54,314 bases of DNA from a virus. The position numbers were made by a program, and so were the translations under genes. Where the stretch lies: positions 1-54,314 of the IMG/VR virus record IMGVR_UViG_3300042868_004434; one strand, given 5' to 3'. Under the pieces are notes generated by a model that saw only the letters and a list, made by a program, of their open reading frames with translations, searched no databases and was not told where the DNA came from. Shown here one piece after another: positions 1-54,314 of the stretch; position 1 is the stretch's first letter; the number at the start of each line of letters is the position of its first letter.

Positions 1-604
1 CCTGCCAGCGCAGTGTTTTCGTATCCGGTCTGGGTGTGTTCGGTACTTGTTGTTGCGTTTGTACCACCTCTTCCTGCTCTTGTAAAGAGGTTGGGCGGAA
101 TTTTTTAGCCTCGGCCGCACGAATCTTTGCATCGAACAGGGCTTCTTGTGCCTCCACAATAGCCTCGTTATCGAACGCATCCTGCGCTTCCCGCAACGCT
201 CGTTTGGCTTTCTCTACTGCGGAATCCGCAATAGTCAGGGCCTGCTCCACGTACTGCTTGCTGCCGCTGTCCACCACCGCGCGCAACTGGCGATTCTCGT
301 CTAGTAGCTGCTTGGCCGCGCGCTCCAGCTCCGCCTTTTCGCGCTCGATAAGTTCTTTGGCCCGTCGCTCGTCGTGGCGTGCGTGGGTCAGTTCTTTGAT
401 GCGGCCCTGCACTTTGTCGGAGTACGACTCCAGCTCGGCTTCGTCCGGGTCAGTTACTTCCTTGTCCAGTGGGCGACGGCCTTTGTCCTGCGCGGGCGTG
501 TCGTCGAGCACTTCAATTTCAAAGTCCTCGTCCTTGCCGGTGTCCGCGCCTACGGCTTTTGCCTCTTTCTCGTCTGGAAATTCAAATTCGTCTTTCACTG
601 CCAT
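1..604 (-). CDS. Putative scaffolding protein (partial, C-terminus off left edge)
   Basis: An open minus-strand frame starts with ATG at 604 (MAVKDEFEFPDEKEAKAV) and runs without a stop to the window edge, giving about 201 residues. The first 50 residues are strongly acidic. They are followed by a long charged helix (SYSDKVQGRIKELTHARHDE, then ELERAAKQLLDENRQLRAVV) with clear coiled-coil character, and then another helical Glu/Ala/Lys-rich stretch. An acidic N-terminus plus coiled coil directly downstream of portal and chaperonin genes is the usual picture for a podovirus capsid-assembly scaffold, which guides procapsid formation and leaves before or during packaging. The start lies one base after the stop of the GroES-like gene, so the two are probably co-translated. 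The major capsid gene would be expected next, beyond the left edge. The function is inferred from composition and position, not from a catalytic motif. Confidence 0.7.
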   Translation of the reverse strand, partial: MAVKDEFEFPDEKEAKAVGADTGKDEDFEIEVLDDTPAQDKGRRPLDKEVTDPDEAELESYSDKVQGRIKELTHARHDERRAKELIEREKAELERAAKQLLDENRQLRAVVDSGSKQYVEQALTIADSAVEKAKRALREAQDAFDNEAIVEAQEALFDAKIRAAEAKKFRPTSLQEQEEVVQTQQQVPNTPRPDTKTLRWQ

Positions 605-605
605 A

Positions 606-1046
606 TCAGCCTCCTACTCTGCTAATGCCGCGTGGGTCAGCCACGACTGCTTCGACTTGATCGTCGTTCAAGATACGCATTTCTTTGTCAAAAATCTTGA
701 AGCGGGTGCCTGCATACGTGCGCACCAAAATGAAATCGCCTGCCTTGCACCAAGGGCCGGATGGGAACTTCTTCCCATCCTTATAGGCATCGGGGCCCAC
801 GGCCAGAACGAACAACACCGCAGTGGCGTGCTCTTCCTGTTTGATGTAGTTGTCCGCGCGCACGATGCCTGTTTCGCCAAAGGTCTTAGCTACTTCAGGT
901 AACGCACACAGAATCTTGTACCCCTGCGGCTGCGGCAGGTACGTAGCTTTTTCACCGTCGGTCACACCCTCGTCGGGTGCTTCTTTTGGGGCAATCCCGG
1001 GTGGCAGGGCCAGCCCGGGCGGTAGGATAATTTCACTCTTCGTCAT
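606..1046 (-). CDS. GroES-like co-chaperonin
   Basis: This 146-residue protein has a Pro-rich N-terminal tail of about 45 residues and then a Cpn10-like beta-barrel: a YKILCALPEV opening strand, FGETGIVRADNY, a VLAVGPDAY turn typical of GroES barrels, CKAGDFILVRTYAG and a short C-terminal tail. The predicted role is to cap host GroEL, or replace GroES, during folding of the capsid protein in the cytoplasm. T4 gp31 is the classical phage example, although its sequence differs. The gene sits between portal and scaffold, which fits a job in head assembly. Its ATG lies inside the end of the upstream 67-aa gene (14-nt overlap) and its stop is one base before the scaffold start, so it belongs to the late operon. 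No GroEL-like gene is present in the window. Confidence 0.85.
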   Translation of the reverse strand: MTKSEIILPPGLALPPGIAPKEAPDEGVTDGEKATYLPQPQGYKILCALPEVAKTFGETGIVRADNYIKQEEHATAVLFVLAVGPDAYKDGKKFPSGPWCKAGDFILVRTYAGTRFKIFDKEMRILNDDQVEAVVADPRGISRVGG

Positions 1047-1236
1047 CTTGAGATACTTTCTGTAGCAGGGCCATTAAATGTTCCTCTGCCCGCGCTAGGC
1101 CCCGTATCACGCCGCAGAGTTCTCGATAAGCTTCAAAGGACTTACATTGGCCGTTGGCCAAGTCGTCCGCGTAGTTGTTCATGTCCTTACGGATGCTTTT
1201 ACGCAGTGCATCGGCAAACTGTTGTGTTTCGGTCAT
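1033..1236 (-). CDS. Small helical late protein (67 aa), unknown function
   Basis: This is a 67-residue, highly charged, wholly helical protein (FADALRKSIRKDMNNYADDL near the start, EEHLMALLQKVSQDDEE at the end). Its start overlaps the portal stop by four bases, and its end overlaps the GroES-like start, so it is translated within the assembly operon. Small helical proteins at this place, between portal and scaffold, are common in podovirus-type genomes, but their function is usually unassigned. No signal peptide, membrane segment or metal motif is visible. I did not recognise a family. Confidence 0.75.
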   Translation of the reverse strand: MTETQQFADALRKSIRKDMNNYADDLANGQCKSFEAYRELCGVIRGLARAEEHLMALLQKVSQDDEE

Positions 1237-3665
1237 TCTTTACTCCCGGGTTGGTTTTGTTGTGCCGCCGCCCGTTGCTGTGCAAGTAGCTGCGCTTGGT
1301 GTTTGGCCACGTCTACGCCCGTTTGCACGCCCGCGCGTTCTTGCTCGGACTTTATCCTTGCGTGATCTGTCATTACTTTGGCAGACAGTGCGTCTTTGCG
1401 CAGCTCCAAGTCGTCCTTTTTGGCGGCTAGGTCTCCGATGACCTTCATGCTCTTCAACTGTATCTCTTTGTCCTTTTGGTCGAGCTCCTGCTTCTGCATC
1501 TGCAGTACGGGGTCTTGTGCATCTTGCTCGGCCTTCTTGCGCGCTTGCTCTTGCTGCGACTGCTGCAATACCTGCTGTCCGGCCTGCGCCATCATCTGTG
1601 CCAACTGGTGCTCCATCTCTGGGCTCAGCGGCTTGCCGTCTTGCGGCAGCGCCATGCCCAACTGCTGCTCAATGCGCTGGCGGTACGCAAAGCCTGCGTG
1701 CTCCGCAATATGCGCCATCATGGCCGCTTGGATCATCGGGGCCCGGGGGTTCTGGCCCACCAGCTGCATGATGATCGGGTCTTGCATAGCCGACATGTGC
1801 ACCTGTATGTGCGCGTCGTGGTTCTGATTCTGGAACGCCTTGACCGGCTCACCTTTGAGCGCGGCCATGTTCTCGGACACCGGGTCTTTGGGTTTGGCAT
1901 CGTCGGGCAGCGGTAGTATTTTGTCTGCATTCTTGATGCCCAGCACGCCCAGCATCTGTCGATGTAGCTGTGGGAGGTCATAAATGTCCGGTGCCATCTG
2001 GGCCAGCTGCACCACAGCCTGATACTGCACAACCCGCTGACTCATGGTCGCCGCGTTGGGGTCGCTCACCGGGATAATGTCTACGTGCTCGTAGTCGGTC
2101 TTCTTGGCATGGCGGTTGACCTCACCAGTGGGGTCATACTCATAGTCGTCCTCGGTGTAATCGCGGATAATGCCTGCCAACAGTCGCAGCTCCTGCTTCA
2201 TGCTGTAGTGCATGCGCGCTTGCACGGCCGACATCACCTTCAACTGGCGCTCAAGCAAAGCCAGTGTTGTGCCCACCGGGGCCTGCGCCGACATGTCCGA
2301 CACCTTCATATCCGCCGTGGCAGCAAACCTGCGCCCCTCTTCCACAATGGTTCCAAGCAACTGGAACAGCACCATCGAAGGCTCTTTGTAAGGTAGCGGT
2401 AATATATTGTCGCGCAGTGCACCGGAACCGATGTCCACGTCACGGAACTCGCCCGGACTGATCGGGGTGTCGTCCCCTTTAATACGCAGGCCACGGGATT
2501 TCAGTCCGCCGGGCAGGTTGCTCAACGTCCCCGCATCCACCAACTGACGCATGATGCTTGTTGCGCTAGTGGCAAACCCGCCGATCAGGTGGAACAGCCC
2601 GAAACCGTAGGCTCCGAACCCGGGGATGTACTGGTAGTGCACAAAATGTTGTCGTTTCAAGCGCAGTGGGTCGCGCTCGTCCCAGTTACGGCGGATAGAC
2701 AGCACCTCGCTGGTGCCTTTGATCAACGTAACAACGTACGGCAGCGCAATCCCGGTTTCTTCGCCGTCGGCATCTGTGTCTTCGTACCCTTTGAGGTCTA
2801 GGTCTACGTGTACCTCATACAAAATGTGGCGCTCGTCATTCAAATCACTGAAGCCGGTCTCTTTGTCCTTGGCTTTTTTAATGTCGTCAAGGTCTGTCAA
2901 CGGGGTGTCGCTGATCTCAACGTCCTTGTAGAACCCCGCATGCTGCAATTTCTTGATGTCGTTGGTGGTTTTACGCATAACGTGCGTCAACCGGTAGCAT
3001 GTATCCAAATCCGTGGTGCCGTACGGCAGAATAATGTCCTCTGCGGGCACAAAAACCGACGTTTGACGGCCCATGCTGGGGTCGTAGTACACCTTTTTGA
3101 ACGCACTACCGGTGGCTGGCAGGCTCCAAAGCATGCGCTCGTGCTCTGGGCGGTACTCCCGCATCACGTCCGTCATCTCGTAGTTCAAGTCGTGCTCAAC
3201 ACGCTTGGCCGCAGCCTCTTTCTCGGGCGTTTCTTTGCCAACGATCTTGGTACGCACAGGGCCTTGCGCGGGGAAAGCCTCAGTGATGGCCTCCGACTGA
3301 AACCGCACAATCGCTTCGGTAATCATGGGGTGAAAAACCCCGCACGCGCCGTCCCACGGCTCAGTGCGCTCCTCATATTTAAGCCCCAGCAGTTTCAACC
3401 CGTTGGTGTAGGCCTGCTCCCAGTCCTTGCGGCTGGCAATATCCTCACCAATAGAGGCGTCTAGGTCGGAGGCCAGCGCGGTTAATGCCCGCTCATCCAT
3501 GTCTTCGGCCAAATTGGCCCCGAACTCAGGTGCCGCTACCTCAACTTCGATCTCCAGCTCGGCCCCGTCAGGGATGATCTCTACTTCAATGCCCTCCATG
3601 TCCTGCGCGGCTGCGGCGAGTCCTTGTGGTGCCTGTGTAAAGGCGCGGTCTATGTTAGTGGCCAT
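1233..3665 (-). CDS. Portal protein (P22-like, podovirus type)
   Basis: This 810-residue protein would form the dodecameric portal ring at the capsid vertex, through which DNA is packaged and ejected. Support comes from an acidic N-terminus (about 1-60), then the portal core (RKDWEQAYTNGLKLLGLKYE, WDGACGVFHPMITEAIVRFQ, GSAFKKVYYDPSMGR, VHYQYIPGFGAYGFG), which resembles P22-type phage portals. The C-terminal region (about 690-805) is very rich in Gln, Lys and Ala and predicted coiled coil, like the long helical barrel of P22 portals that projects into the capsid. The length is somewhat above that of P22 gp1 (about 725 aa). The gene follows the large terminase and a small Gly-rich protein, the usual head-module order. 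ATG at 3665 is chosen because the next gene upstream ends at 3667. Confidence 0.93.
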   Translation of the reverse strand: MATNIDRAFTQAPQGLAAAAQDMEGIEVEIIPDGAELEIEVEVAAPEFGANLAEDMDERALTALASDLDASIGEDIASRKDWEQAYTNGLKLLGLKYEERTEPWDGACGVFHPMITEAIVRFQSEAITEAFPAQGPVRTKIVGKETPEKEAAAKRVEHDLNYEMTDVMREYRPEHERMLWSLPATGSAFKKVYYDPSMGRQTSVFVPAEDIILPYGTTDLDTCYRLTHVMRKTTNDIKKLQHAGFYKDVEISDTPLTDLDDIKKAKDKETGFSDLNDERHILYEVHVDLDLKGYEDTDADGEETGIALPYVVTLIKGTSEVLSIRRNWDERDPLRLKRQHFVHYQYIPGFGAYGFGLFHLIGGFATSATSIMRQLVDAGTLSNLPGGLKSRGLRIKGDDTPISPGEFRDVDIGSGALRDNILPLPYKEPSMVLFQLLGTIVEEGRRFAATADMKVSDMSAQAPVGTTLALLERQLKVMSAVQARMHYSMKQELRLLAGIIRDYTEDDYEYDPTGEVNRHAKKTDYEHVDIIPVSDPNAATMSQRVVQYQAVVQLAQMAPDIYDLPQLHRQMLGVLGIKNADKILPLPDDAKPKDPVSENMAALKGEPVKAFQNQNHDAHIQVHMSAMQDPIIMQLVGQNPRAPMIQAAMMAHIAEHAGFAYRQRIEQQLGMALPQDGKPLSPEMEHQLAQMMAQAGQQVLQQSQQEQARKKAEQDAQDPVLQMQKQELDQKDKEIQLKSMKVIGDLAAKKDDLELRKDALSAKVMTDHARIKSEQERAGVQTGVDVAKHQAQLLAQQRAAAQQNQPGSKE

Positions 3666-3666
3666 A

Positions 3667-4095
3667 TTAAACTTTCTTTGCCTTGCCGTAGCCTCTATAC
3701 CCGGTCACACGCCCGCCTTTGGAAAACATGCCTTGGCGTGCAATGGGGTTTGTTTCTTCCAGTCGGCCCATACCGCCGCCCCCTCCTCCGCCCGCCCGCC
3801 CGCTTGCGGAACGCCCTATGGCTTCCTTAATGCGTCCTGTAGCGTCAAATACGGATGGCGTTTTGCTTTTTGCGCCAGCATCTTGAATCCTTTCGGCGGC
3901 GGCGGCGTTGGCCGCTTTTTTTGCGGCGGCATACTCTAGCTTTGCCGCCGTTTTTTCCGCTTGTGTTGCGGCGGTGGCTTGCCGCTCTTGCGCTGTACGA
4001 TACTTGCGGTTCAAGTCATCTTTCTCACCGGTGTTTAGTAGGTTGCGGTCATACTGGGCTAGTGCCGCAGCTTCGAGGGTGTTTTTGGGTGCCAT
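3667..4095 (-). CDS. Small Gly/Ala-rich structural-type protein (142 aa)
   Basis: The 142-residue protein has an Ala/Lys/Gln-rich helical region at about 30-85 (coiled coil), then a poly-glycine run (RAGGGGGGGMGR near residue 107) and a short basic C-terminus with a Gly/Lys/Tyr motif (GGRVTGYRGYGKAKK). Basic Gly-rich tails of this kind recur in small head-module proteins of podovirus-like phages. A role in head completion or DNA contact is possible but not shown. It lies between large terminase and portal. AGGA is placed five bases before the ATG at 4095. No enzymatic motif is seen. Confidence 0.7.
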   Translation of the reverse strand: MAPKNTLEAAALAQYDRNLLNTGEKDDLNRKYRTAQERQATAATQAEKTAAKLEYAAAKKAANAAAAERIQDAGAKSKTPSVFDATGRIKEAIGRSASGRAGGGGGGGMGRLEETNPIARQGMFSKGGRVTGYRGYGKAKKV

Positions 4096-4103
4096 TTTTA
4101 GTC

Positions 4104-6524
4104 CTAGTAGTACGCGGCGCGTGCGCGCCTAAACAGTTGGGGTTCGTCCGGTTCGTCGGACGCAAGGCGTATTAAACCACCTTGGCGGATGCGCAGCAAT
4201 GCTTGACTCACCGTATCCACGATGTCATCGAACTCGCCATTCGGAAATTCGGCCACTTGGTCGATCACCTCTTGCGCCCACCGGGTCTCTGGGGCCCACA
4301 CCATGCCGGAGCTGAACATGTCCGCTACGGCGTTGACCCGCACTCGCTTGTCGTTGCCTCGGCTGGGCGTAAACTCGTGAATTGGTAAGCCCGTGGCCCG
4401 CATCTCCTGTATCAAGGGGGCTCCGGCGGCTTTCTTCTCAATCACCACCATGTCCGGCTCCCACTCTCGGTAGTACTCGAACGCAAACTTCTTGAGCTCG
4501 GGGAACTCCTTACGACCATACCAGCAGTCGAGTAGCATTATCTGATCTTGATTCTCTTCCTCGTTGAACCACACGCCCCATGTTGTTACTGCACTGGGGT
4601 CGGAGCTGTCATTTTTGCCGTGGGCGGTATCCCATGACTGCAGGATGATGTCGCATTTCGGAGGCTTGGCCCCGGCCCAGCGCCGCCACCATTCGCGTTT
4701 TATCAGTGCGCCCTCCTCGGAGGTGGGCTCTTGCATGTATTGGGCAGCCCAGAACTGCGGCGCCATGCCCGCTTTCTTCGCCATAAGTTGTTCTACTGGC
4801 CATTGTTCTGGCCAAAGGCTCTTGCCGGACGGCATTATCGCGGGGAAGCGTACCTCGTTCCAAGGCAAGCTGTCGGGGTTGTTCTCGGCCCACATCAACG
4901 CCCGTCCGATAGGGTCTTTCTTCCCCCAGCGCGTGTTATGGCTCACCACGCCGTTGGCTATGAAGTTCTCGGTACGCTCGACCTCCATGTCAAAAACAGG
5001 CTCGTACCCATCTTCGACAATCTCAACAATCGCATCTGGAATGGTATCGCACGTATCTTGCAGCGGCTTCAAGCACTTCTGGTGTTTTACCTCGCCCGAT
5101 AGCAAGGTTGCAGTCGTTACACAGGAGCCCTCTAACTTTGTTCGTGTCGTGACAGTGATCGACGTAGAGTTTTGGCGTTTGCCCTGCTCTTGAATTCTCT
5201 CTTGTTGGTAGTTGCCTACAGATTGCACAACAGCCCTCTTGGCTTTCGCACATAGCGTCGTAAGTTTCCGTAGAAATACCATACCGATATTTAAGGTGGC
5301 TTTCACGCTTTTGCGCATCTGTGAGACGGTACTTTCCTTCTCTCCACACTTTCTTGCCGTGGCAACTTTTGCACAGCCCTTTTGCAGAGACGGGTTCGCT
5401 ACAACCTTCCGTTGTGCATTCGACACCGCGCCACTTACCCCAATGCCCTGCGCCGCGCTGCCCGAGTCGCCCATCTGCTCGCAGTTTTCGTCCGTAGCAC
5501 AGCTTGCACAACCCCTTGGCTTTGACGGGTCGCAGGCAGCCTGCGGTTGCACAACCACTACTAGGCAATCCCCCACCTTTAGGTCTCGTACTCTCACCCA
5601 TGATCTGACTCCGTTTCGATCAACAAGAAAAGGATGTCTCTTGTTTGCACGGACGATTTTACCAGAAGTCGTTGTTATTTTGTAAACAAAATCGGAAGGA
5701 TGCTTAATCCAATTTGTTATGCGGGAGGTATTTATTATTCCGTTGTCATATGTAGCAACGGTGTCCCCTACTTGTATGTGCTGAATTTCTTTCTCAGTTT
5801 CGTCTGCCATCAACACGCGCGTTTCGGCTGTCATGCACCCAATCATGATGATCCGCCCGCCCGGCATCAAGCGCTGCAACGGGCCCACCTGCACATACTC
5901 CCACGCGGTAGCGAAGGCTTTGTCGGGGTCTCCCGCCAGTACGGCCTGCTCGGACACCAAGTCATCGGCAATCAGCAAGTGCGCGCCGCGCCCGGCCACC
6001 GAACCACCGATACCAACCGCAAGGTACATGCCGCCCTTGGTTGTCGTCCAGTCGCCCGACGCGCTCTTGTCGCGGCTCACCACGGTGTCAGGGAATATCT
6101 GGCGGTACACCTCGCTGTCGATCATGTTCCGTATCTTGCGCCCGAAGGTGGCGGACAAGTCTGCGGTGTGGGTGACCATCATGATCTGGTGGTTCGGGTG
6201 CTGCCCCAAATACCACGCTACGAACAGGTACGAGATCGTCTCAGATTTACCAAAGCGCGGGGCCATGCTGACGGTCAAGCGTAGCTCCTCCCCGGTGGCC
6301 ACCTTGTGCAGCAGTGGGCGCATGTGTTTGTGGTGGGGCCCGACCTTGAACTCCGGGTAAACACGTTTACAGAAAGCCAGAAAGTCCGTCTTGGCGTTGA
6401 GTATGGCCCGTTTGTCCTCCAGCGCCTCTAGGTCGGCTAGCAGCTGCGCCTTCTCTGCAGCGGGCATGGCGGGTAGGTTCGCCAGTAGCGCGGCTACGGC
6501 TTCGGGGGACAGGTCGTCAAGCAT
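4104..6524 (-). CDS. terL: Large terminase subunit (ATPase-nuclease) interrupted by an intein
   Basis: The primary product is 806 residues; after splicing the motor would be 505 residues. The Walker A-type loop is MAPRFGKSE (about 87-95) and Walker B is LLIADD (183-188). The conserved motif that follows in terminases (IIMIG/TRW) is split: residues 230-530 are an intein beginning with Cys230 and ending HN530, with Thr531 as the +1 nucleophile. The C-terminal RNase H-like nuclease keeps its acidic residues: Asp632 in SWDTAH, Glu696 in VVIEK, and Asp766/767/770 in FDDIVD. The protein cuts concatemeric DNA and pumps it through the portal. The start at 6524 overlaps the small terminase end by eight bases and has AAGGA six bases upstream. 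Because the intein sits in a catalytic motif, unspliced protein should be inactive. Residues about 308-501 are also read in another frame as an endonuclease gene. Confidence 0.95.
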   Translation of the reverse strand: MLDDLSPEAVAALLANLPAMPAAEKAQLLADLEALEDKRAILNAKTDFLAFCKRVYPEFKVGPHHKHMRPLLHKVATGEELRLTVSMAPRFGKSETISYLFVAWYLGQHPNHQIMMVTHTADLSATFGRKIRNMIDSEVYRQIFPDTVVSRDKSASGDWTTTKGGMYLAVGIGGSVAGRGAHLLIADDLVSEQAVLAGDPDKAFATAWEYVQVGPLQRLMPGGRIIMIGCMTAETRVLMADETEKEIQHIQVGDTVATYDNGIINTSRITNWIKHPSDFVYKITTTSGKIVRANKRHPFLVDRNGVRSWVRVRDLKVGDCLVVVVQPQAACDPSKPRGCASCATDENCEQMGDSGSAAQGIGVSGAVSNAQRKVVANPSLQKGCAKVATARKCGEKESTVSQMRKSVKATLNIGMVFLRKLTTLCAKAKRAVVQSVGNYQQERIQEQGKRQNSTSITVTTRTKLEGSCVTTATLLSGEVKHQKCLKPLQDTCDTIPDAIVEIVEDGYEPVFDMEVERTENFIANGVVSHNTRWGKKDPIGRALMWAENNPDSLPWNEVRFPAIMPSGKSLWPEQWPVEQLMAKKAGMAPQFWAAQYMQEPTSEEGALIKREWWRRWAGAKPPKCDIILQSWDTAHGKNDSSDPSAVTTWGVWFNEEENQDQIMLLDCWYGRKEFPELKKFAFEYYREWEPDMVVIEKKAAGAPLIQEMRATGLPIHEFTPSRGNDKRVRVNAVADMFSSGMVWAPETRWAQEVIDQVAEFPNGEFDDIVDTVSQALLRIRQGGLIRLASDEPDEPQLFRRARAAYY
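4935..5837 (-). other. Intein (about 301 aa) within the large terminase
   Basis: The intein runs from Cys230 to Asn530 of the terminase frame. The N-terminal Hint block is CMTAETRVLM...VGDTVATYDNG. A block-B-like region (GKIVRANKRHPFLVD) and the DLKVGDCLVVV strand close the first half. The C-terminal half has a block-F-like stretch (EPVFDMEVERTENFIANG) and block G VVSHN, followed by Thr as the first C-extein residue. All residues expected for Cys1-type splicing are visible, including Cys1, block-B His, penultimate His and terminal Asn. The roughly 170 residues between the two halves do not look like a folded domain (many Lys, Ser, Thr and Cys; no hydrophobic core). They coincide with the out-of-frame endonuclease gene at 5023-5601. 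This stretch remains free of stop codons, so a continuous precursor can be made. Confidence 0.92.
5023..5601 (-). CDS. Endonuclease VII-type HNH endonuclease, nested out of frame inside the intein
   Basis: A 192-residue protein is encoded on the same strand as the terminase but in a different frame: its codons lie two bases downstream of terminase codons. It has two tandem Cys-rich repeats (CATAGCLRPVKAKGLCKLC, about 17-35; CTTEGCSEPVSAKGLCKSC, about 62-80) that look like small zinc-binding units. These are followed by an endonuclease VII-like core: CAICRQ, LYVDHCHDT (catalytic Asp-His, near 148-151), VRGLLCNDCNLAIG and a C-terminal helix. ATG at 5601 has GGAG seven bases upstream, so independent translation is likely. 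The position argues for a homing endonuclease that mobilises the intein. Recombination (Holliday-junction) endonuclease activity is the alternative, since the fold is shared. The overlap reaches into the first Hint half of the intein and ends just before block F. Confidence 0.88.
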   Translation of the reverse strand: MGESTRPKGGGLPSSGCATAGCLRPVKAKGLCKLCYGRKLRADGRLGQRGAGHWGKWRGVECTTEGCSEPVSAKGLCKSCHGKKVWREGKYRLTDAQKRESHLKYRYGISTETYDAMCESQEGCCAICRQLPTRENSRAGQTPKLYVDHCHDTNKVRGLLCNDCNLAIGRGKTPEVLEAAARYVRYHSRCDC

Positions 6525-7161
6525 CGCCGTCCTTGGCCTTGACTTCCAGTGTCTCTATCTCCTGCACGGGCGGGAGCATGCTGGCCAGCTTAGCGCGGAT
6601 GCGCGCTTCGATCTCGTCTGCCGATGATTCTTTGTGGGTCACTTCGACCCGGGTGGTGAAGCTGTCGATGCCGGTCAGCTTGCCGGTAAGCTCGAGCGCT
6701 TTGAGGCGTATCTTGGCGTCGGCGTGTTTGGTTTCTTCGAGGAGTTTGGCCACCACGTAGCCGCGCAGCTCCTTGGCCTGCTCGATGTATTCCCAGTCGT
6801 ATTCGGACAGCATGCCTGCTAGGTGGCGTACCGCTGGTGGGACTTTGAGCGCGAGTATCGCTTTTTGTTTTTCCGCCTCGGTCTGGGCGGGGTTGGTCAC
6901 GGCGGCGAAAGCCGAACGTGCTAGGTGAAGCTGGTCAGCTTCGATCACATCGTCACAAGACCCCAGCGATGCCATGAACTCGGCCGTGCTGGCTTGGGCG
7001 GACAGGAGCGTGGCTGTGGATGCGTCCTCCAGATCAACGAAGTCCTCGGCATCCAACTGTGCGATGTGATTAAAAATTCCGGTGCCCATATTCCTTTTGC
7101 GCTTGTAGGGTTTAGCGTGAGCATAGTGTACACTAGCTTTGCCTGTGTCGCAAACGGGCAT
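6517..7161 (-). CDS. Putative small terminase subunit
   Basis: The recognisable body starts at MGTGIFNHIAQLDAEDFVDL and has long helices (EYDWEYIEQAKELRGYVVAK, DAKIRLKALELTGKLTGIDS) and an acidic end (EIETLEVKAKDGDA). A helical protein of this size directly upstream of, and overlapping, the large terminase is expected to be the DNA-recognition subunit of the packaging motor. Two starts are plausible. ATG at 7161 has a strong GGGAGAAAGACAC site of the type used by many genes here and gives 214 aa. ATG at 7089 gives 190 aa and begins at what looks like a natural N-terminus, but its AGGA is only three bases away. A weak promoter-like pair lies between the two starts, so both forms could exist. 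No classical HTH motif was recognised by eye, so the assignment rests mainly on position. Confidence 0.72.
   Translation of the reverse strand: MPVCDTGKASVHYAHAKPYKRKRNMGTGIFNHIAQLDAEDFVDLEDASTATLLSAQASTAEFMASLGSCDDVIEADQLHLARSAFAAVTNPAQTEAEKQKAILALKVPPAVRHLAGMLSEYDWEYIEQAKELRGYVVAKLLEETKHADAKIRLKALELTGKLTGIDSFTTRVEVTHKESSADEIEARIRAKLASMLPPVQEIETLEVKAKDGDA
7125..7153 (-). promoter_or_regulatory. Weak sigma70-like promoter candidate before the terminase genes
   Basis: On the minus strand TTGCGA (7153-7148) and TACACT (7130-7125) are separated by 17 bases, each matching four of six consensus positions. The site would start transcription just upstream of the shorter terminase small-subunit start at 7089. 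Matches of this quality occur by chance, so it is only a candidate. Confidence 0.3.
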
Positions 7162-7180
7162 GTGTCTTTCTCCCTGATTG

Positions 7181-7237
7181 CCGAGGTCGCTCCCCGGTCT
7201 TTGATCCCCGACGTTGCAAGACCTCGGGGATTTTTTT
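7181..7237. promoter_or_regulatory. Competing inverted repeats with a T-run (attenuator-like)
   Basis: Two stems share bases. Stem 1 pairs ATCCCCGA (7204-7211) with TCGGGGAT (7224-7231) and is followed on the plus strand by seven T (7231-7237), which is a good rho-independent terminator read left to right. Stem 2 pairs CCGAGGTC (7181-7188) with GACCTCGG (7220-7227), and cannot form together with stem 1. On the minus strand the same arms lie in the leader of the terminase genes, about 20-75 bases before the strong ribosome site at 7161, but there the T-run becomes an A-run before the stem. It is thus either a plus-strand terminator blocking antisense reading or a switching leader structure. 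Confidence 0.55.
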
Positions 7238-7240
7238 GGG

Positions 7241-7870
7241 CTACTTTTTCCAATACGGGATGTATCGTTGCCAGTCTTCGGTGTCCCACCGCCTACACAG
7301 CATCTCGACACGGGCGTATTGTTTCCTTCCCAACGTTCGACGCATCTTTTCTTCGGGGCTCACGGTATTTCTTCTATTGTTGGACTGCTCCTTTCTTGTA
7401 GCCCATTTGCAATTATTGGGTTCGTAATTACCGTCATTGTCCACACGCTCTACCGTGGCCCCCTCAAACGGGGGCTCGCCCATGTCCGTCAGGAACTTTT
7501 CAAAGTCGTGCCAGCGCTCGCACACCTTTATGCCTCGGCCTCCGTAGCTACCAAAATGTGTATGCGTGTCTGCGTAGCATCTCGCTATCATCCCAGACCA
7601 GCGACTGTATATCTTTGCCTGCGGGTGTCCTTTAACGCTATATCCCTCCGAGTATTTCTGGGCTTTCTTTCCCAACCGGGTAGAGCGCGCGCAGCCACAG
7701 CTGGTGGTGTTTCCGCTCTTGAGGTGCGCTGCCCACGTAAAAAACTTTGTTCCGCATTCGCACAGGCACAGGCATCTTCGCCGGGGTACTTTCCCAACAG
7801 GTCGAACCATCCTTGTTCTAAGTACTTCTAATTTTTCAAAATTTTTTTGCAGTGTTACTGGCCTGACCAT
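7241..7870 (-). CDS. HNH/AP2-type homing endonuclease-like protein
   Basis: This 209-residue protein has a Cys-rich N-terminal part ([21 protein letters not shown], then TTSCGC, about 33-60) that probably binds zinc. The central region ([55 protein letters not shown], about 90-165) is a familiar stretch of phage-borne HNH-related endonucleases. Such proteins usually behave as selfish homing genes inserted between phage genes. It lies immediately upstream of the terminase genes, a usual landing place. It has its own promoter (7898-7925) and a strong AAGGAG seven bases before ATG at 7870. A role in DNA packaging is a less likely alternative, although HNH proteins next to terminases do take part in cos cleavage in some phages. 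Confidence 0.75.
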
Positions 7871-7897
7871 ACGGACTCCTTAAAAAGTAATAGTGTT

Positions 7898-7925
7898 ATT
7901 GTATGCTGTATTTTTTAGAAGTCAA
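7898..7925 (-). promoter_or_regulatory. Sigma70-type promoter for the leftward operon
   Basis: On the minus strand TTGACT (7925-7920) and TACAAT (7903-7898) stand 16 bases apart, each matching five of six consensus positions, with an A/T-rich spacer. The predicted start lies near 7890, about 20 bases before the start codon at 7870. It is the best promoter in the divergent control region and would serve the HNH gene, and possibly the packaging and head genes beyond it. Confidence 0.65.
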
Positions 7926-8069
7926 ATTGTGTTTAATTGGTCTGCGTTCCCGTCCAATAGTGTATATACGCCGCACCCACATCACTGCCCAATACTGGGC
8001 CCTCCCCCCACCGTACCCTTCGCGTATACCACAAATAGCCCCCATTTACCCCCTATTGGTAAGATTTAT

Positions 8070-8095
8070 CTATGCATTTCATATTGATTGCATAG
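8070..8095. promoter_or_regulatory. Inverted repeat in the divergent control region
   Basis: CTATGCA (8070-8076) and TGCATAG (8089-8095) form a perfect 7-bp dyad around a 12-base A/T-rich centre, about 40 bases before the first plus-strand gene. The position suggests an operator for early rightward transcription. A TTTACCCCCTA sequence at 8045-8055, just upstream, resembles hairpin motifs near 15150 and 20710. No convincing -35/-10 pair for rightward transcription was identified. Apart from these elements and the minus-strand promoter, the 262 bases between 7871 and 8132 hold nothing I can name. Confidence 0.4.
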
Positions 8096-8132
8096 GTTGT
8101 CCCACCTCTTTGGGCATTGGAGATTACATATC

Positions 8133-8570
8133 ATGACTAATACATCTATCACTACTATCAAAACCATAGCAGACTTCGGCTTTGCCGCAGGGCGCAGCGA
8201 CGCAGGTATTGCACAATATGCAGCCAAGTACCATGCGCTATACATTGGCGCTGATGAAGACACGCAAGACGCTATGCGCCGGGACTACTGCCACAACTAC
8301 CTCGTGGGCAAGTACAGCTATACCCATGCGCAAGTAGCCATTATTGCTGAGACAAAACGCACAGAGCGCAGCGAGGAAGACCAGCGCGCTTGGAACAATG
8401 CGCAAAGCAACTTTAACTACCGGGTAGTAAACGACTGTGGCAACGTGGTCAAAGCGGCACACAAGCCCGTCAAGCAGGTGCGGGTAGCCAAGGACTTGCA
8501 AACGACCATCGCGGGCCTTGTAGCGCAGTTTGGCAAGGATGCTGTGCGCGAAGCTATGAAGCGTGTGTGA
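8133..8570 (+). CDS. Unknown early protein (145 aa)
   Basis: This is the first gene of the rightward region. The 145-residue, mostly helical protein starts MTNTSITTIKTIADFGFAAG and has a basic C-terminal part (KAAHKPVKQVRVAKDLQTTI, EAMKRV). ATG at 8133 is chosen over an upstream in-frame ATG because GGAG lies ten bases before it, similar to its neighbours (GGAGATT-). I did not recognise a family. The first position after the divergent region suggests immediate-early expression and possibly host take-over or regulation, but this is inference. A palindrome begins seven bases after the stop codon. Confidence 0.7.
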   Translation: MTNTSITTIKTIADFGFAAGRSDAGIAQYAAKYHALYIGADEDTQDAMRRDYCHNYLVGKYSYTHAQVAIIAETKRTERSEEDQRAWNNAQSNFNYRVVNDCGNVVKAAHKPVKQVRVAKDLQTTIAGLVAQFGKDAVREAMKRV

Positions 8571-8576
8571 GCTGCG

Positions 8577-8593
8577 GGTTAGAACTTCTAACC
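8577..8593. repeat. Palindrome GGTTAGAA-C-TTCTAACC, copy 1
   Basis: A perfect 17-base dyad with 8-base arms lies six bases after the stop of the first early gene. Identical copies lie at 10732, 12208 and 12471 and variants at 8998, 9485 and 14299. It has no T-run, so it is not a typical terminator. It is more likely a protein-binding site. Confidence 0.85.
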
Positions 8594-8595
8594 AT

Positions 8596-8647
8596 ACTTA
8601 TGCACTATGTTTGTACCGCGTATTGTGCGCGGTACTTATGCACTATG
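8596..8647. repeat. Direct repeats flanking a strong hairpin
   Basis: The 14-mer ACTTATGCACTATG occurs at 8596-8609 and again at 8634-8647 (both preceded by T). Between them GTACCGCG (8613-8620) and CGCGGTAC (8628-8635) form a perfect 8-bp stem with a 7-base loop. The following bases up to 8787 hold no convincing gene: a 61-codon frame at 8563 has no ribosome site and looks like chance. The arrangement fits a regulatory RNA leader or a protein-binding cluster upstream of the gene at 8788. Confidence 0.6.
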
Positions 8648-8787
8648 GCCGAACTTCCGTACATTGCGTGAGCGTTCGAGGGGGCGCGGCCTATTCCAAC
8701 CACAGCACATCATCGTGCCCGGCGCATATAGCCGCCGCGCCGCATTAACCCATAGCCACAACTACGTGTAACAACCAAGGAACTAAC

Positions 8788-9003
8788 ATGCACCCCACAC
8801 CCCAACCCACGTATGAACTTTACCGCGCTTGGGTAAACCAACCAAGTACCCTGCAACCCCGCCATGACTTGCACGGACGCCACTGCGTATGCCTAGATAC
8901 TGGAGCTGATACGGTACGCTTGTACTTCACCGAAGGGGCACTGCACTCAACACTGGCACCCAGAGAGTGTATTGCGCGCGTCAAACTGAGCAGCGCAGGT
9001 TAG
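8788..9003 (+). CDS. Small unknown protein (71 aa)
   Basis: A 71-residue soluble protein (ends CIARVKLSSAG) has AAGGA seven bases before ATG at 8788. The middle part (HGRHCVCLDTGADTVRLYFT) alternates in a beta-strand manner. No family was recognised. Its TAG stop lies inside palindrome copy 2. The weakly structured upstream region (8571-8787) separates it from the first early gene. Confidence 0.6.
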   Translation: MHPTPQPTYELYRAWVNQPSTLQPRHDLHGRHCVCLDTGADTVRLYFTEGALHSTLAPRECIARVKLSSAG

Positions 9004-9015
9004 AACCTTCTAACC
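8998..9015. repeat. Palindrome GGTTAGAA-CC-TTCTAACC, copy 2
   Basis: The 8-base arms are identical to copy 1, but the centre has two bases instead of one. The stop codon of the preceding gene lies inside the left arm, and the site is 90 bases before the next start. Confidence 0.8.
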
Positions 9016-9104
9016 CGTGAGCCTAGCCCATCGCCTTGCTTGTCAGGGCTTTGGGGTGTGCTTACTCGCCCATACTGGGCGGGCACAACCATTGGAGATT
9101 CAAT

Positions 9105-9356
9105 ATGACTACTCGTTTCATTCGCACCGGCATGATGGCATACATGGGCCTGACCGAGGCACTAGCCCGCGAGACCCCCGCGCCCGCACAACAAGCCGTT
9201 CTCTTTGGTGTACCCAAGCTACGCGCTTACGCTAACGTACCCAGCACTCATGGCTTGCGCCGCAACGTCTATGACCACAACCCCGTGCAAGTAACCTATG
9301 TACGCAGAACGGTAAGAAGCACCCGTGTAACCTATGCATACAATACGTTTGCATAG
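9105..9356 (+). CDS. Small basic protein (83 aa), unknown
   Basis: An 83-residue protein starts MTTRFIRTGMMAYMGLTEAL and ends with an Arg/Thr/Tyr-rich tail (YVRRTVRSTRVTYAYNTFA), giving a clearly basic charge. ATG at 9105 is preceded by TTGGAGATTCAAT, the GGAGATT-type site used by several genes in this part. No domain was recognised. A nucleic-acid-binding role is possible from charge alone. After the stop comes the longest non-coding stretch of the window. Confidence 0.6.
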   Translation: MTTRFIRTGMMAYMGLTEALARETPAPAQQAVLFGVPKLRAYANVPSTHGLRRNVYDHNPVQVTYVRRTVRSTRVTYAYNTFA

Positions 9357-9390
9357 CTATTTCTAACCTATGCGGGGTGTATGTACGGCT

Positions 9391-9419
9391 AAAAGTGCGT
9401 AGCTGAAACCACTTTTTTT
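9391..9419 (+). terminator. Weak rho-independent terminator-like stem
   Basis: AAAAGTG (9391-9397) can pair with CACTTTT (9410-9416), and the T-run extends to 9419. The stem is short and A/T-rich, so termination would be weak. It lies 35 bases after the stop of the gene at 9105-9356. Confidence 0.35.
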
Positions 9420-9484
9420 ATTACGCATCTTTTCCAGCGTACTGCCACCCCGTTTTTAAGCGTAAGTCGTTGATTCATAAGCGC

Positions 9485-9501
9485 GGTTAGATTTTCTAAC
9501 C
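9485..9501. repeat. Palindrome GGTTAGA-TTT-TCTAACC, copy 3
   Basis: Seven-base arms match the family, while the three-base centre differs (TTT). It lies in the non-coding region, just upstream of the A/T-rich run, which would suit an operator. Confidence 0.75.
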
Positions 9502-9809
9502 CTTACTTACCTTACAATAACATTATTATATATATACACATGAGAGAACGTATATGTACGTGTAGGTGTATAAAGCTATGCACTCTAGGTGCAATTACCA
9601 TGTGCGTTCATAGCTTCCTCCGTACAAACGCATGCATAATTATTTCGCGGCGCCACCCCAAAACTGTACAAAATTCAGACCAGAAGTGAGCATCCATGCG
9701 GGTTTTTGCCCGGCAAAAGGCCTGTTTTTGACTACGCATTTTGAGGCCGTTCTTGCACTCGCCTGCGTTTTAATATTCTGTACACACAACCTATGAAACC
9801 TGATGTACA

Positions 9810-10778
9810 ATGCAATTCTCTATAACTTCCACGAAAGTGACACCTCCCATGCGACCAACCACCATACAACGCGTAACAAACGTAATGCGTAGCTTCCCCG
9901 AAATCCAACCGCACGTCATACACGCCGTGACCGCCGCGCTCTCTACAACAAACAAAGAGGTGCGTACTGATAGTAAATGGAAAGCTATGCTCTCCGCGCT
10001 AGCAACTGACCGACGCTCTATATCTCAAAACATGGGTAAGCGTAGCGAAGATATGCGCCCGCTATACGAAGAATACCTATGCATAATGGACGCGGTAAAA
10101 GAAAAAATGTGCATAGCTTCTCTTACTCAGTCGCCCAGCGAAGCCCACGCCGCAGCACTCAAAGCCAACGAAGTGCGCGTACTAGAAGGCAAAGCGCCCA
10201 ACGGCACGAACTCCTCACACTGGCCGACATGGGTACCGCCGCGCATCCGCGACGCGTTCATAACCAAACTGAGCGCCACCTATGCGCGCACGCACCAACG
10301 CCAGGGTACACGCTTCACCCCCTTCATGACCGCCACGCACCGCAAGTACACCAAACAAGTGATGGACAACACACTGGCCACGATCAAGCGCATAAGGAGC
10401 ACTCATGCTTCGGTAGAAGGGGGAACCTCGGGCTACACACCGTACCGGGCTCTGTATCTCTGCGCTGCACGGATGGCGGAGAAGGCCCTATATACAAGGC
10501 TCAAGGGGTACGAGCTAGGCACACACAACACCATCGACCACCCGCTGCCTGTGAACTGGCTTGCCTTACTTGACGCACCGATGCGCGCGAGATTGCGCGA
10601 GGCACAGGTGAACCCCAACGCCGTGAGCCTTGAAGGCCTTGACCACTTCTACGAGCCGCCACGCGGCATCGACCCGGGCGAGGCACTGCCGGAGCTAGCC
10701 GACGAAGACAAAGCCCACGCGCAAGAGCACGGGTTAGAACTTCTAACCGACGACAACCAAGAAGGAGAAGAGATATGA
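9810..10778 (+). CDS. Unknown protein (up to 322 aa)
   Basis: This is a soluble protein of up to 322 residues. The N-terminal half is helical and basic (IQRVTNVMRSFPEIQPHVIH, SKWKAMLSALATDRRSISQN). The middle has an Arg/Lys-rich segment (TPFMTATHRKYTKQVMDNTL), and the C-terminus is acidic (PELADEDKAHAQEHG..., DDNQEGEEI). No family was recognised. The start is uncertain: ATG at 9810 has no clear Shine-Dalgarno site, and in-frame ATGs at 9849 and 9885 are alternatives. Palindrome copy 4 lies within the last coding bases, reading L-E-L-L-T. The stop overlaps the ATG of the next, frameshifted small gene (ATGA at 10775). Confidence 0.65.
   Translation: MQFSITSTKVTPPMRPTTIQRVTNVMRSFPEIQPHVIHAVTAALSTTNKEVRTDSKWKAMLSALATDRRSISQNMGKRSEDMRPLYEEYLCIMDAVKEKMCIASLTQSPSEAHAAALKANEVRVLEGKAPNGTNSSHWPTWVPPRIRDAFITKLSATYARTHQRQGTRFTPFMTATHRKYTKQVMDNTLATIKRIRSTHASVEGGTSGYTPYRALYLCAARMAEKALYTRLKGYELGTHNTIDHPLPVNWLALLDAPMRARLREAQVNPNAVSLEGLDHFYEPPRGIDPGEALPELADEDKAHAQEHGLELLTDDNQEGEEI
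10732..10748. repeat. Palindrome GGTTAGAA-C-TTCTAACC, copy 4 (inside coding sequence)
   Basis: This is an exact copy of the 17-base dyad placed 30 bases before the stop codon of the 322-aa gene. Its presence in coding sequence at a gene end matches the general placement of the family at gene boundaries. Confidence 0.85.
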
Positions 10779-10922
10779 AACCCCACATATATATATATAG
10801 TTAACGGACGCTGGACGTGGGACTACTATGGCAAAGCACAAGCGTCGCTGGGAACACTGCGGGAATTAGTACGCATGAACGTAGCCGCAGCCATATTCTG
10901 CAACCGAGCCAACCAAGAGTAA
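10775..10922 (+). pseudogene. Small gene frameshifted at an (AT)6 tract; possible phase-variable gene
   Basis: ATG at 10775 overlaps the upstream stop (ATGA) and has AAGGAG seven bases before it, so it should be translated. The frame reads MKPHIYIYS and stops at once, after an uninterrupted (AT)6 run (10787-10798). Right after the run a different frame reads coherent protein, VNGRWTWDYYGKAQASLGTL, continuing to RMNVAAAIFCNRANQE and a TAA at 10920-10922. That frame has no start of its own because a TGA blocks it just upstream. Adding one AT unit, or removing two, joins both parts into one protein of 49 residues (or 47). So this is either a disrupted gene, a repeat-length switch or a base-call error in the repeat. 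Confidence 0.6.
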
Positions 10923-10981
10923 ACACCGCTGCCAGTCGGCCACTGGCGATACAACGGGGGACACACCCCAAGGAGATTGAC

Positions 10982-11230
10982 ATGACAAACCCGCACCTAC
11001 TACCACAACCCGTGATGACACACGAGGTACACATACGCAGGGGCAGACTGATAAACACAGACCCGCAACGCCGATGCTACAACGGAGCCTACTTCAGCAG
11101 TCATATAGAGTGGAGTGAATGGGAGCATTGGGACGACGCACCGTCCGAGGAAGCTGCACAGCTAACCGCGCGCCTGTTTGCACGGGACACCCAGCAGTTG
11201 AAGGTCGTAGCTAAGGGAGCTTCAAAATGA
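10982..11230 (+). CDS. Small unknown protein (82 aa)
   Basis: The 82-residue protein starts MTNPHLLPQPVMTHEVHIRR. A strong AAGGAGATTGAC precedes ATG at 10982, which is why the longer upstream frame is rejected. The Trp/Glu-rich centre (HIEWSEWEHWDDAPSEEAAQ) and a basic end (VVAKGASK) are the main visible traits. No family was recognised. The stop overlaps the next start (ATGA), so translation is coupled to the NinX-like gene. Confidence 0.65.
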   Translation: MTNPHLLPQPVMTHEVHIRRGRLINTDPQRRCYNGAYFSSHIEWSEWEHWDDAPSEEAAQLTARLFARDTQQLKVVAKGASK

Positions 11231-11613
11231 AAATCAAAACGAGTGAACTAACAGGCGCTGCCCTTGACTGGGCGGTACACATTGCCCTGCATGGCGCGTG
11301 TAAAGGCTATGCCGAACACCAGTATTCAACCGACTGGTCACAAGGTGGGCCGATCATTGAGCGGGAGGGTATCACTACCGCATTTTGCAGTGGTGATTTG
11401 GGTGAGCCGCGAACCTACTGGATTGCAACTAATGAGCAGCAATCGTGGGATTACGGTTACGGCCCATACCATGAACAAGATGAAGATAGGTCTTTGTGCA
11501 TCTCAAAGCCTAATGTAACCAAAGGCCCCACACCACTAACCGCAGCCATGCGCTGCTATGTGGCAAGCAAACTAGGTGATGCAGTGGAGGCGCCCGATGA
11601 CCTTACAAGTTAA
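11227..11613 (+). CDS. NinX/DUF2591-like phage protein
   Basis: The 128-residue protein shows the pattern of the DUF2591 (NinX) family: MKIKTSELTGAALDWAV at the start, YSTDWSQGGPIIEREGI in the middle and GPTPLTAAMRCYVASKLGD near the end. Members are common in the nin region of lambdoid phages and in many other tailed phages; their molecular function is not established. The length agrees with the family. ATG at 11227 overlaps the preceding stop, and the end overlaps the next gene by 17 bases. Confidence 0.85.
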   Translation: MKIKTSELTGAALDWAVHIALHGACKGYAEHQYSTDWSQGGPIIEREGITTAFCSGDLGEPRTYWIATNEQQSWDYGYGPYHEQDEDRSLCISKPNVTKGPTPLTAAMRCYVASKLGDAVEAPDDLTS

Positions 11614-11812
11614 CCGCCAAATATCGGGCAGCTCCTGCGTGATATACAAACACCGCGAGCACTACATAGATGTTCGAACTAGCGTGCGCAGCACGCGCTA
11701 CCACAGTGCAGAATGCGTGCGTAACGGGCAGGTGTATCGTAGAGTAGACATCGACTTGGCGGGGGATGCGCCAGAGCAGATAGTGCAACTTGTAAGAGAG
11801 GAACTACTATGA
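11597..11812 (+). CDS. Small unknown protein (71 aa)
   Basis: The 71-residue protein begins MTLQVNRQISGSSCVIYKHR. ATG at 11597 lies seven bases after GGAGG, inside the end of the NinX-like gene. The remainder (HYIDVRTSVRSTRYHSAECV, YRRVDIDL) suggests a small beta-rich fold. The stop overlaps the next start in an ATGA. No family was recognised. Confidence 0.6.
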   Translation: MTLQVNRQISGSSCVIYKHREHYIDVRTSVRSTRYHSAECVRNGQVYRRVDIDLAGDAPEQIVQLVREELL

Positions 11813-12012
11813 CCGCAGACCGACGACCGCGTAACCGCCCGAAGGCACAGCGCTTACCCGACGGGAGATACCTTCGCTGGAGCTGGCGCTATTCAGCATG
11901 GCAGGTGCAGTCCGGCCCGCTGCGCGAGTGGAGGAACATCCGCCCTGAGCTGGCACGCTGCTACGCCGCCGCTGGGTTCCCCATAGGTACGCACGGAACG
12001 GTAAGAGAGTAA
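11809..12012 (+). CDS. Small basic protein (67 aa)
   Basis: A 67-residue, Arg- and Trp-rich protein (RPRNRPKAQRLPDGRYLRWS, WRYSAWQV) has a strong positive charge in its first half. It is coupled to the upstream gene by an ATGA overlap at 11809. The charge and size are compatible with nucleic-acid binding, but no motif was recognised. Confidence 0.6.
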   Translation: MTADRRPRNRPKAQRLPDGRYLRWSWRYSAWQVQSGPLREWRNIRPELARCYAAAGFPIGTHGTVRE

Positions 12013-12044
12013 ACAGCACTCATTAATCAAACCGGAGGTATACG

Positions 12045-12203
12045 ATGAAACCATCCACACAAGACGAAGTATTTGCAGCCAAAGCAAGGCAGTTGGCACA
12101 CACCGCCGAGATGGCGCGGGAAGAGGCCGAGCAGTATGCAAGGGACATAACCGACAAAAAGCTGCGCAAGCAGGTAATGGACGAGCTGGATATATACGAC
12201 TGA
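12045..12203 (+). CDS. Small helical protein (52 aa)
   Basis: ATG at 12045 is preceded by CCGGAGGTATACG, a strong ribosome site. The 52-residue product starts MKPSTQDEVFAAKARQLAHT and is one long charged helix (coiled-coil-like; AEQYARDITDKKLRKQVMDE) with an acidic end. No family was recognised. Palindrome copy 5 begins five bases after its TGA. Confidence 0.6.
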   Translation: MKPSTQDEVFAAKARQLAHTAEMAREEAEQYARDITDKKLRKQVMDELDIYD

Positions 12204-12207
12204 ACCC

Positions 12208-12224
12208 GGTTAGAACTTCTAACC
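12208..12224. repeat. Palindrome GGTTAGAA-C-TTCTAACC, copy 5
   Basis: An exact copy sits between the stop at 12203 and the ribosome site AAGGAGATTGAC of the next gene. Confidence 0.85.
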
Positions 12225-12242
12225 ATAACCAAGGAGATTGAC

Positions 12243-12467
12243 ATGGATGTAAAAGAAAAGTTTGTTGCTTTTTGCGTGAAGCAGATACCTGTGTGCGAAG
12301 ACGACGAAGACCTTGAAGACGACGAAGACCTTGAAGACGACGAAGACCTTGAAGACGACGAAGACGACGGCGTTTCACTTACACAAGCGGTGATATTTGC
12401 CTTTTTACAACTGGCCGCCGTTGGTGCAGCGATAGCAGCGCTTACGTGCCTCGCGCTATATCTGTAA
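12243..12467 (+). CDS. Acidic-repeat single-pass membrane protein (74 aa)
   Basis: The 74-residue protein has three parts: an N-terminal segment with two Cys (MDVKEKFVAFCVKQIPVC), a hexapeptide repeat EDDEDL (about 19-42), and a hydrophobic C-terminal helix (AVIFAFLQLAAVGAAIAALT plus CLALYL, about 48-74) long enough to span the membrane. AAGGAGATTGAC precedes ATG at 12243. The very acidic soluble part next to a membrane anchor could mimic DNA or bind a basic partner at the inner membrane, but this is speculation. The repeat is also present at DNA level and could change length by slippage. Confidence 0.65.
   Translation: MDVKEKFVAFCVKQIPVCEDDEDLEDDEDLEDDEDLEDDEDDGVSLTQAVIFAFLQLAAVGAAIAALTCLALYL
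12297..12365 (+). repeat. 18-bp tandem repeat encoding EDDEDL
   Basis: The unit GAAGACGACGAAGACCTT occurs three times without change (12297-12314, 12315-12332, 12333-12350), followed by a 15-base partial copy. Whole-unit gain or loss keeps the reading frame. Perfect identity suggests recent expansion. Confidence 0.9.
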
Positions 12468-12470
12468 CCC

Positions 12471-12487
12471 GGTTAGAACTTCTAACC
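12471..12487. repeat. Palindrome GGTTAGAA-C-TTCTAACC, copy 6
   Basis: An exact copy begins three bases after the stop of the acidic-repeat gene and 57 bases before the next start. Confidence 0.85.
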
Positions 12488-12543
12488 ACACCGCGACTGG
12501 TCGGACACCAGTAACAAACGCCCACAGAGGCATGGAGATTGAC

Positions 12544-13989
12544 ATGAACTACGACATACATTTTCAACATATATGGAACCTAGCGGCAAGCGCTATACGC
12601 CACACAACACGCCTAGCCCGCCTCGGCGTGACGGGTACTGAACCCCGGCAGTGGTGGATAGACCTCGCGGACAAGTACAGGCTACACCCCGTGATAATGC
12701 GCATCATCAAAGAAGGCGTACGTCCAATGGACTGGCAACAGCTACTATTAGAGTGGCCACACGTCAGCACCGAGGACGAGACACAGATCGCTTACACACG
12801 CGACGAGGCCAAGGGCAAGGCAGACGTGCAGACACGCACGAGCATAGGTAAGTACTTAAGCCGTCACTGGCCCCATGTACCAGACCACGAGCGCAGGGAT
12901 TGGGCAGGCACGTTCACACCCGCGAAGTATGAGATGCGCGACACGATGGAGGGGATCATCTGTGGCATAGAGTTCGGGCCGCAGTCGTGTATGAAGTCTT
13001 CGCATGGTGGTATCCCGTTCAATGATGTGAACCACGAGCAGTTGGTGTGCTGGCAGACAGACAAGAGCGTGAACGTGCCTTGGCACCGGCACCCGTACTC
13101 GGTGTATGACCCCAAGCTGGGCTGGAGGATGGCTGTGCGTATTGACCCGGGCCGTCCCGATATAGTCATGGGCCGCGCGCTGGTGTTTGTTGATGACGAC
13201 AACGATAGCAAGGTATTCGTGCGCAGCTATCAGCGCAACTCCGCAGGCGACCACTGCAACTCAGGCAGTGACGAGAAGCTGGAGACGTGGCTACGTGACC
13301 AAGGCGTGTGCAAGCAAAGCGAGTGGGATGATGGGACACCTGTTAAACACATGCAGCACCCGAACGGCGACAACATCATGATGCCATACCTTGACGGTGG
13401 TACACAGAACGCGACGCTGCGCAACGGCTATGTCGAGATAGAAAGCGACGGCGACCTTGACTGCACCAACACCGACGGTACTGCGGGGGAGGAAGAGGGA
13501 AGCATAGGCGACTGCGAAGACTGCGGCACGACAGTGCGCGAGGGCGACGACTACATGCACGCAGAGTATCACGAAGACCGTCTTGTATGTGACTGCTGCC
13601 GCAGCGACTACACGTATGTCGAGGGTGGCCGTGGTGCAAGGGAGTACTACGTGCGGGACGAACAAGCTATCGAAGTGAGCGGTAACTGGTACGACAGCGA
13701 GAACCTGCCGGACTCTATCGTAGGACTGCACGATGGTGAGTATGCACACCAAGACGACGTGGTGTATATCGAGTCATGCGAAGCGTACTATTTAGCCGAA
13801 GACGAGGACGTGTGTATCACAGCGGACGGCGAGTGGCAGCTACGTGAGGACTGCGTTAAGTGCGATGACGGCGAGTGGCGCTTGACTGACGACTGCGTTG
13901 AAGTGGACGGCGAGTGGTACGAGGAAGGTACCGAGCCGGACGAAGAAGACGAGACACAAATGGAATTACCCCTAGGAGAAACGAAATGA
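12544..13989 (+). CDS. Unknown protein (481 aa) with Cys motifs and acidic repeat tail
   Basis: The 481-residue protein starts MNYDIHFQHIWNLAASAIRH, with GGAGATTGAC immediately before ATG at 12544 (four upstream codons are ignored because they would contain the ribosome site). The first 300 residues contain Trp-rich patches (TWLRDQGVCKQSEWD, WADP-like turns) without a known motif. At about 324-360 the pairs CEDCGTTV and LVCDCC look like one zinc-binding unit. The last 120 residues are very acidic, with repeats around a W-L-x-D-C core (DGEWQLREDCVKC, DGEWRLTDDCVEV, DGEWYEEG). It directly precedes, and overlaps, the M20-type peptidase gene. A structural or protein-interaction role is possible. 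No function is assigned. Confidence 0.7.
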   Translation: MNYDIHFQHIWNLAASAIRHTTRLARLGVTGTEPRQWWIDLADKYRLHPVIMRIIKEGVRPMDWQQLLLEWPHVSTEDETQIAYTRDEAKGKADVQTRTSIGKYLSRHWPHVPDHERRDWAGTFTPAKYEMRDTMEGIICGIEFGPQSCMKSSHGGIPFNDVNHEQLVCWQTDKSVNVPWHRHPYSVYDPKLGWRMAVRIDPGRPDIVMGRALVFVDDDNDSKVFVRSYQRNSAGDHCNSGSDEKLETWLRDQGVCKQSEWDDGTPVKHMQHPNGDNIMMPYLDGGTQNATLRNGYVEIESDGDLDCTNTDGTAGEEEGSIGDCEDCGTTVREGDDYMHAEYHEDRLVCDCCRSDYTYVEGGRGAREYYVRDEQAIEVSGNWYDSENLPDSIVGLHDGEYAHQDDVVYIESCEAYYLAEDEDVCITADGEWQLREDCVKCDDGEWRLTDDCVEVDGEWYEEGTEPDEEDETQMELPLGETK

Positions 13990-15146
13990 GCAAGACCAAT
14001 ACCATGACGGCGTATGCCAAACCCACCTACGCGCATACTGCGCTGCCCTTACTAACAGCCGAGGACGTGCCGAACAACACAGTCATGCAAACACTGTACC
14101 GTGCATGTAGTGTGCGCCGCGCATCCGGTAGCTTGACCGAGGGACAGTTCGTGGCGTGGCTATGCGCGCGCTTACCTGTGACGCTGATAGATGAGGCGGG
14201 GAACATCCACGTCGATACACGCACAGGGCCGCACAACCGCACGATGTTCACAAGCCACACTGATACGGTGCACCGCGACGGAGGGGCCAACGCTGTCCGG
14301 TTAGACACGTCTAACCCACTGGCTATCAAGTGGCGCGCGGATGACGGGAGCTGTCTAGGCGCGGACGATGGCGCGGGGATAGCACTCATGGTGCACATGA
14401 TAGAGGCAGGTGTGAAAGGTCTGTTCGTGTTCTTCCGTGGCGAAGAGGTAGGCGGTGTGGGCTCCTCGTGGCTTGCAGACACGCTGCCGCAGTCACTGGC
14501 AGGTATAGACAGGTGTATCAGTCTTGACCGTGCAGGGTATAGCGATGTGATTACCCACCAAGGCGGTGAGCGTTGTAGCTCGGACGCGTTCGCAGAGGCG
14601 CTAGCCAAAGAGTTGACACCAGAGGACTTCTCGATGGCGTTCCTAGCAGATAGCACGGGCGTGTTTACTGACAGCGCCAACCTCACGCGCATAGTGGCTG
14701 AATGCACGAATTGTTCAACCGGGTATTTTTCACAGCACGGTGATGGCGAGTGGCAGGACGTGACGTTCCTGCAGCAGTTGGCCGAGCAGTTGGTGACTGT
14801 GGCATGGGACGACCTGCCTGTAGTGCGCAAGCCCTTCGAAGTGGAGAGGAACGGTAAGAGCAAGGGGGCTTTCCTGCCGCGCTGGGACGACACCTTCAAA
14901 ATCGACGCCTTCGACGAGTTCCTGATCGACGCACTGTACGACGCGGTGGACGACAGCTCTGCGGAGCTACGCGGGATCATTGCCGAGCACCTGATGCCTG
15001 AAGACCCAAGCCAAGCCCTGCCCCACATCCGTGTGGCCAACGTGCACAGCGCGCTACTGGAGGCGTACGCAGACGGCCTGACAGCCGGGGACTACGACAC
15101 TTATCAGATACTTGACATCCTTGCACAAGACTGTCTGGTTAACTAG
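13986..15146 (+). CDS. M20/M28/M42-type zinc exopeptidase-like protein
   Basis: The 386-residue protein carries the five metal-binding points of the two-zinc aminopeptidase/M20 fold: His91-x-Asp93 in FTSHTDTVH, Asp127 in CLGADDGAGI, the Glu153-Glu154 pair in FRGEEVGG, Asp181 in SLDRAG and His251 in SQHGDGEW. This fits peptidase T-like or M42-like enzymes that cut small peptides in the cytoplasm, and all catalytic residues seem intact. Peptidases of this type are unusual in phages. ATG at 13986 overlaps the upstream stop and has TAGGAG nine bases before. A MoxR-type ATPase and a VWA/HExxH protein follow, so a role in a shared protein-processing pathway is plausible. Substrates are unknown. Confidence 0.82.
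   Translation: MSKTNTMTAYAKPTYAHTALPLLTAEDVPNNTVMQTLYRACSVRRASGSLTEGQFVAWLCARLPVTLIDEAGNIHVDTRTGPHNRTMFTSHTDTVHRDGGANAVRLDTSNPLAIKWRADDGSCLGADDGAGIALMVHMIEAGVKGLFVFFRGEEVGGVGSSWLADTLPQSLAGIDRCISLDRAGYSDVITHQGGERCSSDAFAEALAKELTPEDFSMAFLADSTGVFTDSANLTRIVAECTNCSTGYFSQHGDGEWQDVTFLQQLAEQLVTVAWDDLPVVRKPFEVERNGKSKGAFLPRWDDTFKIDAFDEFLIDALYDAVDDSSAELRGIIAEHLMPEDPSQALPHIRVANVHSALLEAYADGLTAGDYDTYQILDILAQDCLVN
14299..14316. repeat. Degenerate palindrome GGTTAGAC-AC-GTCTAACC inside the peptidase gene
   Basis: Eight-base perfect arms share GGTTAGA/TCTAACC with the intergenic family, but the inner arm base and centre differ. It encodes part of the peptidase (V-R-L-D-T-S-N). It may be a seventh site or coincidence. 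Confidence 0.5.
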
Positions 15147-15180
15147 GGTTTACCCCTACCACTGCGACGCCGTGTCGCAG
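15144..15180. promoter_or_regulatory. Two small hairpins after the peptidase stop
   Basis: TAGGG-TTTAC-CCCTA (15144-15158) begins with the stop codon of the peptidase gene. It is followed by CTGCGAC-GCCGT-GTCGCAG (15162-15180), a 7-bp stem. There is no T-run, so this is not a classical terminator. The first motif recurs in better form at 20701-20720, also at a stop codon. Together with the 62 bases that follow, it forms the leader of the MoxR gene. Confidence 0.45.
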
Positions 15181-15242
15181 GCAAAATACACGGTATAACA
15201 AACGTCAGCGAGACTGACACAACCACGAAAGAGAGAAAGACC

Positions 15243-16367
15243 ATGACTAAACAACTCAGCGCAACCCAAGTAAAGAACCTCATCAAAGCTATCGGCGGCA
15301 AGCGCACGGTGCTGGTAGAGGGTGAAGCCGGATCGGGCAAGACTTCCATTCACTACGCGCTAAAGGCAGACCCAGCGTTCGCGGAGTACTACGCCCCTAA
15401 GCCCATCGACTGTACACAGTTGAGCGACGGCAGCGTGTGGATGCCCGACATCGACCGTGCGCGCGGCGTGTCATGCGAGTTGCCAAACGAGCGCTTCGGT
15501 GTCAGTGAAGAGAACCACAAGGGCCTAGAAGGTGCCAAGCCAGCACTCATTTGTCTGGACGAGATCGCCAAGACGCGGCAGTTCATTAAGGACGTGCTGG
15601 CCCCGATCATCTACGAGCGCCGCATTGGTAACTACGAGATGCCCGAGGGTAGCGTAGTGTTTGGCTGCACCAACTTGAGCGAAGAGGGTTTGGGTGACAC
15701 GATGCAGGCGCACTTGCGTAACCGACTGGTGATAGTACAGATGCGCAAGCCAACCAAGGACGAATGGGTGCGTGACTTCGCTATACCGCGCGGGCTTAAT
15801 GCCGAGGTAATTGCCGCTGCGGAGATGTACCCAATGGCGTTCGAGTCGTTCACGGACTACCGCACGGGCGGCGCCAAAGCCGGGCGCAGCCTAGCCAAAG
15901 ACAACCCATACATCATCGACCCCAGCGCGCAGTCGCAGGGCCAAGTGGTGACGCCCCGCTCACTGCACACAGCCAGCGACATCGTTGACGCCAAGGACAG
16001 CATGGACGAGCAGACCCTACAGTGTGCGCTTAGCGGCGCGCTGGGCGATGCGTTCGCGGCCAACATCATGACCATGATCCGCTTTGGCCAACAGTTGCCG
16101 ACGTTCGAGCGTGTGATGGCCGACCCCGGCGGCACGAAGGTACCAGAGAACGCGATGGCGGGCATGGTGCAGATATTTCAGTTCATCAAGCAAGTGCGCG
16201 ACCGTGAGCAGGCCGAGGCTGCAAGCGTGTACGTGGGGCGCATGAAGGAAGAGCTTAAGTCTTTGTTCGTGAACAACATCTGCAACAGCAGTGTGCTGGA
16301 CAAGTTCGGCCTGAGCAAGACCTTCGCTCAGTTGCTGGCCGCTAATCGTCAATACCTAGGAGCATGA
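15243..16367 (+). CDS. MoxR/CobS-type AAA+ ATPase
   Basis: The 374-residue protein starts MTKQLSATQVKNLIKAIGGK. Walker A is GEAGSGKT (27-34), Walker B is ALICLDEI (about 103-110), and a sensor-1-like CTN follows in VFGCTNLSEEGLGD. This places it with the MoxR/RavA/CobS group of AAA+ proteins, which act as ATP-driven chaperones, usually together with a VWA-domain partner encoded nearby. That partner is present here (17201-18388). In other phages such pairs are often annotated as CobS/CobT-like; a true cobalt-chelatase role is unlikely without other cobalamin genes. AGAGAGAAAGACC precedes ATG at 15243. The C-terminal third is helical and has no motif I can name. Confidence 0.85.
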   Translation: MTKQLSATQVKNLIKAIGGKRTVLVEGEAGSGKTSIHYALKADPAFAEYYAPKPIDCTQLSDGSVWMPDIDRARGVSCELPNERFGVSEENHKGLEGAKPALICLDEIAKTRQFIKDVLAPIIYERRIGNYEMPEGSVVFGCTNLSEEGLGDTMQAHLRNRLVIVQMRKPTKDEWVRDFAIPRGLNAEVIAAAEMYPMAFESFTDYRTGGAKAGRSLAKDNPYIIDPSAQSQGQVVTPRSLHTASDIVDAKDSMDEQTLQCALSGALGDAFAANIMTMIRFGQQLPTFERVMADPGGTKVPENAMAGMVQIFQFIKQVRDREQAEAASVYVGRMKEELKSLFVNNICNSSVLDKFGLSKTFAQLLAANRQYLGA

Positions 16368-16368
16368 C

Positions 16369-16692
16369 ATGAACCAAACAGAAAAAGACATGTGCTTTGC
16401 GATGCGTCAGCGACATACCTACTACACATATAACACGGCGGTGAAAGTACACGAAGCACATATGTCGGTACACCTTCACGGTAACCTGATTGCCGAGGTG
16501 TATGACAACGGGGTCGTGCGCGCTACGCTCGCAGGCTGGAACACACCTACTTCACGCAGCCGTATCAATGCTGTCATGCAGTGCTTTGGCGGCAGCGGCA
16601 TAAGCGTTGTCAAGGGCGTGCCTAAGTACGAAGGCAAGCCGCTAGGGCTGCACGAATGGGCTGTTTATTACGGTAAAGAAAAGGAGGTATGA
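16369..16692 (+). CDS. Unknown protein (107 aa)
   Basis: The 107-residue protein starts MNQTEKDMCFAMRQRHTYYT and has alternating strands (MSVHLHGNLIAEVYDNGVVR, HEWAVYYGKEKEV). TAGGAGCATGAC lies directly before ATG at 16369, two bases after the ATPase stop, so it is co-expressed with the MoxR-type ATPase. Short proteins of this shape also appear at 18385 and 18753, but the similarity between them is faint. No family was recognised. Confidence 0.65.
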   Translation: MNQTEKDMCFAMRQRHTYYTYNTAVKVHEAHMSVHLHGNLIAEVYDNGVVRATLAGWNTPTSRSRINAVMQCFGGSGISVVKGVPKYEGKPLGLHEWAVYYGKEKEV

Positions 16693-16693
16693 C

Positions 16694-17188
16694 ATGGCTA
16701 CAGAGAGCAAGTTCAGCGCGGCCTTCACGTCTCTGATGATACGGCCTTCTGTTGTGCAGGTTAACGGCCCGGCACCCAATGACCTACGCCAGATACAACA
16801 ACTGTACGCAATACTGCAGAACGACGTGACGAAGTTATACGGCTACACAGACGTGTTTCAGGACATGTACGTGCTTAAGCCCGTGCTTGTAGACGGGCGC
16901 ATGCAGATGTATGGGGAACGTGCCATGAGCTCAAAAAGACCAAATCGAAAGTACGGCATCACGCTAAACGTCTACGCACAAGTCAGTGGTTGGAAAAAAC
17001 CCAAGTACGAGTGCGTGCGTTCTGAGACGGTGCCCTTCGGGACATCCCGCAAAGAGCAAGAGAGGGTACTGCAAGCTATGTGCGACATCTACGCAACAAA
17101 AGAGCAGGCAGACTATCGCCTCGTGTGTCCTTGGAAGGGGCTGCACGAGATCAAGCAACATCTACGGCCCGAGAAGGGCCGGTGGTAA
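16694..17188 (+). CDS. Unknown protein (164 aa)
   Basis: The 164-residue protein starts MATESKFSAAFTSLMIRPSV. It is mixed alpha/beta with a basic Lys/Arg-rich middle (SSKRPNRKYGITLNVYAQVS, GWKKPKYECVR) and a helical end. AAGGAGGTATGAC precedes ATG at 16694, one base after the preceding stop. It lies between the ATPase and its VWA partner. No motif was recognised. Confidence 0.65.
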   Translation: MATESKFSAAFTSLMIRPSVVQVNGPAPNDLRQIQQLYAILQNDVTKLYGYTDVFQDMYVLKPVLVDGRMQMYGERAMSSKRPNRKYGITLNVYAQVSGWKKPKYECVRSETVPFGTSRKEQERVLQAMCDIYATKEQADYRLVCPWKGLHEIKQHLRPEKGRW

Positions 17189-17200
17189 AGGAGAAACACA

Positions 17201-18388
17201 ATGGCATTCAAAGACTTAAACCCGCACCAGAAGATAGTGTCCGTACATGTGGACATGCTCAAGCATCCAGAGTTCTGCATATTGGGTAGCGTCACGCAGG
17301 TGGGCAAGGTACTGCTTGACGATCTGCTACCTACGGCGGGCACCGATGGAGTTGACGTGCACTACAACCCGGAGTTCATATCGACGATGACGCGTAAGCA
17401 GCTACGCTATCTTGTGGCGCACGAAGCCGCACACCGGGCGCTCAAGCACTGCACCGACTACATGCCGATCAAGAAGAAGCACCCCAACGAGTTCGCGCAA
17501 GCGGTGGACTACGTGGTCAACGGCATCATCGAGTCTATGGACATTAAGGGAGACTTCCTTGAGCGCCCGACGACAGTGGCACCACTCATAGACGCGAAGT
17601 ATGCCGACAAGAGTGTGCCGGAAGTGGTGCGCATGCTACTGCAGAACCCGCCACCGCAGCAGCAGAAGCCTATGGACGAGCACATGGAGCCCGCAGCGGG
17701 TGAAGATGGCGAGGCTGGCCCCAAGGCCATGCAGGCAGCGCAGGAGGCCGTGGCCGAGGCTATGCGTCAAGGGGAGATAGTGCAGGTAGCACTGCGACAG
17801 CAGGCGGGTATAGGTACGGGCAACAACGCATTGTCGGGTTTTCGTGAGCAGAAGACAGACTGGCGCGGCCCGCTGCGTAGGTTCATTACGGACTTGTGCG
17901 AGGGCGACGAGCAGTCAAGGTTTAACCCACCCAACAGACGCTTCATGCCGCTGGGCATCATTCTGCCTTCTCACTTCAGTGAGGCTACGGGCGAGGTGGT
18001 GATCGCTTGCGATACCTCGGGCTCCATGTCCAGCATCCTACCTATGGTGTTCGGTGAGGTGGCTAACATCTGCAAGACCGTGACCCCGGCTAGTGTGCGT
18101 GTGTTGTGGTGGGATACCGAGGTGAAACTTGAGCAGAGGTTTACGCCCAAGGACTACGACAACATCGCCAAGCTGGTAGCGCCGCGCGGCGGCGGAGGGA
18201 CATCCGTATCGTGCGTGGCCAAGTACATGCGTGAGAAAAGCATCAAGCCTAAAGTCACAGTGGTCATTTCTGATGGCTACGTGGAGAGTAGCTACGAGAG
18301 CCCGGCAGGTAATCTGCTATGGGGCATCTGCGGAAATCGAGGGTTTCGCCCGCCACGCGGCAAGGTGCTGCACATAGAGGAGACATGA
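17201..18388 (+). CDS. VWA-domain protein with N-terminal HExxH (DUF2201-like)
   Basis: The 395-residue protein has two parts. The N-terminal part carries HEAAH at 74-78 in LVAHEAAHRALKHC, a zincin-type motif as in the putative metallopeptidase half of the DUF2201 family. A Gln/Pro/Glu-rich linker (about 148-200) follows. The C-terminal half is a von Willebrand A domain with a MIDAS site: DTSGS at 271-275, a Gly/Thr loop in RGGGGTS and Asp in VVISDGY. Such proteins pair with MoxR-type ATPases, in which the VWA domain docks on the ATPase ring or presents a client. AAGGAG precedes ATG at 17201. Whether the zincin site is active cannot be told. Similar phage genes are sometimes called CobT-like because of the VWA domain. 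Confidence 0.85.
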   Translation: MAFKDLNPHQKIVSVHVDMLKHPEFCILGSVTQVGKVLLDDLLPTAGTDGVDVHYNPEFISTMTRKQLRYLVAHEAAHRALKHCTDYMPIKKKHPNEFAQAVDYVVNGIIESMDIKGDFLERPTTVAPLIDAKYADKSVPEVVRMLLQNPPPQQQKPMDEHMEPAAGEDGEAGPKAMQAAQEAVAEAMRQGEIVQVALRQQAGIGTGNNALSGFREQKTDWRGPLRRFITDLCEGDEQSRFNPPNRRFMPLGIILPSHFSEATGEVVIACDTSGSMSSILPMVFGEVANICKTVTPASVRVLWWDTEVKLEQRFTPKDYDNIAKLVAPRGGGGTSVSCVAKYMREKSIKPKVTVVISDGYVESSYESPAGNLLWGICGNRGFRPPRGKVLHIEET

Positions 18389-18735
18389 TGGCAAAGCCTA
18401 AAGGGTACAGGACGATAAGCGAAATAGCCGAGGAAGAGTTAGCCAAGACAGACGGCTCGCTTATACGTGCACCTTCGGGCACGGTGTTTATGAACGGCAG
18501 TGGCCGGATGTGGGATATGCAGAGGGCGTGGCAAGGACGGGAGCTGGAGCACTACACAGCGCGGCACTCTACTTGGGGGAACACGACACGCATAGCCCTG
18601 CACATTGCACTAACCTCCGAAACAGGACACGTACCGCTGTTCTACGTGAGCATAGACGGCAAGCTAACCGAAGAAGAGACCGAGCAAATGGCCGAGGTCT
18701 ATATGATGGCGCTTAACCTGCGCAGACAAGAGTAA
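18385..18735 (+). CDS. Unknown protein (116 aa), related to the next gene
   Basis: ATGATG at 18385-18390 offers two starts. The first overlaps the VWA stop (ATGA), while the second is better spaced from GAGGAG. The protein has a Glu-rich N-terminus (SEIAEEELAKTDGSLIRAPS) and a C-terminus (EQMAEVYMMALNLRRQ) that resembles the end of the next protein (TIAATYMEALNQRR), suggesting an old duplication. No family was recognised. It is co-transcribed with the ATPase/VWA cassette. Confidence 0.6.
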   Translation: MMAKPKGYRTISEIAEEELAKTDGSLIRAPSGTVFMNGSGRMWDMQRAWQGRELEHYTARHSTWGNTTRIALHIALTSETGHVPLFYVSIDGKLTEEETEQMAEVYMMALNLRRQE

Positions 18736-18752
18736 CTTTTTAGGAGAAAGAC

Positions 18753-19202
18753 ATGAGTAAATTAGTAGCAAGCGGGGACAGTTGCCACAACGCCCTTAGC
18801 GAGCGTGAGCAATATGAGATAGCTAAAATGAATGCAGCAATGCACAACCGCCATGTGTTCCAAGCGTGCGCGCAGCAAGATTATGCTAAGCAAACGGGCA
18901 TGGGCCTTCTTAGTGTCAGCGCTATGGGGGCTATTCAAGGTAACAGCTATCTAGAGGTCAAGCCCCAGTTTGGTGTACTGTACAGCGGAAAAGAGCCGCT
19001 GCCTGACGACTGGGCCGGGGCGAAGATAACTAGCTATAAGCGAGAGCCGCGCGAAACAGGGTGGCTGATTACGTTCGTGAGCAAGTGGGACTCGGGGCTG
19101 CGTATCCAACTATGGCTTGACCTTGAAGCGGTTAATGGTACTGAGGCCCACACCATCGCGGCCACGTACATGGAAGCGCTAAACCAACGGAGGGTGGGGT
19201 AG
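18753..19202 (+). CDS. Unknown protein (149 aa), paralogue-like of the preceding gene
   Basis: The 149-residue protein starts MSKLVASGDSCHNALSEREQ with TAGGAGAAAGAC before ATG at 18753. The C-terminal third (KWDSGLRIQLWLDLEAVNGT, then TIAATYMEALNQRR) matches the layout of the end of the preceding gene product. No catalytic motif is visible. It belongs to the same gene string as the MoxR/VWA pair. Confidence 0.65.
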   Translation: MSKLVASGDSCHNALSEREQYEIAKMNAAMHNRHVFQACAQQDYAKQTGMGLLSVSAMGAIQGNSYLEVKPQFGVLYSGKEPLPDDWAGAKITSYKREPRETGWLITFVSKWDSGLRIQLWLDLEAVNGTEAHTIAATYMEALNQRRVG

Positions 19203-19243
19203 CTGCCTCGCCCGAATAGTCAAAACATTTTTAGGAGAAATAT

Positions 19244-19675
19244 ATGGCAGTCAAGCAGCACCGGATTGCGGACAATAAGAATCTCCAGTACATTAGCAGG
19301 ACTGGAGGGAACGCAAATGAAGCAGATCACACAAAAACGGCTAAAAGAAGTATTGCACTACGACAAGGCAACAGGACTTTTTCTTTGGAAACAAAAGCGC
19401 GGGCGACAGGGCGCGGGTTCTATTGCGGGCAGCGCCACAGGAAGTGGCGGGTATGTGAGACTTATGGTAGATGGGCAGTTGTACTTGGCTCACCGGTTGG
19501 TATTCTTGTATGTGGAAGGGTCTATGCCAAAAAAGGATGTGGATCACAGAAACGGCCTGCGTACCGACAACAGGTATGCGAATCTGCGGCAAGTTACGCG
19601 GAGCACCAACAACCAAAACCAAAGAAAACCGCACCCGCGCAGTGCGACTGGTTTTCTTGGCGTGCGGTTAGATAA
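19244..19675 (+). other. Orphan translated frame overlapping an HNH gene (remnant or leader)
   Basis: TAGGAGAAATAT directly before ATG at 19244 is one of the best ribosome sites of this region, yet the frame (MAVKQHRIADNKNLQYISRT, to 19675) soon enters the HNH gene in another phase. Past about residue 25 it no longer looks like protein. It may be the beginning of a gene into which the HNH element was inserted, or a leader peptide. I do not regard the full 143-residue product as functional. Confidence 0.35.
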
Positions 19676-19811
19676 ACGGTATGGGAGATACTATGCGTCT
19701 ATCTATTATGACGGACGAAAACACGGGCTCGGCGGCTACACCACGCCTGAAGAAGCGCATGCCGCATATGTGGCAGCAAAAAGAAAACATCATTTAGGTT
19801 GCACGATTTAG
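19317..19811 (+). CDS. HNH endonuclease with AP2-like domain (homing type)
   Basis: The 164-residue protein starts MKQITQKRLKEVLHYDKATG. The N-terminal strand pair (GLFLWKQKRG, GGYVRLMVDGQLYLAHRLVF) leads to an HNH centre: AHRLVF, DVDHRNGLRTDNRYANLRQV and STNNQNQ (about 60-105). The C-terminal 50 residues (GFLGVRLDKRYGRYYASIYY, GGYTTPEEAHAAYVAAKRKH) form an AP2-type DNA-binding unit. This is the common architecture of mobile homing endonucleases in phages. ATG at 19317 has GGAGG nine bases before. The element sits inside the otherwise continuous MoxR/VWA/DUF3150 gene string, which indicates insertion. Confidence 0.88.
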   Translation: MKQITQKRLKEVLHYDKATGLFLWKQKRGRQGAGSIAGSATGSGGYVRLMVDGQLYLAHRLVFLYVEGSMPKKDVDHRNGLRTDNRYANLRQVTRSTNNQNQRKPHPRSATGFLGVRLDKRYGRYYASIYYDGRKHGLGGYTTPEEAHAAYVAAKRKHHLGCTI

Positions 19812-19820
19812 GAGAAAGAC

Positions 19821-20702
19821 ATGTCAGCCAATTTTAATTTGGATAGCATCGCACTACTTGTAGAGTTCAACAGTTCCATTTGGACTGCGAGGCGGCTTGA
19901 TAGAAACAAATCAACGGAGGTAGTACAGAAAGCCAGCGCGCAGCAAAAAGGCGCAGCGCGGGTGACGAAGAACCTGCTCGCAGGCAGGCCCGAGCTGGAG
20001 GAGATCACGTCCTTAGTGGGCGCAGCGCGCACCTATGTGTACGACAACACCTTGCCTTGGTCTAACAACGGGCAGCGCCTACTGGTTACAACACGCCTAC
20101 CAAAGTTCGATGCGCGCATGCAGTTGTTCAAGGAGGAGTTCGAAGCCAAGGTAGACGGCTTCGTCAGCGTGTACCCAACGCTCATTACGGCGCAAGCTAT
20201 GGCGCTGGGTGACATGTTCAACCGCGCGGAGTTCCCGCAGGCGTCCGAGATACGTACCAAGTTCGCGTTCTCTTTTGACTACCTGCCCGTGCCTGCAGCG
20301 GGGGACATTCGCGTGGACATTGGTACCCAAGCCCAAGAGGAGCTACGCGAGCGCCTAGAGCACATGTCTGTTGTGCGGGTGGAGAAAGCTATGGCCGAGA
20401 TCAATGAGAAGCTCAGCACTCATTTGCGCAGGATGGCGGACAGGCTTACTACGGACACAAACCCCGACACCGGAGAAGGAACGGTAAGAAGGTTCACAGA
20501 CACGCTAGTGTCTGGTGCACTAGAGTTATGTGATCTGGTGGCTGACTACAACGTAACAGGGGACGCGACCCTTGCGCAAGCTAGACGGCAGCTTGAGACC
20601 GCGCTTAGCGGCGTGACTGCCCAGACCCTAAGAGATGACCCGGCCAAGCGTGAAGACGTGCGCACTGCGGTCAACGACATCCTAAACAAGTTCACTTTCT
20701 GA
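19821..20702 (+). CDS. DUF3150-like protein
   Basis: The 293-residue helical protein starts MSANFNLDSIALLVEFNSSI with TAGGAGAAAGAC before ATG at 19821. Its pattern (WTARRLDRNKS, LPWSNNGQRLLVTTRLPKFD, FEAKVDGFVSVYPTLITAQA, RRFTDTLVSGALELCDLV) agrees with what I remember of DUF3150 proteins, which in phages accompany MoxR-type ATPases and VWA proteins. The family has no proven function; it could be an adaptor or client of the ATPase. It ends the cassette: its TGA overlaps a hairpin (20701-20720) and a promoter candidate follows. The family name is from memory and should be checked by profile search. Confidence 0.65.
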   Translation: MSANFNLDSIALLVEFNSSIWTARRLDRNKSTEVVQKASAQQKGAARVTKNLLAGRPELEEITSLVGAARTYVYDNTLPWSNNGQRLLVTTRLPKFDARMQLFKEEFEAKVDGFVSVYPTLITAQAMALGDMFNRAEFPQASEIRTKFAFSFDYLPVPAAGDIRVDIGTQAQEELRERLEHMSVVRVEKAMAEINEKLSTHLRRMADRLTTDTNPDTGEGTVRRFTDTLVSGALELCDLVADYNVTGDATLAQARRQLETALSGVTAQTLRDDPAKREDVRTAVNDILNKFTF

Positions 20703-20720
20703 TAGGGGTTTACCCCTATC
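20701..20720. promoter_or_regulatory. Hairpin GATAGGGG-TTTA-CCCCTATC at the cassette end
   Basis: A perfect 8-bp stem with a 4-base loop overlaps the stop codon of the DUF3150-like gene. There is no T-run after it. A shorter form of the same motif stands at 15144-15158, also at a stop codon, so it may be a shared operator or RNA-processing signal. Confidence 0.55.
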
Positions 20721-20746
20721 CCGAGTGGCGTACAATACAATACAAT
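20709..20746 (+). promoter_or_regulatory. Promoter candidate with triple TACAA repeat
   Basis: TTTACC (20709-20714) stands 16 bases before TACAAT (20731-20736), a five-of-six match to a -10 box. TACAA is repeated three times (20731-20745), so two further -10 options exist. It would serve the string of small genes from 20763 onward. The -35 lies in the hairpin of 20701-20720, which could allow repression. Confidence 0.45.
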
Positions 20747-20762
20747 GTACAGAACTAAACAA

Positions 20763-20891
20763 ATGAAAACCCTCTATGTCATATTCGCATTGTTTGCCGC
20801 ATACGCACTGGCAAAAAATCCCGAAGAAAAGAAACCCGCAGGCGACCCACTACCAGCACACTACCCAACCAAAGGAAAGGGCAAACCATGA
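20763..20891 (+). CDS. Small protein with signal-peptide-like N-terminus (42 aa)
   Basis: ATG at 20763 opens a 42-codon frame: MKTLYVIFALFAAYALAKNP, then a polar Lys/Pro-rich tail ending KGKGKP. The first 18 residues look like a signal peptide with an A-L-A end, or a short membrane anchor. No clear Shine-Dalgarno site is present. The stop overlaps the next start (ATGA at 20888). A two-gene unit of a small exported protein and a small anchored protein recalls spanin pairs, but the position outside the lysis cassette and missing typical features argue against this. Confidence 0.5.
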   Translation: MKTLYVIFALFAAYALAKNPEEKKPAGDPLPAHYPTKGKGKP

Positions 20892-21088
20892 CCACAACAC
20901 TCATCGGCGCACTGTGCATTGTCGCACTCGCTATTCTTGTCGGTTGCGTTCTCAGCAGCCGCTGGTTCGACGCTTATATGCGCGACATGGACGCGAGAGA
21001 CAAGCAAGTTGAGCGCGACACTGACCGTTTGTTGGACAAAGCCAACGCCGAGTACGTTGCACGCCAAAGATTGAAGGGGCCAAAGTGA
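20888..21088 (+). CDS. Small membrane-anchored helical protein (66 aa)
   Basis: The N-terminal hydrophobic stretch (LIGALCIVALAILVGCVLS, about 5-23) is followed by a charged helix (YMRDMDARDKQVERDTDRLL). It is probably anchored in the inner membrane with a cytoplasmic or periplasmic coiled coil. LVGC fits a lipoprotein-box pattern, but the missing basic N-terminus makes lipidation doubtful. The start overlaps the preceding stop and the next GTG start overlaps its own stop. Confidence 0.6.
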   Translation: MTTTLIGALCIVALAILVGCVLSSRWFDAYMRDMDARDKQVERDTDRLLDKANAEYVARQRLKGPK

Positions 21089-21369
21089 ACACCTACACAC
21101 TGACTCAGGCGCAATACGACGAATTGCATGAAACTTTTGCTAATCGAGATATTTTGCGCATTCTTAAGTCGCTCCAACCGAACCCAGCACCAATGAGCAA
21201 AGAAGACATGGTGAAGGTGTTGGAGGCTTTGAAGGAAACAAATAAAGAATGGAAATCATTTGCAGATAGTGGTGACGCTGGGTTTTGGAGTGCAGAAGAA
21301 CAACCATATTACCAAGCCACGGAAAAAGCCATCACCATCATGCAATCAGCTATTGAAGGAATGAAATGA
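21085..21369 (+). CDS. Unknown protein (94 aa), GTG start
   Basis: The 94-residue, helical, soluble protein starts NTYTLTQAQYDELHETFANR after the initiator. GTG at 21085 overlaps the upstream TGA (GTGA), and the stop overlaps the next ATG. The central helix (SKEDMVKVLEALKETNKEWK) and a FWSAEEQPYYQATEKAITIM segment are typical of small phage accessory proteins without assigned function. Confidence 0.65.
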   Translation: MNTYTLTQAQYDELHETFANRDILRILKSLQPNPAPMSKEDMVKVLEALKETNKEWKSFADSGDAGFWSAEEQPYYQATEKAITIMQSAIEGMK

Positions 21370-21578
21370 GCAAACTAAAGCTAACCGGATGGTACCCAGG
21401 TGACCAAAAGCCTGTGCGCAAGGGCTTCTATCAAGTTGATACTCCCGGATGTAATGGGAATAAATACTCATATTGGAATGGCCTTTTTTTGAATTTTGTA
21501 CCAGAGCGCCTGAATTTGCATGCGTCAGACAAATGTCTCTGGATATGCAATCAACCAATGCCAAATGGCGAGGACTAG
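21366..21578 (+). CDS. Small unknown protein (70 aa)
   Basis: The 70-residue protein starts MSKLKLTGWYPGDQKPVRKG. The pattern GWYPGDQKPVRKGFYQV ... YWNGLFLNF resembles short phage proteins in which Trp/Tyr strands make a small beta barrel. Translation is coupled by an ATGA overlap. No function is known to me. Confidence 0.6.
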   Translation: MSKLKLTGWYPGDQKPVRKGFYQVDTPGCNGNKYSYWNGLFLNFVPERLNLHASDKCLWICNQPMPNGED

Positions 21579-21582
21579 CTAA

Positions 21583-21882
21583 ATGACTACAACCACTAAC
21601 CTGATAGAGCTTGCAGACGCGTATGCCCTACGCATGGACTTATCCGAAGAATCTGTCGCTACACAAGAGGACGCTGGGTATGTCGTGCCAACTATTGAGC
21701 AAACACGTAATGCGTTGATTGAAGCACTAGAAGCCCAAGCCAAGCAGATAGAGGCGCTGCAAGCTGATGCTGAGAGGTATCGCTATTGGCGCAATCGCTA
21801 TCCAGAAACATTCGCACCGACTGATTTAAAGCCGGAAGACATTGACCGGATTACCGACGCAGCCCGCAAAGGAAACGTATGA
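21583..21882 (+). CDS. Ead/Ea22-like accessory protein (99 aa)
   Basis: The C-terminal part EALQADAERYRYWRNRYPET is a signature widely seen in Ead/Ea22-like phage proteins, which are accessory and of unknown function. The N-terminal half is helical (LIELADAYALRMDLSEESVA). It overlaps the next gene by four bases. The ribosome site GAGG lies about ten bases before ATG at 21583. Confidence 0.6.
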   Translation: MTTTTNLIELADAYALRMDLSEESVATQEDAGYVVPTIEQTRNALIEALEAQAKQIEALQADAERYRYWRNRYPETFAPTDLKPEDIDRITDAARKGNV

Positions 21883-23213
21883 GCAATATTAAAACTTGGA
21901 AGCAACTCCTAAATGAGCGCATTGGCGATATGCAGATAACTACAAACGATGATGTACGCCTAGCCATGCAAGACCACATTGATGCGTTGACCGAAGCCCT
22001 CAAGGTGGCGCAGTCTGTAAATGTTTTGCTTAGAAAAACAAGAGAAACAGCTAGGGCAGAACGTGACGCACTACAAACCCAGCGCGATATGTGGGAGTCT
22101 ATGTTCAAAGAGGTTCGTGCAGAACGTGACGCACTGCAAGCCAAGCTATCCGCGACTGAAGCGCAGAAGTTTACGGTACATGAGCGCTCTTTTATTTATG
22201 ACACGCATGGAAGATGCCTGCCCACATTGACATTGGCGTTTAACCCTGATGACTGGGGTTCAAGGGATAATTTTGCAGCCCCCGTAGCACCCGCCCAGCC
22301 AGTGAATGAACTGGTGGAGGCGTTGGAGCACGCTGTTGAAATAGCCGAAGGAAAGCGCGATGGCACTTGGGACGATTTGCTCCAATACCGGGCCACCATA
22401 GCCCACGCCAAGCTAGACAAGCTAGCGGCACTGAGTGAGCAGGCAGACCTTTATTCAGAGTTTACCAAAGCAGCCCAGCCGACACTTGAAAAGCTGCGAG
22501 AGTACGTTTTGAAGCATGCGCCTGATTATCCCGGCATCGAAAAAGCTGAGCCTTGGGAGCAGTTGTACGCACTGGTAACAACGCTTGAGGGGATAAAGGC
22601 CGCAAACGAAGACTTGCATAAATTGCTCGCCCAGCCACTCACCAAAGAGCAGGTACAGCCAGCTAAATATGGCTCACCGAACAACAAAATCCGGCGCGAC
22701 TATGACCGCGTGCTGACAAAAAGCTCTGCGTTTTATCTTGACCCCATATCTAAAAAATGGATTTTCCAAGAGGATGGTTTGTATAGCGTAGGTGGAAAAA
22801 TCATCAACGCGAAGAATGGCGATGTACTTGCTGCGTCTGGTGAGCAGGTACAGCAACTCACCAAAGAGCAGGTGCAGCCAGCGCAAGGGCTAAACCCCCT
22901 ATGGAAAGAAACGCACCCGGACAAGCTGATTGAGCCAGCGCAAGGGGAGCGCGAACAGATTATTCGCAAGCTAAAGCGTGATGTGCAATGGGTTCCCGGA
23001 AAGCACTACGTTACCCAGCTTGAAGATATCATGGATGAAGCCGCCGCCCTCCTGCAATCCAACGCAGAGCGGGTGCCGCTGACACCAGCGCAGCGAGTGG
23101 ACATTGCCGATGCATGCGCAAATCTTGACTATGACGGCAATTTTCTAGGCGACCTTGGAAAGATTATTGATCTGGTCGAAGCCGCCCATGGAATAACGAA
23201 AGGCCAACAATGA
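21879..23213 (+). CDS. Mosaic coiled-coil accessory protein (444 aa)
   Basis: The 444-residue protein starts with long helices (KVAQSVNVLLRKTRETARAE, RDMWESMFKEVRAERDALQA; about 40-95). It then has a Pro/Ala linker and further helical blocks. Two copies of LTKEQVQPA (about 254-262 and 327-335) and a related EPAQGE separate the blocks; the matching 26-base DNA repeats are 22638-22663 and 22857-22882. The ending GITKGQQ is shared with the next small protein. This is the modular style of Ea22-like phage proteins assembled by recombination. No enzyme motif is visible. Confidence 0.65.
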   Translation: MSNIKTWKQLLNERIGDMQITTNDDVRLAMQDHIDALTEALKVAQSVNVLLRKTRETARAERDALQTQRDMWESMFKEVRAERDALQAKLSATEAQKFTVHERSFIYDTHGRCLPTLTLAFNPDDWGSRDNFAAPVAPAQPVNELVEALEHAVEIAEGKRDGTWDDLLQYRATIAHAKLDKLAALSEQADLYSEFTKAAQPTLEKLREYVLKHAPDYPGIEKAEPWEQLYALVTTLEGIKAANEDLHKLLAQPLTKEQVQPAKYGSPNNKIRRDYDRVLTKSSAFYLDPISKKWIFQEDGLYSVGGKIINAKNGDVLAASGEQVQQLTKEQVQPAQGLNPLWKETHPDKLIEPAQGEREQIIRKLKRDVQWVPGKHYVTQLEDIMDEAAALLQSNAERVPLTPAQRVDIADACANLDYDGNFLGDLGKIIDLVEAAHGITKGQQ

Positions 23214-23386
23214 CACCACCTAAAGCAGACACATTGCACGGAGCTTGGTATTACACCTATGGCAAAGGCTCGCACATGAATCTTGCTGGGAAACTACTTA
23301 TAGGCGTTCCGCTTTTCCCATTCATGGCGCTTTTTGTTTTGACGTGGTTGGCCCTAGATAGCTTGTTTACGAAAGGCCAACAATGA
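23210..23386 (+). CDS. Small membrane protein (58 aa)
   Basis: ATG at 23210 overlaps the preceding stop. The 58-residue product has a soluble start (MTPPKADTLHGAWYYTYGKG) and one hydrophobic segment (about 25-53, LLIGVPLFPFMALFVLTWLA), and it ends TKGQQ, exactly as the upstream protein does. The 18-base sequence ACGAAAGGCCAACAATGA lies at both its start (23196-23213) and end (23369-23386), so the gene may be an inserted cassette bounded by a short direct repeat. Confidence 0.65.
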   Translation: MTPPKADTLHGAWYYTYGKGSHMNLAGKLLIGVPLFPFMALFVLTWLALDSLFTKGQQ

Positions 23387-23910
23387 AAGAATACATTACA
23401 CAAGAGCAGGTGGATGCATTGGTTTCCGGATTTGGCGGGGTTGTGCCGTTCTACAGGGCGATGAATAAGCAAGATGCACACGCCCTTTGCAACGCCGCTA
23501 TACAGCACTACAGAGACAGCCTAGTGGCTGGGGAGTTGCCTGAGCTTGTTGCAAATGCCGTACATAAAGGTGAATTGGTTTACACAGCCGACCAACTACG
23601 CCAAGCAATAGCCGATGCGCTGGCGAAGCAAGATGTACGCGCCCCAATGTTCAAATTCAGAGAGTGTGAGGATTCGCAGGCAATGCAAGAGCCCGATTAC
23701 GAGCAATCGGAAACGTATTTGCGCGCAGAGGAAGCGAAGCAAGTGCCGCAGGGTTACAAGTTGGTTCCAGAGACACCGACAAACGACATGACTGTGGCAA
23801 TGGCAAACGCTTTAGAAGACCCTGAAAACGAGCGATCTAGCTGGGATTTAGCGGAGAACATGTACGCAGCAATGTTAGCAGCCGCACCAGACCCAAAGGA
23901 GGGGGCATGA
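23383..23910 (+). CDS. Accessory phage protein (175 aa)
   Basis: The 175-residue protein starts MKEYITQEQVDALVSGFGGV. The stretch VPQGYKLVPETPTNDMTVAM recurs in many small phage proteins of proteobacterial viruses, usually joined to variable helical parts. Coupling by ATGA overlaps is present on both sides. The function is unknown. Confidence 0.65.
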   Translation: MKEYITQEQVDALVSGFGGVVPFYRAMNKQDAHALCNAAIQHYRDSLVAGELPELVANAVHKGELVYTADQLRQAIADALAKQDVRAPMFKFRECEDSQAMQEPDYEQSETYLRAEEAKQVPQGYKLVPETPTNDMTVAMANALEDPENERSSWDLAENMYAAMLAAAPDPKEGA

Positions 23911-24053
23911 CTAAAGAACAAATACTAGACACGATCAAATTACTCAGCGCACTAGAGGCGTGGAGCTTTGCGGAAAAGCACCGCTTGCCTGATTACTTGC
24001 TTGAAAATTTAGACAAGATTGTGGAAGTGCTTAGTGCTGAGGTGTTGAAGTGA
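23907..24053 (+). CDS. Small helical protein (48 aa)
   Basis: ATG at 23907 overlaps the preceding stop, with AAGGAGGGGGC directly upstream as ribosome site. The product starts MTKEQILDTIKLLSALEAWS and is two amphipathic helices with an acidic surface. The stop TGA is shared with the GTG start of the next gene (GTGA). No family was recognised. Confidence 0.6.
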   Translation: MTKEQILDTIKLLSALEAWSFAEKHRLPDYLLENLDKIVEVLSAEVLK

Positions 24054-24256
24054 CCCACACCATCAACACAACAGAGGCCACTGCGGTGGCGAACGAGGTG
24101 TACCTGCAACCTATGGACACCTGCCCTGTGGGGGTGAAGGTGCAGCTAGAGAATCCCGGTGGCGTCCTTGTCTACGGTATGTGGGACGGCAAACCCCACC
24201 ACTGGAAATCATGGGCACCACTACCACGAAGAAGGAAACCCGATGCCGAGACCTAA
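24050..24256 (+). CDS. Small protein (68 aa), DUF551-like pattern
   Basis: The GTG start at 24050 overlaps the upstream stop. The pattern YLQPMDTCPVGVKVQLENPG ... HHWKSWAPLPRR resembles short phage proteins with a terminal W-x-P-L-P motif (DUF551-like). The family link is a visual impression. Its end overlaps the next gene by 14 bases. Confidence 0.55.
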   Translation: MTHTINTTEATAVANEVYLQPMDTCPVGVKVQLENPGGVLVYGMWDGKPHHWKSWAPLPRRRKPDAET

Positions 24257-24497
24257 GCCGCCAGAGCCCTTGAAGCCGCGCGCAGTACGTATGTCCGACA
24301 CGGAGTGGGAGACTTTCAAAAACATAGGTGGTAGCGACTGGCTACGCAGTAGGTTGAAGAAGTTAAACTTAACGGGTATCGCCAAAAGACAACGTAACCA
24401 GCGTATTCGCAAAGCTGCGTTGATGGGTAAATCCGACGCGCAAATCGGCAAAGAGTTCAATATTGACAGAAGCACAGTTTGGAGAATCTTAAAATGA
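24243..24497 (+). CDS. DNA-binding protein with C-terminal HTH (84 aa)
   Basis: The 84-residue, very basic protein starts MPRPKPPEPLKPRAVRMSDT. The first half (RAVRMSDTEWETFKNIGGSD) is like a ribbon-helix-helix strand and helix. The last 25 residues (KAALMGKSDAQIGKEFNIDR plus STVWRILK) form a resolvase-type helix-turn-helix. A transcription regulator is likely. AAGGA lies eight bases before ATG at 24243, and the longer upstream frame lacks a ribosome site. The ATGA overlap couples it to the next gene. Confidence 0.72.
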   Translation: MPRPKPPEPLKPRAVRMSDTEWETFKNIGGSDWLRSRLKKLNLTGIAKRQRNQRIRKAALMGKSDAQIGKEFNIDRSTVWRILK

Positions 24498-24697
24498 AAG
24501 GAAGCGTAATGCAATACACAGCGTACAACAACAAAGAGTTAGTTCGTATGGTGGACAACAACCCGCAGGCAAGCGTGCTAGAGCGCGAGCTGGCGAACCG
24601 GATAGACGAGCTAACGGTGGAGGTAGACATGGTTCAACACCTGCTAGACAAGGCGCTGAACCGTTCTGCATTTCTGGGGGCTATCCATGCACAATGA
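24494..24697 (+). CDS. Small helical protein (67 aa)
   Basis: ATG at 24494 overlaps the preceding stop and has GGAG nine bases upstream; ATG at 24509 with AAGGA is an alternative that would remove five residues. The protein (MKGSVMQYTAYNNKELVRMV...) ends in a coiled-coil-like helix (ANRIDELTVEVDMVQHLLDK). The function is unknown. Confidence 0.6.
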   Translation: MKGSVMQYTAYNNKELVRMVDNNPQASVLERELANRIDELTVEVDMVQHLLDKALNRSAFLGAIHAQ

Positions 24698-24896
24698 ACA
24701 AGCCGCATTCCATTGGCAGGGACAACCCTCTATCTTCGCAAAAGACCCCGTGTTTAACGGCGTACGCACGGCAGTCGCGGAGCGGGCCGCAGAGAATGTA
24801 ACGCAGACGGTGTATCTGCGGGGCTCCAATGTGTTCCTAGCGAATACAGGACGCCAAGTCATTGCGCATAGTAAAGCTAAACCAAGGGGCGGATGA
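24687..24896 (+). CDS. Small unknown protein (69 aa)
   Basis: The 69-residue protein starts MHNEQAAFHWQGQPSIFAKD and continues with AVAERAAENVTQTVYLRGSN. It overlaps its upstream neighbour by 11 bases and shares ATGATG with the downstream one. Only a weak ribosome site (GGGGGC) is seen, so translation is probably coupled. No family was recognised. Confidence 0.55.
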   Translation: MHNEQAAFHWQGQPSIFAKDPVFNGVRTAVAERAAENVTQTVYLRGSNVFLANTGRQVIAHSKAKPRGG

Positions 24897-25087
24897 TGGC
24901 CGACACACCGGACTTCAGTACTTGGAGTAAAGCAACACTCATACTGTTCTGTGAGCGCGCTTACGAACGTATGCAGCACGACCAAGAAGAAATAGCCTCC
25001 CTGAAGGCCACGGTAAAAGACGCCATTCAGGCGTACCGAGAACTAATCATCAACCATGAAAAGGAAAAGCAAAATGTCAGTAACTAA
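24893..25087 (+). CDS. Small helical protein (64 aa)
   Basis: ATGATG at 24893-24898 offers two starts, the first overlapping the upstream TGA. The 64-residue product is a coiled coil after an N-terminal segment (MMADTPDFSTWSKATLILFC; then MQHDQEEIASLKATVKDAIQ). It overlaps the DUF6378-like gene by 14 bases. Confidence 0.55.
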   Translation: MMADTPDFSTWSKATLILFCERAYERMQHDQEEIASLKATVKDAIQAYRELIINHEKEKQNVSN

Positions 25088-25355
25088 TATCGACACCACA
25101 CTAAACGAACGCGGCGCACGCTACGGCACTTTCCAAGGCCATGCCGAAGTCACACAACACCTTAAAGCGTACTACCGCGAACAGTTGGCCAAACGAGGCA
25201 AGACGCTGGAAGCCGACCAGTACGAAGCATTGGACATGGTGATGCACAAGATAGGGCGCATCGTAAACGGCGACCCGGACTACGCTGACTCGTGGGTTGA
25301 TGTGGCCGGGTATGCCAAGCTGGTTGCAGATCGTTTGGAAGGCGTAGTGCGATGA
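25074..25355 (+). CDS. DUF6378-like phage protein (93 aa)
   Basis: The 93-residue protein has the layout of DUF6378 proteins: ERGARYGTFQGHAEVTQHLK at the start, DQYEALDMVMHKIGRIVNGD in the middle and YADSWVDVAGYAKLVADRLE at the end. These are widespread phage proteins that may bind nucleotides, since the fold resembles MazG-like helices; the function is not proven. AAGGA lies eight bases before ATG at 25074. It is coupled to the VRR-NUC gene by an ATGA overlap. Confidence 0.75.
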   Translation: MSVTNIDTTLNERGARYGTFQGHAEVTQHLKAYYREQLAKRGKTLEADQYEALDMVMHKIGRIVNGDPDYADSWVDVAGYAKLVADRLEGVVR

Positions 25356-25681
25356 CCCCCGAGGCCAAGGTCAAGAACGCAATCAAGAAAGTGCTGGAAA
25401 CTTCCGGCATCTACTTCATCATGCCTATGGGCACCGGGTATGGCAAGTCCGGTGTGGCTGACTTCGTTGCCTGCCACAAGGGTAAGTTCCTCGCTATCGA
25501 AGCCAAGGCCGGTAAAGGGCGCACCACAGCGCTGCAAGACCGGGAGCTACAGCGCGTACGCAACGCGGGCGGCGTGGCCATCGTAGTCAGTGACAAGCCC
25601 GAGGACTTTGTGATGCTGGGCAACACCATTGAGACCATGAAGGGCAAGAACGTAATTGAAGAAATGAAGGAAGAAATATGA
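25352..25681 (+). CDS. VRR-NUC domain nuclease
   Basis: The 109-residue protein is a stand-alone VRR-NUC (PD-(D/E)xK-type) nuclease: GVADFVACHKG with Asp37, FLAIEAKAGKG with Glu50-x-Lys52, and TTALQDREL with Gln62, in the order expected for the family. Such phage enzymes are thought to resolve branched DNA or act as Holliday-junction nucleases during recombination and packaging. It lies two genes before the DNA polymerase. Coupling is by ATGA overlaps on both sides, and all catalytic residues are present. Confidence 0.88.
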   Translation: MTPEAKVKNAIKKVLETSGIYFIMPMGTGYGKSGVADFVACHKGKFLAIEAKAGKGRTTALQDRELQRVRNAGGVAIVVSDKPEDFVMLGNTIETMKGKNVIEEMKEEI

Positions 25682-25932
25682 CTACCTACTCAAAAGAAAA
25701 ATACGACGCACTCGACGAGGAAGACAAGAACGTGATCGACGACATGTTGGAGGTAGCCATCGAAGCGCTCTCTACTGGACAAGGTGCCGCGATCATGCTT
25801 GTCGATGTTAACGGTGTGGGCGTGGCGCAGCTACTAGCCGCAGGTAATCAGCTGCTTATAGAGCCGCTGCTGCGCAGCGCGGAGAGCGTGTGCGAGAAGG
25901 TCTTCAGCAACCACACCGGGGTGGTACAGTGA
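25678..25932 (+). CDS. Unknown protein (84 aa)
   Basis: The 84-residue acidic protein starts MTTYSKEKYDALDEEDKNVI. A helix is followed by a hydrophobic stretch (AAIMLVDVNGVGVAQLLAAG) too polar for a clear membrane span. It is coupled to both neighbours by overlapping stop/start codons (ATGA, then GTGA at 25929). No family was recognised. Confidence 0.62.
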   Translation: MTTYSKEKYDALDEEDKNVIDDMLEVAIEALSTGQGAAIMLVDVNGVGVAQLLAAGNQLLIEPLLRSAESVCEKVFSNHTGVVQ

Positions 25933-26258
25933 AAATAACATGGTATTGGCCCGACGCAGCGCTGTTTGGGAAGATGCACGACAAAGGGCTATGTGTGGCG
26001 TATAGCACAAACTACGCCGTAATAAAACACCCTCTGACGGGGTTCAACGTATGTTGCCTAGAAGACTGGGGTATGCACACGCAGGTAGAAGTCGCTCAGC
26101 TAATGAGCACTCTTCTTGAAGTAGCCGAGCAGCGTTTCGAAGAACTTGGCGAATTCTACATAGAGTACGCCCTTGCTATCGGTGCGCTGGAGAACGCAAA
26201 AGAACAAGTCAAAAGAGCAACCGCCCATTGGGGCGAACAAATAGCGAAACTAAAATGA
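25929..26258 (+). CDS. Unknown protein (109 aa), GTG start
   Basis: GTG at 25929 overlaps the preceding TGA. The 109-residue protein starts with KITWYWPDAALFGKMHDKG after the initiator and has a helical second half (EVAQLMSTLLEVAEQRFEEL, ENAKEQVKRATAHWGEQIAK). The stop overlaps the start of the DNA polymerase gene, which suggests coupled synthesis, perhaps of an accessory factor. No motif was recognised. Confidence 0.6.
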   Translation: MKITWYWPDAALFGKMHDKGLCVAYSTNYAVIKHPLTGFNVCCLEDWGMHTQVEVAQLMSTLLEVAEQRFEELGEFYIEYALAIGALENAKEQVKRATAHWGEQIAKLK

Positions 26259-28294
26259 CACAACCATTCAAAACAATCCTATGCGCGGACTTCGAGACAC
26301 GATGGTCTAGCAAACCAACTGAGTGGAGCGAAGACCCATTCACGCTGTCGAAGCTAACTACCGAAGAATATATACGGTCTCCTTTGTTCCACGCATTCGG
26401 GCTCTGTCTGCATGAGGTCGGCTCCGAGTCACCGATACAGTGGTACTCCCACGAGGAGCTGCCGCGCATACTAAAGATGTACGACTGGTCTACGACCGCC
26501 ATCCTCTGCCACAACAGCCAGTTCGACGCGGCGATCCTGTCCTACATCTATGGCATCAAGCCGTGCTTCATCTTCGACACGCTATCTATGGGGCGCGCGC
26601 TACGTGGTGTGGAGGTAGGCAACTCGCTCATGAAGTTGGCCGAAGACTACGGCTTGCCCCCCAAGGGGCGTGCTGTGTACAGCACCGACGGTCTGTTTAC
26701 GCTACCCGCGCACATCGAGCGGGAGTTGGCCGAGTACTGTAAGCACGACGTGTTCTTGTGTGAGCAGATATTCATGAAGCTGCTGTATCGCATCGACCCG
26801 CTAACCGGCGACTCTGCTGGTGAGTTCCCCAAGAAGGAGCTGCGCTTGATCGACATGACGGTGCGTATGTACACCGACCCGGTGCTGGTGCTAGACAAGC
26901 CCATGCTGGAGAAGGCGCTGGTAGAAGAGAAGGCCAAGCTAGCCTCCGCGCTGGAGCGCACGGGCGTTGAGGAGACATCCCTAGCAAGCAACGACCAGTT
27001 TGCAGAAGTGCTACGTACTATGGGAGTCACGCCACCAACTAAGATAAGCAAGACCACGGGGAAGGAGGCGTTTGCGTTCGCCAAGAACGACGCGCTGTTT
27101 CAAGCCCTGCTTAACGGTGACAACGAGGATGTATCGCTGCTGTGCGAAGCACGGCTCAAGGTCAAGTCTACGCTGGAGCGTACCCGCGCGCAGCGCTTCA
27201 TTGACATCTCAGAGCGTGGCACACTACCTATCCCTCTCGCGTACTACGGTGCGGCGACAGGCCGGTGGGCAGCGGCCAAAGGCGCTAACTTGAACCTCCA
27301 AAATCTGAACCGAGGCTCGTTCCTTCGCAAAGCGATCATGGCCCCGGACGGGTATCTTCTTGCAGTAGCAGACTTGTCCCAGATCGAGCCCCGGGTGTTG
27401 GCGTGGTTGTCTGGGTACGAGGACATGCTAGACATCTTCCGTGCGGGCGGCGACCCCTACGCTACGTTTGGTTCGCAGATGTTCGGTATCCCGGGGTTGA
27501 CCAAGGACACGCACCCCCTGCTTAGACAATCGGCCAAGTCCGCTTTGCTAGGCGCAGGATATCAGCTCGGGTGGGCTAGCTTTGCAGGGCAGTTGCTTGT
27601 GGGCTTCCTAGGCGCTCCACCGCAGCGATACACGAAGGCCGATGCTAGACAGTTGGGCGTGACTGCACAGGACGTGCAGAAGTTCTTGTCGTGGGACGAC
27701 AACCTAAAGGGTATGCAGGAGATACCGCACACCTGTACCGAAGAGGAGCTGTTACTGCACTGCCTAGCGGCCAAGGCCATCATCGAGAAGTACCGCAGTG
27801 CAGCGAGCCCCGTGACAGACTTTTGGAGCCTACTAGGTAACCTGCTGGAGCGCAGCTTGGTGGGCGGTGAGGAGTACAACCACAAGGACGTGTTGCTGTT
27901 TAGAAAAGGCGAGATCATCATGACCAACGGCATGGCGCTGCGCTACCCCGACCTGAAGGCGCACATCGACCCCGAGGACAAGAAGAAGCGTGTTGTGTAC
28001 ACCTACGCTGACGGCAAGAAGCGTGTGAAGTTGTACCCCGGTAAAATATGCAACAACGTGACGCAGGGAACTTCACGCATCGTGCTGTCTGACGGTACCC
28101 TGCGCATTGATAAAGAGCATCGCGTGTTGGGACTTGTCCACGACGAAGCGATTTCAGCAGTACCCGAGCCCGAGGCGCAGCCCGCGTATAAGTGGATGCT
28201 GCAGCAGATGGTACAGGTGCCCAAGTGGATGCCCGGTATCCCGCTCAATGCAGACGGCGGAGTGCACAAGCGCTACGGTCTAGCTAAGTCATAA
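26255..28294 (+). CDS. Family A DNA polymerase with 3'-5' exonuclease
   Basis: The 679-residue enzyme replicates the phage genome. The exonuclease part keeps DFE (Asp12, Glu14), CHNSQFD (about 87-93) and YCKHD (about 163-167). The polymerase part has motif A ADLSQIEPR (about 372-380), motif B RQSAKSALLGAGYQ (about 421-434) and motif C VHDEA (about 627-631). In motif B the position equivalent to Phe762 of E. coli Pol I is Leu, and the Gly after the conserved Tyr is Gln. ATG at 26255 is chosen because it overlaps the upstream stop (ATGA). The gene ends the overlapping string; the next gene has its own AAGGAG. No separate 5'-3' exonuclease gene was recognised. Confidence 0.93.
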   Translation: MTQPFKTILCADFETRWSSKPTEWSEDPFTLSKLTTEEYIRSPLFHAFGLCLHEVGSESPIQWYSHEELPRILKMYDWSTTAILCHNSQFDAAILSYIYGIKPCFIFDTLSMGRALRGVEVGNSLMKLAEDYGLPPKGRAVYSTDGLFTLPAHIERELAEYCKHDVFLCEQIFMKLLYRIDPLTGDSAGEFPKKELRLIDMTVRMYTDPVLVLDKPMLEKALVEEKAKLASALERTGVEETSLASNDQFAEVLRTMGVTPPTKISKTTGKEAFAFAKNDALFQALLNGDNEDVSLLCEARLKVKSTLERTRAQRFIDISERGTLPIPLAYYGAATGRWAAAKGANLNLQNLNRGSFLRKAIMAPDGYLLAVADLSQIEPRVLAWLSGYEDMLDIFRAGGDPYATFGSQMFGIPGLTKDTHPLLRQSAKSALLGAGYQLGWASFAGQLLVGFLGAPPQRYTKADARQLGVTAQDVQKFLSWDDNLKGMQEIPHTCTEEELLLHCLAAKAIIEKYRSAASPVTDFWSLLGNLLERSLVGGEEYNHKDVLLFRKGEIIMTNGMALRYPDLKAHIDPEDKKKRVVYTYADGKKRVKLYPGKICNNVTQGTSRIVLSDGTLRIDKEHRVLGLVHDEAISAVPEPEAQPAYKWMLQQMVQVPKWMPGIPLNADGGVHKRYGLAKS

Positions 28295-28309
28295 CCAAGG
28301 AGAAAGAAA

Positions 28310-28585
28310 ATGGAAATACCAAAGACGTTTGAACTAGGCCATCTCACATGGCGCGTACATACGGACAAGCAGGGGGTTGCTACAGGCGTGTACGGGATGT
28401 GTTACCCAAGCTATCAGACGGTACGTGTGCGCATGCGCGCCCCAAAGAAGATGACAGAGAGTTTTTGGCACGAGGTTACGCACGCTATTCTGTTCGACAT
28501 GAAAGACCCGCGCTGGGACGACGAGCAGTTCGTCACGGCATTCAGCAAACGGCTTACCCAAGTCATTCACACAGCGGAGTTTTAA
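28310..28585 (+). CDS. Small HExxH zincin-like protein (91 aa)
   Basis: The 91-residue protein contains WHEVTHAIL with His54-Glu55-x-x-His58, the zinc-binding motif of zincin proteases, after a beta-rich N-terminus (LTWRVHTDKQGVATGVYGMC). The second half is helical (EQFVTAFSKRLTQVIH). Short phage proteins of this type are related to ImmA/IrrE- or SprT-like minimal proteases. Possible roles are removal of a host regulator or structural zinc binding. AAGGAGAAAGAAA precedes ATG at 28310. Protease activity is not proven because the third ligand is not obvious. Confidence 0.7.
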   Translation: MEIPKTFELGHLTWRVHTDKQGVATGVYGMCYPSYQTVRVRMRAPKKMTESFWHEVTHAILFDMKDPRWDDEQFVTAFSKRLTQVIHTAEF

Positions 28586-28586
28586 T

Positions 28587-29081
28587 ATGAGCACCGTCTT
28601 CTACGTAGACCCGGGTAGGCGTCAAATGCATATCATCGACGATGACTATGACGATGTTTCTTTTGTTGGCGGTTCTTTTGCCGGTTGTGCTGTATCCGCA
28701 GAACCCACGGTCTCGCCGGATCGCTCCGCGATACATAATGAGAAACAAAGGGTAGCGCGGATACAGAAAAAGCAACAGAAGGAAAAAGAAGAACGCTTGG
28801 CTGCGGAGCAAAGAGTAGCTGCTGAAAAAGTACGTGCAGAACTGAAGGCGGAGCAGTTAGAGAAGGTGCTTGCGTGGGCTGCAACAACTGGGGGAACCGT
28901 AGAGGGCGAGGTCACGGTGGACGCTTTGCTGGAGTGGACAGGGTGGTCTAGATACAGACTCATCGGTGACCTAGCTCTGGCGAACGTCCCTTTCGAGTGG
29001 CGACAACACAACGGCGTGCTCACACTTATGTACAAACGCATAGACATCATTACATGGCAATTCATAAACAAATACTACTAA
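28587..29081 (+). CDS. Coiled-coil protein (164 aa), unknown
   Basis: The 164-residue protein starts MSTVFYVDPGRRQMHIIDDD, with an acidic N-terminus. A long Lys/Glu/Ala coiled coil follows (about 50-95, RIQKKQQKEKEERLAAEQRV). The C-terminal 65 residues (TVDALLEWTGWSRYRLIGDL, VPFEWRQHNGVLTLMYK) could be a small winged helix. It may be a DNA-binding or replication accessory protein, but no family was recognised. Its ribosome site GGAG is formed by the end of the preceding gene. Confidence 0.6.
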   Translation: MSTVFYVDPGRRQMHIIDDDYDDVSFVGGSFAGCAVSAEPTVSPDRSAIHNEKQRVARIQKKQQKEKEERLAAEQRVAAEKVRAELKAEQLEKVLAWAATTGGTVEGEVTVDALLEWTGWSRYRLIGDLALANVPFEWRQHNGVLTLMYKRIDIITWQFINKYY

Positions 29082-29082
29082 T

Positions 29083-29745
29083 ATGGCTAAGCACTCATAC
29101 TCAGGAATCAAGACGTACGAAAACTGCGGACGTAAGTACCACGAGACCAAAATACTCAAACTATGGCCCCGGGAAGACACCACCGCTACGTTGTACGGCA
29201 CTCAACTGCACGAGCAGGCCGAGTTCTATATCCGTGATGGCAGGGCGCTGGACAAGGGCTTCGAGTTCCTCAAGCCGGTGCTAGACAACCTAGTGGCCAT
29301 GCCCGGGCGTAAGTTCTGCGAGTTGGAGATGGGGGTTAAGGAAACGCTGGAGCCTTGTGACTTTAACGACCCGGACTACTGGTGCCACGGTATTGCGGAC
29401 TTGGTGATTGTAGACGACGACAACTTCACCGCACGGGTGTTCGACTACAAGAGCGGCAGTGACAAGTACCCCGACACCGATCAGCTCATGCTCATGTCGC
29501 TCATGATCTTCAAACACTTCCCCCACGTACGCACCATTACCGGGGGCCTGCTGTTCGTGCTCAAAGGCACGGTGTCGAAATACAAAGTGGAGCGCGATCA
29601 AGAAGCGGCGTTGTGGTGGCGCTGGCGTGAAAGAATTGCTAAACTAGACGCCTCGATATACCACAACGTGTGGAACCCCAAGCAATCGGGTCTTTGCCGA
29701 AAGCACTGCGAGGTACTGACGTGCACCTTTAATGGAAGAAGTTAA
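29083..29745 (+). CDS. PD-(D/E)xK nuclease, RecB/Cas4-like
   Basis: The 220-residue protein has the RecB-family motifs: His43 in GTQLHEQAE, Asp106 in GIADLVIV, Asp121-x-Lys123 in VFDYKSG and Gln134 in TDQLMLM. One Cys near the start (Cys15, ENCGRKY) and three near the end (Cys205, 209 and 214 in GLCRKHCEVLTC) match the layout that holds an iron-sulphur cluster in Cas4 and AddB. The likely role is single-strand exonuclease or end processing in recombination. No Cas1/Cas2 or CRISPR array is nearby. No clear ribosome site precedes ATG at 29083, one base after the previous stop, so reinitiation is likely. Confidence 0.85.
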   Translation: MAKHSYSGIKTYENCGRKYHETKILKLWPREDTTATLYGTQLHEQAEFYIRDGRALDKGFEFLKPVLDNLVAMPGRKFCELEMGVKETLEPCDFNDPDYWCHGIADLVIVDDDNFTARVFDYKSGSDKYPDTDQLMLMSLMIFKHFPHVRTITGGLLFVLKGTVSKYKVERDQEAALWWRWRERIAKLDASIYHNVWNPKQSGLCRKHCEVLTCTFNGRS

Positions 29746-29747
29746 GT

Positions 29748-30017
29748 ATGCCTAAATCATCCCCGGCCAAGCTGGCCTATCAGAAAAAATACAATGCCCG
29801 CCCGGACATCGTGAACCGCCGCGAAGACAACAACCTAGCTAGGGCGCAGATGATGCGCGCAGGCAAAGTGAAGAAGGGCGACGGCAAGGACGTGGCCCAC
29901 AAAGTAGCGCTTGACAACGGGGGTTCTACCGACCCCAAGAATCTCAAGGTCGAGAGCGCCAAGAAGAATCGCGGCTGGCGTAAGACTTCCGGCTACAAAG
30001 TACCCACCACTAAGTAA
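29748..30017 (+). CDS. Small HNH-like protein (89 aa)
   Basis: The 89-residue basic protein starts MPKSSPAKLAYQKKYNARPD. The segment DVAHKVALDNGGSTDPKNLK plus VESAKKNRG has the D-x-x-H ... N ... N spacing of minimal HNH-type folds seen in small phage proteins. It may nick DNA or simply bind it. It lies between the RecB-like nuclease and a promoter. GGAAG lies nine bases before ATG at 29748. Confidence 0.65.
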   Translation: MPKSSPAKLAYQKKYNARPDIVNRREDNNLARAQMMRAGKVKKGDGKDVAHKVALDNGGSTDPKNLKVESAKKNRGWRKTSGYKVPTTK

Positions 30018-30020
30018 GGT

Positions 30021-30049
30021 TTGCCACCCGCCACAAACGGGTGTATAGT
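30021..30049 (+). promoter_or_regulatory. Strong sigma70 promoter with operator-like dyad
   Basis: TTGCCA (30021-30026) and TATAGT (30044-30049) stand 17 bases apart, each five of six to consensus. CACCCG (30025-30030) and CGGGTG (30038-30043) form a dyad filling the spacer, well placed for a repressor. It starts transcription of the helicase unit (30117-31999). Confidence 0.72.
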
Positions 30050-30061
30050 AAGTTCTCTGTT

Positions 30062-30093
30062 CGACGAACGGCCCTTAAACAAGGCCCTCGTCG
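30062..30093 (+). promoter_or_regulatory. Hairpin in the leader of the helicase operon
   Basis: CGACGA (30062-30067) pairs with TCGTCG (30088-30093), and an inner GGCC/GGCC stem (30070-30073, 30083-30086) extends it around a 9-base loop. It lies in the predicted 5' leader, 24 bases before the start codon of the next gene. It may stabilise mRNA or block ribosome access; there is no T-run. Confidence 0.5.
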
Positions 30094-30116
30094 CGTACTG
30101 CTTTTGGAGAAAGAAA

Positions 30117-30440
30117 ATGGCAATTGGTCTACGTGGCCCGATACGCTACGGGCGTCCGCTACCTGAAACAAACGTCGAGGCGTTGCTAGACATGTGGTGT
30201 ACGAAGTTTGAAGACAAAACAATAGTGGTTGAGGACGTCTTCCGCGAAGGGGCCGAGCACCCCGACTGGATTGTTGAGCAGGTATTGAGAGCCTTGGCGC
30301 ACATGCCCTGTCAAGCGAACGTGGTGTCAGACACGATGATGTGGACGCACCGCGACTTTTATATTTCTGCGCACGAATCTTTTGGCGAACAAGACCTGCG
30401 CATCTGCATCCGACCGATACCAAAAGGAGAAAGAAATTGA
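30117..30440 (+). CDS. Unknown protein (107 aa)
   Basis: The 107-residue protein starts MAIGLRGPIRYGRPLPETNV, with GGAGAAAGAAA before ATG at 30117. The central part (DKTIVVEDVFREGAEHPDWI) is acidic and the end beta-rich (DFYISAHESF, LRICIRPIPK). It is the first gene after a strong promoter and is coupled to the helicase gene, whose TTG start overlaps its stop. No family was recognised. Confidence 0.65.
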   Translation: MAIGLRGPIRYGRPLPETNVEALLDMWCTKFEDKTIVVEDVFREGAEHPDWIVEQVLRALAHMPCQANVVSDTMMWTHRDFYISAHESFGEQDLRICIRPIPKGERN

Positions 30441-31999
30441 AGATCATTGAAAACAAAGCGCTGCAAATCCGCACGCGCAACCCGGACAAGTTCGCCATCA
30501 TCCCCAAGCGGCATGTGCAGGAGATTCCCGGTGGGTACGAGGTGACGTTGTTCTGGGGCTTGGACGAGGTGCGCGTGCTGCGCAATCTAGGCGTGAAGAA
30601 TGCACCATCCCCGGTAGAGCGTGATTACAAGTGGCCCGGGCGCTACCGCCCTATGTCACATCAAGTGGCCACCTCGGGGTTCTTGACGTTGCACCGCAGA
30701 GCCTTCGTGTTCAACGACCCGGGCACCGGAAAGTCACTGGCCGCACTGTGGGCCGCAGACTACCTTATGGCCCGCAAAGAGATTCGGCGCTGTCTCATCA
30801 TCTGCCCCTTGTCCATCATGCATAGCGCTTGGCTTGGCGACCTCAACAACAGCATCATCCATCGTAGCGCGGCCATCGCCCACCACGCCAAAGCATCACG
30901 CCGGGTAGAGATCATTCAGGGTGACTACGAGTTCGTTATCATCAACTACGACGGGCTCAACCTCGTGGCCAACGAGATTATTGCCGACGGCAGGTTCGAC
31001 TTGGTTATCGTTGACGAGGCCAACGGCTACAGCAACACCCAGACGCAGCGCTGGAAGTCACTGGCCAAGATACTCAAGCCCGACACGTTCCTGTGGATGA
31101 TGACTGGCACACCCGCTGCACAGTCCCCGGTGAATGCGTTTGGTTTGGCTAAGCTGGTGAACCCCAGCGGTGTGCCCGCGTACATGACGGCATGGCGCGA
31201 CAAGGTAATGAACAAGATCACGCAGTTCAAGTGGGCACCCAAGCACGATGCCAAAGACAAAGTGTTCGCCGCACTGCAGCCCGCAATCCGCTTCACCAAG
31301 GAACAGTGCCTTGACTTGCCGCCGGTTATCAAGATGACCCGTGAGGTGGCCATGACTGCGCAGCAGGCCAAGTACTATGAGCGTATCAAGAACGACATGC
31401 TGGTGGTGGCTGCAGGGCAGACGATCAGCGCCGTGAATAAGGCCGCTGTGGTCAACAAACTATTGCAGGTGAGCGCGGGTAGCGTCTACAGCGAAGACGG
31501 GGAAGTGGTCGAGTTCGATGCCACACCGCGCTTCAATCTGCTGCTGGAGATTTTGGAGGAGACCGACCGCAAGGTAATCATCTTCGCCATGTACCGCTCT
31601 AGCATCGACGCCATCGAGGCGTTCCTTACCAAAAAGGGCTACAAGGTAGGCGTAATTGACGGGCGGGTAACCGCCACAAACCGAGGCGCGTTGATTAACC
31701 AGTTCCAAAACACCCCCGACCCGCAGTTGCTGGTCATGCAGCCGCAAGCTACAGCCCACGGAATTACGCTTACCTCGGCAGATACTGTAGTGTTCTTTGG
31801 CCCTTTAATGAGCGTGGAGCTCTACAAACAAGCCATCGCCCGAGCCGACCGCAAGGGGCAGACCTCAGACAAAGTTACTGTGGTGCACATTCAGAGCAGC
31901 CCTATCGAGAAGAAAATGTTTGCTGCTATGGACGCCCGGGTTAGTGACCACGCACTTCTAACTGAGCTATTCGATGAAGAACTGGGGGTGAACAAATGA
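30437..31999 (+). CDS. SNF2-like superfamily 2 helicase/ATPase
   Basis: The 520-residue protein has motif I NDPGTGKS (93-100), motif II DEAN (193-196, replacing DEAH), motif III MTGTP, and in the second RecA domain VIIFAMYRSS, GVIDGRVTA, TLTSADTVVFFG and motif VI QAIARADRKGQ. This is the layout of SNF2/UvsW-like translocases that remodel stalled forks or recombination intermediates. The start is taken as TTG at 30437: AAGGAGAAAGAAA lies directly before it and TTGA overlaps the upstream stop, while no ATG lies nearby downstream. The DEAN variant of motif II is unusual but keeps the acidic pair. Confidence 0.88.
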   Translation: MKIIENKALQIRTRNPDKFAIIPKRHVQEIPGGYEVTLFWGLDEVRVLRNLGVKNAPSPVERDYKWPGRYRPMSHQVATSGFLTLHRRAFVFNDPGTGKSLAALWAADYLMARKEIRRCLIICPLSIMHSAWLGDLNNSIIHRSAAIAHHAKASRRVEIIQGDYEFVIINYDGLNLVANEIIADGRFDLVIVDEANGYSNTQTQRWKSLAKILKPDTFLWMMTGTPAAQSPVNAFGLAKLVNPSGVPAYMTAWRDKVMNKITQFKWAPKHDAKDKVFAALQPAIRFTKEQCLDLPPVIKMTREVAMTAQQAKYYERIKNDMLVVAAGQTISAVNKAAVVNKLLQVSAGSVYSEDGEVVEFDATPRFNLLLEILEETDRKVIIFAMYRSSIDAIEAFLTKKGYKVGVIDGRVTATNRGALINQFQNTPDPQLLVMQPQATAHGITLTSADTVVFFGPLMSVELYKQAIARADRKGQTSDKVTVVHIQSSPIEKKMFAAMDARVSDHALLTELFDEELGVNK

Positions 32000-32038
32000 C
32001 CTAGGGAAAACCCTGACACATTTATTTTTGTCCAGTTC

Positions 32039-32066
32039 TTGACAAAGGCCGAATCACCTGTATGAT
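32039..32066 (+). promoter_or_regulatory. Near-consensus sigma70 promoter
   Basis: TTGACA (32039-32044, perfect) and TATGAT (32061-32066, five of six) are separated by 16 bases. It lies 25 bases before the start codon at 32091, with GGAGAAAGAA between. It should drive the SSB-like gene and perhaps the primase, independent of upstream transcription. A small AGGG-AAAA-CCCT hairpin (about 32003-32014) lies just before it. Confidence 0.78.
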
Positions 32067-32090
32067 TCAACAAAACAAACGGAGAAAGAA

Positions 32091-32525
32091 ATGACCACTG
32101 AAACTGAAGACGGCGTAGACATCGCCGAAACCAACGTCACGATGGATAGACTCGCAAGAGTGTACATCAAAATGCGGGACAAGCTGGCCCAGCTAACCCG
32201 TGAGTACGAAGAAGCCGAGGCAGCGATCAAAGCCCAACAGGCCGATATTGCCGCCGCAATGAAAGACATCATCCAGACGGCTGGAGCCAAGTCGATCAGT
32301 ACCTCCCACGGAACCGTTACATTGAAGACCAGCACCCGCTACTACGCACAGGACTGGGAAGCGATGTACAAGTTCATCGTGGAGCGCGATGCAGCGTTTC
32401 TACTGGAGAAGCGCATTGCCCAAAAGAACATGTCTGACTACCTTGAACAGAACCCCGGCGATGTACCTCCCGGCCTGAACACGATGTCGGAACTGTCCAT
32501 CTCTGTAACCAAACCACGCAAGTAA
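32091..32525 (+). CDS. Unknown phage protein (144 aa) ahead of the SSB-like gene
   Basis: The 144-residue protein has an N-terminal coiled coil (RLARVYIKMRDKLAQLTREY, EEAEAAIKAQQADIAAAMKD), then HGTVTLKTSTRYYAQDWEAM, and a conserved-looking end (DYLEQNPGDVPPGLNTMSEL). Proteins with this order are common next to phage SSB-like or recombination genes, and their role is unknown to me. GGAGAAAGAA precedes ATG at 32091, and a near-consensus promoter lies immediately upstream. Confidence 0.7.
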   Translation: MTTETEDGVDIAETNVTMDRLARVYIKMRDKLAQLTREYEEAEAAIKAQQADIAAAMKDIIQTAGAKSISTSHGTVTLKTSTRYYAQDWEAMYKFIVERDAAFLLEKRIAQKNMSDYLEQNPGDVPPGLNTMSELSISVTKPRK

Positions 32526-32547
32526 TTTTTTCAACCAAGGAACCATC

Positions 32548-33534
32548 ATGAGTAACGTAATTGTTTTCAACCCCGGCCAACTCCCTGCCTTTGCTAAAAA
32601 GGGCGAACTCTCCGCAACAGCCAAAGCCCTAGCAGGCGGCGCTGGCGCATCTGGCAAACGCATCTCTATCAAGGGCGGCGTGTTCCGCCTCATCGCAGAC
32701 GGCAAGGAAGTCGCCGCTGTGGAAGAGCGCTATCTGGATGTGGTCATCGTCAACGCCGCTCCGAAGGTGGGCCGCACGTTCTACGCCGGTACGTACGACG
32801 AAAATAAAGCTGCTGCACCCGACTGCTGGAGCGTCGATGGCGACAAGCCCGATGCGTCTGTTAAAGCCCCTCAGTGCGCCAACTGCGCCAACTGTCCACA
32901 GAACGTCAAGGGCTCCGGTCAAGGCGACTCTCGCGCATGCCGCTACAGTCAGAAGCTGGCTGTGATGCTAGCCAACGACATCGAGGGCGACGTGATGCAG
33001 CTCTCTTTGGCCGCGACAAGCATCTTCGGTAAAGCCGAAGGCGAGAACCGCCCACTGCAAGAGCACTCTCGCTGGTTGATCGCCCAAGGCATTGACCCCA
33101 CGATGCTGATTACACGTCTGAAGTTCGACACCAAGGCCCCCGTACCCAAGCTATTCTTCAAGCCTATGCGCTGGTTGACCGACGACGAGTACGCTGTAAC
33201 CAAAGGCAAAGGCGAGTCCGAAGACGCTATCAAGGCTATCACCATGTCGGTGTTTGCACAAGACGGCGGCAGTACCGTAGCAGCGCCAGCGGCGTTCGAG
33301 GGCAAGCCCCCAGTATCCAAGGCCAAGGTAGTACCCGCACCGCAGGCAGACGAAGAGGACGACGAGCCGCCAGCACCGGCTCCAGTGGTTAAAGCGAAGG
33401 CCAAGCCCGCCGCGCTGCCTCCCGAGCCAGAGGACGACGAGCCGGTAGTCAAACCCGCTAAGGTTGCTGCGAAGACTGCAGCGCCTGCAGCCACCGGACT
33501 AGCCGCCACACTGGCTGCGTGGGACGACGAGTAA
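32548..33534 (+). CDS. Putative single-stranded DNA-binding protein (328 aa)
   Basis: The 328-residue protein has an N-terminal half with a Cys cluster (CANCANCPQNVKGSGQGDSR then AC, about 111-131) and strand-rich stretches, then a long Ala/Pro/Lys/Glu linker (about 250-310) and an acidic tip ending AAWDDE. A structured core, low-complexity linker and acidic terminal tip are typical of single-stranded DNA-binding proteins, which recruit partners through the tip. Its place among helicase and primase genes supports this. The Cys cluster suggests zinc. The core fold is not certain by eye. AAGGA lies six bases before ATG at 32548, and a terminator-like hairpin follows. Confidence 0.65.
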   Translation: MSNVIVFNPGQLPAFAKKGELSATAKALAGGAGASGKRISIKGGVFRLIADGKEVAAVEERYLDVVIVNAAPKVGRTFYAGTYDENKAAAPDCWSVDGDKPDASVKAPQCANCANCPQNVKGSGQGDSRACRYSQKLAVMLANDIEGDVMQLSLAATSIFGKAEGENRPLQEHSRWLIAQGIDPTMLITRLKFDTKAPVPKLFFKPMRWLTDDEYAVTKGKGESEDAIKAITMSVFAQDGGSTVAAPAAFEGKPPVSKAKVVPAPQADEEDDEPPAPAPVVKAKAKPAALPPEPEDDEPVVKPAKVAAKTAAPAATGLAATLAAWDDE

Positions 33535-33563
33535 TTAAAGGTTTAGGGGTGCGTCACACTTAA

Positions 33564-33592
33564 CCCCGGTTGACGACCGGGGCCCCTTTCTA
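33564..33592 (+). terminator. Terminator-like hairpin after the SSB-like gene
   Basis: CCCCGGT-TGACG-ACCGGGG (33564-33582) is a 7-bp GC-rich stem followed by CCCCTTTCTATTT, a broken T-run. An outer AGGGG (33545-33549) could extend it with CCCCT. It lies 30 bases after the stop and would reduce read-through into the HTH and primase genes. Confidence 0.55.
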
Positions 33593-33595
33593 TTT

Positions 33596-33820
33596 ATGAC
33601 ATACCACACCAAAACCCGGATAGCCCTGAAGCGCGCCCCCAGTTCTCTGGGGGTTCGTCTTGGTAGGCTCGCTGTTCGCAAGAACAAATCCGTACAAGAC
33701 ATTGCTACAGCGACAGGCGCATCGAGGGCGACCGTGTATAGCTGGTTCTCCGGCGGTGCAGTGTCCAATGCGTACTGCACCATTGTCACAAACCTAATAG
33801 CATCTCTGCAGACCGAATAG
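33596..33820 (+). CDS. Cro/CI-type HTH regulator (74 aa)
   Basis: The 74-residue basic protein has a helix-turn-helix at about 33-56 (SVQDIATATGASRATVYSWF) within a five-helix XRE-like layout. It probably binds DNA as a dimer and controls replication or early genes. The start ATG at 33596 has no clear Shine-Dalgarno site and follows the terminator-like hairpin at once, which hints at low or regulated expression. It directly precedes the primase-helicase gene. Candidate targets are the dyads at 30025-30043 and the GGTTAGAA palindromes, but nothing links them directly. Confidence 0.75.
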   Translation: MTYHTKTRIALKRAPSSLGVRLGRLAVRKNKSVQDIATATGASRATVYSWFSGGAVSNAYCTIVTNLIASLQTE

Positions 33821-33829
33821 GGGCAAGTA

Positions 33830-36733
33830 ATGGATTCACATGACTTCCTCTCGGCAGTGTTGCCGAGACAAGGAAAGTATTGCACCTTCACGATGAAGGG
33901 GCCGCTAAGAAAGAACATCTTTGTTGACGATCTGGAGAATCTGTATGAAACCAACGTATCGCTGAGTGAACTAGGCAACAACACCTTCTATGCACTTAGT
34001 ACTTTCAATGACGAAGGTACCCGGGAGGCCGCACACGCAGAATACACACGCGCGCTATTCGCTGACCTAGACTGCGGCGTTGACGCCAAGACCGGCAAAC
34101 AGAAATCTTTTGCTAGCAAGAAAGCCGCAGTAACGGCGCTAGCCGAGTTTATGGAAGCCACTAGCCTGTCCGCGCTAGGCATGCCGTGGCTGGTTGACTC
34201 CGGCGGTGGTGTGCATGTGTACTGGCCCCTAGACGCCGACACGACGATAGACGAATGGAAGCCCGTGGCCGAGGCATTCAAGCGCGCGGCGCAGCAGCAT
34301 GGCCTACCCATTGATATGACGGTTACCGCCGACGCAGCGCGAGTACTGCGCATGCCGGGTACGTTGAATTGGAAGTATGAACCCCCTAGGCCCGTGGTGC
34401 TGAAGCAGCGCGGCACGTTCTTCTCCCTTGCCGACATTGCACAGACGCTAGCCCCCTACGCCGCCGCACCAAAGAAAGTCAACACAGCACTCACGCTTGC
34501 AGGAGTACGCCCACAGGCTGCAGCCATCTCCCCGGTAGCACAAGCCCTCATGGGCAATAGCGTCACGTATTTCAAGAACATAATGGTGCGCACCGCAGCG
34601 GGCACTGGATGTGGACAGATTGCAGACTATATCGCTCGTGCAACGGAAGACGGTATGGAGCCCTTGTGGCGCGGTGTATTGTCTATAGCAAAGCCGTGTG
34701 CAGACGGCGACAAAGCCGCGCGCAAGCTATCCTCTATGCACCCGTATGACGAAGACCGCATGTACGCTAAGCTGGCCGAGATAAAAGGCCCGTACCCATG
34801 CTCCAAATTTGACACCGAGAACCCCGGGATATGCACCCAATGCCCGCACTGGGGCAAAATAACAAACCCCCTCGCACTAGGCCGCGAGATAATGACGCTC
34901 ACAAGCGCACCACAAGAAGAGACTGCCGACGAGGCGGTACAGGATCAAACGCGTTCCTTACCCACGCCCCCATACGGATTCGAGTACGGGCGCACCAGCG
35001 GCGTGTACTACCGCAAGCCTGCGGAGAAGGACGAGGGCGACAAATTGATGTTGCTAGTACCGTTCGACTTCTACATGACGCGCATGATTCGGGACATGGA
35101 CAGCACCCAAGCCGAGTTCCGCGTGACCAAAGGCGACAAGCAGTTCACGTTCGCCGTACCCACTTCCGAAGTTATCGAGGTGCGTGCATGTCTTAAAGTG
35201 CTGGCCAAGAACAACGTCATGGCTGCAAACCCCGGCGTAGATGCATACTTGTATCAGTACGTGCGCCAGAGTATTCAAAATGCCAGCGCCAACGGTGAAG
35301 AGATCGTGGTACCCCAGCGCTTCGGATGGCAACCGGACGGTAGCTTCGCCGTGCACGACACCGTGTTCAGCCCTATCTCCGACGACAAGGACTTCAAGTT
35401 TGCATCCGACAGGCTGCACAATGTTATTAACGCGACAAAACCCAACGGCTCTTTGGAGAACTGGCGCAAAGTGTTCGAGATGATGCGCCGCAAGGCCGCG
35501 ACAGACACCGTAGTGTGGGGTCACCTAGCCGCCGCAGGCATCGGCTTCGGCACGATCCTTATGCAGTTCACACCCCACGGCTCTCGCGCAGGGGTATTCC
35601 ACGCTTGCAGCCCGGGCTCTGGTGCCGGTAAAACCTTTGCGCAGTCTATGGCAACGTCCGTGTGGGGGGAGAATGGTCGGTACATGGTGGCCCCCTCTAC
35701 GTCAGAAAAAACGATGATGCAGCGCGCAGGCATGCTGGGTAGCTTGATGTTGGGCGTGGACGAGATCACCAGCAAGAATCGTTCGCTGGCAATGGAGTGG
35801 TTGCCTAGCTTCATTTTCGACTACGCCGCAGGCATGCACAAGATCAAGGGCAGTGCGTCGAGCAATTCGGAGGTGGCACAGGAGCTGCTGTGGAACGCCA
35901 TCGCGTTCATATCGTCCAACACCCCCGGGCTTGAAGCCATGATGGGCGCGCGCAAGCATACGTCCGAGGGCGAGGCGCGCAGGCACTTGGAGTGGCAGAC
36001 CCCTGCCGGGTACGAGCTGAAGTGGACGCCCGAGGAGAACGAGATACGCTCGTTGCTGGAGCACAACACGGGTATTGCAGGCCCGCTATTCGCCAAGTGG
36101 TGCGCGCGCAACGTCAACACGGTGCAGTTTGTTATGCAGCAGGTGCTGGAGCACTGGAAGAAAATATCGGGCGCGCGAGACGACGAGCGTTTCTGGACGG
36201 CTATGGTGGTGTCCATTGTGGCCGGGTATGTGCTGGCAGGGCGCAAGTATGCAAACATCGTGGACATCCCCGCAACACCGATATTCGAGTTCTTTTTGAA
36301 GCTGGTGGTGCGCCAACGCAGGATCATCGCAAGCAACCAACGCTCCGCTACAGACACGCTCAACGCCTACATCGCGGAGTACATGGGCAATTTCATCAAG
36401 ACCGAGGGAAGCCAAGTCATGCAACACCTCGTGGGCGGCGCGGCTATTCAGCCAAGCAGTGCGAAGTCGCAGGTTCGCGGGCGTGTGGAGTACAACGTGA
36501 CTCCCGGCCATGTGGACTTCTATATCGAGATGCGCCTGCTCAAGTTGCACTGCGCGGACAGCGGCCTAGGCTACGAGGCGTTTGTGAACCAATTACAGGA
36601 CAACGTGACCGTAGACACGGTGCGCAAGAACCTGCTGGCCGGAACCAAAGGGCCCGAGATGCGCGTACCTTGCCTGAAGATAACGCGAACCGTCGCGGAT
36701 GTGGAGGCTACCGAGGAGGCGTATGGCCTCTGA
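33830..36733 (+). CDS. Primase-helicase (AEP-like primase with ATPase domain)
   Basis: The 967-residue protein seems to combine two replication enzymes. Residues about 70-185 look like an archaeo-eukaryotic primase: DLD at 79-81 in LFADLDCG, SGGGVHVYW (124-132) and ADAARVLRMPGTLNWK (167-182). A Cys cluster (YPCSKFDTENPGICTQCPHW, about 323-342) may bind zinc. The C-terminal half carries Walker A GSGAGKT (about 594-600) and Walker B-like LMLGVDEI (about 636-643), as in DUF927-type helicases. Such fusions start replication by making primers and opening DNA. A GGGGCAAGTA ribosome site stands before ATG at 33830. The absence of a separate DnaG-type primase or hexameric helicase fits this reading. 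Confidence 0.82.
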   Translation: MDSHDFLSAVLPRQGKYCTFTMKGPLRKNIFVDDLENLYETNVSLSELGNNTFYALSTFNDEGTREAAHAEYTRALFADLDCGVDAKTGKQKSFASKKAAVTALAEFMEATSLSALGMPWLVDSGGGVHVYWPLDADTTIDEWKPVAEAFKRAAQQHGLPIDMTVTADAARVLRMPGTLNWKYEPPRPVVLKQRGTFFSLADIAQTLAPYAAAPKKVNTALTLAGVRPQAAAISPVAQALMGNSVTYFKNIMVRTAAGTGCGQIADYIARATEDGMEPLWRGVLSIAKPCADGDKAARKLSSMHPYDEDRMYAKLAEIKGPYPCSKFDTENPGICTQCPHWGKITNPLALGREIMTLTSAPQEETADEAVQDQTRSLPTPPYGFEYGRTSGVYYRKPAEKDEGDKLMLLVPFDFYMTRMIRDMDSTQAEFRVTKGDKQFTFAVPTSEVIEVRACLKVLAKNNVMAANPGVDAYLYQYVRQSIQNASANGEEIVVPQRFGWQPDGSFAVHDTVFSPISDDKDFKFASDRLHNVINATKPNGSLENWRKVFEMMRRKAATDTVVWGHLAAAGIGFGTILMQFTPHGSRAGVFHACSPGSGAGKTFAQSMATSVWGENGRYMVAPSTSEKTMMQRAGMLGSLMLGVDEITSKNRSLAMEWLPSFIFDYAAGMHKIKGSASSNSEVAQELLWNAIAFISSNTPGLEAMMGARKHTSEGEARRHLEWQTPAGYELKWTPEENEIRSLLEHNTGIAGPLFAKWCARNVNTVQFVMQQVLEHWKKISGARDDERFWTAMVVSIVAGYVLAGRKYANIVDIPATPIFEFFLKLVVRQRRIIASNQRSATDTLNAYIAEYMGNFIKTEGSQVMQHLVGGAAIQPSSAKSQVRGRVEYNVTPGHVDFYIEMRLLKLHCADSGLGYEAFVNQLQDNVTVDTVRKNLLAGTKGPEMRVPCLKITRTVADVEATEEAYGL

Positions 36734-36923
36734 AGAGTTCCACTGGCTCAGGTACAAGGCGGGCGAGTCCTTCTTTGTACCTAGCCTAGACCCGTACCGC
36801 ACCGCGCTGGCGGGGGTACGTGCGGCGGCGAAGCAGCGTGGGCTGCGTCCGGGCGGCACCGCCCGATACAAGGTGGGCGTCTACAAGGGCTTACTCGGGG
36901 TACTTTTCACGGTACCACGCTAA
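36723..36923 (+). CDS. Small basic protein at the end of the early region (66 aa)
   Basis: The 66-residue protein starts MASEEFHWLRYKAGESFFVP and is basic in its second half (RAAAKQRGLRPGGTARYKVG). ATG at 36723 has GAGGAGG close upstream, inside the end of the primase gene (11-nt overlap). It is the last rightward gene: its stop is separated by one base from the stop of the leftward giant gene, leaving no room for a terminator. No family was recognised. Confidence 0.65.
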   Translation: MASEEFHWLRYKAGESFFVPSLDPYRTALAGVRAAAKQRGLRPGGTARYKVGVYKGLLGVLFTVPR

Positions 36924-36924
36924 C

Positions 36925-39900
36925 TCACTCGCCTTTGATCTTTCCGTAGGCTTCGCGGAACGCAGCCGCAGTCTGGATTTTGTACTGGCGTATGTTGTCG
37001 AGCATGCGGCGCTTCTCCTCTGGACTCCTGTTAGACGCCCGGATCGCGGTCTCCGCCTTGGACAACTGCCCCATCTTCTGCGTGAAGGCCCCGGCCACGG
37101 TAGCGCCCGCGTACTCCTTGGAACGCTCCTGCAAGAGCTGCATAGCCTGTGCCTTTTCGCCCTTCTCTAGCAGTCCGTCCACGGTCTTCTTGAAGGCAGT
37201 GAACTCGCCCATCTTCTCGTAGGTATCGTTGATGATGCCGCCTGCGTCGTTAGGCTGGAATACGCCGCCGATCATTGGCCTTGAGGACAGCCGACGTGCT
37301 GCCTTCTCTGGGCTGTCGCTGGCTGGCATGAGGGAGTCCACTGCGGCCAGTACGAACATCCCCACGCCGCCGGTATAGCCGTTCAGCAACTGCTCCATCA
37401 TGATGGGCGACTGTCCAGTGAGTTGGCCTACTTCTCGTGCGATCTGTGTGGTGTTCTCACGAAATTGGAATGGCTTTTCCATGCCCTGCTCGGAGCGGGA
37501 CAGGATGTCGCGGCCCGTAAACAACGACTTGCCGGTGCCCACCTCGATCAAAGGCTTGATGGCTTGCGGAAGGAGGAAGCTGCTACCGCCGGGGATGGTG
37601 TTGCGCAAAATGGTGCTGAAGGCGTTGACGGCCTCGTCGCTGCCGTGCTTGTCCGTCATGCTACGGTACAGGGCCTCGGGCACGGACTTGAAAATATAGC
37701 CCAGCTCGAACGGCACCGGTACACGTATGGCTTCCTCTACGCCCGGCACACGCACAAACCAGTTACCGTACTTCTGCTCGGGCAATGCATTCTTGTAGGC
37801 TTCGTCGTCCTCCATCGCGGCGGCGTAAGCCAAGCTGGCTGCAGCCAGCAACGTGCCTCGGGCGATCAGTTTGCCCTTGATATTCAGGCGCTCGTCGTTG
37901 GGCATGTTCCCGGTAAACGCCTTGTACAGCACATTCAAAGACTGAATCTGTGCGTTCAGGAAGGGGATCATGGCGTTGGCCATGTGGATGCTAGGTGACG
38001 CGCCGCGCTTGCTAAAGTTCATGGACTCCAGCGTCTGCAGGGTGGCCTCCATCTCCGACATGCCTTGCTTTATGTAGCTCCCGTACTGCGCGCGTCGGGT
38101 GAGGGCATCGGCCCCCATCGACATCGCCTCTAGCTTGCCCAAAGCGTTGAGCCAACCGGACTTGCCTGCGGTAACGTCGCGCAGCACCATCGACATGTCT
38201 TCGGAGGTGCCCGTAAATACCTGCCCACCAGTGATACCCCGGTTGTTCAGAATTTCCTTATTCTTGGCGTTAATCTCTTTCACCGCACTCCACACGGGCG
38301 TGATGTTAGCCCCGCTACCCAGCGCAGCGCCCAGTGAGTCACGGAAAACCTGCCTAGCGGCGTATACCGGGCTGATAGTGACGGCCTTGCGCAACAACTG
38401 TGCGGGCATGGCCAAGAGGCGCACCACGCCAGAAAGCTGGGTAGGGATACCCGCCATGCCTTTGACCAACAAGTCCGCAGGGATGCTATCGGGCGTGTCC
38501 ACGCGGGCGAACTTCTCCGCGCCATTGTCATAGAACTTGACGATGGTATTGCCCTTGACATCGTGCCCGTTGCCGATGGTGGCCATGCCCATATCCTGCA
38601 GCTCGAACGCAGCGTTCTTGGTGGCTATGTTGTTCAAGGCCATGTCCAGAATCATGCTGGTGTTCTGCACCGCGCTGGTGGTGAAATCCAAAATAGGCCT
38701 ATCGCCGCCCACCAGCTCCTGCAGATGTGGCTGCTCCTTCATGTTGCCTATACGGATGGGCGACTCGCTACCAATCAGCAGCTCGGCCACGCCGTTGCGA
38801 TCCCGGTAGTACGGGATGTAGTCATCTTCTTTAACCAACTTCGCGCCCACGTCCTTGCTTATTGCGCCGCTTTGCTCTAGTAGCTTGATTAGGTTGCGGT
38901 TGTACTCGTTGTACTGGCTGCGCGCGTCTTCGAAGACATCCTTCAGGCCCGGGGTGTTCTGCACCTCCTGCGCAATAGCATCCAAGTCGGCCTGCGTGAT
39001 GTCGCCGCCGAAGTTAAGCGTCTCGATGCCTTTACTCTTGGCGCGGATAGCCGCCATGTAGCCGGTGAATAGCCGGGTGACGTAGTTTTTGTCTTCTATG
39101 GACGCCTTGGCCAGCGTGTCTGCGATACCCTTGAGGTTCGCGCCCTTGACGCTCTCGATCATGTACTCTTTTTTGCCGTCCGCCCGGGTCTTTTCTACAC
39201 GCTGGGGCACGCCGTTCGCGGCGGCTACGGACAGGAAGTGCTGGCGCTGGTCGTACATACGCAGGTAGTACATCATTTGGGAGCCCTTCAGCGGCTCCAT
39301 TACCCGAGACAGACGCTCAAAACCGGCAAAGCGATCCACCAACTGCGTCTCAAATGCGAGGCCGGACAAGTTGTCTTTTATCTTGCCCCACCAAGGCTTG
39401 TCCTTGGCCACGATGCGGTCTACCACATCTTTGGCGGAGCCTGTTGTGCGCTGCACACTGGGAGTACCTGCGCCCTGTATGCGGCGCGAGGGCATCATGA
39501 TCTTGTCCACGAGGTCGGCCACCTGCTTCGCCGTGGGTGTCGGGGGTTTTTGTGGCATACCGAACATGCGGCGCACGAAGTTCTTTAACCTATCCCACAA
39601 ACCGTACTTGTCCAGCTTGGCCTGAAACTCGGGGTTAGTGCGCGCCTCGGCTACAAACTCACGCACATTGGGAATCTCTTCGTTAGCAAAGGCTTTACTG
39701 GCAGCGACTTGGCGCTGCATGCCCTCTAATCCTTTTCGCGCTGCGGCTTGCTCGGGGGTAAGCGTAGCCGGGTCTGCCAGCAACACGCTGTCGGTAGCCG
39801 CGTGGTATAGCTCGTGCATCACGTCTTCCATGTATGCGTCGGGGCGCATGACAATTTCGTTCGTCTCTGGGAAGTACATGCCCGCCACTTCGTTACCGGC

Positions 39901-42900
39901 GTTGTCACGTATGTCCGGGTTCACCGATATTTTGGTGCGCAGCACCAGTGGGCGCACGCTAGCGGCGAGGGGGTACCCGGCCTTGATAAGCATGTCCGCG
40001 GCGTCCAGAATACGGCCGTCCGCGACCGCAGCGGCCAGTTCGGGGGTCATATCCGTTGAGGTGCGGAAAGCCCGGTTTGCCTGAGATGGTGCAGCTTTCG
40101 GCCCCTCCCCGCCGTTGACTGCGCGCGCTGTGCGCGAAGACTTCTCCAACGCCTGTTCTGCAACGGGGCGGGCTTTCTCCAGACGGGCTACGAAGCCGGT
40201 ATACTTTTCGATGGCTTCCGCGTCGTTGTTTTCCTGCGCTTCTTCCAGTTTGAACTGGGCCTTTTCCAGCAAGGTTTCGATCTTGGATAGCTCAGCCAGC
40301 GCCTGCTCATTTGCGCGCATCTTCGGTGCACGCCCCCCCTGCGTTATCTTCCCGCCACGAACTGGTTTCACTAACGGGCCTGCTTTGCGTAGCGGTAGTG
40401 CGCCGGAGGACTTACCCGTTGATGCGTCGATACCCCGCTCCAGCGTTAGGCGATTTGCGTCGTCTTGCGCCTCCTCCGCGCGTTGTGCTGGGGTCAGTAT
40501 CTCGGTCTTTTTCGAGCGCTGCTGTGCCTGCTCTTGCAGGCGCACGAGCTCCCGCTTTTTAGAGCGTAGGTCTGTAAGGTCTTTACGGCGCTGAAGAATG
40601 GTCTTCTTGGCCTTGCCCGGCTCAAGTATGGCTGCTTTCTTTTCACCTATCTTGATGTCCAGCTCCGCTAGGTGCTCCGCCAACGCCTGCTTCGCTGCGG
40701 TAGACATCTCTGTCTCGTTAGACAACGTACCGAAAGCTATGGCTATTTCCTTGCGTATGTTAGCTGCTTCGTACTTGTCCTTGTTGCGCATTGACTTGGA
40801 AGCAGTCTCGTCCTTGGAGCGTTCTTCTAGTTCTTTCGCACGGTCTTGCAGTTCAGCTATGTATTCGGTGGTCTTGCGCGCTTGCTCGAAACTGACGGCC
40901 GTGCCGGGAATAGCCTGCAGCCGTTCCAGTCGTTCCTGCTCCGCTTTGCGCTGGGCTGCGTCCGCAGCGGTTCGTTGTATAGGGGTGTCTCTTGGCAAAG
41001 CCTCCTCTACCTGCACAGCCACGCGAGCATCGCGCGCCTGCTCTAGCGGCCGCAATAGCGCTTCAATTTCTGCAGCTAGCTGACGGCTCTCCGCAGCGCG
41101 GGCCTGCAATTCTGCGGTAACTCTTTCTGTGTTGCGTGCTGCGGTGGCCTTGGCGCGGGTCAAGACCCCTTGGGCCGTAGATGATTCGCGTTTGGCCTGC
41201 TTGCGCGCGGCTTGCGCTTCGGCGCTATCGTTCTCAGCCACTGCCGTGTTTAGCGCGTCTTGGGCGGCGACTAGGCTAGATTGGGCAGTCTCCATAGCCC
41301 CGGTGGCGTCGCGCAAGCGCAACTGCAGCTCCATGTCGCGGCCTAGGTAGGCCAGCACACTGCGGTCTAGTGGGTTGTTCTGGCGCTCCAGCAAGGCGGC
41401 GTGCTGCTTTGTGGCTTTGTCTGCGGCGGCTGCAAGGGTATCTAGCTGCGTCTGGGTGTGCCCGCCGTGGGCTAGGGCGTCTTTGTACCGGCGGTGTGCT
41501 GTGGCGGCTGCGTCTGCTGCGGCCTGTACTTTTTCATCCCCGCCAAACTTGGCGGTGTTCTTGGCAATAGTGTCTACTACACGAGCGCGCTGGTCTTGCG
41601 CAGCCTTCAGTGCTTTCTGTGCGGCAGCAACGGCTTTACGCGCGGGCTCTAGTTTTGCCTGCACCGCGTCCATAAGGCTCTGTTGCTTGGCCACCGCCGC
41701 CACGTACTTGTCCGTGGCCATCTGAATAGCCTGCGCACCTACACGCTTCGTCGCGGTCAGCATGGTCTGCAATGTGCCGATAGACTCGCGTAGCTCGGCG
41801 GCTTTGGCTTCTAGGGAGGCAATCGTCCTGTGTGCCCGGGCGGATGTCTGCAGCGCCAGCCCTACGGCTTTGCGAGACTCGTTGAGTGCGTCGCTGGCTA
41901 GGAACTGCTGAAACGCTTCAGGCGTGTCAAAGATAACGCCCTGCAGCTCGGTGTCTGGAAACATGTCGCCCTGCGGCACCTCGTCCGAACGCTTGCTCTG
42001 CGCTACACTGGCTAGATGCTTTTGCACACGCGCGTGTACGTCCGTTATGTCTTGTCCTATGCGTGTGCGGTGCAACAGTTCAGCTACGTCGGGCAGCTCA
42101 TCTGCGGCTGTCAGTTCGGGCAGGCGGCTGCGCACGGTTTGTAAGAAAGGGGAAACCTTACCGGACTGCTGTAACTGGGCAAACTGTTGTTGCACAGACT
42201 CTGGCGAGATGTCTGCGGCACGTTCAATGGCTATGTCTTGGGTAGGGCTGCGGGTGCCTGCAAGGTCTGCGGCCACCGGGGCCGTCAGTTTGCCTTTTGG
42301 TGCGGGTTTGTCCACATCCAGTCCGGGCTTGCTCTTGATGGCGCGCATCTGCTCCAGCAAGGCGTCTACCTGCTTGCGGGCTTGGGTGTTGTTGGGGTCT
42401 GCCTTGTACTCGCGCCGCGCGGCTTGTAACTGTAGCGCCAGTGCCTGCAACTGCGCTTGCTTTGTTTGCTCGCTCTCTACCTTAGTTGCCGTGTACTGCC
42501 CGGGGAACAGGCGTCTCTGCTCGGTCGTGCCGTAGGGCAGCGCCGCGCGCTCCATACCCTCTATTTCCAACTGCGTTTGGCGCTCTTTGCGTGCTTCGCC
42601 AGCGTAGCCGGGTTCTTTGTCAGCTAGGCCCCGCACTCCGGCCACTTCCTGCTCTACACGCTGGCGTTGCTGTACGGCGGTCTCCCGCCCGGTGGCCATT
42701 TCGTCGGCTGTCTGCTGATCTGCCGCCGCCGTGGCCTGCACACTGTCTTTGGTGAACAAGCCCGGGTTTTGTTGGCGCAGCGCGTCTATTTTCTTTGACA
42801 GCTTCTCTATGGCGTCCACGTCACCGATCTCGCCCGCTTTGCGCAGTGCAGTCTGTGCGGTAGCGTACTGTTTATTCAGCGCGTCGTCGGTAGGCCCCGC

Positions 42901-44562
42901 CTTCGGCGCGGGTGGTAGCTCTGCCGCTTCCTTGCGCGCCTGCGCCAACGCCGCTTCAATCTTGCGGAATTTCTGTGCTTCTTGGACGGCTATCTCGGTC
43001 TCGCCGGTCTGCGCCGCTACGGCCACGTTGTGCCGCTGCTGCTCCAAAGCACTCTCAAGCCCGGCAATCTGGCGTTGGTACTGGGAATGCTGCGCGGTTA
43101 TGTCCTCGGGTGTGGGTATACGGGCCGGGGCCTGCGCTGCGCTGTCTTGCAAAGGCTCGCCAAATAGGTCGGTGTTGCCTTGCGGTGCGGCAGACGCTGC
43201 CGCCGGAGCCTGTGCTTGCTGTGCGTCCAGCAGCGGTTTCACCTGCAGGTACGCCTCGGCCTTGGGCTTAAGCACGTCGTTTTCAAACGCCTTTACCTGC
43301 TCCTGCGCGGCTTTGGCCTGCAGCTTGTCCGCCATGCTGGCGTCTTTGCCGACCTTGGTAGCGGCTTTGAGTTGCGCGAACTGTGCTTCTGCGTCCTGAT
43401 ACTCCTGCGCCACCTGTGCGGCGTACGCGGGGTCTTGTAGCTTGGCTTGCTGTGCTGCGGCCTCTTGTTCTTGTTGCGCGCGCTGTGCTGCGACGGTTTG
43501 TTCTTGTTGGGCCTTGATCTGCTGCGCCTGCTCCTGCTTAGCACGGATTTCTTGCTCAGCAACTTCGCTGCGCGCAGCACTCTTGTCTGCAAAACGCCCC
43601 GCAGCGCCTAGAGGCCCGGACAATGCGGCTTGGTAGGCCGTGTCTTTGTATTCTTTGATAGCATCCGCGTCGGTCAGCGACAGCCCCGCTTGGGCACGCT
43701 CCAGCATCTGCTGCACCACCTCGGTGGGCGTCTCGGCAAGAATACCGACGCCTGTGCCCTTGGCCATGCTCATCGCCAAGCCTTCTTTGGCTAGCCTCTC
43801 AGCGGCTGCGGGGTTCTTCGCTAGGGCAACGCCTAGCTTGGGGCCGAGAACGCGCTTCGCTACGCCCAAGAAAGGGATCATGTTACCGGCGGCATCCAGT
43901 GCCCCGGAAGCTGCGGCAGCCCCGGTCGCCGCACCCATATTAACTGGAGCGTCGGGGTTCTCTTGTACTTGTCGCTGGACGTTAGCACCTTGTGACGCCA
44001 AGAAGCCGGGAAGGAACGCGCCAGCCAATCCGCCCCCAATAGTGCCTATGGCAGTGCCCGGCCCCGGCGCTATAAAAGAGCCCCCCAAACCGCCTAGTTT
44101 AGCTCCGGCATACATAGAAGTCGCAGTAGCTCCTAGGTTGGGTAGCTGCTGCGCAATGGCGAGAGGGGCTTGCCTAATGACTTCCTTAGCGCCCCCAAAC
44201 AAACCGTCCTTGTCGTACGCCGCACCAACTTTGTCCATGCCGATCTCATCGGCATAACGGTTCTGAATGCCCTCGTTGCGCTTGAGTCCTTCTTGTCCGG
44301 CCTGCCGCGCGTCGCCGGTAAAAGACTTCACCCCGGTGCGGATACCGGACTCTAACTGCTCTGTCCCTCGCTTGAGGTTGGCCAAGAGCCCGGACTCGGG
44401 CTTAGTGGTGCTGGGCACGCCCCCGGATGCTTGGGGGTTCTCTTTACTTAGGCGTGCCCAATTCTGCTGTGCGTAGGCAATGGCCTGCGCCTCAGTGGCT
44501 CCCTCCGGAGCGGTGACTTCAATGGTTCTACCGTCCGGGGAGGTTACTGCAAAACGCGGCAT
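36925..44562 (-). CDS. Giant internal virion / polyvalent protein (2545 aa)
   Basis: The protein starts MPRFAVTSPDGRTIEVTAPE (AAGGAACATT before ATG). A hydrophobic Gly/Ala stretch at about 130-190 (AGAKLGGLGGSFIAPGPGTA...) looks like a glycine-zipper membrane segment. Residues about 330-1480 are mainly coiled coil, rich in Gln, Ala, Lys and Glu. Near residue 1583 DVMHELYHAATD is a zincin motif. The last 800 residues (for example RMYDQRQHFLSVAA, EDDYIPYYRDRNG, SPVYAARQVFRDSLGAALGS) resemble the conserved end of large phage proteins with LPD38-type domains. Such proteins are packed in the capsid and ejected with DNA, forming a channel or acting on the host early. It is the last gene of the leftward late operon. 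Confidence 0.82.
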   Translation of the reverse strand: MPRFAVTSPDGRTIEVTAPEGATEAQAIAYAQQNWARLSKENPQASGGVPSTTKPESGLLANLKRGTEQLESGIRTGVKSFTGDARQAGQEGLKRNEGIQNRYADEIGMDKVGAAYDKDGLFGGAKEVIRQAPLAIAQQLPNLGATATSMYAGAKLGGLGGSFIAPGPGTAIGTIGGGLAGAFLPGFLASQGANVQRQVQENPDAPVNMGAATGAAAASGALDAAGNMIPFLGVAKRVLGPKLGVALAKNPAAAERLAKEGLAMSMAKGTGVGILAETPTEVVQQMLERAQAGLSLTDADAIKEYKDTAYQAALSGPLGAAGRFADKSAARSEVAEQEIRAKQEQAQQIKAQQEQTVAAQRAQQEQEAAAQQAKLQDPAYAAQVAQEYQDAEAQFAQLKAATKVGKDASMADKLQAKAAQEQVKAFENDVLKPKAEAYLQVKPLLDAQQAQAPAAASAAPQGNTDLFGEPLQDSAAQAPARIPTPEDITAQHSQYQRQIAGLESALEQQRHNVAVAAQTGETEIAVQEAQKFRKIEAALAQARKEAAELPPAPKAGPTDDALNKQYATAQTALRKAGEIGDVDAIEKLSKKIDALRQQNPGLFTKDSVQATAAADQQTADEMATGRETAVQQRQRVEQEVAGVRGLADKEPGYAGEARKERQTQLEIEGMERAALPYGTTEQRRLFPGQYTATKVESEQTKQAQLQALALQLQAARREYKADPNNTQARKQVDALLEQMRAIKSKPGLDVDKPAPKGKLTAPVAADLAGTRSPTQDIAIERAADISPESVQQQFAQLQQSGKVSPFLQTVRSRLPELTAADELPDVAELLHRTRIGQDITDVHARVQKHLASVAQSKRSDEVPQGDMFPDTELQGVIFDTPEAFQQFLASDALNESRKAVGLALQTSARAHRTIASLEAKAAELRESIGTLQTMLTATKRVGAQAIQMATDKYVAAVAKQQSLMDAVQAKLEPARKAVAAAQKALKAAQDQRARVVDTIAKNTAKFGGDEKVQAAADAAATAHRRYKDALAHGGHTQTQLDTLAAAADKATKQHAALLERQNNPLDRSVLAYLGRDMELQLRLRDATGAMETAQSSLVAAQDALNTAVAENDSAEAQAARKQAKRESSTAQGVLTRAKATAARNTERVTAELQARAAESRQLAAEIEALLRPLEQARDARVAVQVEEALPRDTPIQRTAADAAQRKAEQERLERLQAIPGTAVSFEQARKTTEYIAELQDRAKELEERSKDETASKSMRNKDKYEAANIRKEIAIAFGTLSNETEMSTAAKQALAEHLAELDIKIGEKKAAILEPGKAKKTILQRRKDLTDLRSKKRELVRLQEQAQQRSKKTEILTPAQRAEEAQDDANRLTLERGIDASTGKSSGALPLRKAGPLVKPVRGGKITQGGRAPKMRANEQALAELSKIETLLEKAQFKLEEAQENNDAEAIEKYTGFVARLEKARPVAEQALEKSSRTARAVNGGEGPKAAPSQANRAFRTSTDMTPELAAAVADGRILDAADMLIKAGYPLAASVRPLVLRTKISVNPDIRDNAGNEVAGMYFPETNEIVMRPDAYMEDVMHELYHAATDSVLLADPATLTPEQAAARKGLEGMQRQVAASKAFANEEIPNVREFVAEARTNPEFQAKLDKYGLWDRLKNFVRRMFGMPQKPPTPTAKQVADLVDKIMMPSRRIQGAGTPSVQRTTGSAKDVVDRIVAKDKPWWGKIKDNLSGLAFETQLVDRFAGFERLSRVMEPLKGSQMMYYLRMYDQRQHFLSVAAANGVPQRVEKTRADGKKEYMIESVKGANLKGIADTLAKASIEDKNYVTRLFTGYMAAIRAKSKGIETLNFGGDITQADLDAIAQEVQNTPGLKDVFEDARSQYNEYNRNLIKLLEQSGAISKDVGAKLVKEDDYIPYYRDRNGVAELLIGSESPIRIGNMKEQPHLQELVGGDRPILDFTTSAVQNTSMILDMALNNIATKNAAFELQDMGMATIGNGHDVKGNTIVKFYDNGAEKFARVDTPDSIPADLLVKGMAGIPTQLSGVVRLLAMPAQLLRKAVTISPVYAARQVFRDSLGAALGSGANITPVWSAVKEINAKNKEILNNRGITGGQVFTGTSEDMSMVLRDVTAGKSGWLNALGKLEAMSMGADALTRRAQYGSYIKQGMSEMEATLQTLESMNFSKRGASPSIHMANAMIPFLNAQIQSLNVLYKAFTGNMPNDERLNIKGKLIARGTLLAAASLAYAAAMEDDEAYKNALPEQKYGNWFVRVPGVEEAIRVPVPFELGYIFKSVPEALYRSMTDKHGSDEAVNAFSTILRNTIPGGSSFLLPQAIKPLIEVGTGKSLFTGRDILSRSEQGMEKPFQFRENTTQIAREVGQLTGQSPIMMEQLLNGYTGGVGMFVLAAVDSLMPASDSPEKAARRLSSRPMIGGVFQPNDAGGIINDTYEKMGEFTAFKKTVDGLLEKGEKAQAMQLLQERSKEYAGATVAGAFTQKMGQLSKAETAIRASNRSPEEKRRMLDNIRQYKIQTAAAFREAYGKIKGE

Positions 44563-44575
44563 AATGTTCCTTGAG

Positions 44576-46888
44576 CTACTTCACTATTTTGGCAGACCAG
44601 CCTACACCTGCAGGGGCCATAGCACCGGAGGGTTGGTTAGCGGTGCCGGACATCATTCTATAGTAAGACTCGAAGTCTGTCACACCGGGCGGTAGATTGC
44701 CGTGCTGCGCCATCTCCCAAGACCTCATCGCCTCTGCCCTAGACATAGGCTCCTTCCTGCCCTGCATTGCCAGCTCGTACCCCTTCTTCGCGTCGCCGTC
44801 ACCCAACGTCCGGTATAGCTCCAGTTGAGGGTTACGTCCGGCGTTGGCCGAGGAAATCCGGTGCCCTTCGCGCTGCGCGTCGATTTGCTTTAGGGCTAGC
44901 TCGTAGTCCTGTTTCAGCTTGGCGGCTTGCAGCTCAAGCTGTGCTGCAGTGGCCTTCTCACCCCGGGCCTGCGCATACAGTGTTGTGGCATCGCGCATAT
45001 TGCCGCTGCGCTCCGCGCGCTCGGCCTGCATAAGTAGCATCTGGGCGTTCTGGTTCGCCTTGAGCGCGGCGGCGTCTAGTTTCTTGGCGTCTTGGTAGGC
45101 CCCGAAACCTTGCGTTGCGCCTTCGCCTAATGCCGTAAGCGTGCTCTTACCCTGTCCACCAGCAGCCATCATGCCTAGTCCGGCACGAATAAGGGCGTCG
45201 TTGATGTTCTGTTTGTCCCGGCCTTTGAGCTCTGCGCGCTCCGCCTTGAGCTGGTCTTGGTACTCTTGGTACGCCGCTTTGGTATCGGAGTTGCGTTCTC
45301 TTGATAGTTCGTTGACATTACGCCCCATAGTTGCGTAGTCCTCCACGGCAAAGCCAGTGCCAGCGCCCGCCGTGGGCGGTGCGATAGGCGACGTAACGCC
45401 TTCCTTGGTCTTCAGTATGCTGGCGATACCCGCGCTCTTTGCTCCGGTAGCTTTTGCCTTGGGCTTCGCCTCTGTCGCGCCGATGCTAGGGGCTGCTATT
45501 TGCGTATCCGCTGCGGGCATGCCTACGGGGGTGCGATCTTTATCGCTGGCTTGGAACCCCTTGGAGTCCATGCCGCGCGGGATACTGGGGTCGAGTTCGT
45601 CCCGACGCGCCTTCATTTGGGCGAGTTGTTTGGGTGTGTACGCCGTGAATGGGTTTGGTGTCGCCTCGGACATTTCTTTGTTGCGGGCCCTGTCTTGTTT
45701 TAGCCGGGAAATACCCTCTTCACGCGCTCGCTCCCTCGCGGCTTTTTCCTGCGCTACTGCAGCTTGTGTGCTGCGAAACCACTTGCCTAAAGCGCTCTCT
45801 GCCGGGCCGTCGGGTTCGGGCACCGAACCCTCGTCTGCAAACCCAATAATCCCCCCGTCAGCGTACTCTTCCTGTGCACTGGGCAGCGAGGCCAACCCGC
45901 CTGCGCGTATCTGCGCGCGGCGCTGTAGCTCCTGCTGGATTACTTGGGGGTCATACTTGCCGGACTTGGCGAGCTGCTGCAACTGCGCATCTGACATTTT
46001 TGTCAGCATTGACTGTAGTTCAATGTCGTTGGGCGCACCCGCGATACCCCCCTCAGCGTAGCCCTCAATAGTTCCGCCGTCCTTCTTGCCCAATGCGCCT
46101 AGCCCTGCCGTGATAAGCCCCGCTGTCTGGGCGCTGTTGTTGGGTGACACACCGTACTGTGTTTGGGCCGAGGACGAACCGCTGCCGGACAAAATGTCCT
46201 TCATGAAACCTAGGTCTTTGTACGGCTGTTGCTTCTGGTTCAGGAAGTCTTGATACTGCTGATTCAAGTTCTGCTGGGCACTGGCCTGCTGCTGCGTACC
46301 CATAGAGTTCTGCAGACGTGCGACATCCTGCGTCTGTTGCTGGCCCGTGTTGTATTGGGATGTGGCGCGGTCAAAAGCGCTCTGCGCGCCTTTGGCTTGG
46401 ATGTCGTCCATCTGCTGGCCAAGATTACGTTCGCGCTCAGAGCGTTCAATGGCCTCCCGGTACCCGCCAAAAGCGCCTGCTTGCGTAGCCTTGGCCTGCT
46501 GGCCTTGCCCTTGAATGTCGGACTGGCGCGCCGCCTCCCGTTTTTGGATGTCTGTTACCTGTTGTTGGTACGGAGACATGTACTGGCTAACGCCCGCACC
46601 AAATGCTGCAGGGCCAGTCTGCATACCGCCAACAGTGTCGTATGACTGTTTCTGCAGCGCCGTAGCGTCCGCCGTACGCTGGCCGGGGTATGTCTGGTAT
46701 GGGGTGCTCGTAAGCGCTTCCGCCTTCCCCATGAGCCGTTCCATGTACGGACGTGCGTACTCCGGTACGTTAGAAGTGTTTGTTGTGGTTGTTGTTGGGG
46801 CGTTACCGCCTCCGCCACCTCCGCCCGTGTCTAGATGCAGCCCGAAAACACCCGCAAAACGCATTACATCAAATAAAAACTTAAACAT
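44576..46888 (-). CDS. Internal virion protein, Gln/Ala-rich (770 aa)
   Basis: The 770-residue protein has a short hydrophobic start (MFKFLFDVMRFAGVFGLHLD), a Gly run and a Thr run, then Gln-rich coiled coils (about 100-230). Next come two motifs of the type GYAEGGIAG and YADGGIIGFADEG. The C-terminal half is helical (about 560-690). The sequence style is that of capsid-internal or tail-channel proteins of podovirus-like phages. It lies between the giant protein and a 149-aa protein, overlapping the latter by eight bases, with AAGGAG eight bases before ATG at 46888. There is no enzymatic motif, so a specific role in ejection is inferred from neighbours. Confidence 0.7.
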   Translation of the reverse strand: MFKFLFDVMRFAGVFGLHLDTGGGGGGGNAPTTTTTNTSNVPEYARPYMERLMGKAEALTSTPYQTYPGQRTADATALQKQSYDTVGGMQTGPAAFGAGVSQYMSPYQQQVTDIQKREAARQSDIQGQGQQAKATQAGAFGGYREAIERSERERNLGQQMDDIQAKGAQSAFDRATSQYNTGQQQTQDVARLQNSMGTQQQASAQQNLNQQYQDFLNQKQQPYKDLGFMKDILSGSGSSSAQTQYGVSPNNSAQTAGLITAGLGALGKKDGGTIEGYAEGGIAGAPNDIELQSMLTKMSDAQLQQLAKSGKYDPQVIQQELQRRAQIRAGGLASLPSAQEEYADGGIIGFADEGSVPEPDGPAESALGKWFRSTQAAVAQEKAARERAREEGISRLKQDRARNKEMSEATPNPFTAYTPKQLAQMKARRDELDPSIPRGMDSKGFQASDKDRTPVGMPAADTQIAAPSIGATEAKPKAKATGAKSAGIASILKTKEGVTSPIAPPTAGAGTGFAVEDYATMGRNVNELSRERNSDTKAAYQEYQDQLKAERAELKGRDKQNINDALIRAGLGMMAAGGQGKSTLTALGEGATQGFGAYQDAKKLDAAALKANQNAQMLLMQAERAERSGNMRDATTLYAQARGEKATAAQLELQAAKLKQDYELALKQIDAQREGHRISSANAGRNPQLELYRTLGDGDAKKGYELAMQGRKEPMSRAEAMRSWEMAQHGNLPPGVTDFESYYRMMSGTANQPSGAMAPAGVGWSAKIVK

Positions 46889-47330
46889 CTAGGCGCTCCT
46901 TAAGGTAGTCGTCGAAGCGCTCCGCGACGACATGCTTCCATACTTCCGGCATAATCTCCGCCGCCCGCTCCGGCCCAACGCAGGTGTGTACCATAAAGGC
47001 CACAATATTCCCCGCTGCATAACGCAGTGTGTGCGCTATCTCTAACCCGTGTGCTTCTTTGTCTTTTTCAAACTTGTTGGCGGCTGCGTAGGCCGAGACT
47101 ACCGTAACCCACATAGGCATCACCGCCTGCTGAATGCGCTGGTAGAACGGATTGATTGGCAAGTACACCAAACAGATCAAGAAGGCGTTGTTGATGTCCG
47201 CTTCCGTGGCGGGTTTGTCTTTATCGACCAGATCGTCCCACAAATGTGCGAGATCGACCATCATACGGTACATGTTCAGCGCGTCTTCGTCACCGCCGAA
47301 CCATTCTAGTTTTCCAGCGGTGGTGTTCAT
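46881..47330 (-). CDS. Virion-module protein (149 aa)
   Basis: The 149-residue helical protein starts MNTTAGKLEWFGGDEDALNM. It contains several aromatic helices (MVDLAHLWDDLVDKDKPATE, FLICLVYLPINPFYQRIQQA, GNIVAFMVHTCVGPERAAEI). The hydrophobic pieces are short and look buried rather than membrane-spanning. It is coupled to the upstream gene by an ATGA overlap and to the 770-aa gene by eight bases. The position implies a virion or assembly role; no family was recognised. Confidence 0.65.
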   Translation of the reverse strand: MNTTAGKLEWFGGDEDALNMYRMMVDLAHLWDDLVDKDKPATEADINNAFLICLVYLPINPFYQRIQQAVMPMWVTVVSAYAAANKFEKDKEAHGLEIAHTLRYAAGNIVAFMVHTCVGPERAAEIMPEVWKHVVAERFDDYLKERLDV

Positions 47331-48502
47331 GCGGGGAGGTGCTGCGTAGCTTTGGAGTCCACGGCCACTTTGCCCTTACCTACGGTCTTGCCGCGCTGCT
47401 TTTGGATGCGTTCTAGCATGGCATACAACTGTCTGGTGCCTGCTTCGGTAGACCCGTTTCCCAGCTCCGAGACAATGCGTGCGGGAATGACGAACTCACC
47501 GTCCGCAAGTTTTGCGGGTTGCTTGCCGTTGATTGTGGCGGGGATGCTGTCTGAAACACCGTCGCCCGGGCCACGCAATGCCTGCCCGCCATCCGAATAG
47601 CTGCCCAAAGTACCTCCGCTTGCAAGCGCGGCAATGCCCCCGTGGGCCAGTTCCTGCATCTGCTGCCCTGCCGAAGACATGTATGGGTTGTTGGTAGAGG
47701 GTGTGTATGCGGGCACTCCACCACCATCGGCTAAGGCCGTTACTGTTCCGGGTGTCCATGTGTCGTTGAAATACCTGCGCTCACCTCGGCCAGAATACTC
47801 GGACATGTTAGGGCTGCGATCAAGGGTGTATGGGCGCAAGTACCCTTTGTCTTCCGGGGCCTGCTGCTGTTGCTGTCCGCCTCCGGCACCGTCCATGAGT
47901 ACGGGAGACAAGGCCATAAGCCCCGACTTGGCTAGTCCTTTGTACCCGTCCATGTTTGCGACATACGCATCGCGCCCTGCTTCGGTGCCCAGACTCTCAA
48001 TACCGGTTTTTGCCTTGTCCCAGTTTGCCGCTGCAGTGTCCATAAACCCGACCGGCGCTGCCTGTGTTGCGGCTACACCGCCCATCTCTTTCAGCGCTGC
48101 TGCTTCGGTAGGTAGCATATTTGGGGGCAGCGCCTCTGTGGCACCAATACCTAGCCCGCCCGCAAGATTAGCGCCCCCATATGCGCCCAGCCCGGCCATT
48201 AGGCCTTTGCTCAAGTCGCCAGAGGTGAGCGCGGTGCCGCCACCCAGCACCCCAGCAGTAACCATAGGGGGGATTCCAAAAAAGGAGCCTGCAATCCCTG
48301 CAGCCATAGGCAAAAAGCTCTTCAGTGAGAAGGCTTCCGGCAGGCCTGTTTCGGGGTTAATGGTGAGCGTGGTGCCGTTCTGTTTGGCAAGGCGCTGCAA
48401 CGCAGCTACTTCCTCGTGCGTCATGTGCACCAACGTGCTGTCGCCGTTACGACCTTTAGCCGCTAGTGCGGCGATGCCGCCAGAAGTGTTTTTGTGCTGC
48501 AT
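47327..48502 (-). CDS. Gly-rich virion protein (391 aa)
   Basis: The 391-residue protein starts MQHKNTSGGIAALAAKGRNG. A glycine-zipper-like hydrophobic stretch covers about 63-125 (GIAGSFFGIPPMVTAGVLGG, GLMAGLGAYGGANLAGGLGI), which could insert into membranes. The C-terminal quarter (GPGDGVSDSIPATINGKQPA, LADGEFVIPARIVSELGNGS) is a stretch often found in virion proteins of aquatic podoviruses. GGAGG lies eight bases before ATG at 48502. A role in the internal ejection apparatus or tail is likely, but the exact place is unknown. Confidence 0.7.
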   Translation of the reverse strand: MQHKNTSGGIAALAAKGRNGDSTLVHMTHEEVAALQRLAKQNGTTLTINPETGLPEAFSLKSFLPMAAGIAGSFFGIPPMVTAGVLGGGTALTSGDLSKGLMAGLGAYGGANLAGGLGIGATEALPPNMLPTEAAALKEMGGVAATQAAPVGFMDTAAANWDKAKTGIESLGTEAGRDAYVANMDGYKGLAKSGLMALSPVLMDGAGGGQQQQQAPEDKGYLRPYTLDRSPNMSEYSGRGERRYFNDTWTPGTVTALADGGGVPAYTPSTNNPYMSSAGQQMQELAHGGIAALASGGTLGSYSDGGQALRGPGDGVSDSIPATINGKQPAKLADGEFVIPARIVSELGNGSTEAGTRQLYAMLERIQKQRGKTVGKGKVAVDSKATQHLPA

Positions 48503-48544
48503 GGGGGTGCCTCCAATAAAGACCGGTGCCTCAATGGTACCGTA

Positions 48545-49150
48545 TTATGCGTTGTCAGGGAAGAGATAATACACACTTAAGCGTACAGAAGGTACTGCTG
48601 GTACCGGGGCGACGGCTGCTTCCGCTGCCAAAAACAAGTTGGTGTTCGATGCAGCCCACACTAGCTCCACGTAATCCCCGGGCTGCAGCGTCAGCATTAG
48701 TTTTCTACTAGCTATAGACTCGTCTGTACCGGAACCTACAACGACTTTGTTTGCGGAATTTGCAACGTCCACGCCGTTGATGCGGAACCATGTGTGTGCA
48801 TGTGCCGCTCCGCCAGTGCTGTCCATTTGTATGGAGGCTAGGAAAACGTATACGCCCGCCACCGCCACTGTTATGCGAGACGCGGGAGAGCCCGCAAGTG
48901 TTATCCCCGAACTCTCAACCGTGGTGTTGTACGCTATTGGGTACGCGGTATTGGGCGCTGCGGCCGTTATGCTCGCCGTGTTGAGCAATATTATGTACCG
49001 GTTGAAGCCCGTAAGCAGCTGTTGCAAGCTGTTGCTGACCTGATTGAAGTACAGCCGTAACGTGTTGTCGTGCCGGTCGTGGTACCCGCGTTCGTACTCC
49101 TGCGGGGCCAGTGGTAGGTTGGGGGCTACTGGGGGGCGTATCTGTCCCAT
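48545..49150 (-). CDS. C1q/TNF-like jelly-roll virion protein (201 aa)
   Basis: The N-terminal 55 residues (MGQIRPPVAPNLPLAPQEYE...) contain a helix (LRLYFNQVSNSLQQLLTGFN) as in trimeric fibre stalks. The rest is beta-rich: AVAGVYVFLASIQMDSTGGA, HTWFRINGVDVANS, SRKLMLTLQPGDYVELVW and NLFLAAEA, the rhythm of a C1q-like jelly roll. Such domains sit on tail or capsid fibres and may bind host sugars. The start overlaps the stop of the upstream gene by one base (TAATG), and GGGAGAG lies before it. Confidence 0.72.
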   Translation of the reverse strand: MGQIRPPVAPNLPLAPQEYERGYHDRHDNTLRLYFNQVSNSLQQLLTGFNRYIILLNTASITAAAPNTAYPIAYNTTVESSGITLAGSPASRITVAVAGVYVFLASIQMDSTGGAAHAHTWFRINGVDVANSANKVVVGSGTDESIASRKLMLTLQPGDYVELVWAASNTNLFLAAEAAVAPVPAVPSVRLSVYYLFPDNA

Positions 49151-51489
49151 TATCCGGCTCTCCCGTCCACACGCACATCAATCCGCGTAGCGCCGAGCTG
49201 CCACACGGTACCTAGAGTATTACAGCGCACCTCCATAGACATCTGCCGCCCCCGCACGCGCACGTTAAGCTGCCCCGTGAACTGCTCTACCGGGTATGTC
49301 GCGGAGCGTGTGGACGTGCCCGCTGCACTACCCCCGACAGAAGCCGGGGTGTTGTATCCAGAACCTGCGTTTTGTAGAGTGTTGAGCGTTATGGTCAGTG
49401 CAGGACTGGCTGCAGTGGAGCCCCGGAAGGTCAAGTCCGGCAGTATCCGCCATACAAACCCGAAGTTCTGTCCGTCCCCGATGTCGAAGTCGGTAGACAA
49501 GATGAAGGACTCGATGGCTACCGGAGTGCCTGTGGTGTTGTCGTCCACCCCGTATTCATGAAACACAAGCGTGTTGCTGTATGTCGCGGCTAGCGGGTAC
49601 ATATTCAGCCCCGAATCAATCCACGCGGTGCGTGCCATCTGACCAAGGCACCAAACGTCCTCGACATAGTTGTACGTTACGTACCTATCCACCGTGGTAC
49701 TGTTGGTGGTGCAGTAGAAAAACCACACCTCGTTGAACCCCTCTACGGTGCCTGCAAAAAACTGGTCTTGCTGCGCTCGGTTCAGGTCTTCAAAAACGTA
49801 CCGCTGCAAGTCGCACTTAAGGGTCTGCACGCGTCCGTCGTACTTGTAAAACTTGTCGGTACCCATCCAATAGACTACGCCGGACGCGACGGTTACCGCA
49901 TTGGGGCCCATAATAGATGTGTTGTCACCCAGCAGTTGTGTGCCCCACACATACGGCGGGCCTAGATACTGCAGCGAATACAGGGCGGCGTCCGTCCAAA
50001 CAACGATCTCTTGACGGGTCTGCAAAGAGGACACAATAGTGGAGCCCCGGGATAGGCGTATACCGCCCGCTTGGTTGGTTGCTGCCGGAGTCCAGTTCAC
50101 CGCCGACTCTTGGTCAGACCACCGAATAAACATAGGGTCTATCACGGTGTCTCCTATGGGGTTAGTGCCAAGCGCAAGCACAAACCGGCTAGTGTCGGAT
50201 ACCACGATGGCGTTTTGCAGCAGCGGTACATCCGACGCGCCGCCCAAAGAAGTCAGAGCTATACCACGTTGGCTTAAAGAGTGTACACCCGACTGTGTGC
50301 CTGTTGTATTTATGGCCGCGCCGCCCGCCGTAGCCGACAGGTTGCTTGTGACCCCAGTAGGGTTCTTGACGTAGTAAACCGTACCTGCGGTGATCCCTGT
50401 AGGTAGCGCGCCGGTAGTCTGTATTACCACGGCTGTGTTGGCTGGTAGCGCCGTTGGCCACGTAACAACTGCCGGTGTACCGATGGTTACTGTCACTGTC
50501 TGTGCGGACAGGTTCTGCAGGGCATTCCAGTAGTACAGCGACGCCCCCCGGCACCCGTAAATCAAGTCTTGCCCGAAGTTGGCAAAATTCCATATACGCA
50601 TACGGTTGGTGGACGTGCCGCCGGTACCCCAAGTACCAGACCCCCACGTACCCGCACCCCACCCAGAGGAAGACACCGCTAGTGCATTACCTATGCCTAT
50701 CTCGTAGCATGCGTTCACCGTAGCCCCGCCCGTGGCAGTGTCGTACACACTGGCAACTACACCAAAGTCAACCGTGTATGCGTTGATCGTTGTCACTGTC
50801 AACTGGTAGTTGGCGTTCAGTACCGCCGCTGTAAGCCCGGAAGAAACAACCAACGTGTGCACGCCTGATTGCGAGCCCGTAGTCGCTATCTGTGTCCCTG
50901 CAGGCACGTTAGCCAAGCGACATGTGAGCCCCGATACGCCGACAGCGTAGTACGTCTGCCCGACACTCAGCCCCGTAGGTAGCGCCCCGGTTGTCTGCAG
51001 CGTTACGGGTGTGTTCTCGGCCAGCGCAACAGTCAGGGTGACTACAGCCGGGGTAGCGATAGTGACAGTAAAAGTCTGGGTGCTCAGCGCCAACGCGCCG
51101 GAGAAAGTAACAAAATCCCCCGTGGCCGCGCCGTGCGCTGGCGCAGTCACTGTAACCACACTAGACCCCGGCGTAGCCGCAAAGGGGCCGCTGTACGCCG
51201 CGTAGCTGCGTGCGGGAGTGATGTCGTTATACCCGCCACCTGCGGCAATGTACGTCTTGAGGTGCGTGCCTACGGCGTTGAGTACCGTACTGTTGAAGTT
51301 CGCCCATGTCCACAAAGACCGGCAAACGCCCAGAAAAGACTGCGCCGATATGCGCGCCCAGCCCCCGATACGCTCTGGTGTACCTTGCCTAAAGCGTACT
51401 TTGTCAGCGTCCCACCAACCGCCTTCATTGAAAAGACGTGTGTTCTCGCGGTTGACTCCGGGGGAAGGTGTAAATTTCTGCAATGGCAC
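49150..51489 (-). CDS. Head-tail stabilisation protein, P22 gp10-like, with inserted repeats (779 aa)
   Basis: The region after the start (PLQKFTPSPGVNRENTRLFN, GGWWDADKVRFRQGTPERIG) and the later blocks (FVWTDAALYSLQYLGPPYVW-like, YWMGTDKFYKYDG, EVWFFYCTTNSTTVDRYVTY) fit the gp10-type family that closes the portal and carries the tail. GTG at 51489 is chosen because it lies one base after the stop of the holin-like gene; the longer frame would run deep into that gene. Two related blocks of about 80 residues (TFTVTIATPAVVTLTV ... TTGSQSGVHTL and TVTVTIGTPAVVTWPT ... TTGTQSGVHSL) look like inserted Ig-like decorations. The family name is from pattern memory. Confidence 0.72.
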   Translation of the reverse strand: MPLQKFTPSPGVNRENTRLFNEGGWWDADKVRFRQGTPERIGGWARISAQSFLGVCRSLWTWANFNSTVLNAVGTHLKTYIAAGGGYNDITPARSYAAYSGPFAATPGSSVVTVTAPAHGAATGDFVTFSGALALSTQTFTVTIATPAVVTLTVALAENTPVTLQTTGALPTGLSVGQTYYAVGVSGLTCRLANVPAGTQIATTGSQSGVHTLVVSSGLTAAVLNANYQLTVTTINAYTVDFGVVASVYDTATGGATVNACYEIGIGNALAVSSSGWGAGTWGSGTWGTGGTSTNRMRIWNFANFGQDLIYGCRGASLYYWNALQNLSAQTVTVTIGTPAVVTWPTALPANTAVVIQTTGALPTGITAGTVYYVKNPTGVTSNLSATAGGAAINTTGTQSGVHSLSQRGIALTSLGGASDVPLLQNAIVVSDTSRFVLALGTNPIGDTVIDPMFIRWSDQESAVNWTPAATNQAGGIRLSRGSTIVSSLQTRQEIVVWTDAALYSLQYLGPPYVWGTQLLGDNTSIMGPNAVTVASGVVYWMGTDKFYKYDGRVQTLKCDLQRYVFEDLNRAQQDQFFAGTVEGFNEVWFFYCTTNSTTVDRYVTYNYVEDVWCLGQMARTAWIDSGLNMYPLAATYSNTLVFHEYGVDDNTTGTPVAIESFILSTDFDIGDGQNFGFVWRILPDLTFRGSTAASPALTITLNTLQNAGSGYNTPASVGGSAAGTSTRSATYPVEQFTGQLNVRVRGRQMSMEVRCNTLGTVWQLGATRIDVRVDGRAG
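50272..50505 (-). repeat. Ig-like repeat block 2 in the stabilisation gene
   Basis: This codes for TVTVTIGTPAVVTWPTALPA to GTQSGVHSL. It parallels block 1 at 50851-51090 in order, length and many identical words (TTGALPTG, TYY/VYY, SGVH). Confidence 0.75.
50851..51090 (-). repeat. Ig-like repeat block 1 in the stabilisation gene
   Basis: This codes for TFTVTIATPAVVTLTVALAE to GSQSGVHTL and is the partner of block 2. The pair suggests duplication or repeated insertion of a surface domain. Confidence 0.75.
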
Positions 51490-51490
51490 G

Positions 51491-51997
51491 TTACTTACTC
51501 GGTGTTGAGTTAGCCAGCATGGTGTTCTTCGACTGACTGCCGTGGGTGGTGCCGAACCAAAAAGCCACAGAACTTGTCCAAGCTGTAGCGAGTGAGCCAA
51601 GCATAATCATCAACGGTGCTGACTCCTTGACCTCTGGCTTAAAGAACATCAACCCCAGCACCGAGAAGAACCCGATGGTCAGGAAGAACGTCAACCATGC
51701 CGGAACACTAGACCGAACATTGATCTGCATGGAGCGCGCCGAGTCGCGGTCACCGGCTGCAATCTCTTCCAGCTTTATATCGTTTTCCTTGAGAAATTTT
51801 TGAAAGTCGATCTCAGCCAGTTTGATGCTGGCAAGTTGCTCTGGTGACATTTTCCCGCTGTTGAGAACGTCAGACACGGCTTCGATGGTCTTGGACTCAA
51901 TGCCCAGCTTATCAGCAATGAATGATGCAGCAGCGCCGCCAAGTGGCCCGCCTAGGGCTGTGCCCAGCAGGGGTGCGAGTGTTTTAAGCCATTCCAT
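51491..51997 (-). CDS. Holin-like membrane protein (168 aa)
   Basis: The 168-residue protein starts MEWLKTLAPLLGTALGGPLG with a Gly/Ala hydrophobic segment. A charged middle (SIKLAEIDFQKFLKENDIKL, DRDSARSMQ) follows, then two good transmembrane helices (VPAWLTFFLTIGFFSVLGLM, APLMIMLGSLATAWTSSVAF) and a polar tail. The D-R-D-S-A-R-x-M-Q word and the paired C-terminal spans are typical of a widespread group annotated as phage holins. It would form pores in the inner membrane to time lysis. The neighbours (a DUF5675 protein and two small membrane proteins) support a lysis cassette. AGGAG lies before ATG at 51997. Confidence 0.75.
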   Translation of the reverse strand: MEWLKTLAPLLGTALGGPLGGAAASFIADKLGIESKTIEAVSDVLNSGKMSPEQLASIKLAEIDFQKFLKENDIKLEEIAAGDRDSARSMQINVRSSVPAWLTFFLTIGFFSVLGLMFFKPEVKESAPLMIMLGSLATAWTSSVAFWFGTTHGSQSKNTMLANSTPSK

Positions 51998-52013
51998 GTC
52001 AGTCTCCTAAATT

Positions 52014-52457
52014 TCACACAAACGCTGCTGCGTTGTTAATGTCAATGGTCACCTTTTCGCCCGCGCGGATGGCGCGCTGCACCTCACCTTTGACCAATGC
52101 CACGGCTGGGCGGCTAGTGCCGCCGATCAGTGTGGTTTCTGTGGCCTGCATGCCCAAGAGCGGGCAGCCTTCGGTATCTGCAGCGGTGTTGCCTGCGTGC
52201 ATGCGGATGTACTGGAAACCCGGCACATCGTTGATGGTCAGGGTGTCAGGGCCGAAACGGTTGGAATGCTCAAGCGTCACCCGGTACTCACCCGATGGAA
52301 TAGCCGTCGCGCCTTTGATCTTCCACTCTGCCACCGGCACGCCTTCAATCTCGCGCACTTCGTCTTCCAAAGTTGCGCAGGCATACACGCCGTTTATGTA
52401 GAGCTTGCCGATGGTGGCACCGCCTACTGAGGGGCGGCGTTGGAGTGTGAGTTTCAT
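52014..52457 (-). CDS. DUF5675 protein, candidate lysis enzyme (147 aa)
   Basis: The protein starts MKLTLQRRPSVGGATIGKLY and has the DUF5675 pattern: TLEDEVRE, IPSGEYRVTLEHSNRFGPDT and YIRMHAGNTAADTEGCPLLG. His87 and Cys98 in the last stretch are spaced like the His/Cys catalytic region of L,D-transpeptidase (YkuD) folds, which would suit action on peptidoglycan. The family has no settled activity. It lies directly beside the holin-like gene, and no standard lysozyme, amidase or transglycosylase gene was recognised in the window. That makes it a candidate endolysin, though the enzyme could lie in the missing segment. It overlaps the next gene by four bases. Confidence 0.72.
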   Translation of the reverse strand: MKLTLQRRPSVGGATIGKLYINGVYACATLEDEVREIEGVPVAEWKIKGATAIPSGEYRVTLEHSNRFGPDTLTINDVPGFQYIRMHAGNTAADTEGCPLLGMQATETTLIGGTSRPAVALVKGEVQRAIRAGEKVTIDINNAAAFV

Positions 52458-52681
52458 TTAATCCAGCCTTTCCCAAGAGCCCAAAAATAGGCGGCACTTG
52501 CGACCACACCAACCACCATAAAAAGCTTGTTCACAACACCCTTGCCAATCGACATGTAGGCTTGGTTTGTGAGCTTTTCCATAGCCTTAGCTGCGGCGCG
52601 CTCTGCGATTTGCTCAATGTGCGCGTCTGACAAATGAAGCTCTTTGCGGCGCTCCACTTGGGGGAATGTGGCTCTGCTCAT
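52454..52681 (-). CDS. Small C-terminally anchored membrane protein (75 aa)
   Basis: A charged helical N-terminal part (MSRATFPQVERRKELHLSDA, HIEQIAERAAAKAMEKL) is followed by one membrane helix (LFMVVGVVASAAYFWALG, about 53-70). Location inside the putative lysis cassette suggests a second holin, antiholin or similar regulator. It overlaps its neighbours by ATGA-type contacts. Family not recognised. Confidence 0.65.
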   Translation of the reverse strand: MSRATFPQVERRKELHLSDAHIEQIAERAAAKAMEKLTNQAYMSIGKGVVNKLFMVVGVVASAAYFWALGKGWIK

Positions 52682-53004
52682 TTGATTGCTGCCTTAATGT
52701 GTCCAGGTGAAACAAAGTTGATAGACAGAGCAAGCCACGTTGCCCTTGGGTTATGTGTTTGGTACAGCCGCTCCAGCGTGTGGCTGATAGTCCACTCTCC
52801 GCGCTTTGGCCAGCCCATGTAGTAGGCCCATACCGTGTGAGCCAGAATTACATCGGCCACCCAAACGATGAATGTGTACGCCACAAGAAAATGCCACGCG
52901 ACAAGAGCCTTCCAGTTTTTAGCCTGCCACGGCCAGTAGAAGTTGTCTGCAAAGACAATCGCCGGGGCCACGTAGGGCAGTAGCTTGATGAGAAAGTCGA
53001 TCAT
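52678..53004 (-). CDS. Multi-pass membrane protein (108 aa)
   Basis: The protein has hydrophobic stretches at about 3-25 (DFLIKLLPYVAPAIVFADNF) and 34-62 (ALVAWHFLVAYTFIVWVADV, ILAHTVWAYY), then a soluble end with NPRATWLALSINFVSPGH. Its place between a tail-type protein and the lysis genes suggests a role in lysis or membrane change. No family was recognised. The stop overlaps the start of the 75-aa gene. Confidence 0.65.
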   Translation of the reverse strand: MIDFLIKLLPYVAPAIVFADNFYWPWQAKNWKALVAWHFLVAYTFIVWVADVILAHTVWAYYMGWPKRGEWTISHTLERLYQTHNPRATWLALSINFVSPGHIKAAIK

Positions 53005-53366
53005 GGTATCTGCGCCCGCAGTGGCTCAATGGCCTGCTCTAGCTCGTACATGAGCTTGAAGCCGGGGTCTTTTTCAACCAGCGTAGCTATCACCTGCGCC
53101 TTGACTACTTCGGCTGGATAGTCTTGCAGCATGGCGATGACTTCAGGAAGCTCAAACGCTTTATCTATGACACCACGTAGCAACGCCTGCCGGGTGACCT
53201 TTGCAGAGTCATCAGCCTTGGCAGCCTCGATTGCGCGGATTTGCTCTAGGGGCGTTGGTGGCTGCATGTACAACGTAGCGCCCTCCAAATACTCCTGACC
53301 CTCGTACTGAGGATTTGCATAGAGGCCGACAATCTGGTTTTGCTCGTTTCGGTCTATGTAGCTCAT
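53001..53366 (-). CDS. Tail-module protein, possible fibre chaperone (121 aa)
   Basis: The N-terminal 35 residues (MSYIDRNEQNQIVGLYANPQ...) are strand-like. The rest is helical: PLEQIRAIEAAKADDSAKVT, RQALLRGVIDKAFELPEVIA. This layout resembles small proteins encoded beside tail fibres that help fold or attach them. The function is inferred only from position and shape. AAAGGA lies before ATG at 53366, and its start overlaps the stop of the upstream fibre gene by one base. Confidence 0.6.
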   Translation of the reverse strand: MSYIDRNEQNQIVGLYANPQYEGQEYLEGATLYMQPPTPLEQIRAIEAAKADDSAKVTRQALLRGVIDKAFELPEVIAMLQDYPAEVVKAQVIATLVEKDPGFKLMYELEQAIEPLRAQIP

Positions 53367-54181
53367 TACAAGTCCTTTCCGCGAGTGTCAATCCACCCAA
53401 GGGCTGCGATGTATAAGAAAGTGCCAGCGTCGGAAAACGAAAGGCGGCTTCTGATTTGTGCGCTGGTGTTTGTAAATATCTCAAGTTTTTGCATCGCATC
53501 GCCATCGCTTCCACTGGCTGAGGTGCTTACGGTTGCTAATGGCGCGGCTGATATGCTTGGGGCGAGATCAGTTAGCGTGAGTTCGGATAGGTAGCAAATG
53601 CTTCTACTTGCCCCTTCGTTTAGATTTACGTTCAATATCGCTTTGCAAACTACACCTGTGGGTGTAGTCAACGTGCGCGTCACTGCCGCAGTGCCGGGAT
53701 TACCTGCCGAAATATCAAGTACAGGGGACAGCCACAAGAACGTATCGTTGTACTGCACAAAGCTAGTCCACTGCCCCGAGCCGTTAGTCCTGCCAGAGCC
53801 TATGCGCCTAAATTGCGTGTAGTTTGTGGGCAGTGTCGGGCTGGTAGCAGAGAGCGAAAACACCACATCCACCACGCTCGTATCAGGGCGGCGAATGACG
53901 TAGAAGTGATACCAGGTGCTATTTGCAATCGTTCCTGTGTCTAGTCCACCTGTAGCAGTTCCTACCGCCCATGCTGCGGTGGTTTTGGCGATGGCTGCAT
54001 TCAAATCCATGAGGCAGGCATTGGCGCTATCTGCTGCTTGCCCGGCCGCAATAGACATTGTGGTGCTGGAGCCCGCCGTGGACAGGATTAGCCCAGCTAG
54101 AAAGGAGCGCGGTATGCGGCTCATGACAGAGCCATTGGAAAACTGAACACCGTCGTTTGAACAAAGAATATCTACTGGCAT
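53366..54181 (-). CDS. Tail-fibre or receptor-binding-type protein (271 aa)
   Basis: The 271-residue protein is Ser/Thr/Gly/Ala-rich and beta-strand-rich (YHFYVIRRPDTSVVDVVFSL, TNYTQFRRIGSGRTNGSGQW, LWLSPVLDISAGNPGTAAVT), a style found in tail-fibre tips of siphoviruses and podoviruses. R-R-I-G-S-x-R-T words are frequent there. No enzymatic domain is seen. It lies downstream of another fibre-type gene cut by the window edge. The start ATG at 54181 overlaps that gene's TAA by one base (TAATG), and AAGGAG is present upstream. Confidence 0.72.
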   Translation of the reverse strand: MPVDILCSNDGVQFSNGSVMSRIPRSFLAGLILSTAGSSTTMSIAAGQAADSANACLMDLNAAIAKTTAAWAVGTATGGLDTGTIANSTWYHFYVIRRPDTSVVDVVFSLSATSPTLPTNYTQFRRIGSGRTNGSGQWTSFVQYNDTFLWLSPVLDISAGNPGTAAVTRTLTTPTGVVCKAILNVNLNEGASRSICYLSELTLTDLAPSISAAPLATVSTSASGSDGDAMQKLEIFTNTSAQIRSRLSFSDAGTFLYIAALGWIDTRGKDL

Positions 54182-54314
54182 TATGGGAGGTACTCCTTGA
54201 TAGTGATGTACGAGTTCATTACGCCGCCTAATTGCCTGCCACCACCGAAACCGTTAAAGGTAGTAGTTCCCGCAGTTGTTGAGCCTGCCCTAAACCTAAA
54301 CGTAGTGGCAGAAG
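54181..54314 (-). CDS. C-terminus of a tail-fibre-type protein (partial)
   Basis: The last 43 codons of a minus-strand gene enter from the right edge and end with TAA at 54183-54181. The readable end (SATTFRFRAGSTTAGTTTFN, GFGGGRQLGGVMNSYITIKE, YLP) is characteristic of phage tail-fibre C-termini, with repeated Thr/Gly strands and a final I-x-I-K/E-E strand. The N-terminal part is outside the window. Confidence 0.65.
   Translation of the reverse strand, partial: SATTFRFRAGSTTAGTTTFNGFGGGRQLGGVMNSYITIKEYLP

Follow-up and report, generated by a model that had tools for sequence, protein, structure and literature searches.

The TerL terminase gene in the window (the whole stretch of viral DNA analysed, 54,314 nucleotides of IMG/VR record IMGVR_UViG_3300042868_004434) very probably hosts a homing element that consists of two overlapping genes, with a nuclease that is made separately from its intein and an inert intein linker that is spliced out. 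The nuclease gene is nested out of frame inside the intein. The features of the locus, all on the minus strand, are as follows:

4104-6524 (-): TerL open reading frame, 806 amino acids, internal stops absent
5838-6524 (-): TerL N-extein (ATPase part), ending in ..GGRIIMIG; assigned from the open reading frame and Terminase_6N, and joined to the C-extein in intein-free relatives
5544-5837 (-): N-terminal Hint half, intein residues 1-98 (C1; block B N65..H68); assigned from PF14890/TIGR01445, pLDDT and alignment
5609-5612 (-): GGAG Shine-Dalgarno sequence, within the invariant Gly76 codon plus the next base; assigned from the sequence and the GGA excess in relatives
5599-5601 (-): ATG start of the nested gene, formed by the third base of codon 79 and the first two bases of invariant Trp80 (TGG); assigned from the base skew in relatives
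5023-5601 (-): nested nuclease gene, 192 amino acids, with two zinc-finger-like modules and an endonuclease VII (His-Me finger) domain; assigned from profiles, AlphaFold and codon constraint
5064-5543 (-): filler in the intein frame (residues 99-258), linking the two Hint halves; stop-free, with no structure predicted
4935-5063 (-): C-terminal Hint half, residues 259-301 (..NGVVSHN); assigned from TIGR01443 and PF14890, pLDDT about 80 or more
4104-4934 (-): TerL C-extein, starting TRWGKKDP, with the nuclease/RNase H-like domain; assigned from Terminase_6C and TIGR01630

Layout of the TerL intein and its nested nuclease gene

The intein (4935-5837) corresponds to TerL residues 230-530 and spans 301 amino acids, from C1 to N301, with the Thr of the TRW motif at the +1 position. 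It matches the Pfam Intein_splicing profile (PF14890) both within TerL (1.6e-18) and as the excised intein (1.1e-19), as well as TIGR01443 and TIGR01445. The residues expected of class 1 inteins (C1, N65xxH68, S299-H300-N301 and the +1 Thr) vary little or not at all among 19 relatives. Furthermore, the N-terminal Hint half is conserved across the 19-sequence alignment and modeled by AlphaFold with a pLDDT of about 90 or more, except for its last residues. Foldseek matched the confidently modeled Hint halves to DnaB mini-inteins (probability 1.00). These features define a complete class-1-type intein and predict protein splicing.

The residues between the Hint halves (99-258) had pLDDT values below 50 and almost no secondary structure, and the intein frame of this stretch returned no match to a nuclease profile. 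We considered a domain concealed in the middle of the intein frame and rejected it based on the low pLDDT, the lack of secondary structure and a sequence identity much lower than in the nuclease. The model indicates instead that the middle of the intein is unstructured filler.

The nested gene starts 923 nucleotides into the TerL frame (6524-5601) and is therefore read in the +2 (that is, -1) frame. The sequence bears out the coordinates in the initial annotation as well as its GGAG (5609-5612), located 7 nucleotides ahead of the ATG (5601-5599), and intein and endonuclease VII profiles match the two parts that it had distinguished. The nested reading frame matches Pfam Endonuclease_7 (5.9e-19) and the endonuclease VII family phrog_2914 (3.4e-30), and PF02945 was detected in 19 of 19 members. 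The predicted catalytic residues (D148, H149, H151 and N165) and zinc ligands (C125, C128, C161 and C164) are invariant in 19 diverse members. AlphaFold modeled the protein (pLDDT 79.9) as two zinc-finger-like modules followed by an endonuclease VII domain. Profile searches against the PDB retrieved T4 endonuclease VII (E 9e-8) and also Hpy99I. Foldseek searches with the model recovered the same two proteins only weakly (best E 0.01), so we base the family assignment on the sequence profiles. As previously annotated, the first codons of the nuclease share bases with the end of the first Hint half, beginning at codon 80. At its other end, the nested gene reaches into the second Hint half by about 10 codons, an overlap missing from that description, and stops at intein nucleotides 813-815.

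Conservation and constraint in the two frames

Relatives drawn from IMG/VR, GTDB contigs and phage records have the same organization. The nuclease occupied the same -1 frame in all 98 distinct sequences located within complete single-frame inteins, every one of these inteins was stop-free, and no in-frame fusion of an endonuclease VII-type nuclease to an intein was found among the relatives. The carriers include Mycobacterium phages (Phlyer, Vincenzo and phi1_186018), Gordonia phages (Angelicage and Vivi2) and many uncultivated phages, as well as bacterial contigs assigned to Mycolicibacterium, Bradyrhizobium, Anaerolineae and others. The extein junctions read almost throughout ..[IVM]x/C..HN/T[RW]W.., with the intein directly preceding the T[R/W]W of TerL, which suggests that this motif is a single homing site. 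The five public phage records examined annotate the TerL coding sequence alone and give the nested gene no coding sequence of its own; the Vincenzo TerL entry carries the description 'homing endonuclease in intein'. Hint halves in different frames were seen at a single locus (L179), which could reflect a frameshift, decay or an assembly error.

A single sequence with an indel at each border, as could result from assembly or sequencing frameshifts in an ordinary in-frame HNH intein, would mimic the picture in the window. However, the 98 concordant sequences come from contigs and isolate genomes, share the frame relation, keep both frames open and repeat the start codon and Shine-Dalgarno sequence. 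We rejected such an error, which has a vanishingly small probability. The concordance of the relatives indicates that the arrangement is a conserved means of carrying the nuclease of a mobile element and not a reading error. It also upholds the view in the initial annotation of a nuclease carried out of frame in an intein that looks competent for splicing, since both frames are open in every complete single-frame relative. That annotation would have been refuted by nested frames broken in inteins that persist; relatives with a complete single-frame intein show the opposite.

The two open frames were compared with chance by recoding the 151-codon nuclease core with synonymous codons at the frequencies found in the TerL exteins. 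At the locus in the window, the intein frame stayed open in 0.11% of the recodings, with 4.0 stops expected and 0 observed. Pooling 96 loci gave 0 intein-frame stops versus 229 expected, a contrast to be read with the descent of the loci in mind: because the relatives share ancestry, z-scores and summed probabilities exaggerate the significance and the product of the probabilities is not a significance level. T4 endonuclease VII and the free-standing phage HNH/endonuclease VII genes resemble the nested nuclease in their His-Me finger, Cys4 zinc site and catalytic residues but stand alone. Across the endonuclease domain, the frame equivalent to the intein's is open in 98 of 98 nested genes and in only 2 of 28 free-standing relatives, being closed in the other 26. 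The remaining third frame is closed in all 98 nested genes.

Substitutions also distinguish the two frames. Differences among aligned relatives at nuclease codon positions 1, 2 and 3 were 0.385, 0.357 and 0.624, respectively, and nuclease position 3 corresponds to position 2 in the intein frame. The concentration of differences at this position suggests that amino acid changes are tolerated in the intein frame and not in the nuclease frame. Averaged over all pairs, the nuclease frame was 50% identical and the intein frame 27%. Thus, the comparison between frames anticipated in the initial annotation places the constraint on the nuclease, and the alignments indicate that the intein frame between the Hint halves is selected only to lack stops.

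These patterns also bear on whether the nested frame is the relic of a decaying homing endonuclease in an intein on its way to becoming a mini-intein. Endonuclease decay is the usual fate in inteins as part of the homing cycle, and the nuclease of one relative on a partial contig (L019) contains a stop. Yet the catalytic and zinc residues are all invariant in the 19 diverse members and the nuclease frame is constrained, which makes a relic highly improbable. We rejected a dead nuclease on the same two grounds, the invariant active site and the constrained frame.

Nuclease synthesis and homing

The start of the nested gene occupies the same position in 92 of the 96 relatives examined, where the invariant Trp80 codon supplies its TG. 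The first base of the start comes from the free wobble position of codon 79, at which 79 of the 92 relatives have A, 13 have G and none has C or T; extein usage predicts about 30 with A. Similarly, the Gly76 codon that forms the core of the Shine-Dalgarno sequence is GGA in 58 of 90 relatives versus 11.3 expected. These biases indicate that the start codon and Shine-Dalgarno sequence are selected within the Hint coding sequence. The start lies elsewhere in four relatives and none was found in L208. Loci with a missing or upstream-shifted start comprise L208, L126/L127, L173 and L183.

Programmed -1 ribosomal frameshifting that fuses the nuclease to the N-terminal Hint half, rather than yielding a separate protein, would agree with the direction of the nuclease frame, which is always -1, as in the commonest type of programmed frameshift. 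However, a canonical X XXY YYZ heptamer is present in a usable stretch at only 9 of 92 loci, and what is selected is the start codon (A or G in the proportions above) and the Shine-Dalgarno sequence. Furthermore, the nuclease frame of one relative (L003) opens exactly at the ATG, immediately after a stop, and nested nucleases of other TerL inteins have a +1 offset. We regard frameshifting as very unlikely. The selected start and Shine-Dalgarno sequence, the rarity of slippery heptamers and the frame opening in L003 favor internal initiation as the best-supported route to the nuclease, as deduced from sequence. The proposal in the initial annotation of a separately made nuclease thereby gains the support of a selected start codon and Shine-Dalgarno sequence.

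The distribution of the element is sporadic. Most TerL relatives of the window lack the intein and have a clean G/TRW junction, providing dozens of empty sites. Intein-free relatives of this kind had been suggested as a check in the initial annotation, and one of those found (L043) has exteins 99% identical to the TerL of the window (DNA 91-92%), with 118 synonymous and 5 nonsynonymous codon differences. The insertion in a conserved motif and these intein-free host alleles are as expected of an intein. The DNA flanking the site is identical at 1366 of 1400 positions between a locus with the intein (L096) and one with an empty site (L102). The TerL tree shows 11 changes between presence and absence of the intein, of which at least 9 fall on well supported branches. 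Some inteins are 75-80% identical although their host TerLs share 20-30%; for example, L146 and L153 are 78% identical in the Hint and 82% in the nuclease but only 26% in the exteins. Extein and intein distances correlate (Spearman 0.56-0.59), which points to descent that is partly vertical. Presence or absence at one site together with spread across divergent TerLs is the pattern expected of homing, with the nuclease as the putative source of cleavage.

A nuclease of this family could also serve the phage directly. Branched DNA is cleared for packaging by T4 endonuclease VII, and terminases are known to partner with HNH proteins. A packaging-associated resolvase made alongside TerL, with the intein as a convenient location and homing of minor importance, would also explain the long-term purifying selection on the nuclease frame. 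However, close relatives with an intact TerL lack the nuclease, which is therefore dispensable, the insertion site is invariant, and highly similar elements reside in TerLs only 20-30% identical. A resolvase role as the main function is thus unlikely.

From the two frames and their conservation, the selected start and Shine-Dalgarno sequence, the empty sites and the sporadic distribution, we infer splicing, internal initiation, cleavage at the TRW site and homing as the steps of a site-specific homing element whose TerL mRNA would be read twice. Ribosomes in the TerL frame would make a precursor with the Hint halves linked by about 160 unstructured residues; the Hint domain would then fold, excise itself and ligate TerL at the TRW motif. 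Other ribosomes would initiate internally at the ATG (or GTG) overlapping the Trp80 codon, aided by the GGA(G) of Gly76, and translate the -1 frame into a free-standing zinc-finger/endonuclease VII protein. This nuclease would cut the empty TRW site of intein-free TerL alleles, and repair would copy the whole intein across. Selection would maintain the nuclease sequence and keep the intein frame between the Hint halves merely free of stops.

Other TerL inteins and known systems

We also identified nested nucleases, unrelated to the one in the window, in inteins at other sites of related TerLs. Inteins at the DDL/C site (DDL/C..THN/C) of L073 (2251-3306), L224, L226-L230 and L235 contain an AP2-like HNH nuclease in the +1 frame (phrog_3377, 1.3e-39 in L073), and those of L021 (906-1907), L239, L240 and L241 contain a classical HNH nuclease, also in +1. 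The TerL of L021 has inteins at both the DDL and TRW sites, each with its own out-of-frame nuclease. At a third site (..DDFVD/C..VHN/CVSM), the intein of L224 (4117-5040) contains an HNH_3 nuclease (1.1e-17) in the +2 frame. The Walker A site of L226, L230 and L239 is occupied by an additional intein with LAGLIDADG-like motifs in frame, as read by eye from the translation. The N-terminal Hint half of the second-site intein returned no match among named phages. The differences in nuclease family, site and frame suggest several independent origins. The initial annotation was correct about this locus and underestimated its generality, for the element family is widespread and other TerL sites have other out-of-frame HNH nucleases.

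Seven inteins of more distant named phages, used as controls (Gordonia portal, Caulobacter, two from Corynebacterium, Acinetobacter, Vibrio and Staphylococcus), lacked a nested nuclease and appeared conventional in-frame, degenerate or mini-inteins, so the nested arrangement is not universal. Within phage terminases, 'nested-gene inteins' are probably general, with separate overlapping out-of-frame HNH/His-Me nucleases acquired several times independently, LAGLIDADG domains kept in frame and filler that is only stop-free.

The window also encodes a free-standing HNH endonuclease (7241-7870, minus strand; phrog_374, 1.2e-53) shortly upstream of TerL. It belongs to a family group (phrog_3377/8790/2081) that also includes the nuclease nested out of frame in the second-site TerL inteins of relatives.

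Canonical in-frame LAGLIDADG/HNH inteins have the same Hint catalytic residues, place the nuclease between blocks B and F and, in mycobacteriophage examples, share the TerL host gene. In these, nuclease and Hint form one polypeptide, whereas the TerL intein described here consists of two overlapping genes, with a constant -1 frame (98/98) and an unstructured intein-frame middle. Dassa et al. (2009) reportedly described fractured genes in which a free-standing gene for a homing nuclease separates the two parts of a split intein. Such elements also have the nuclease as a separate gene between Hint halves, but the host gene is in two parts and splicing occurs in trans; TerL here is one open frame of 806 codons. 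In Vibrio phage vB_VmeM-32 (L264), we observed a fractured RecA/UvsX gene whose split Hint halves flank a gene for a SegG-like homing nuclease. Kelley et al. (2016; PMC5050341) describe TerL inteins of mycobacteriophages in which LAGLIDADG domains lie in frame; out-of-frame nucleases did not come up in a word search of their text.

The closest parallel is the ShiLan domain, a sporadic insertion in a phage DNA methylase that contains an out-of-frame HNH nuclease with zinc fingers (Arsenault et al., 2025; PMC11855218). Both are mobile, sporadic insertions that leave the host frame open and encode an HNH-type zinc-finger nuclease in another frame. However, ShiLan has no Hint or splicing domain, its filler remains in the host protein and no ribosome binding site is detectable, whereas in TerL a complete intein with a full Hint domain encloses the nuclease and the Shine-Dalgarno sequence is selected. 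For overlapping frames in actinobacteriophages, PMC11855218 cites a 2025 preprint on the 'non-canonical architecture' of actinophage inteins. The preprint may already describe part of the arrangement and its survey may include phages with this TerL intein; the sequence tests presented here and the occurrence outside actinophages may go further.

Besides in-frame fusion and fractured genes, a second gene laid over an inert linker would be a third way for an intein to carry a homing nuclease. It would free the nuclease from Hint folding and excision and give it its own control of expression. Nested nucleases escape surveys of inteins and HNH nucleases that consider a single frame. The relatives also provide about a hundred natural cases of overlapping coding where constraint falls on one frame and the second has only to stay open, a yardstick for methods that detect overlapping genes. 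Furthermore, mobilization of an intein by a free nuclease becomes directly testable.
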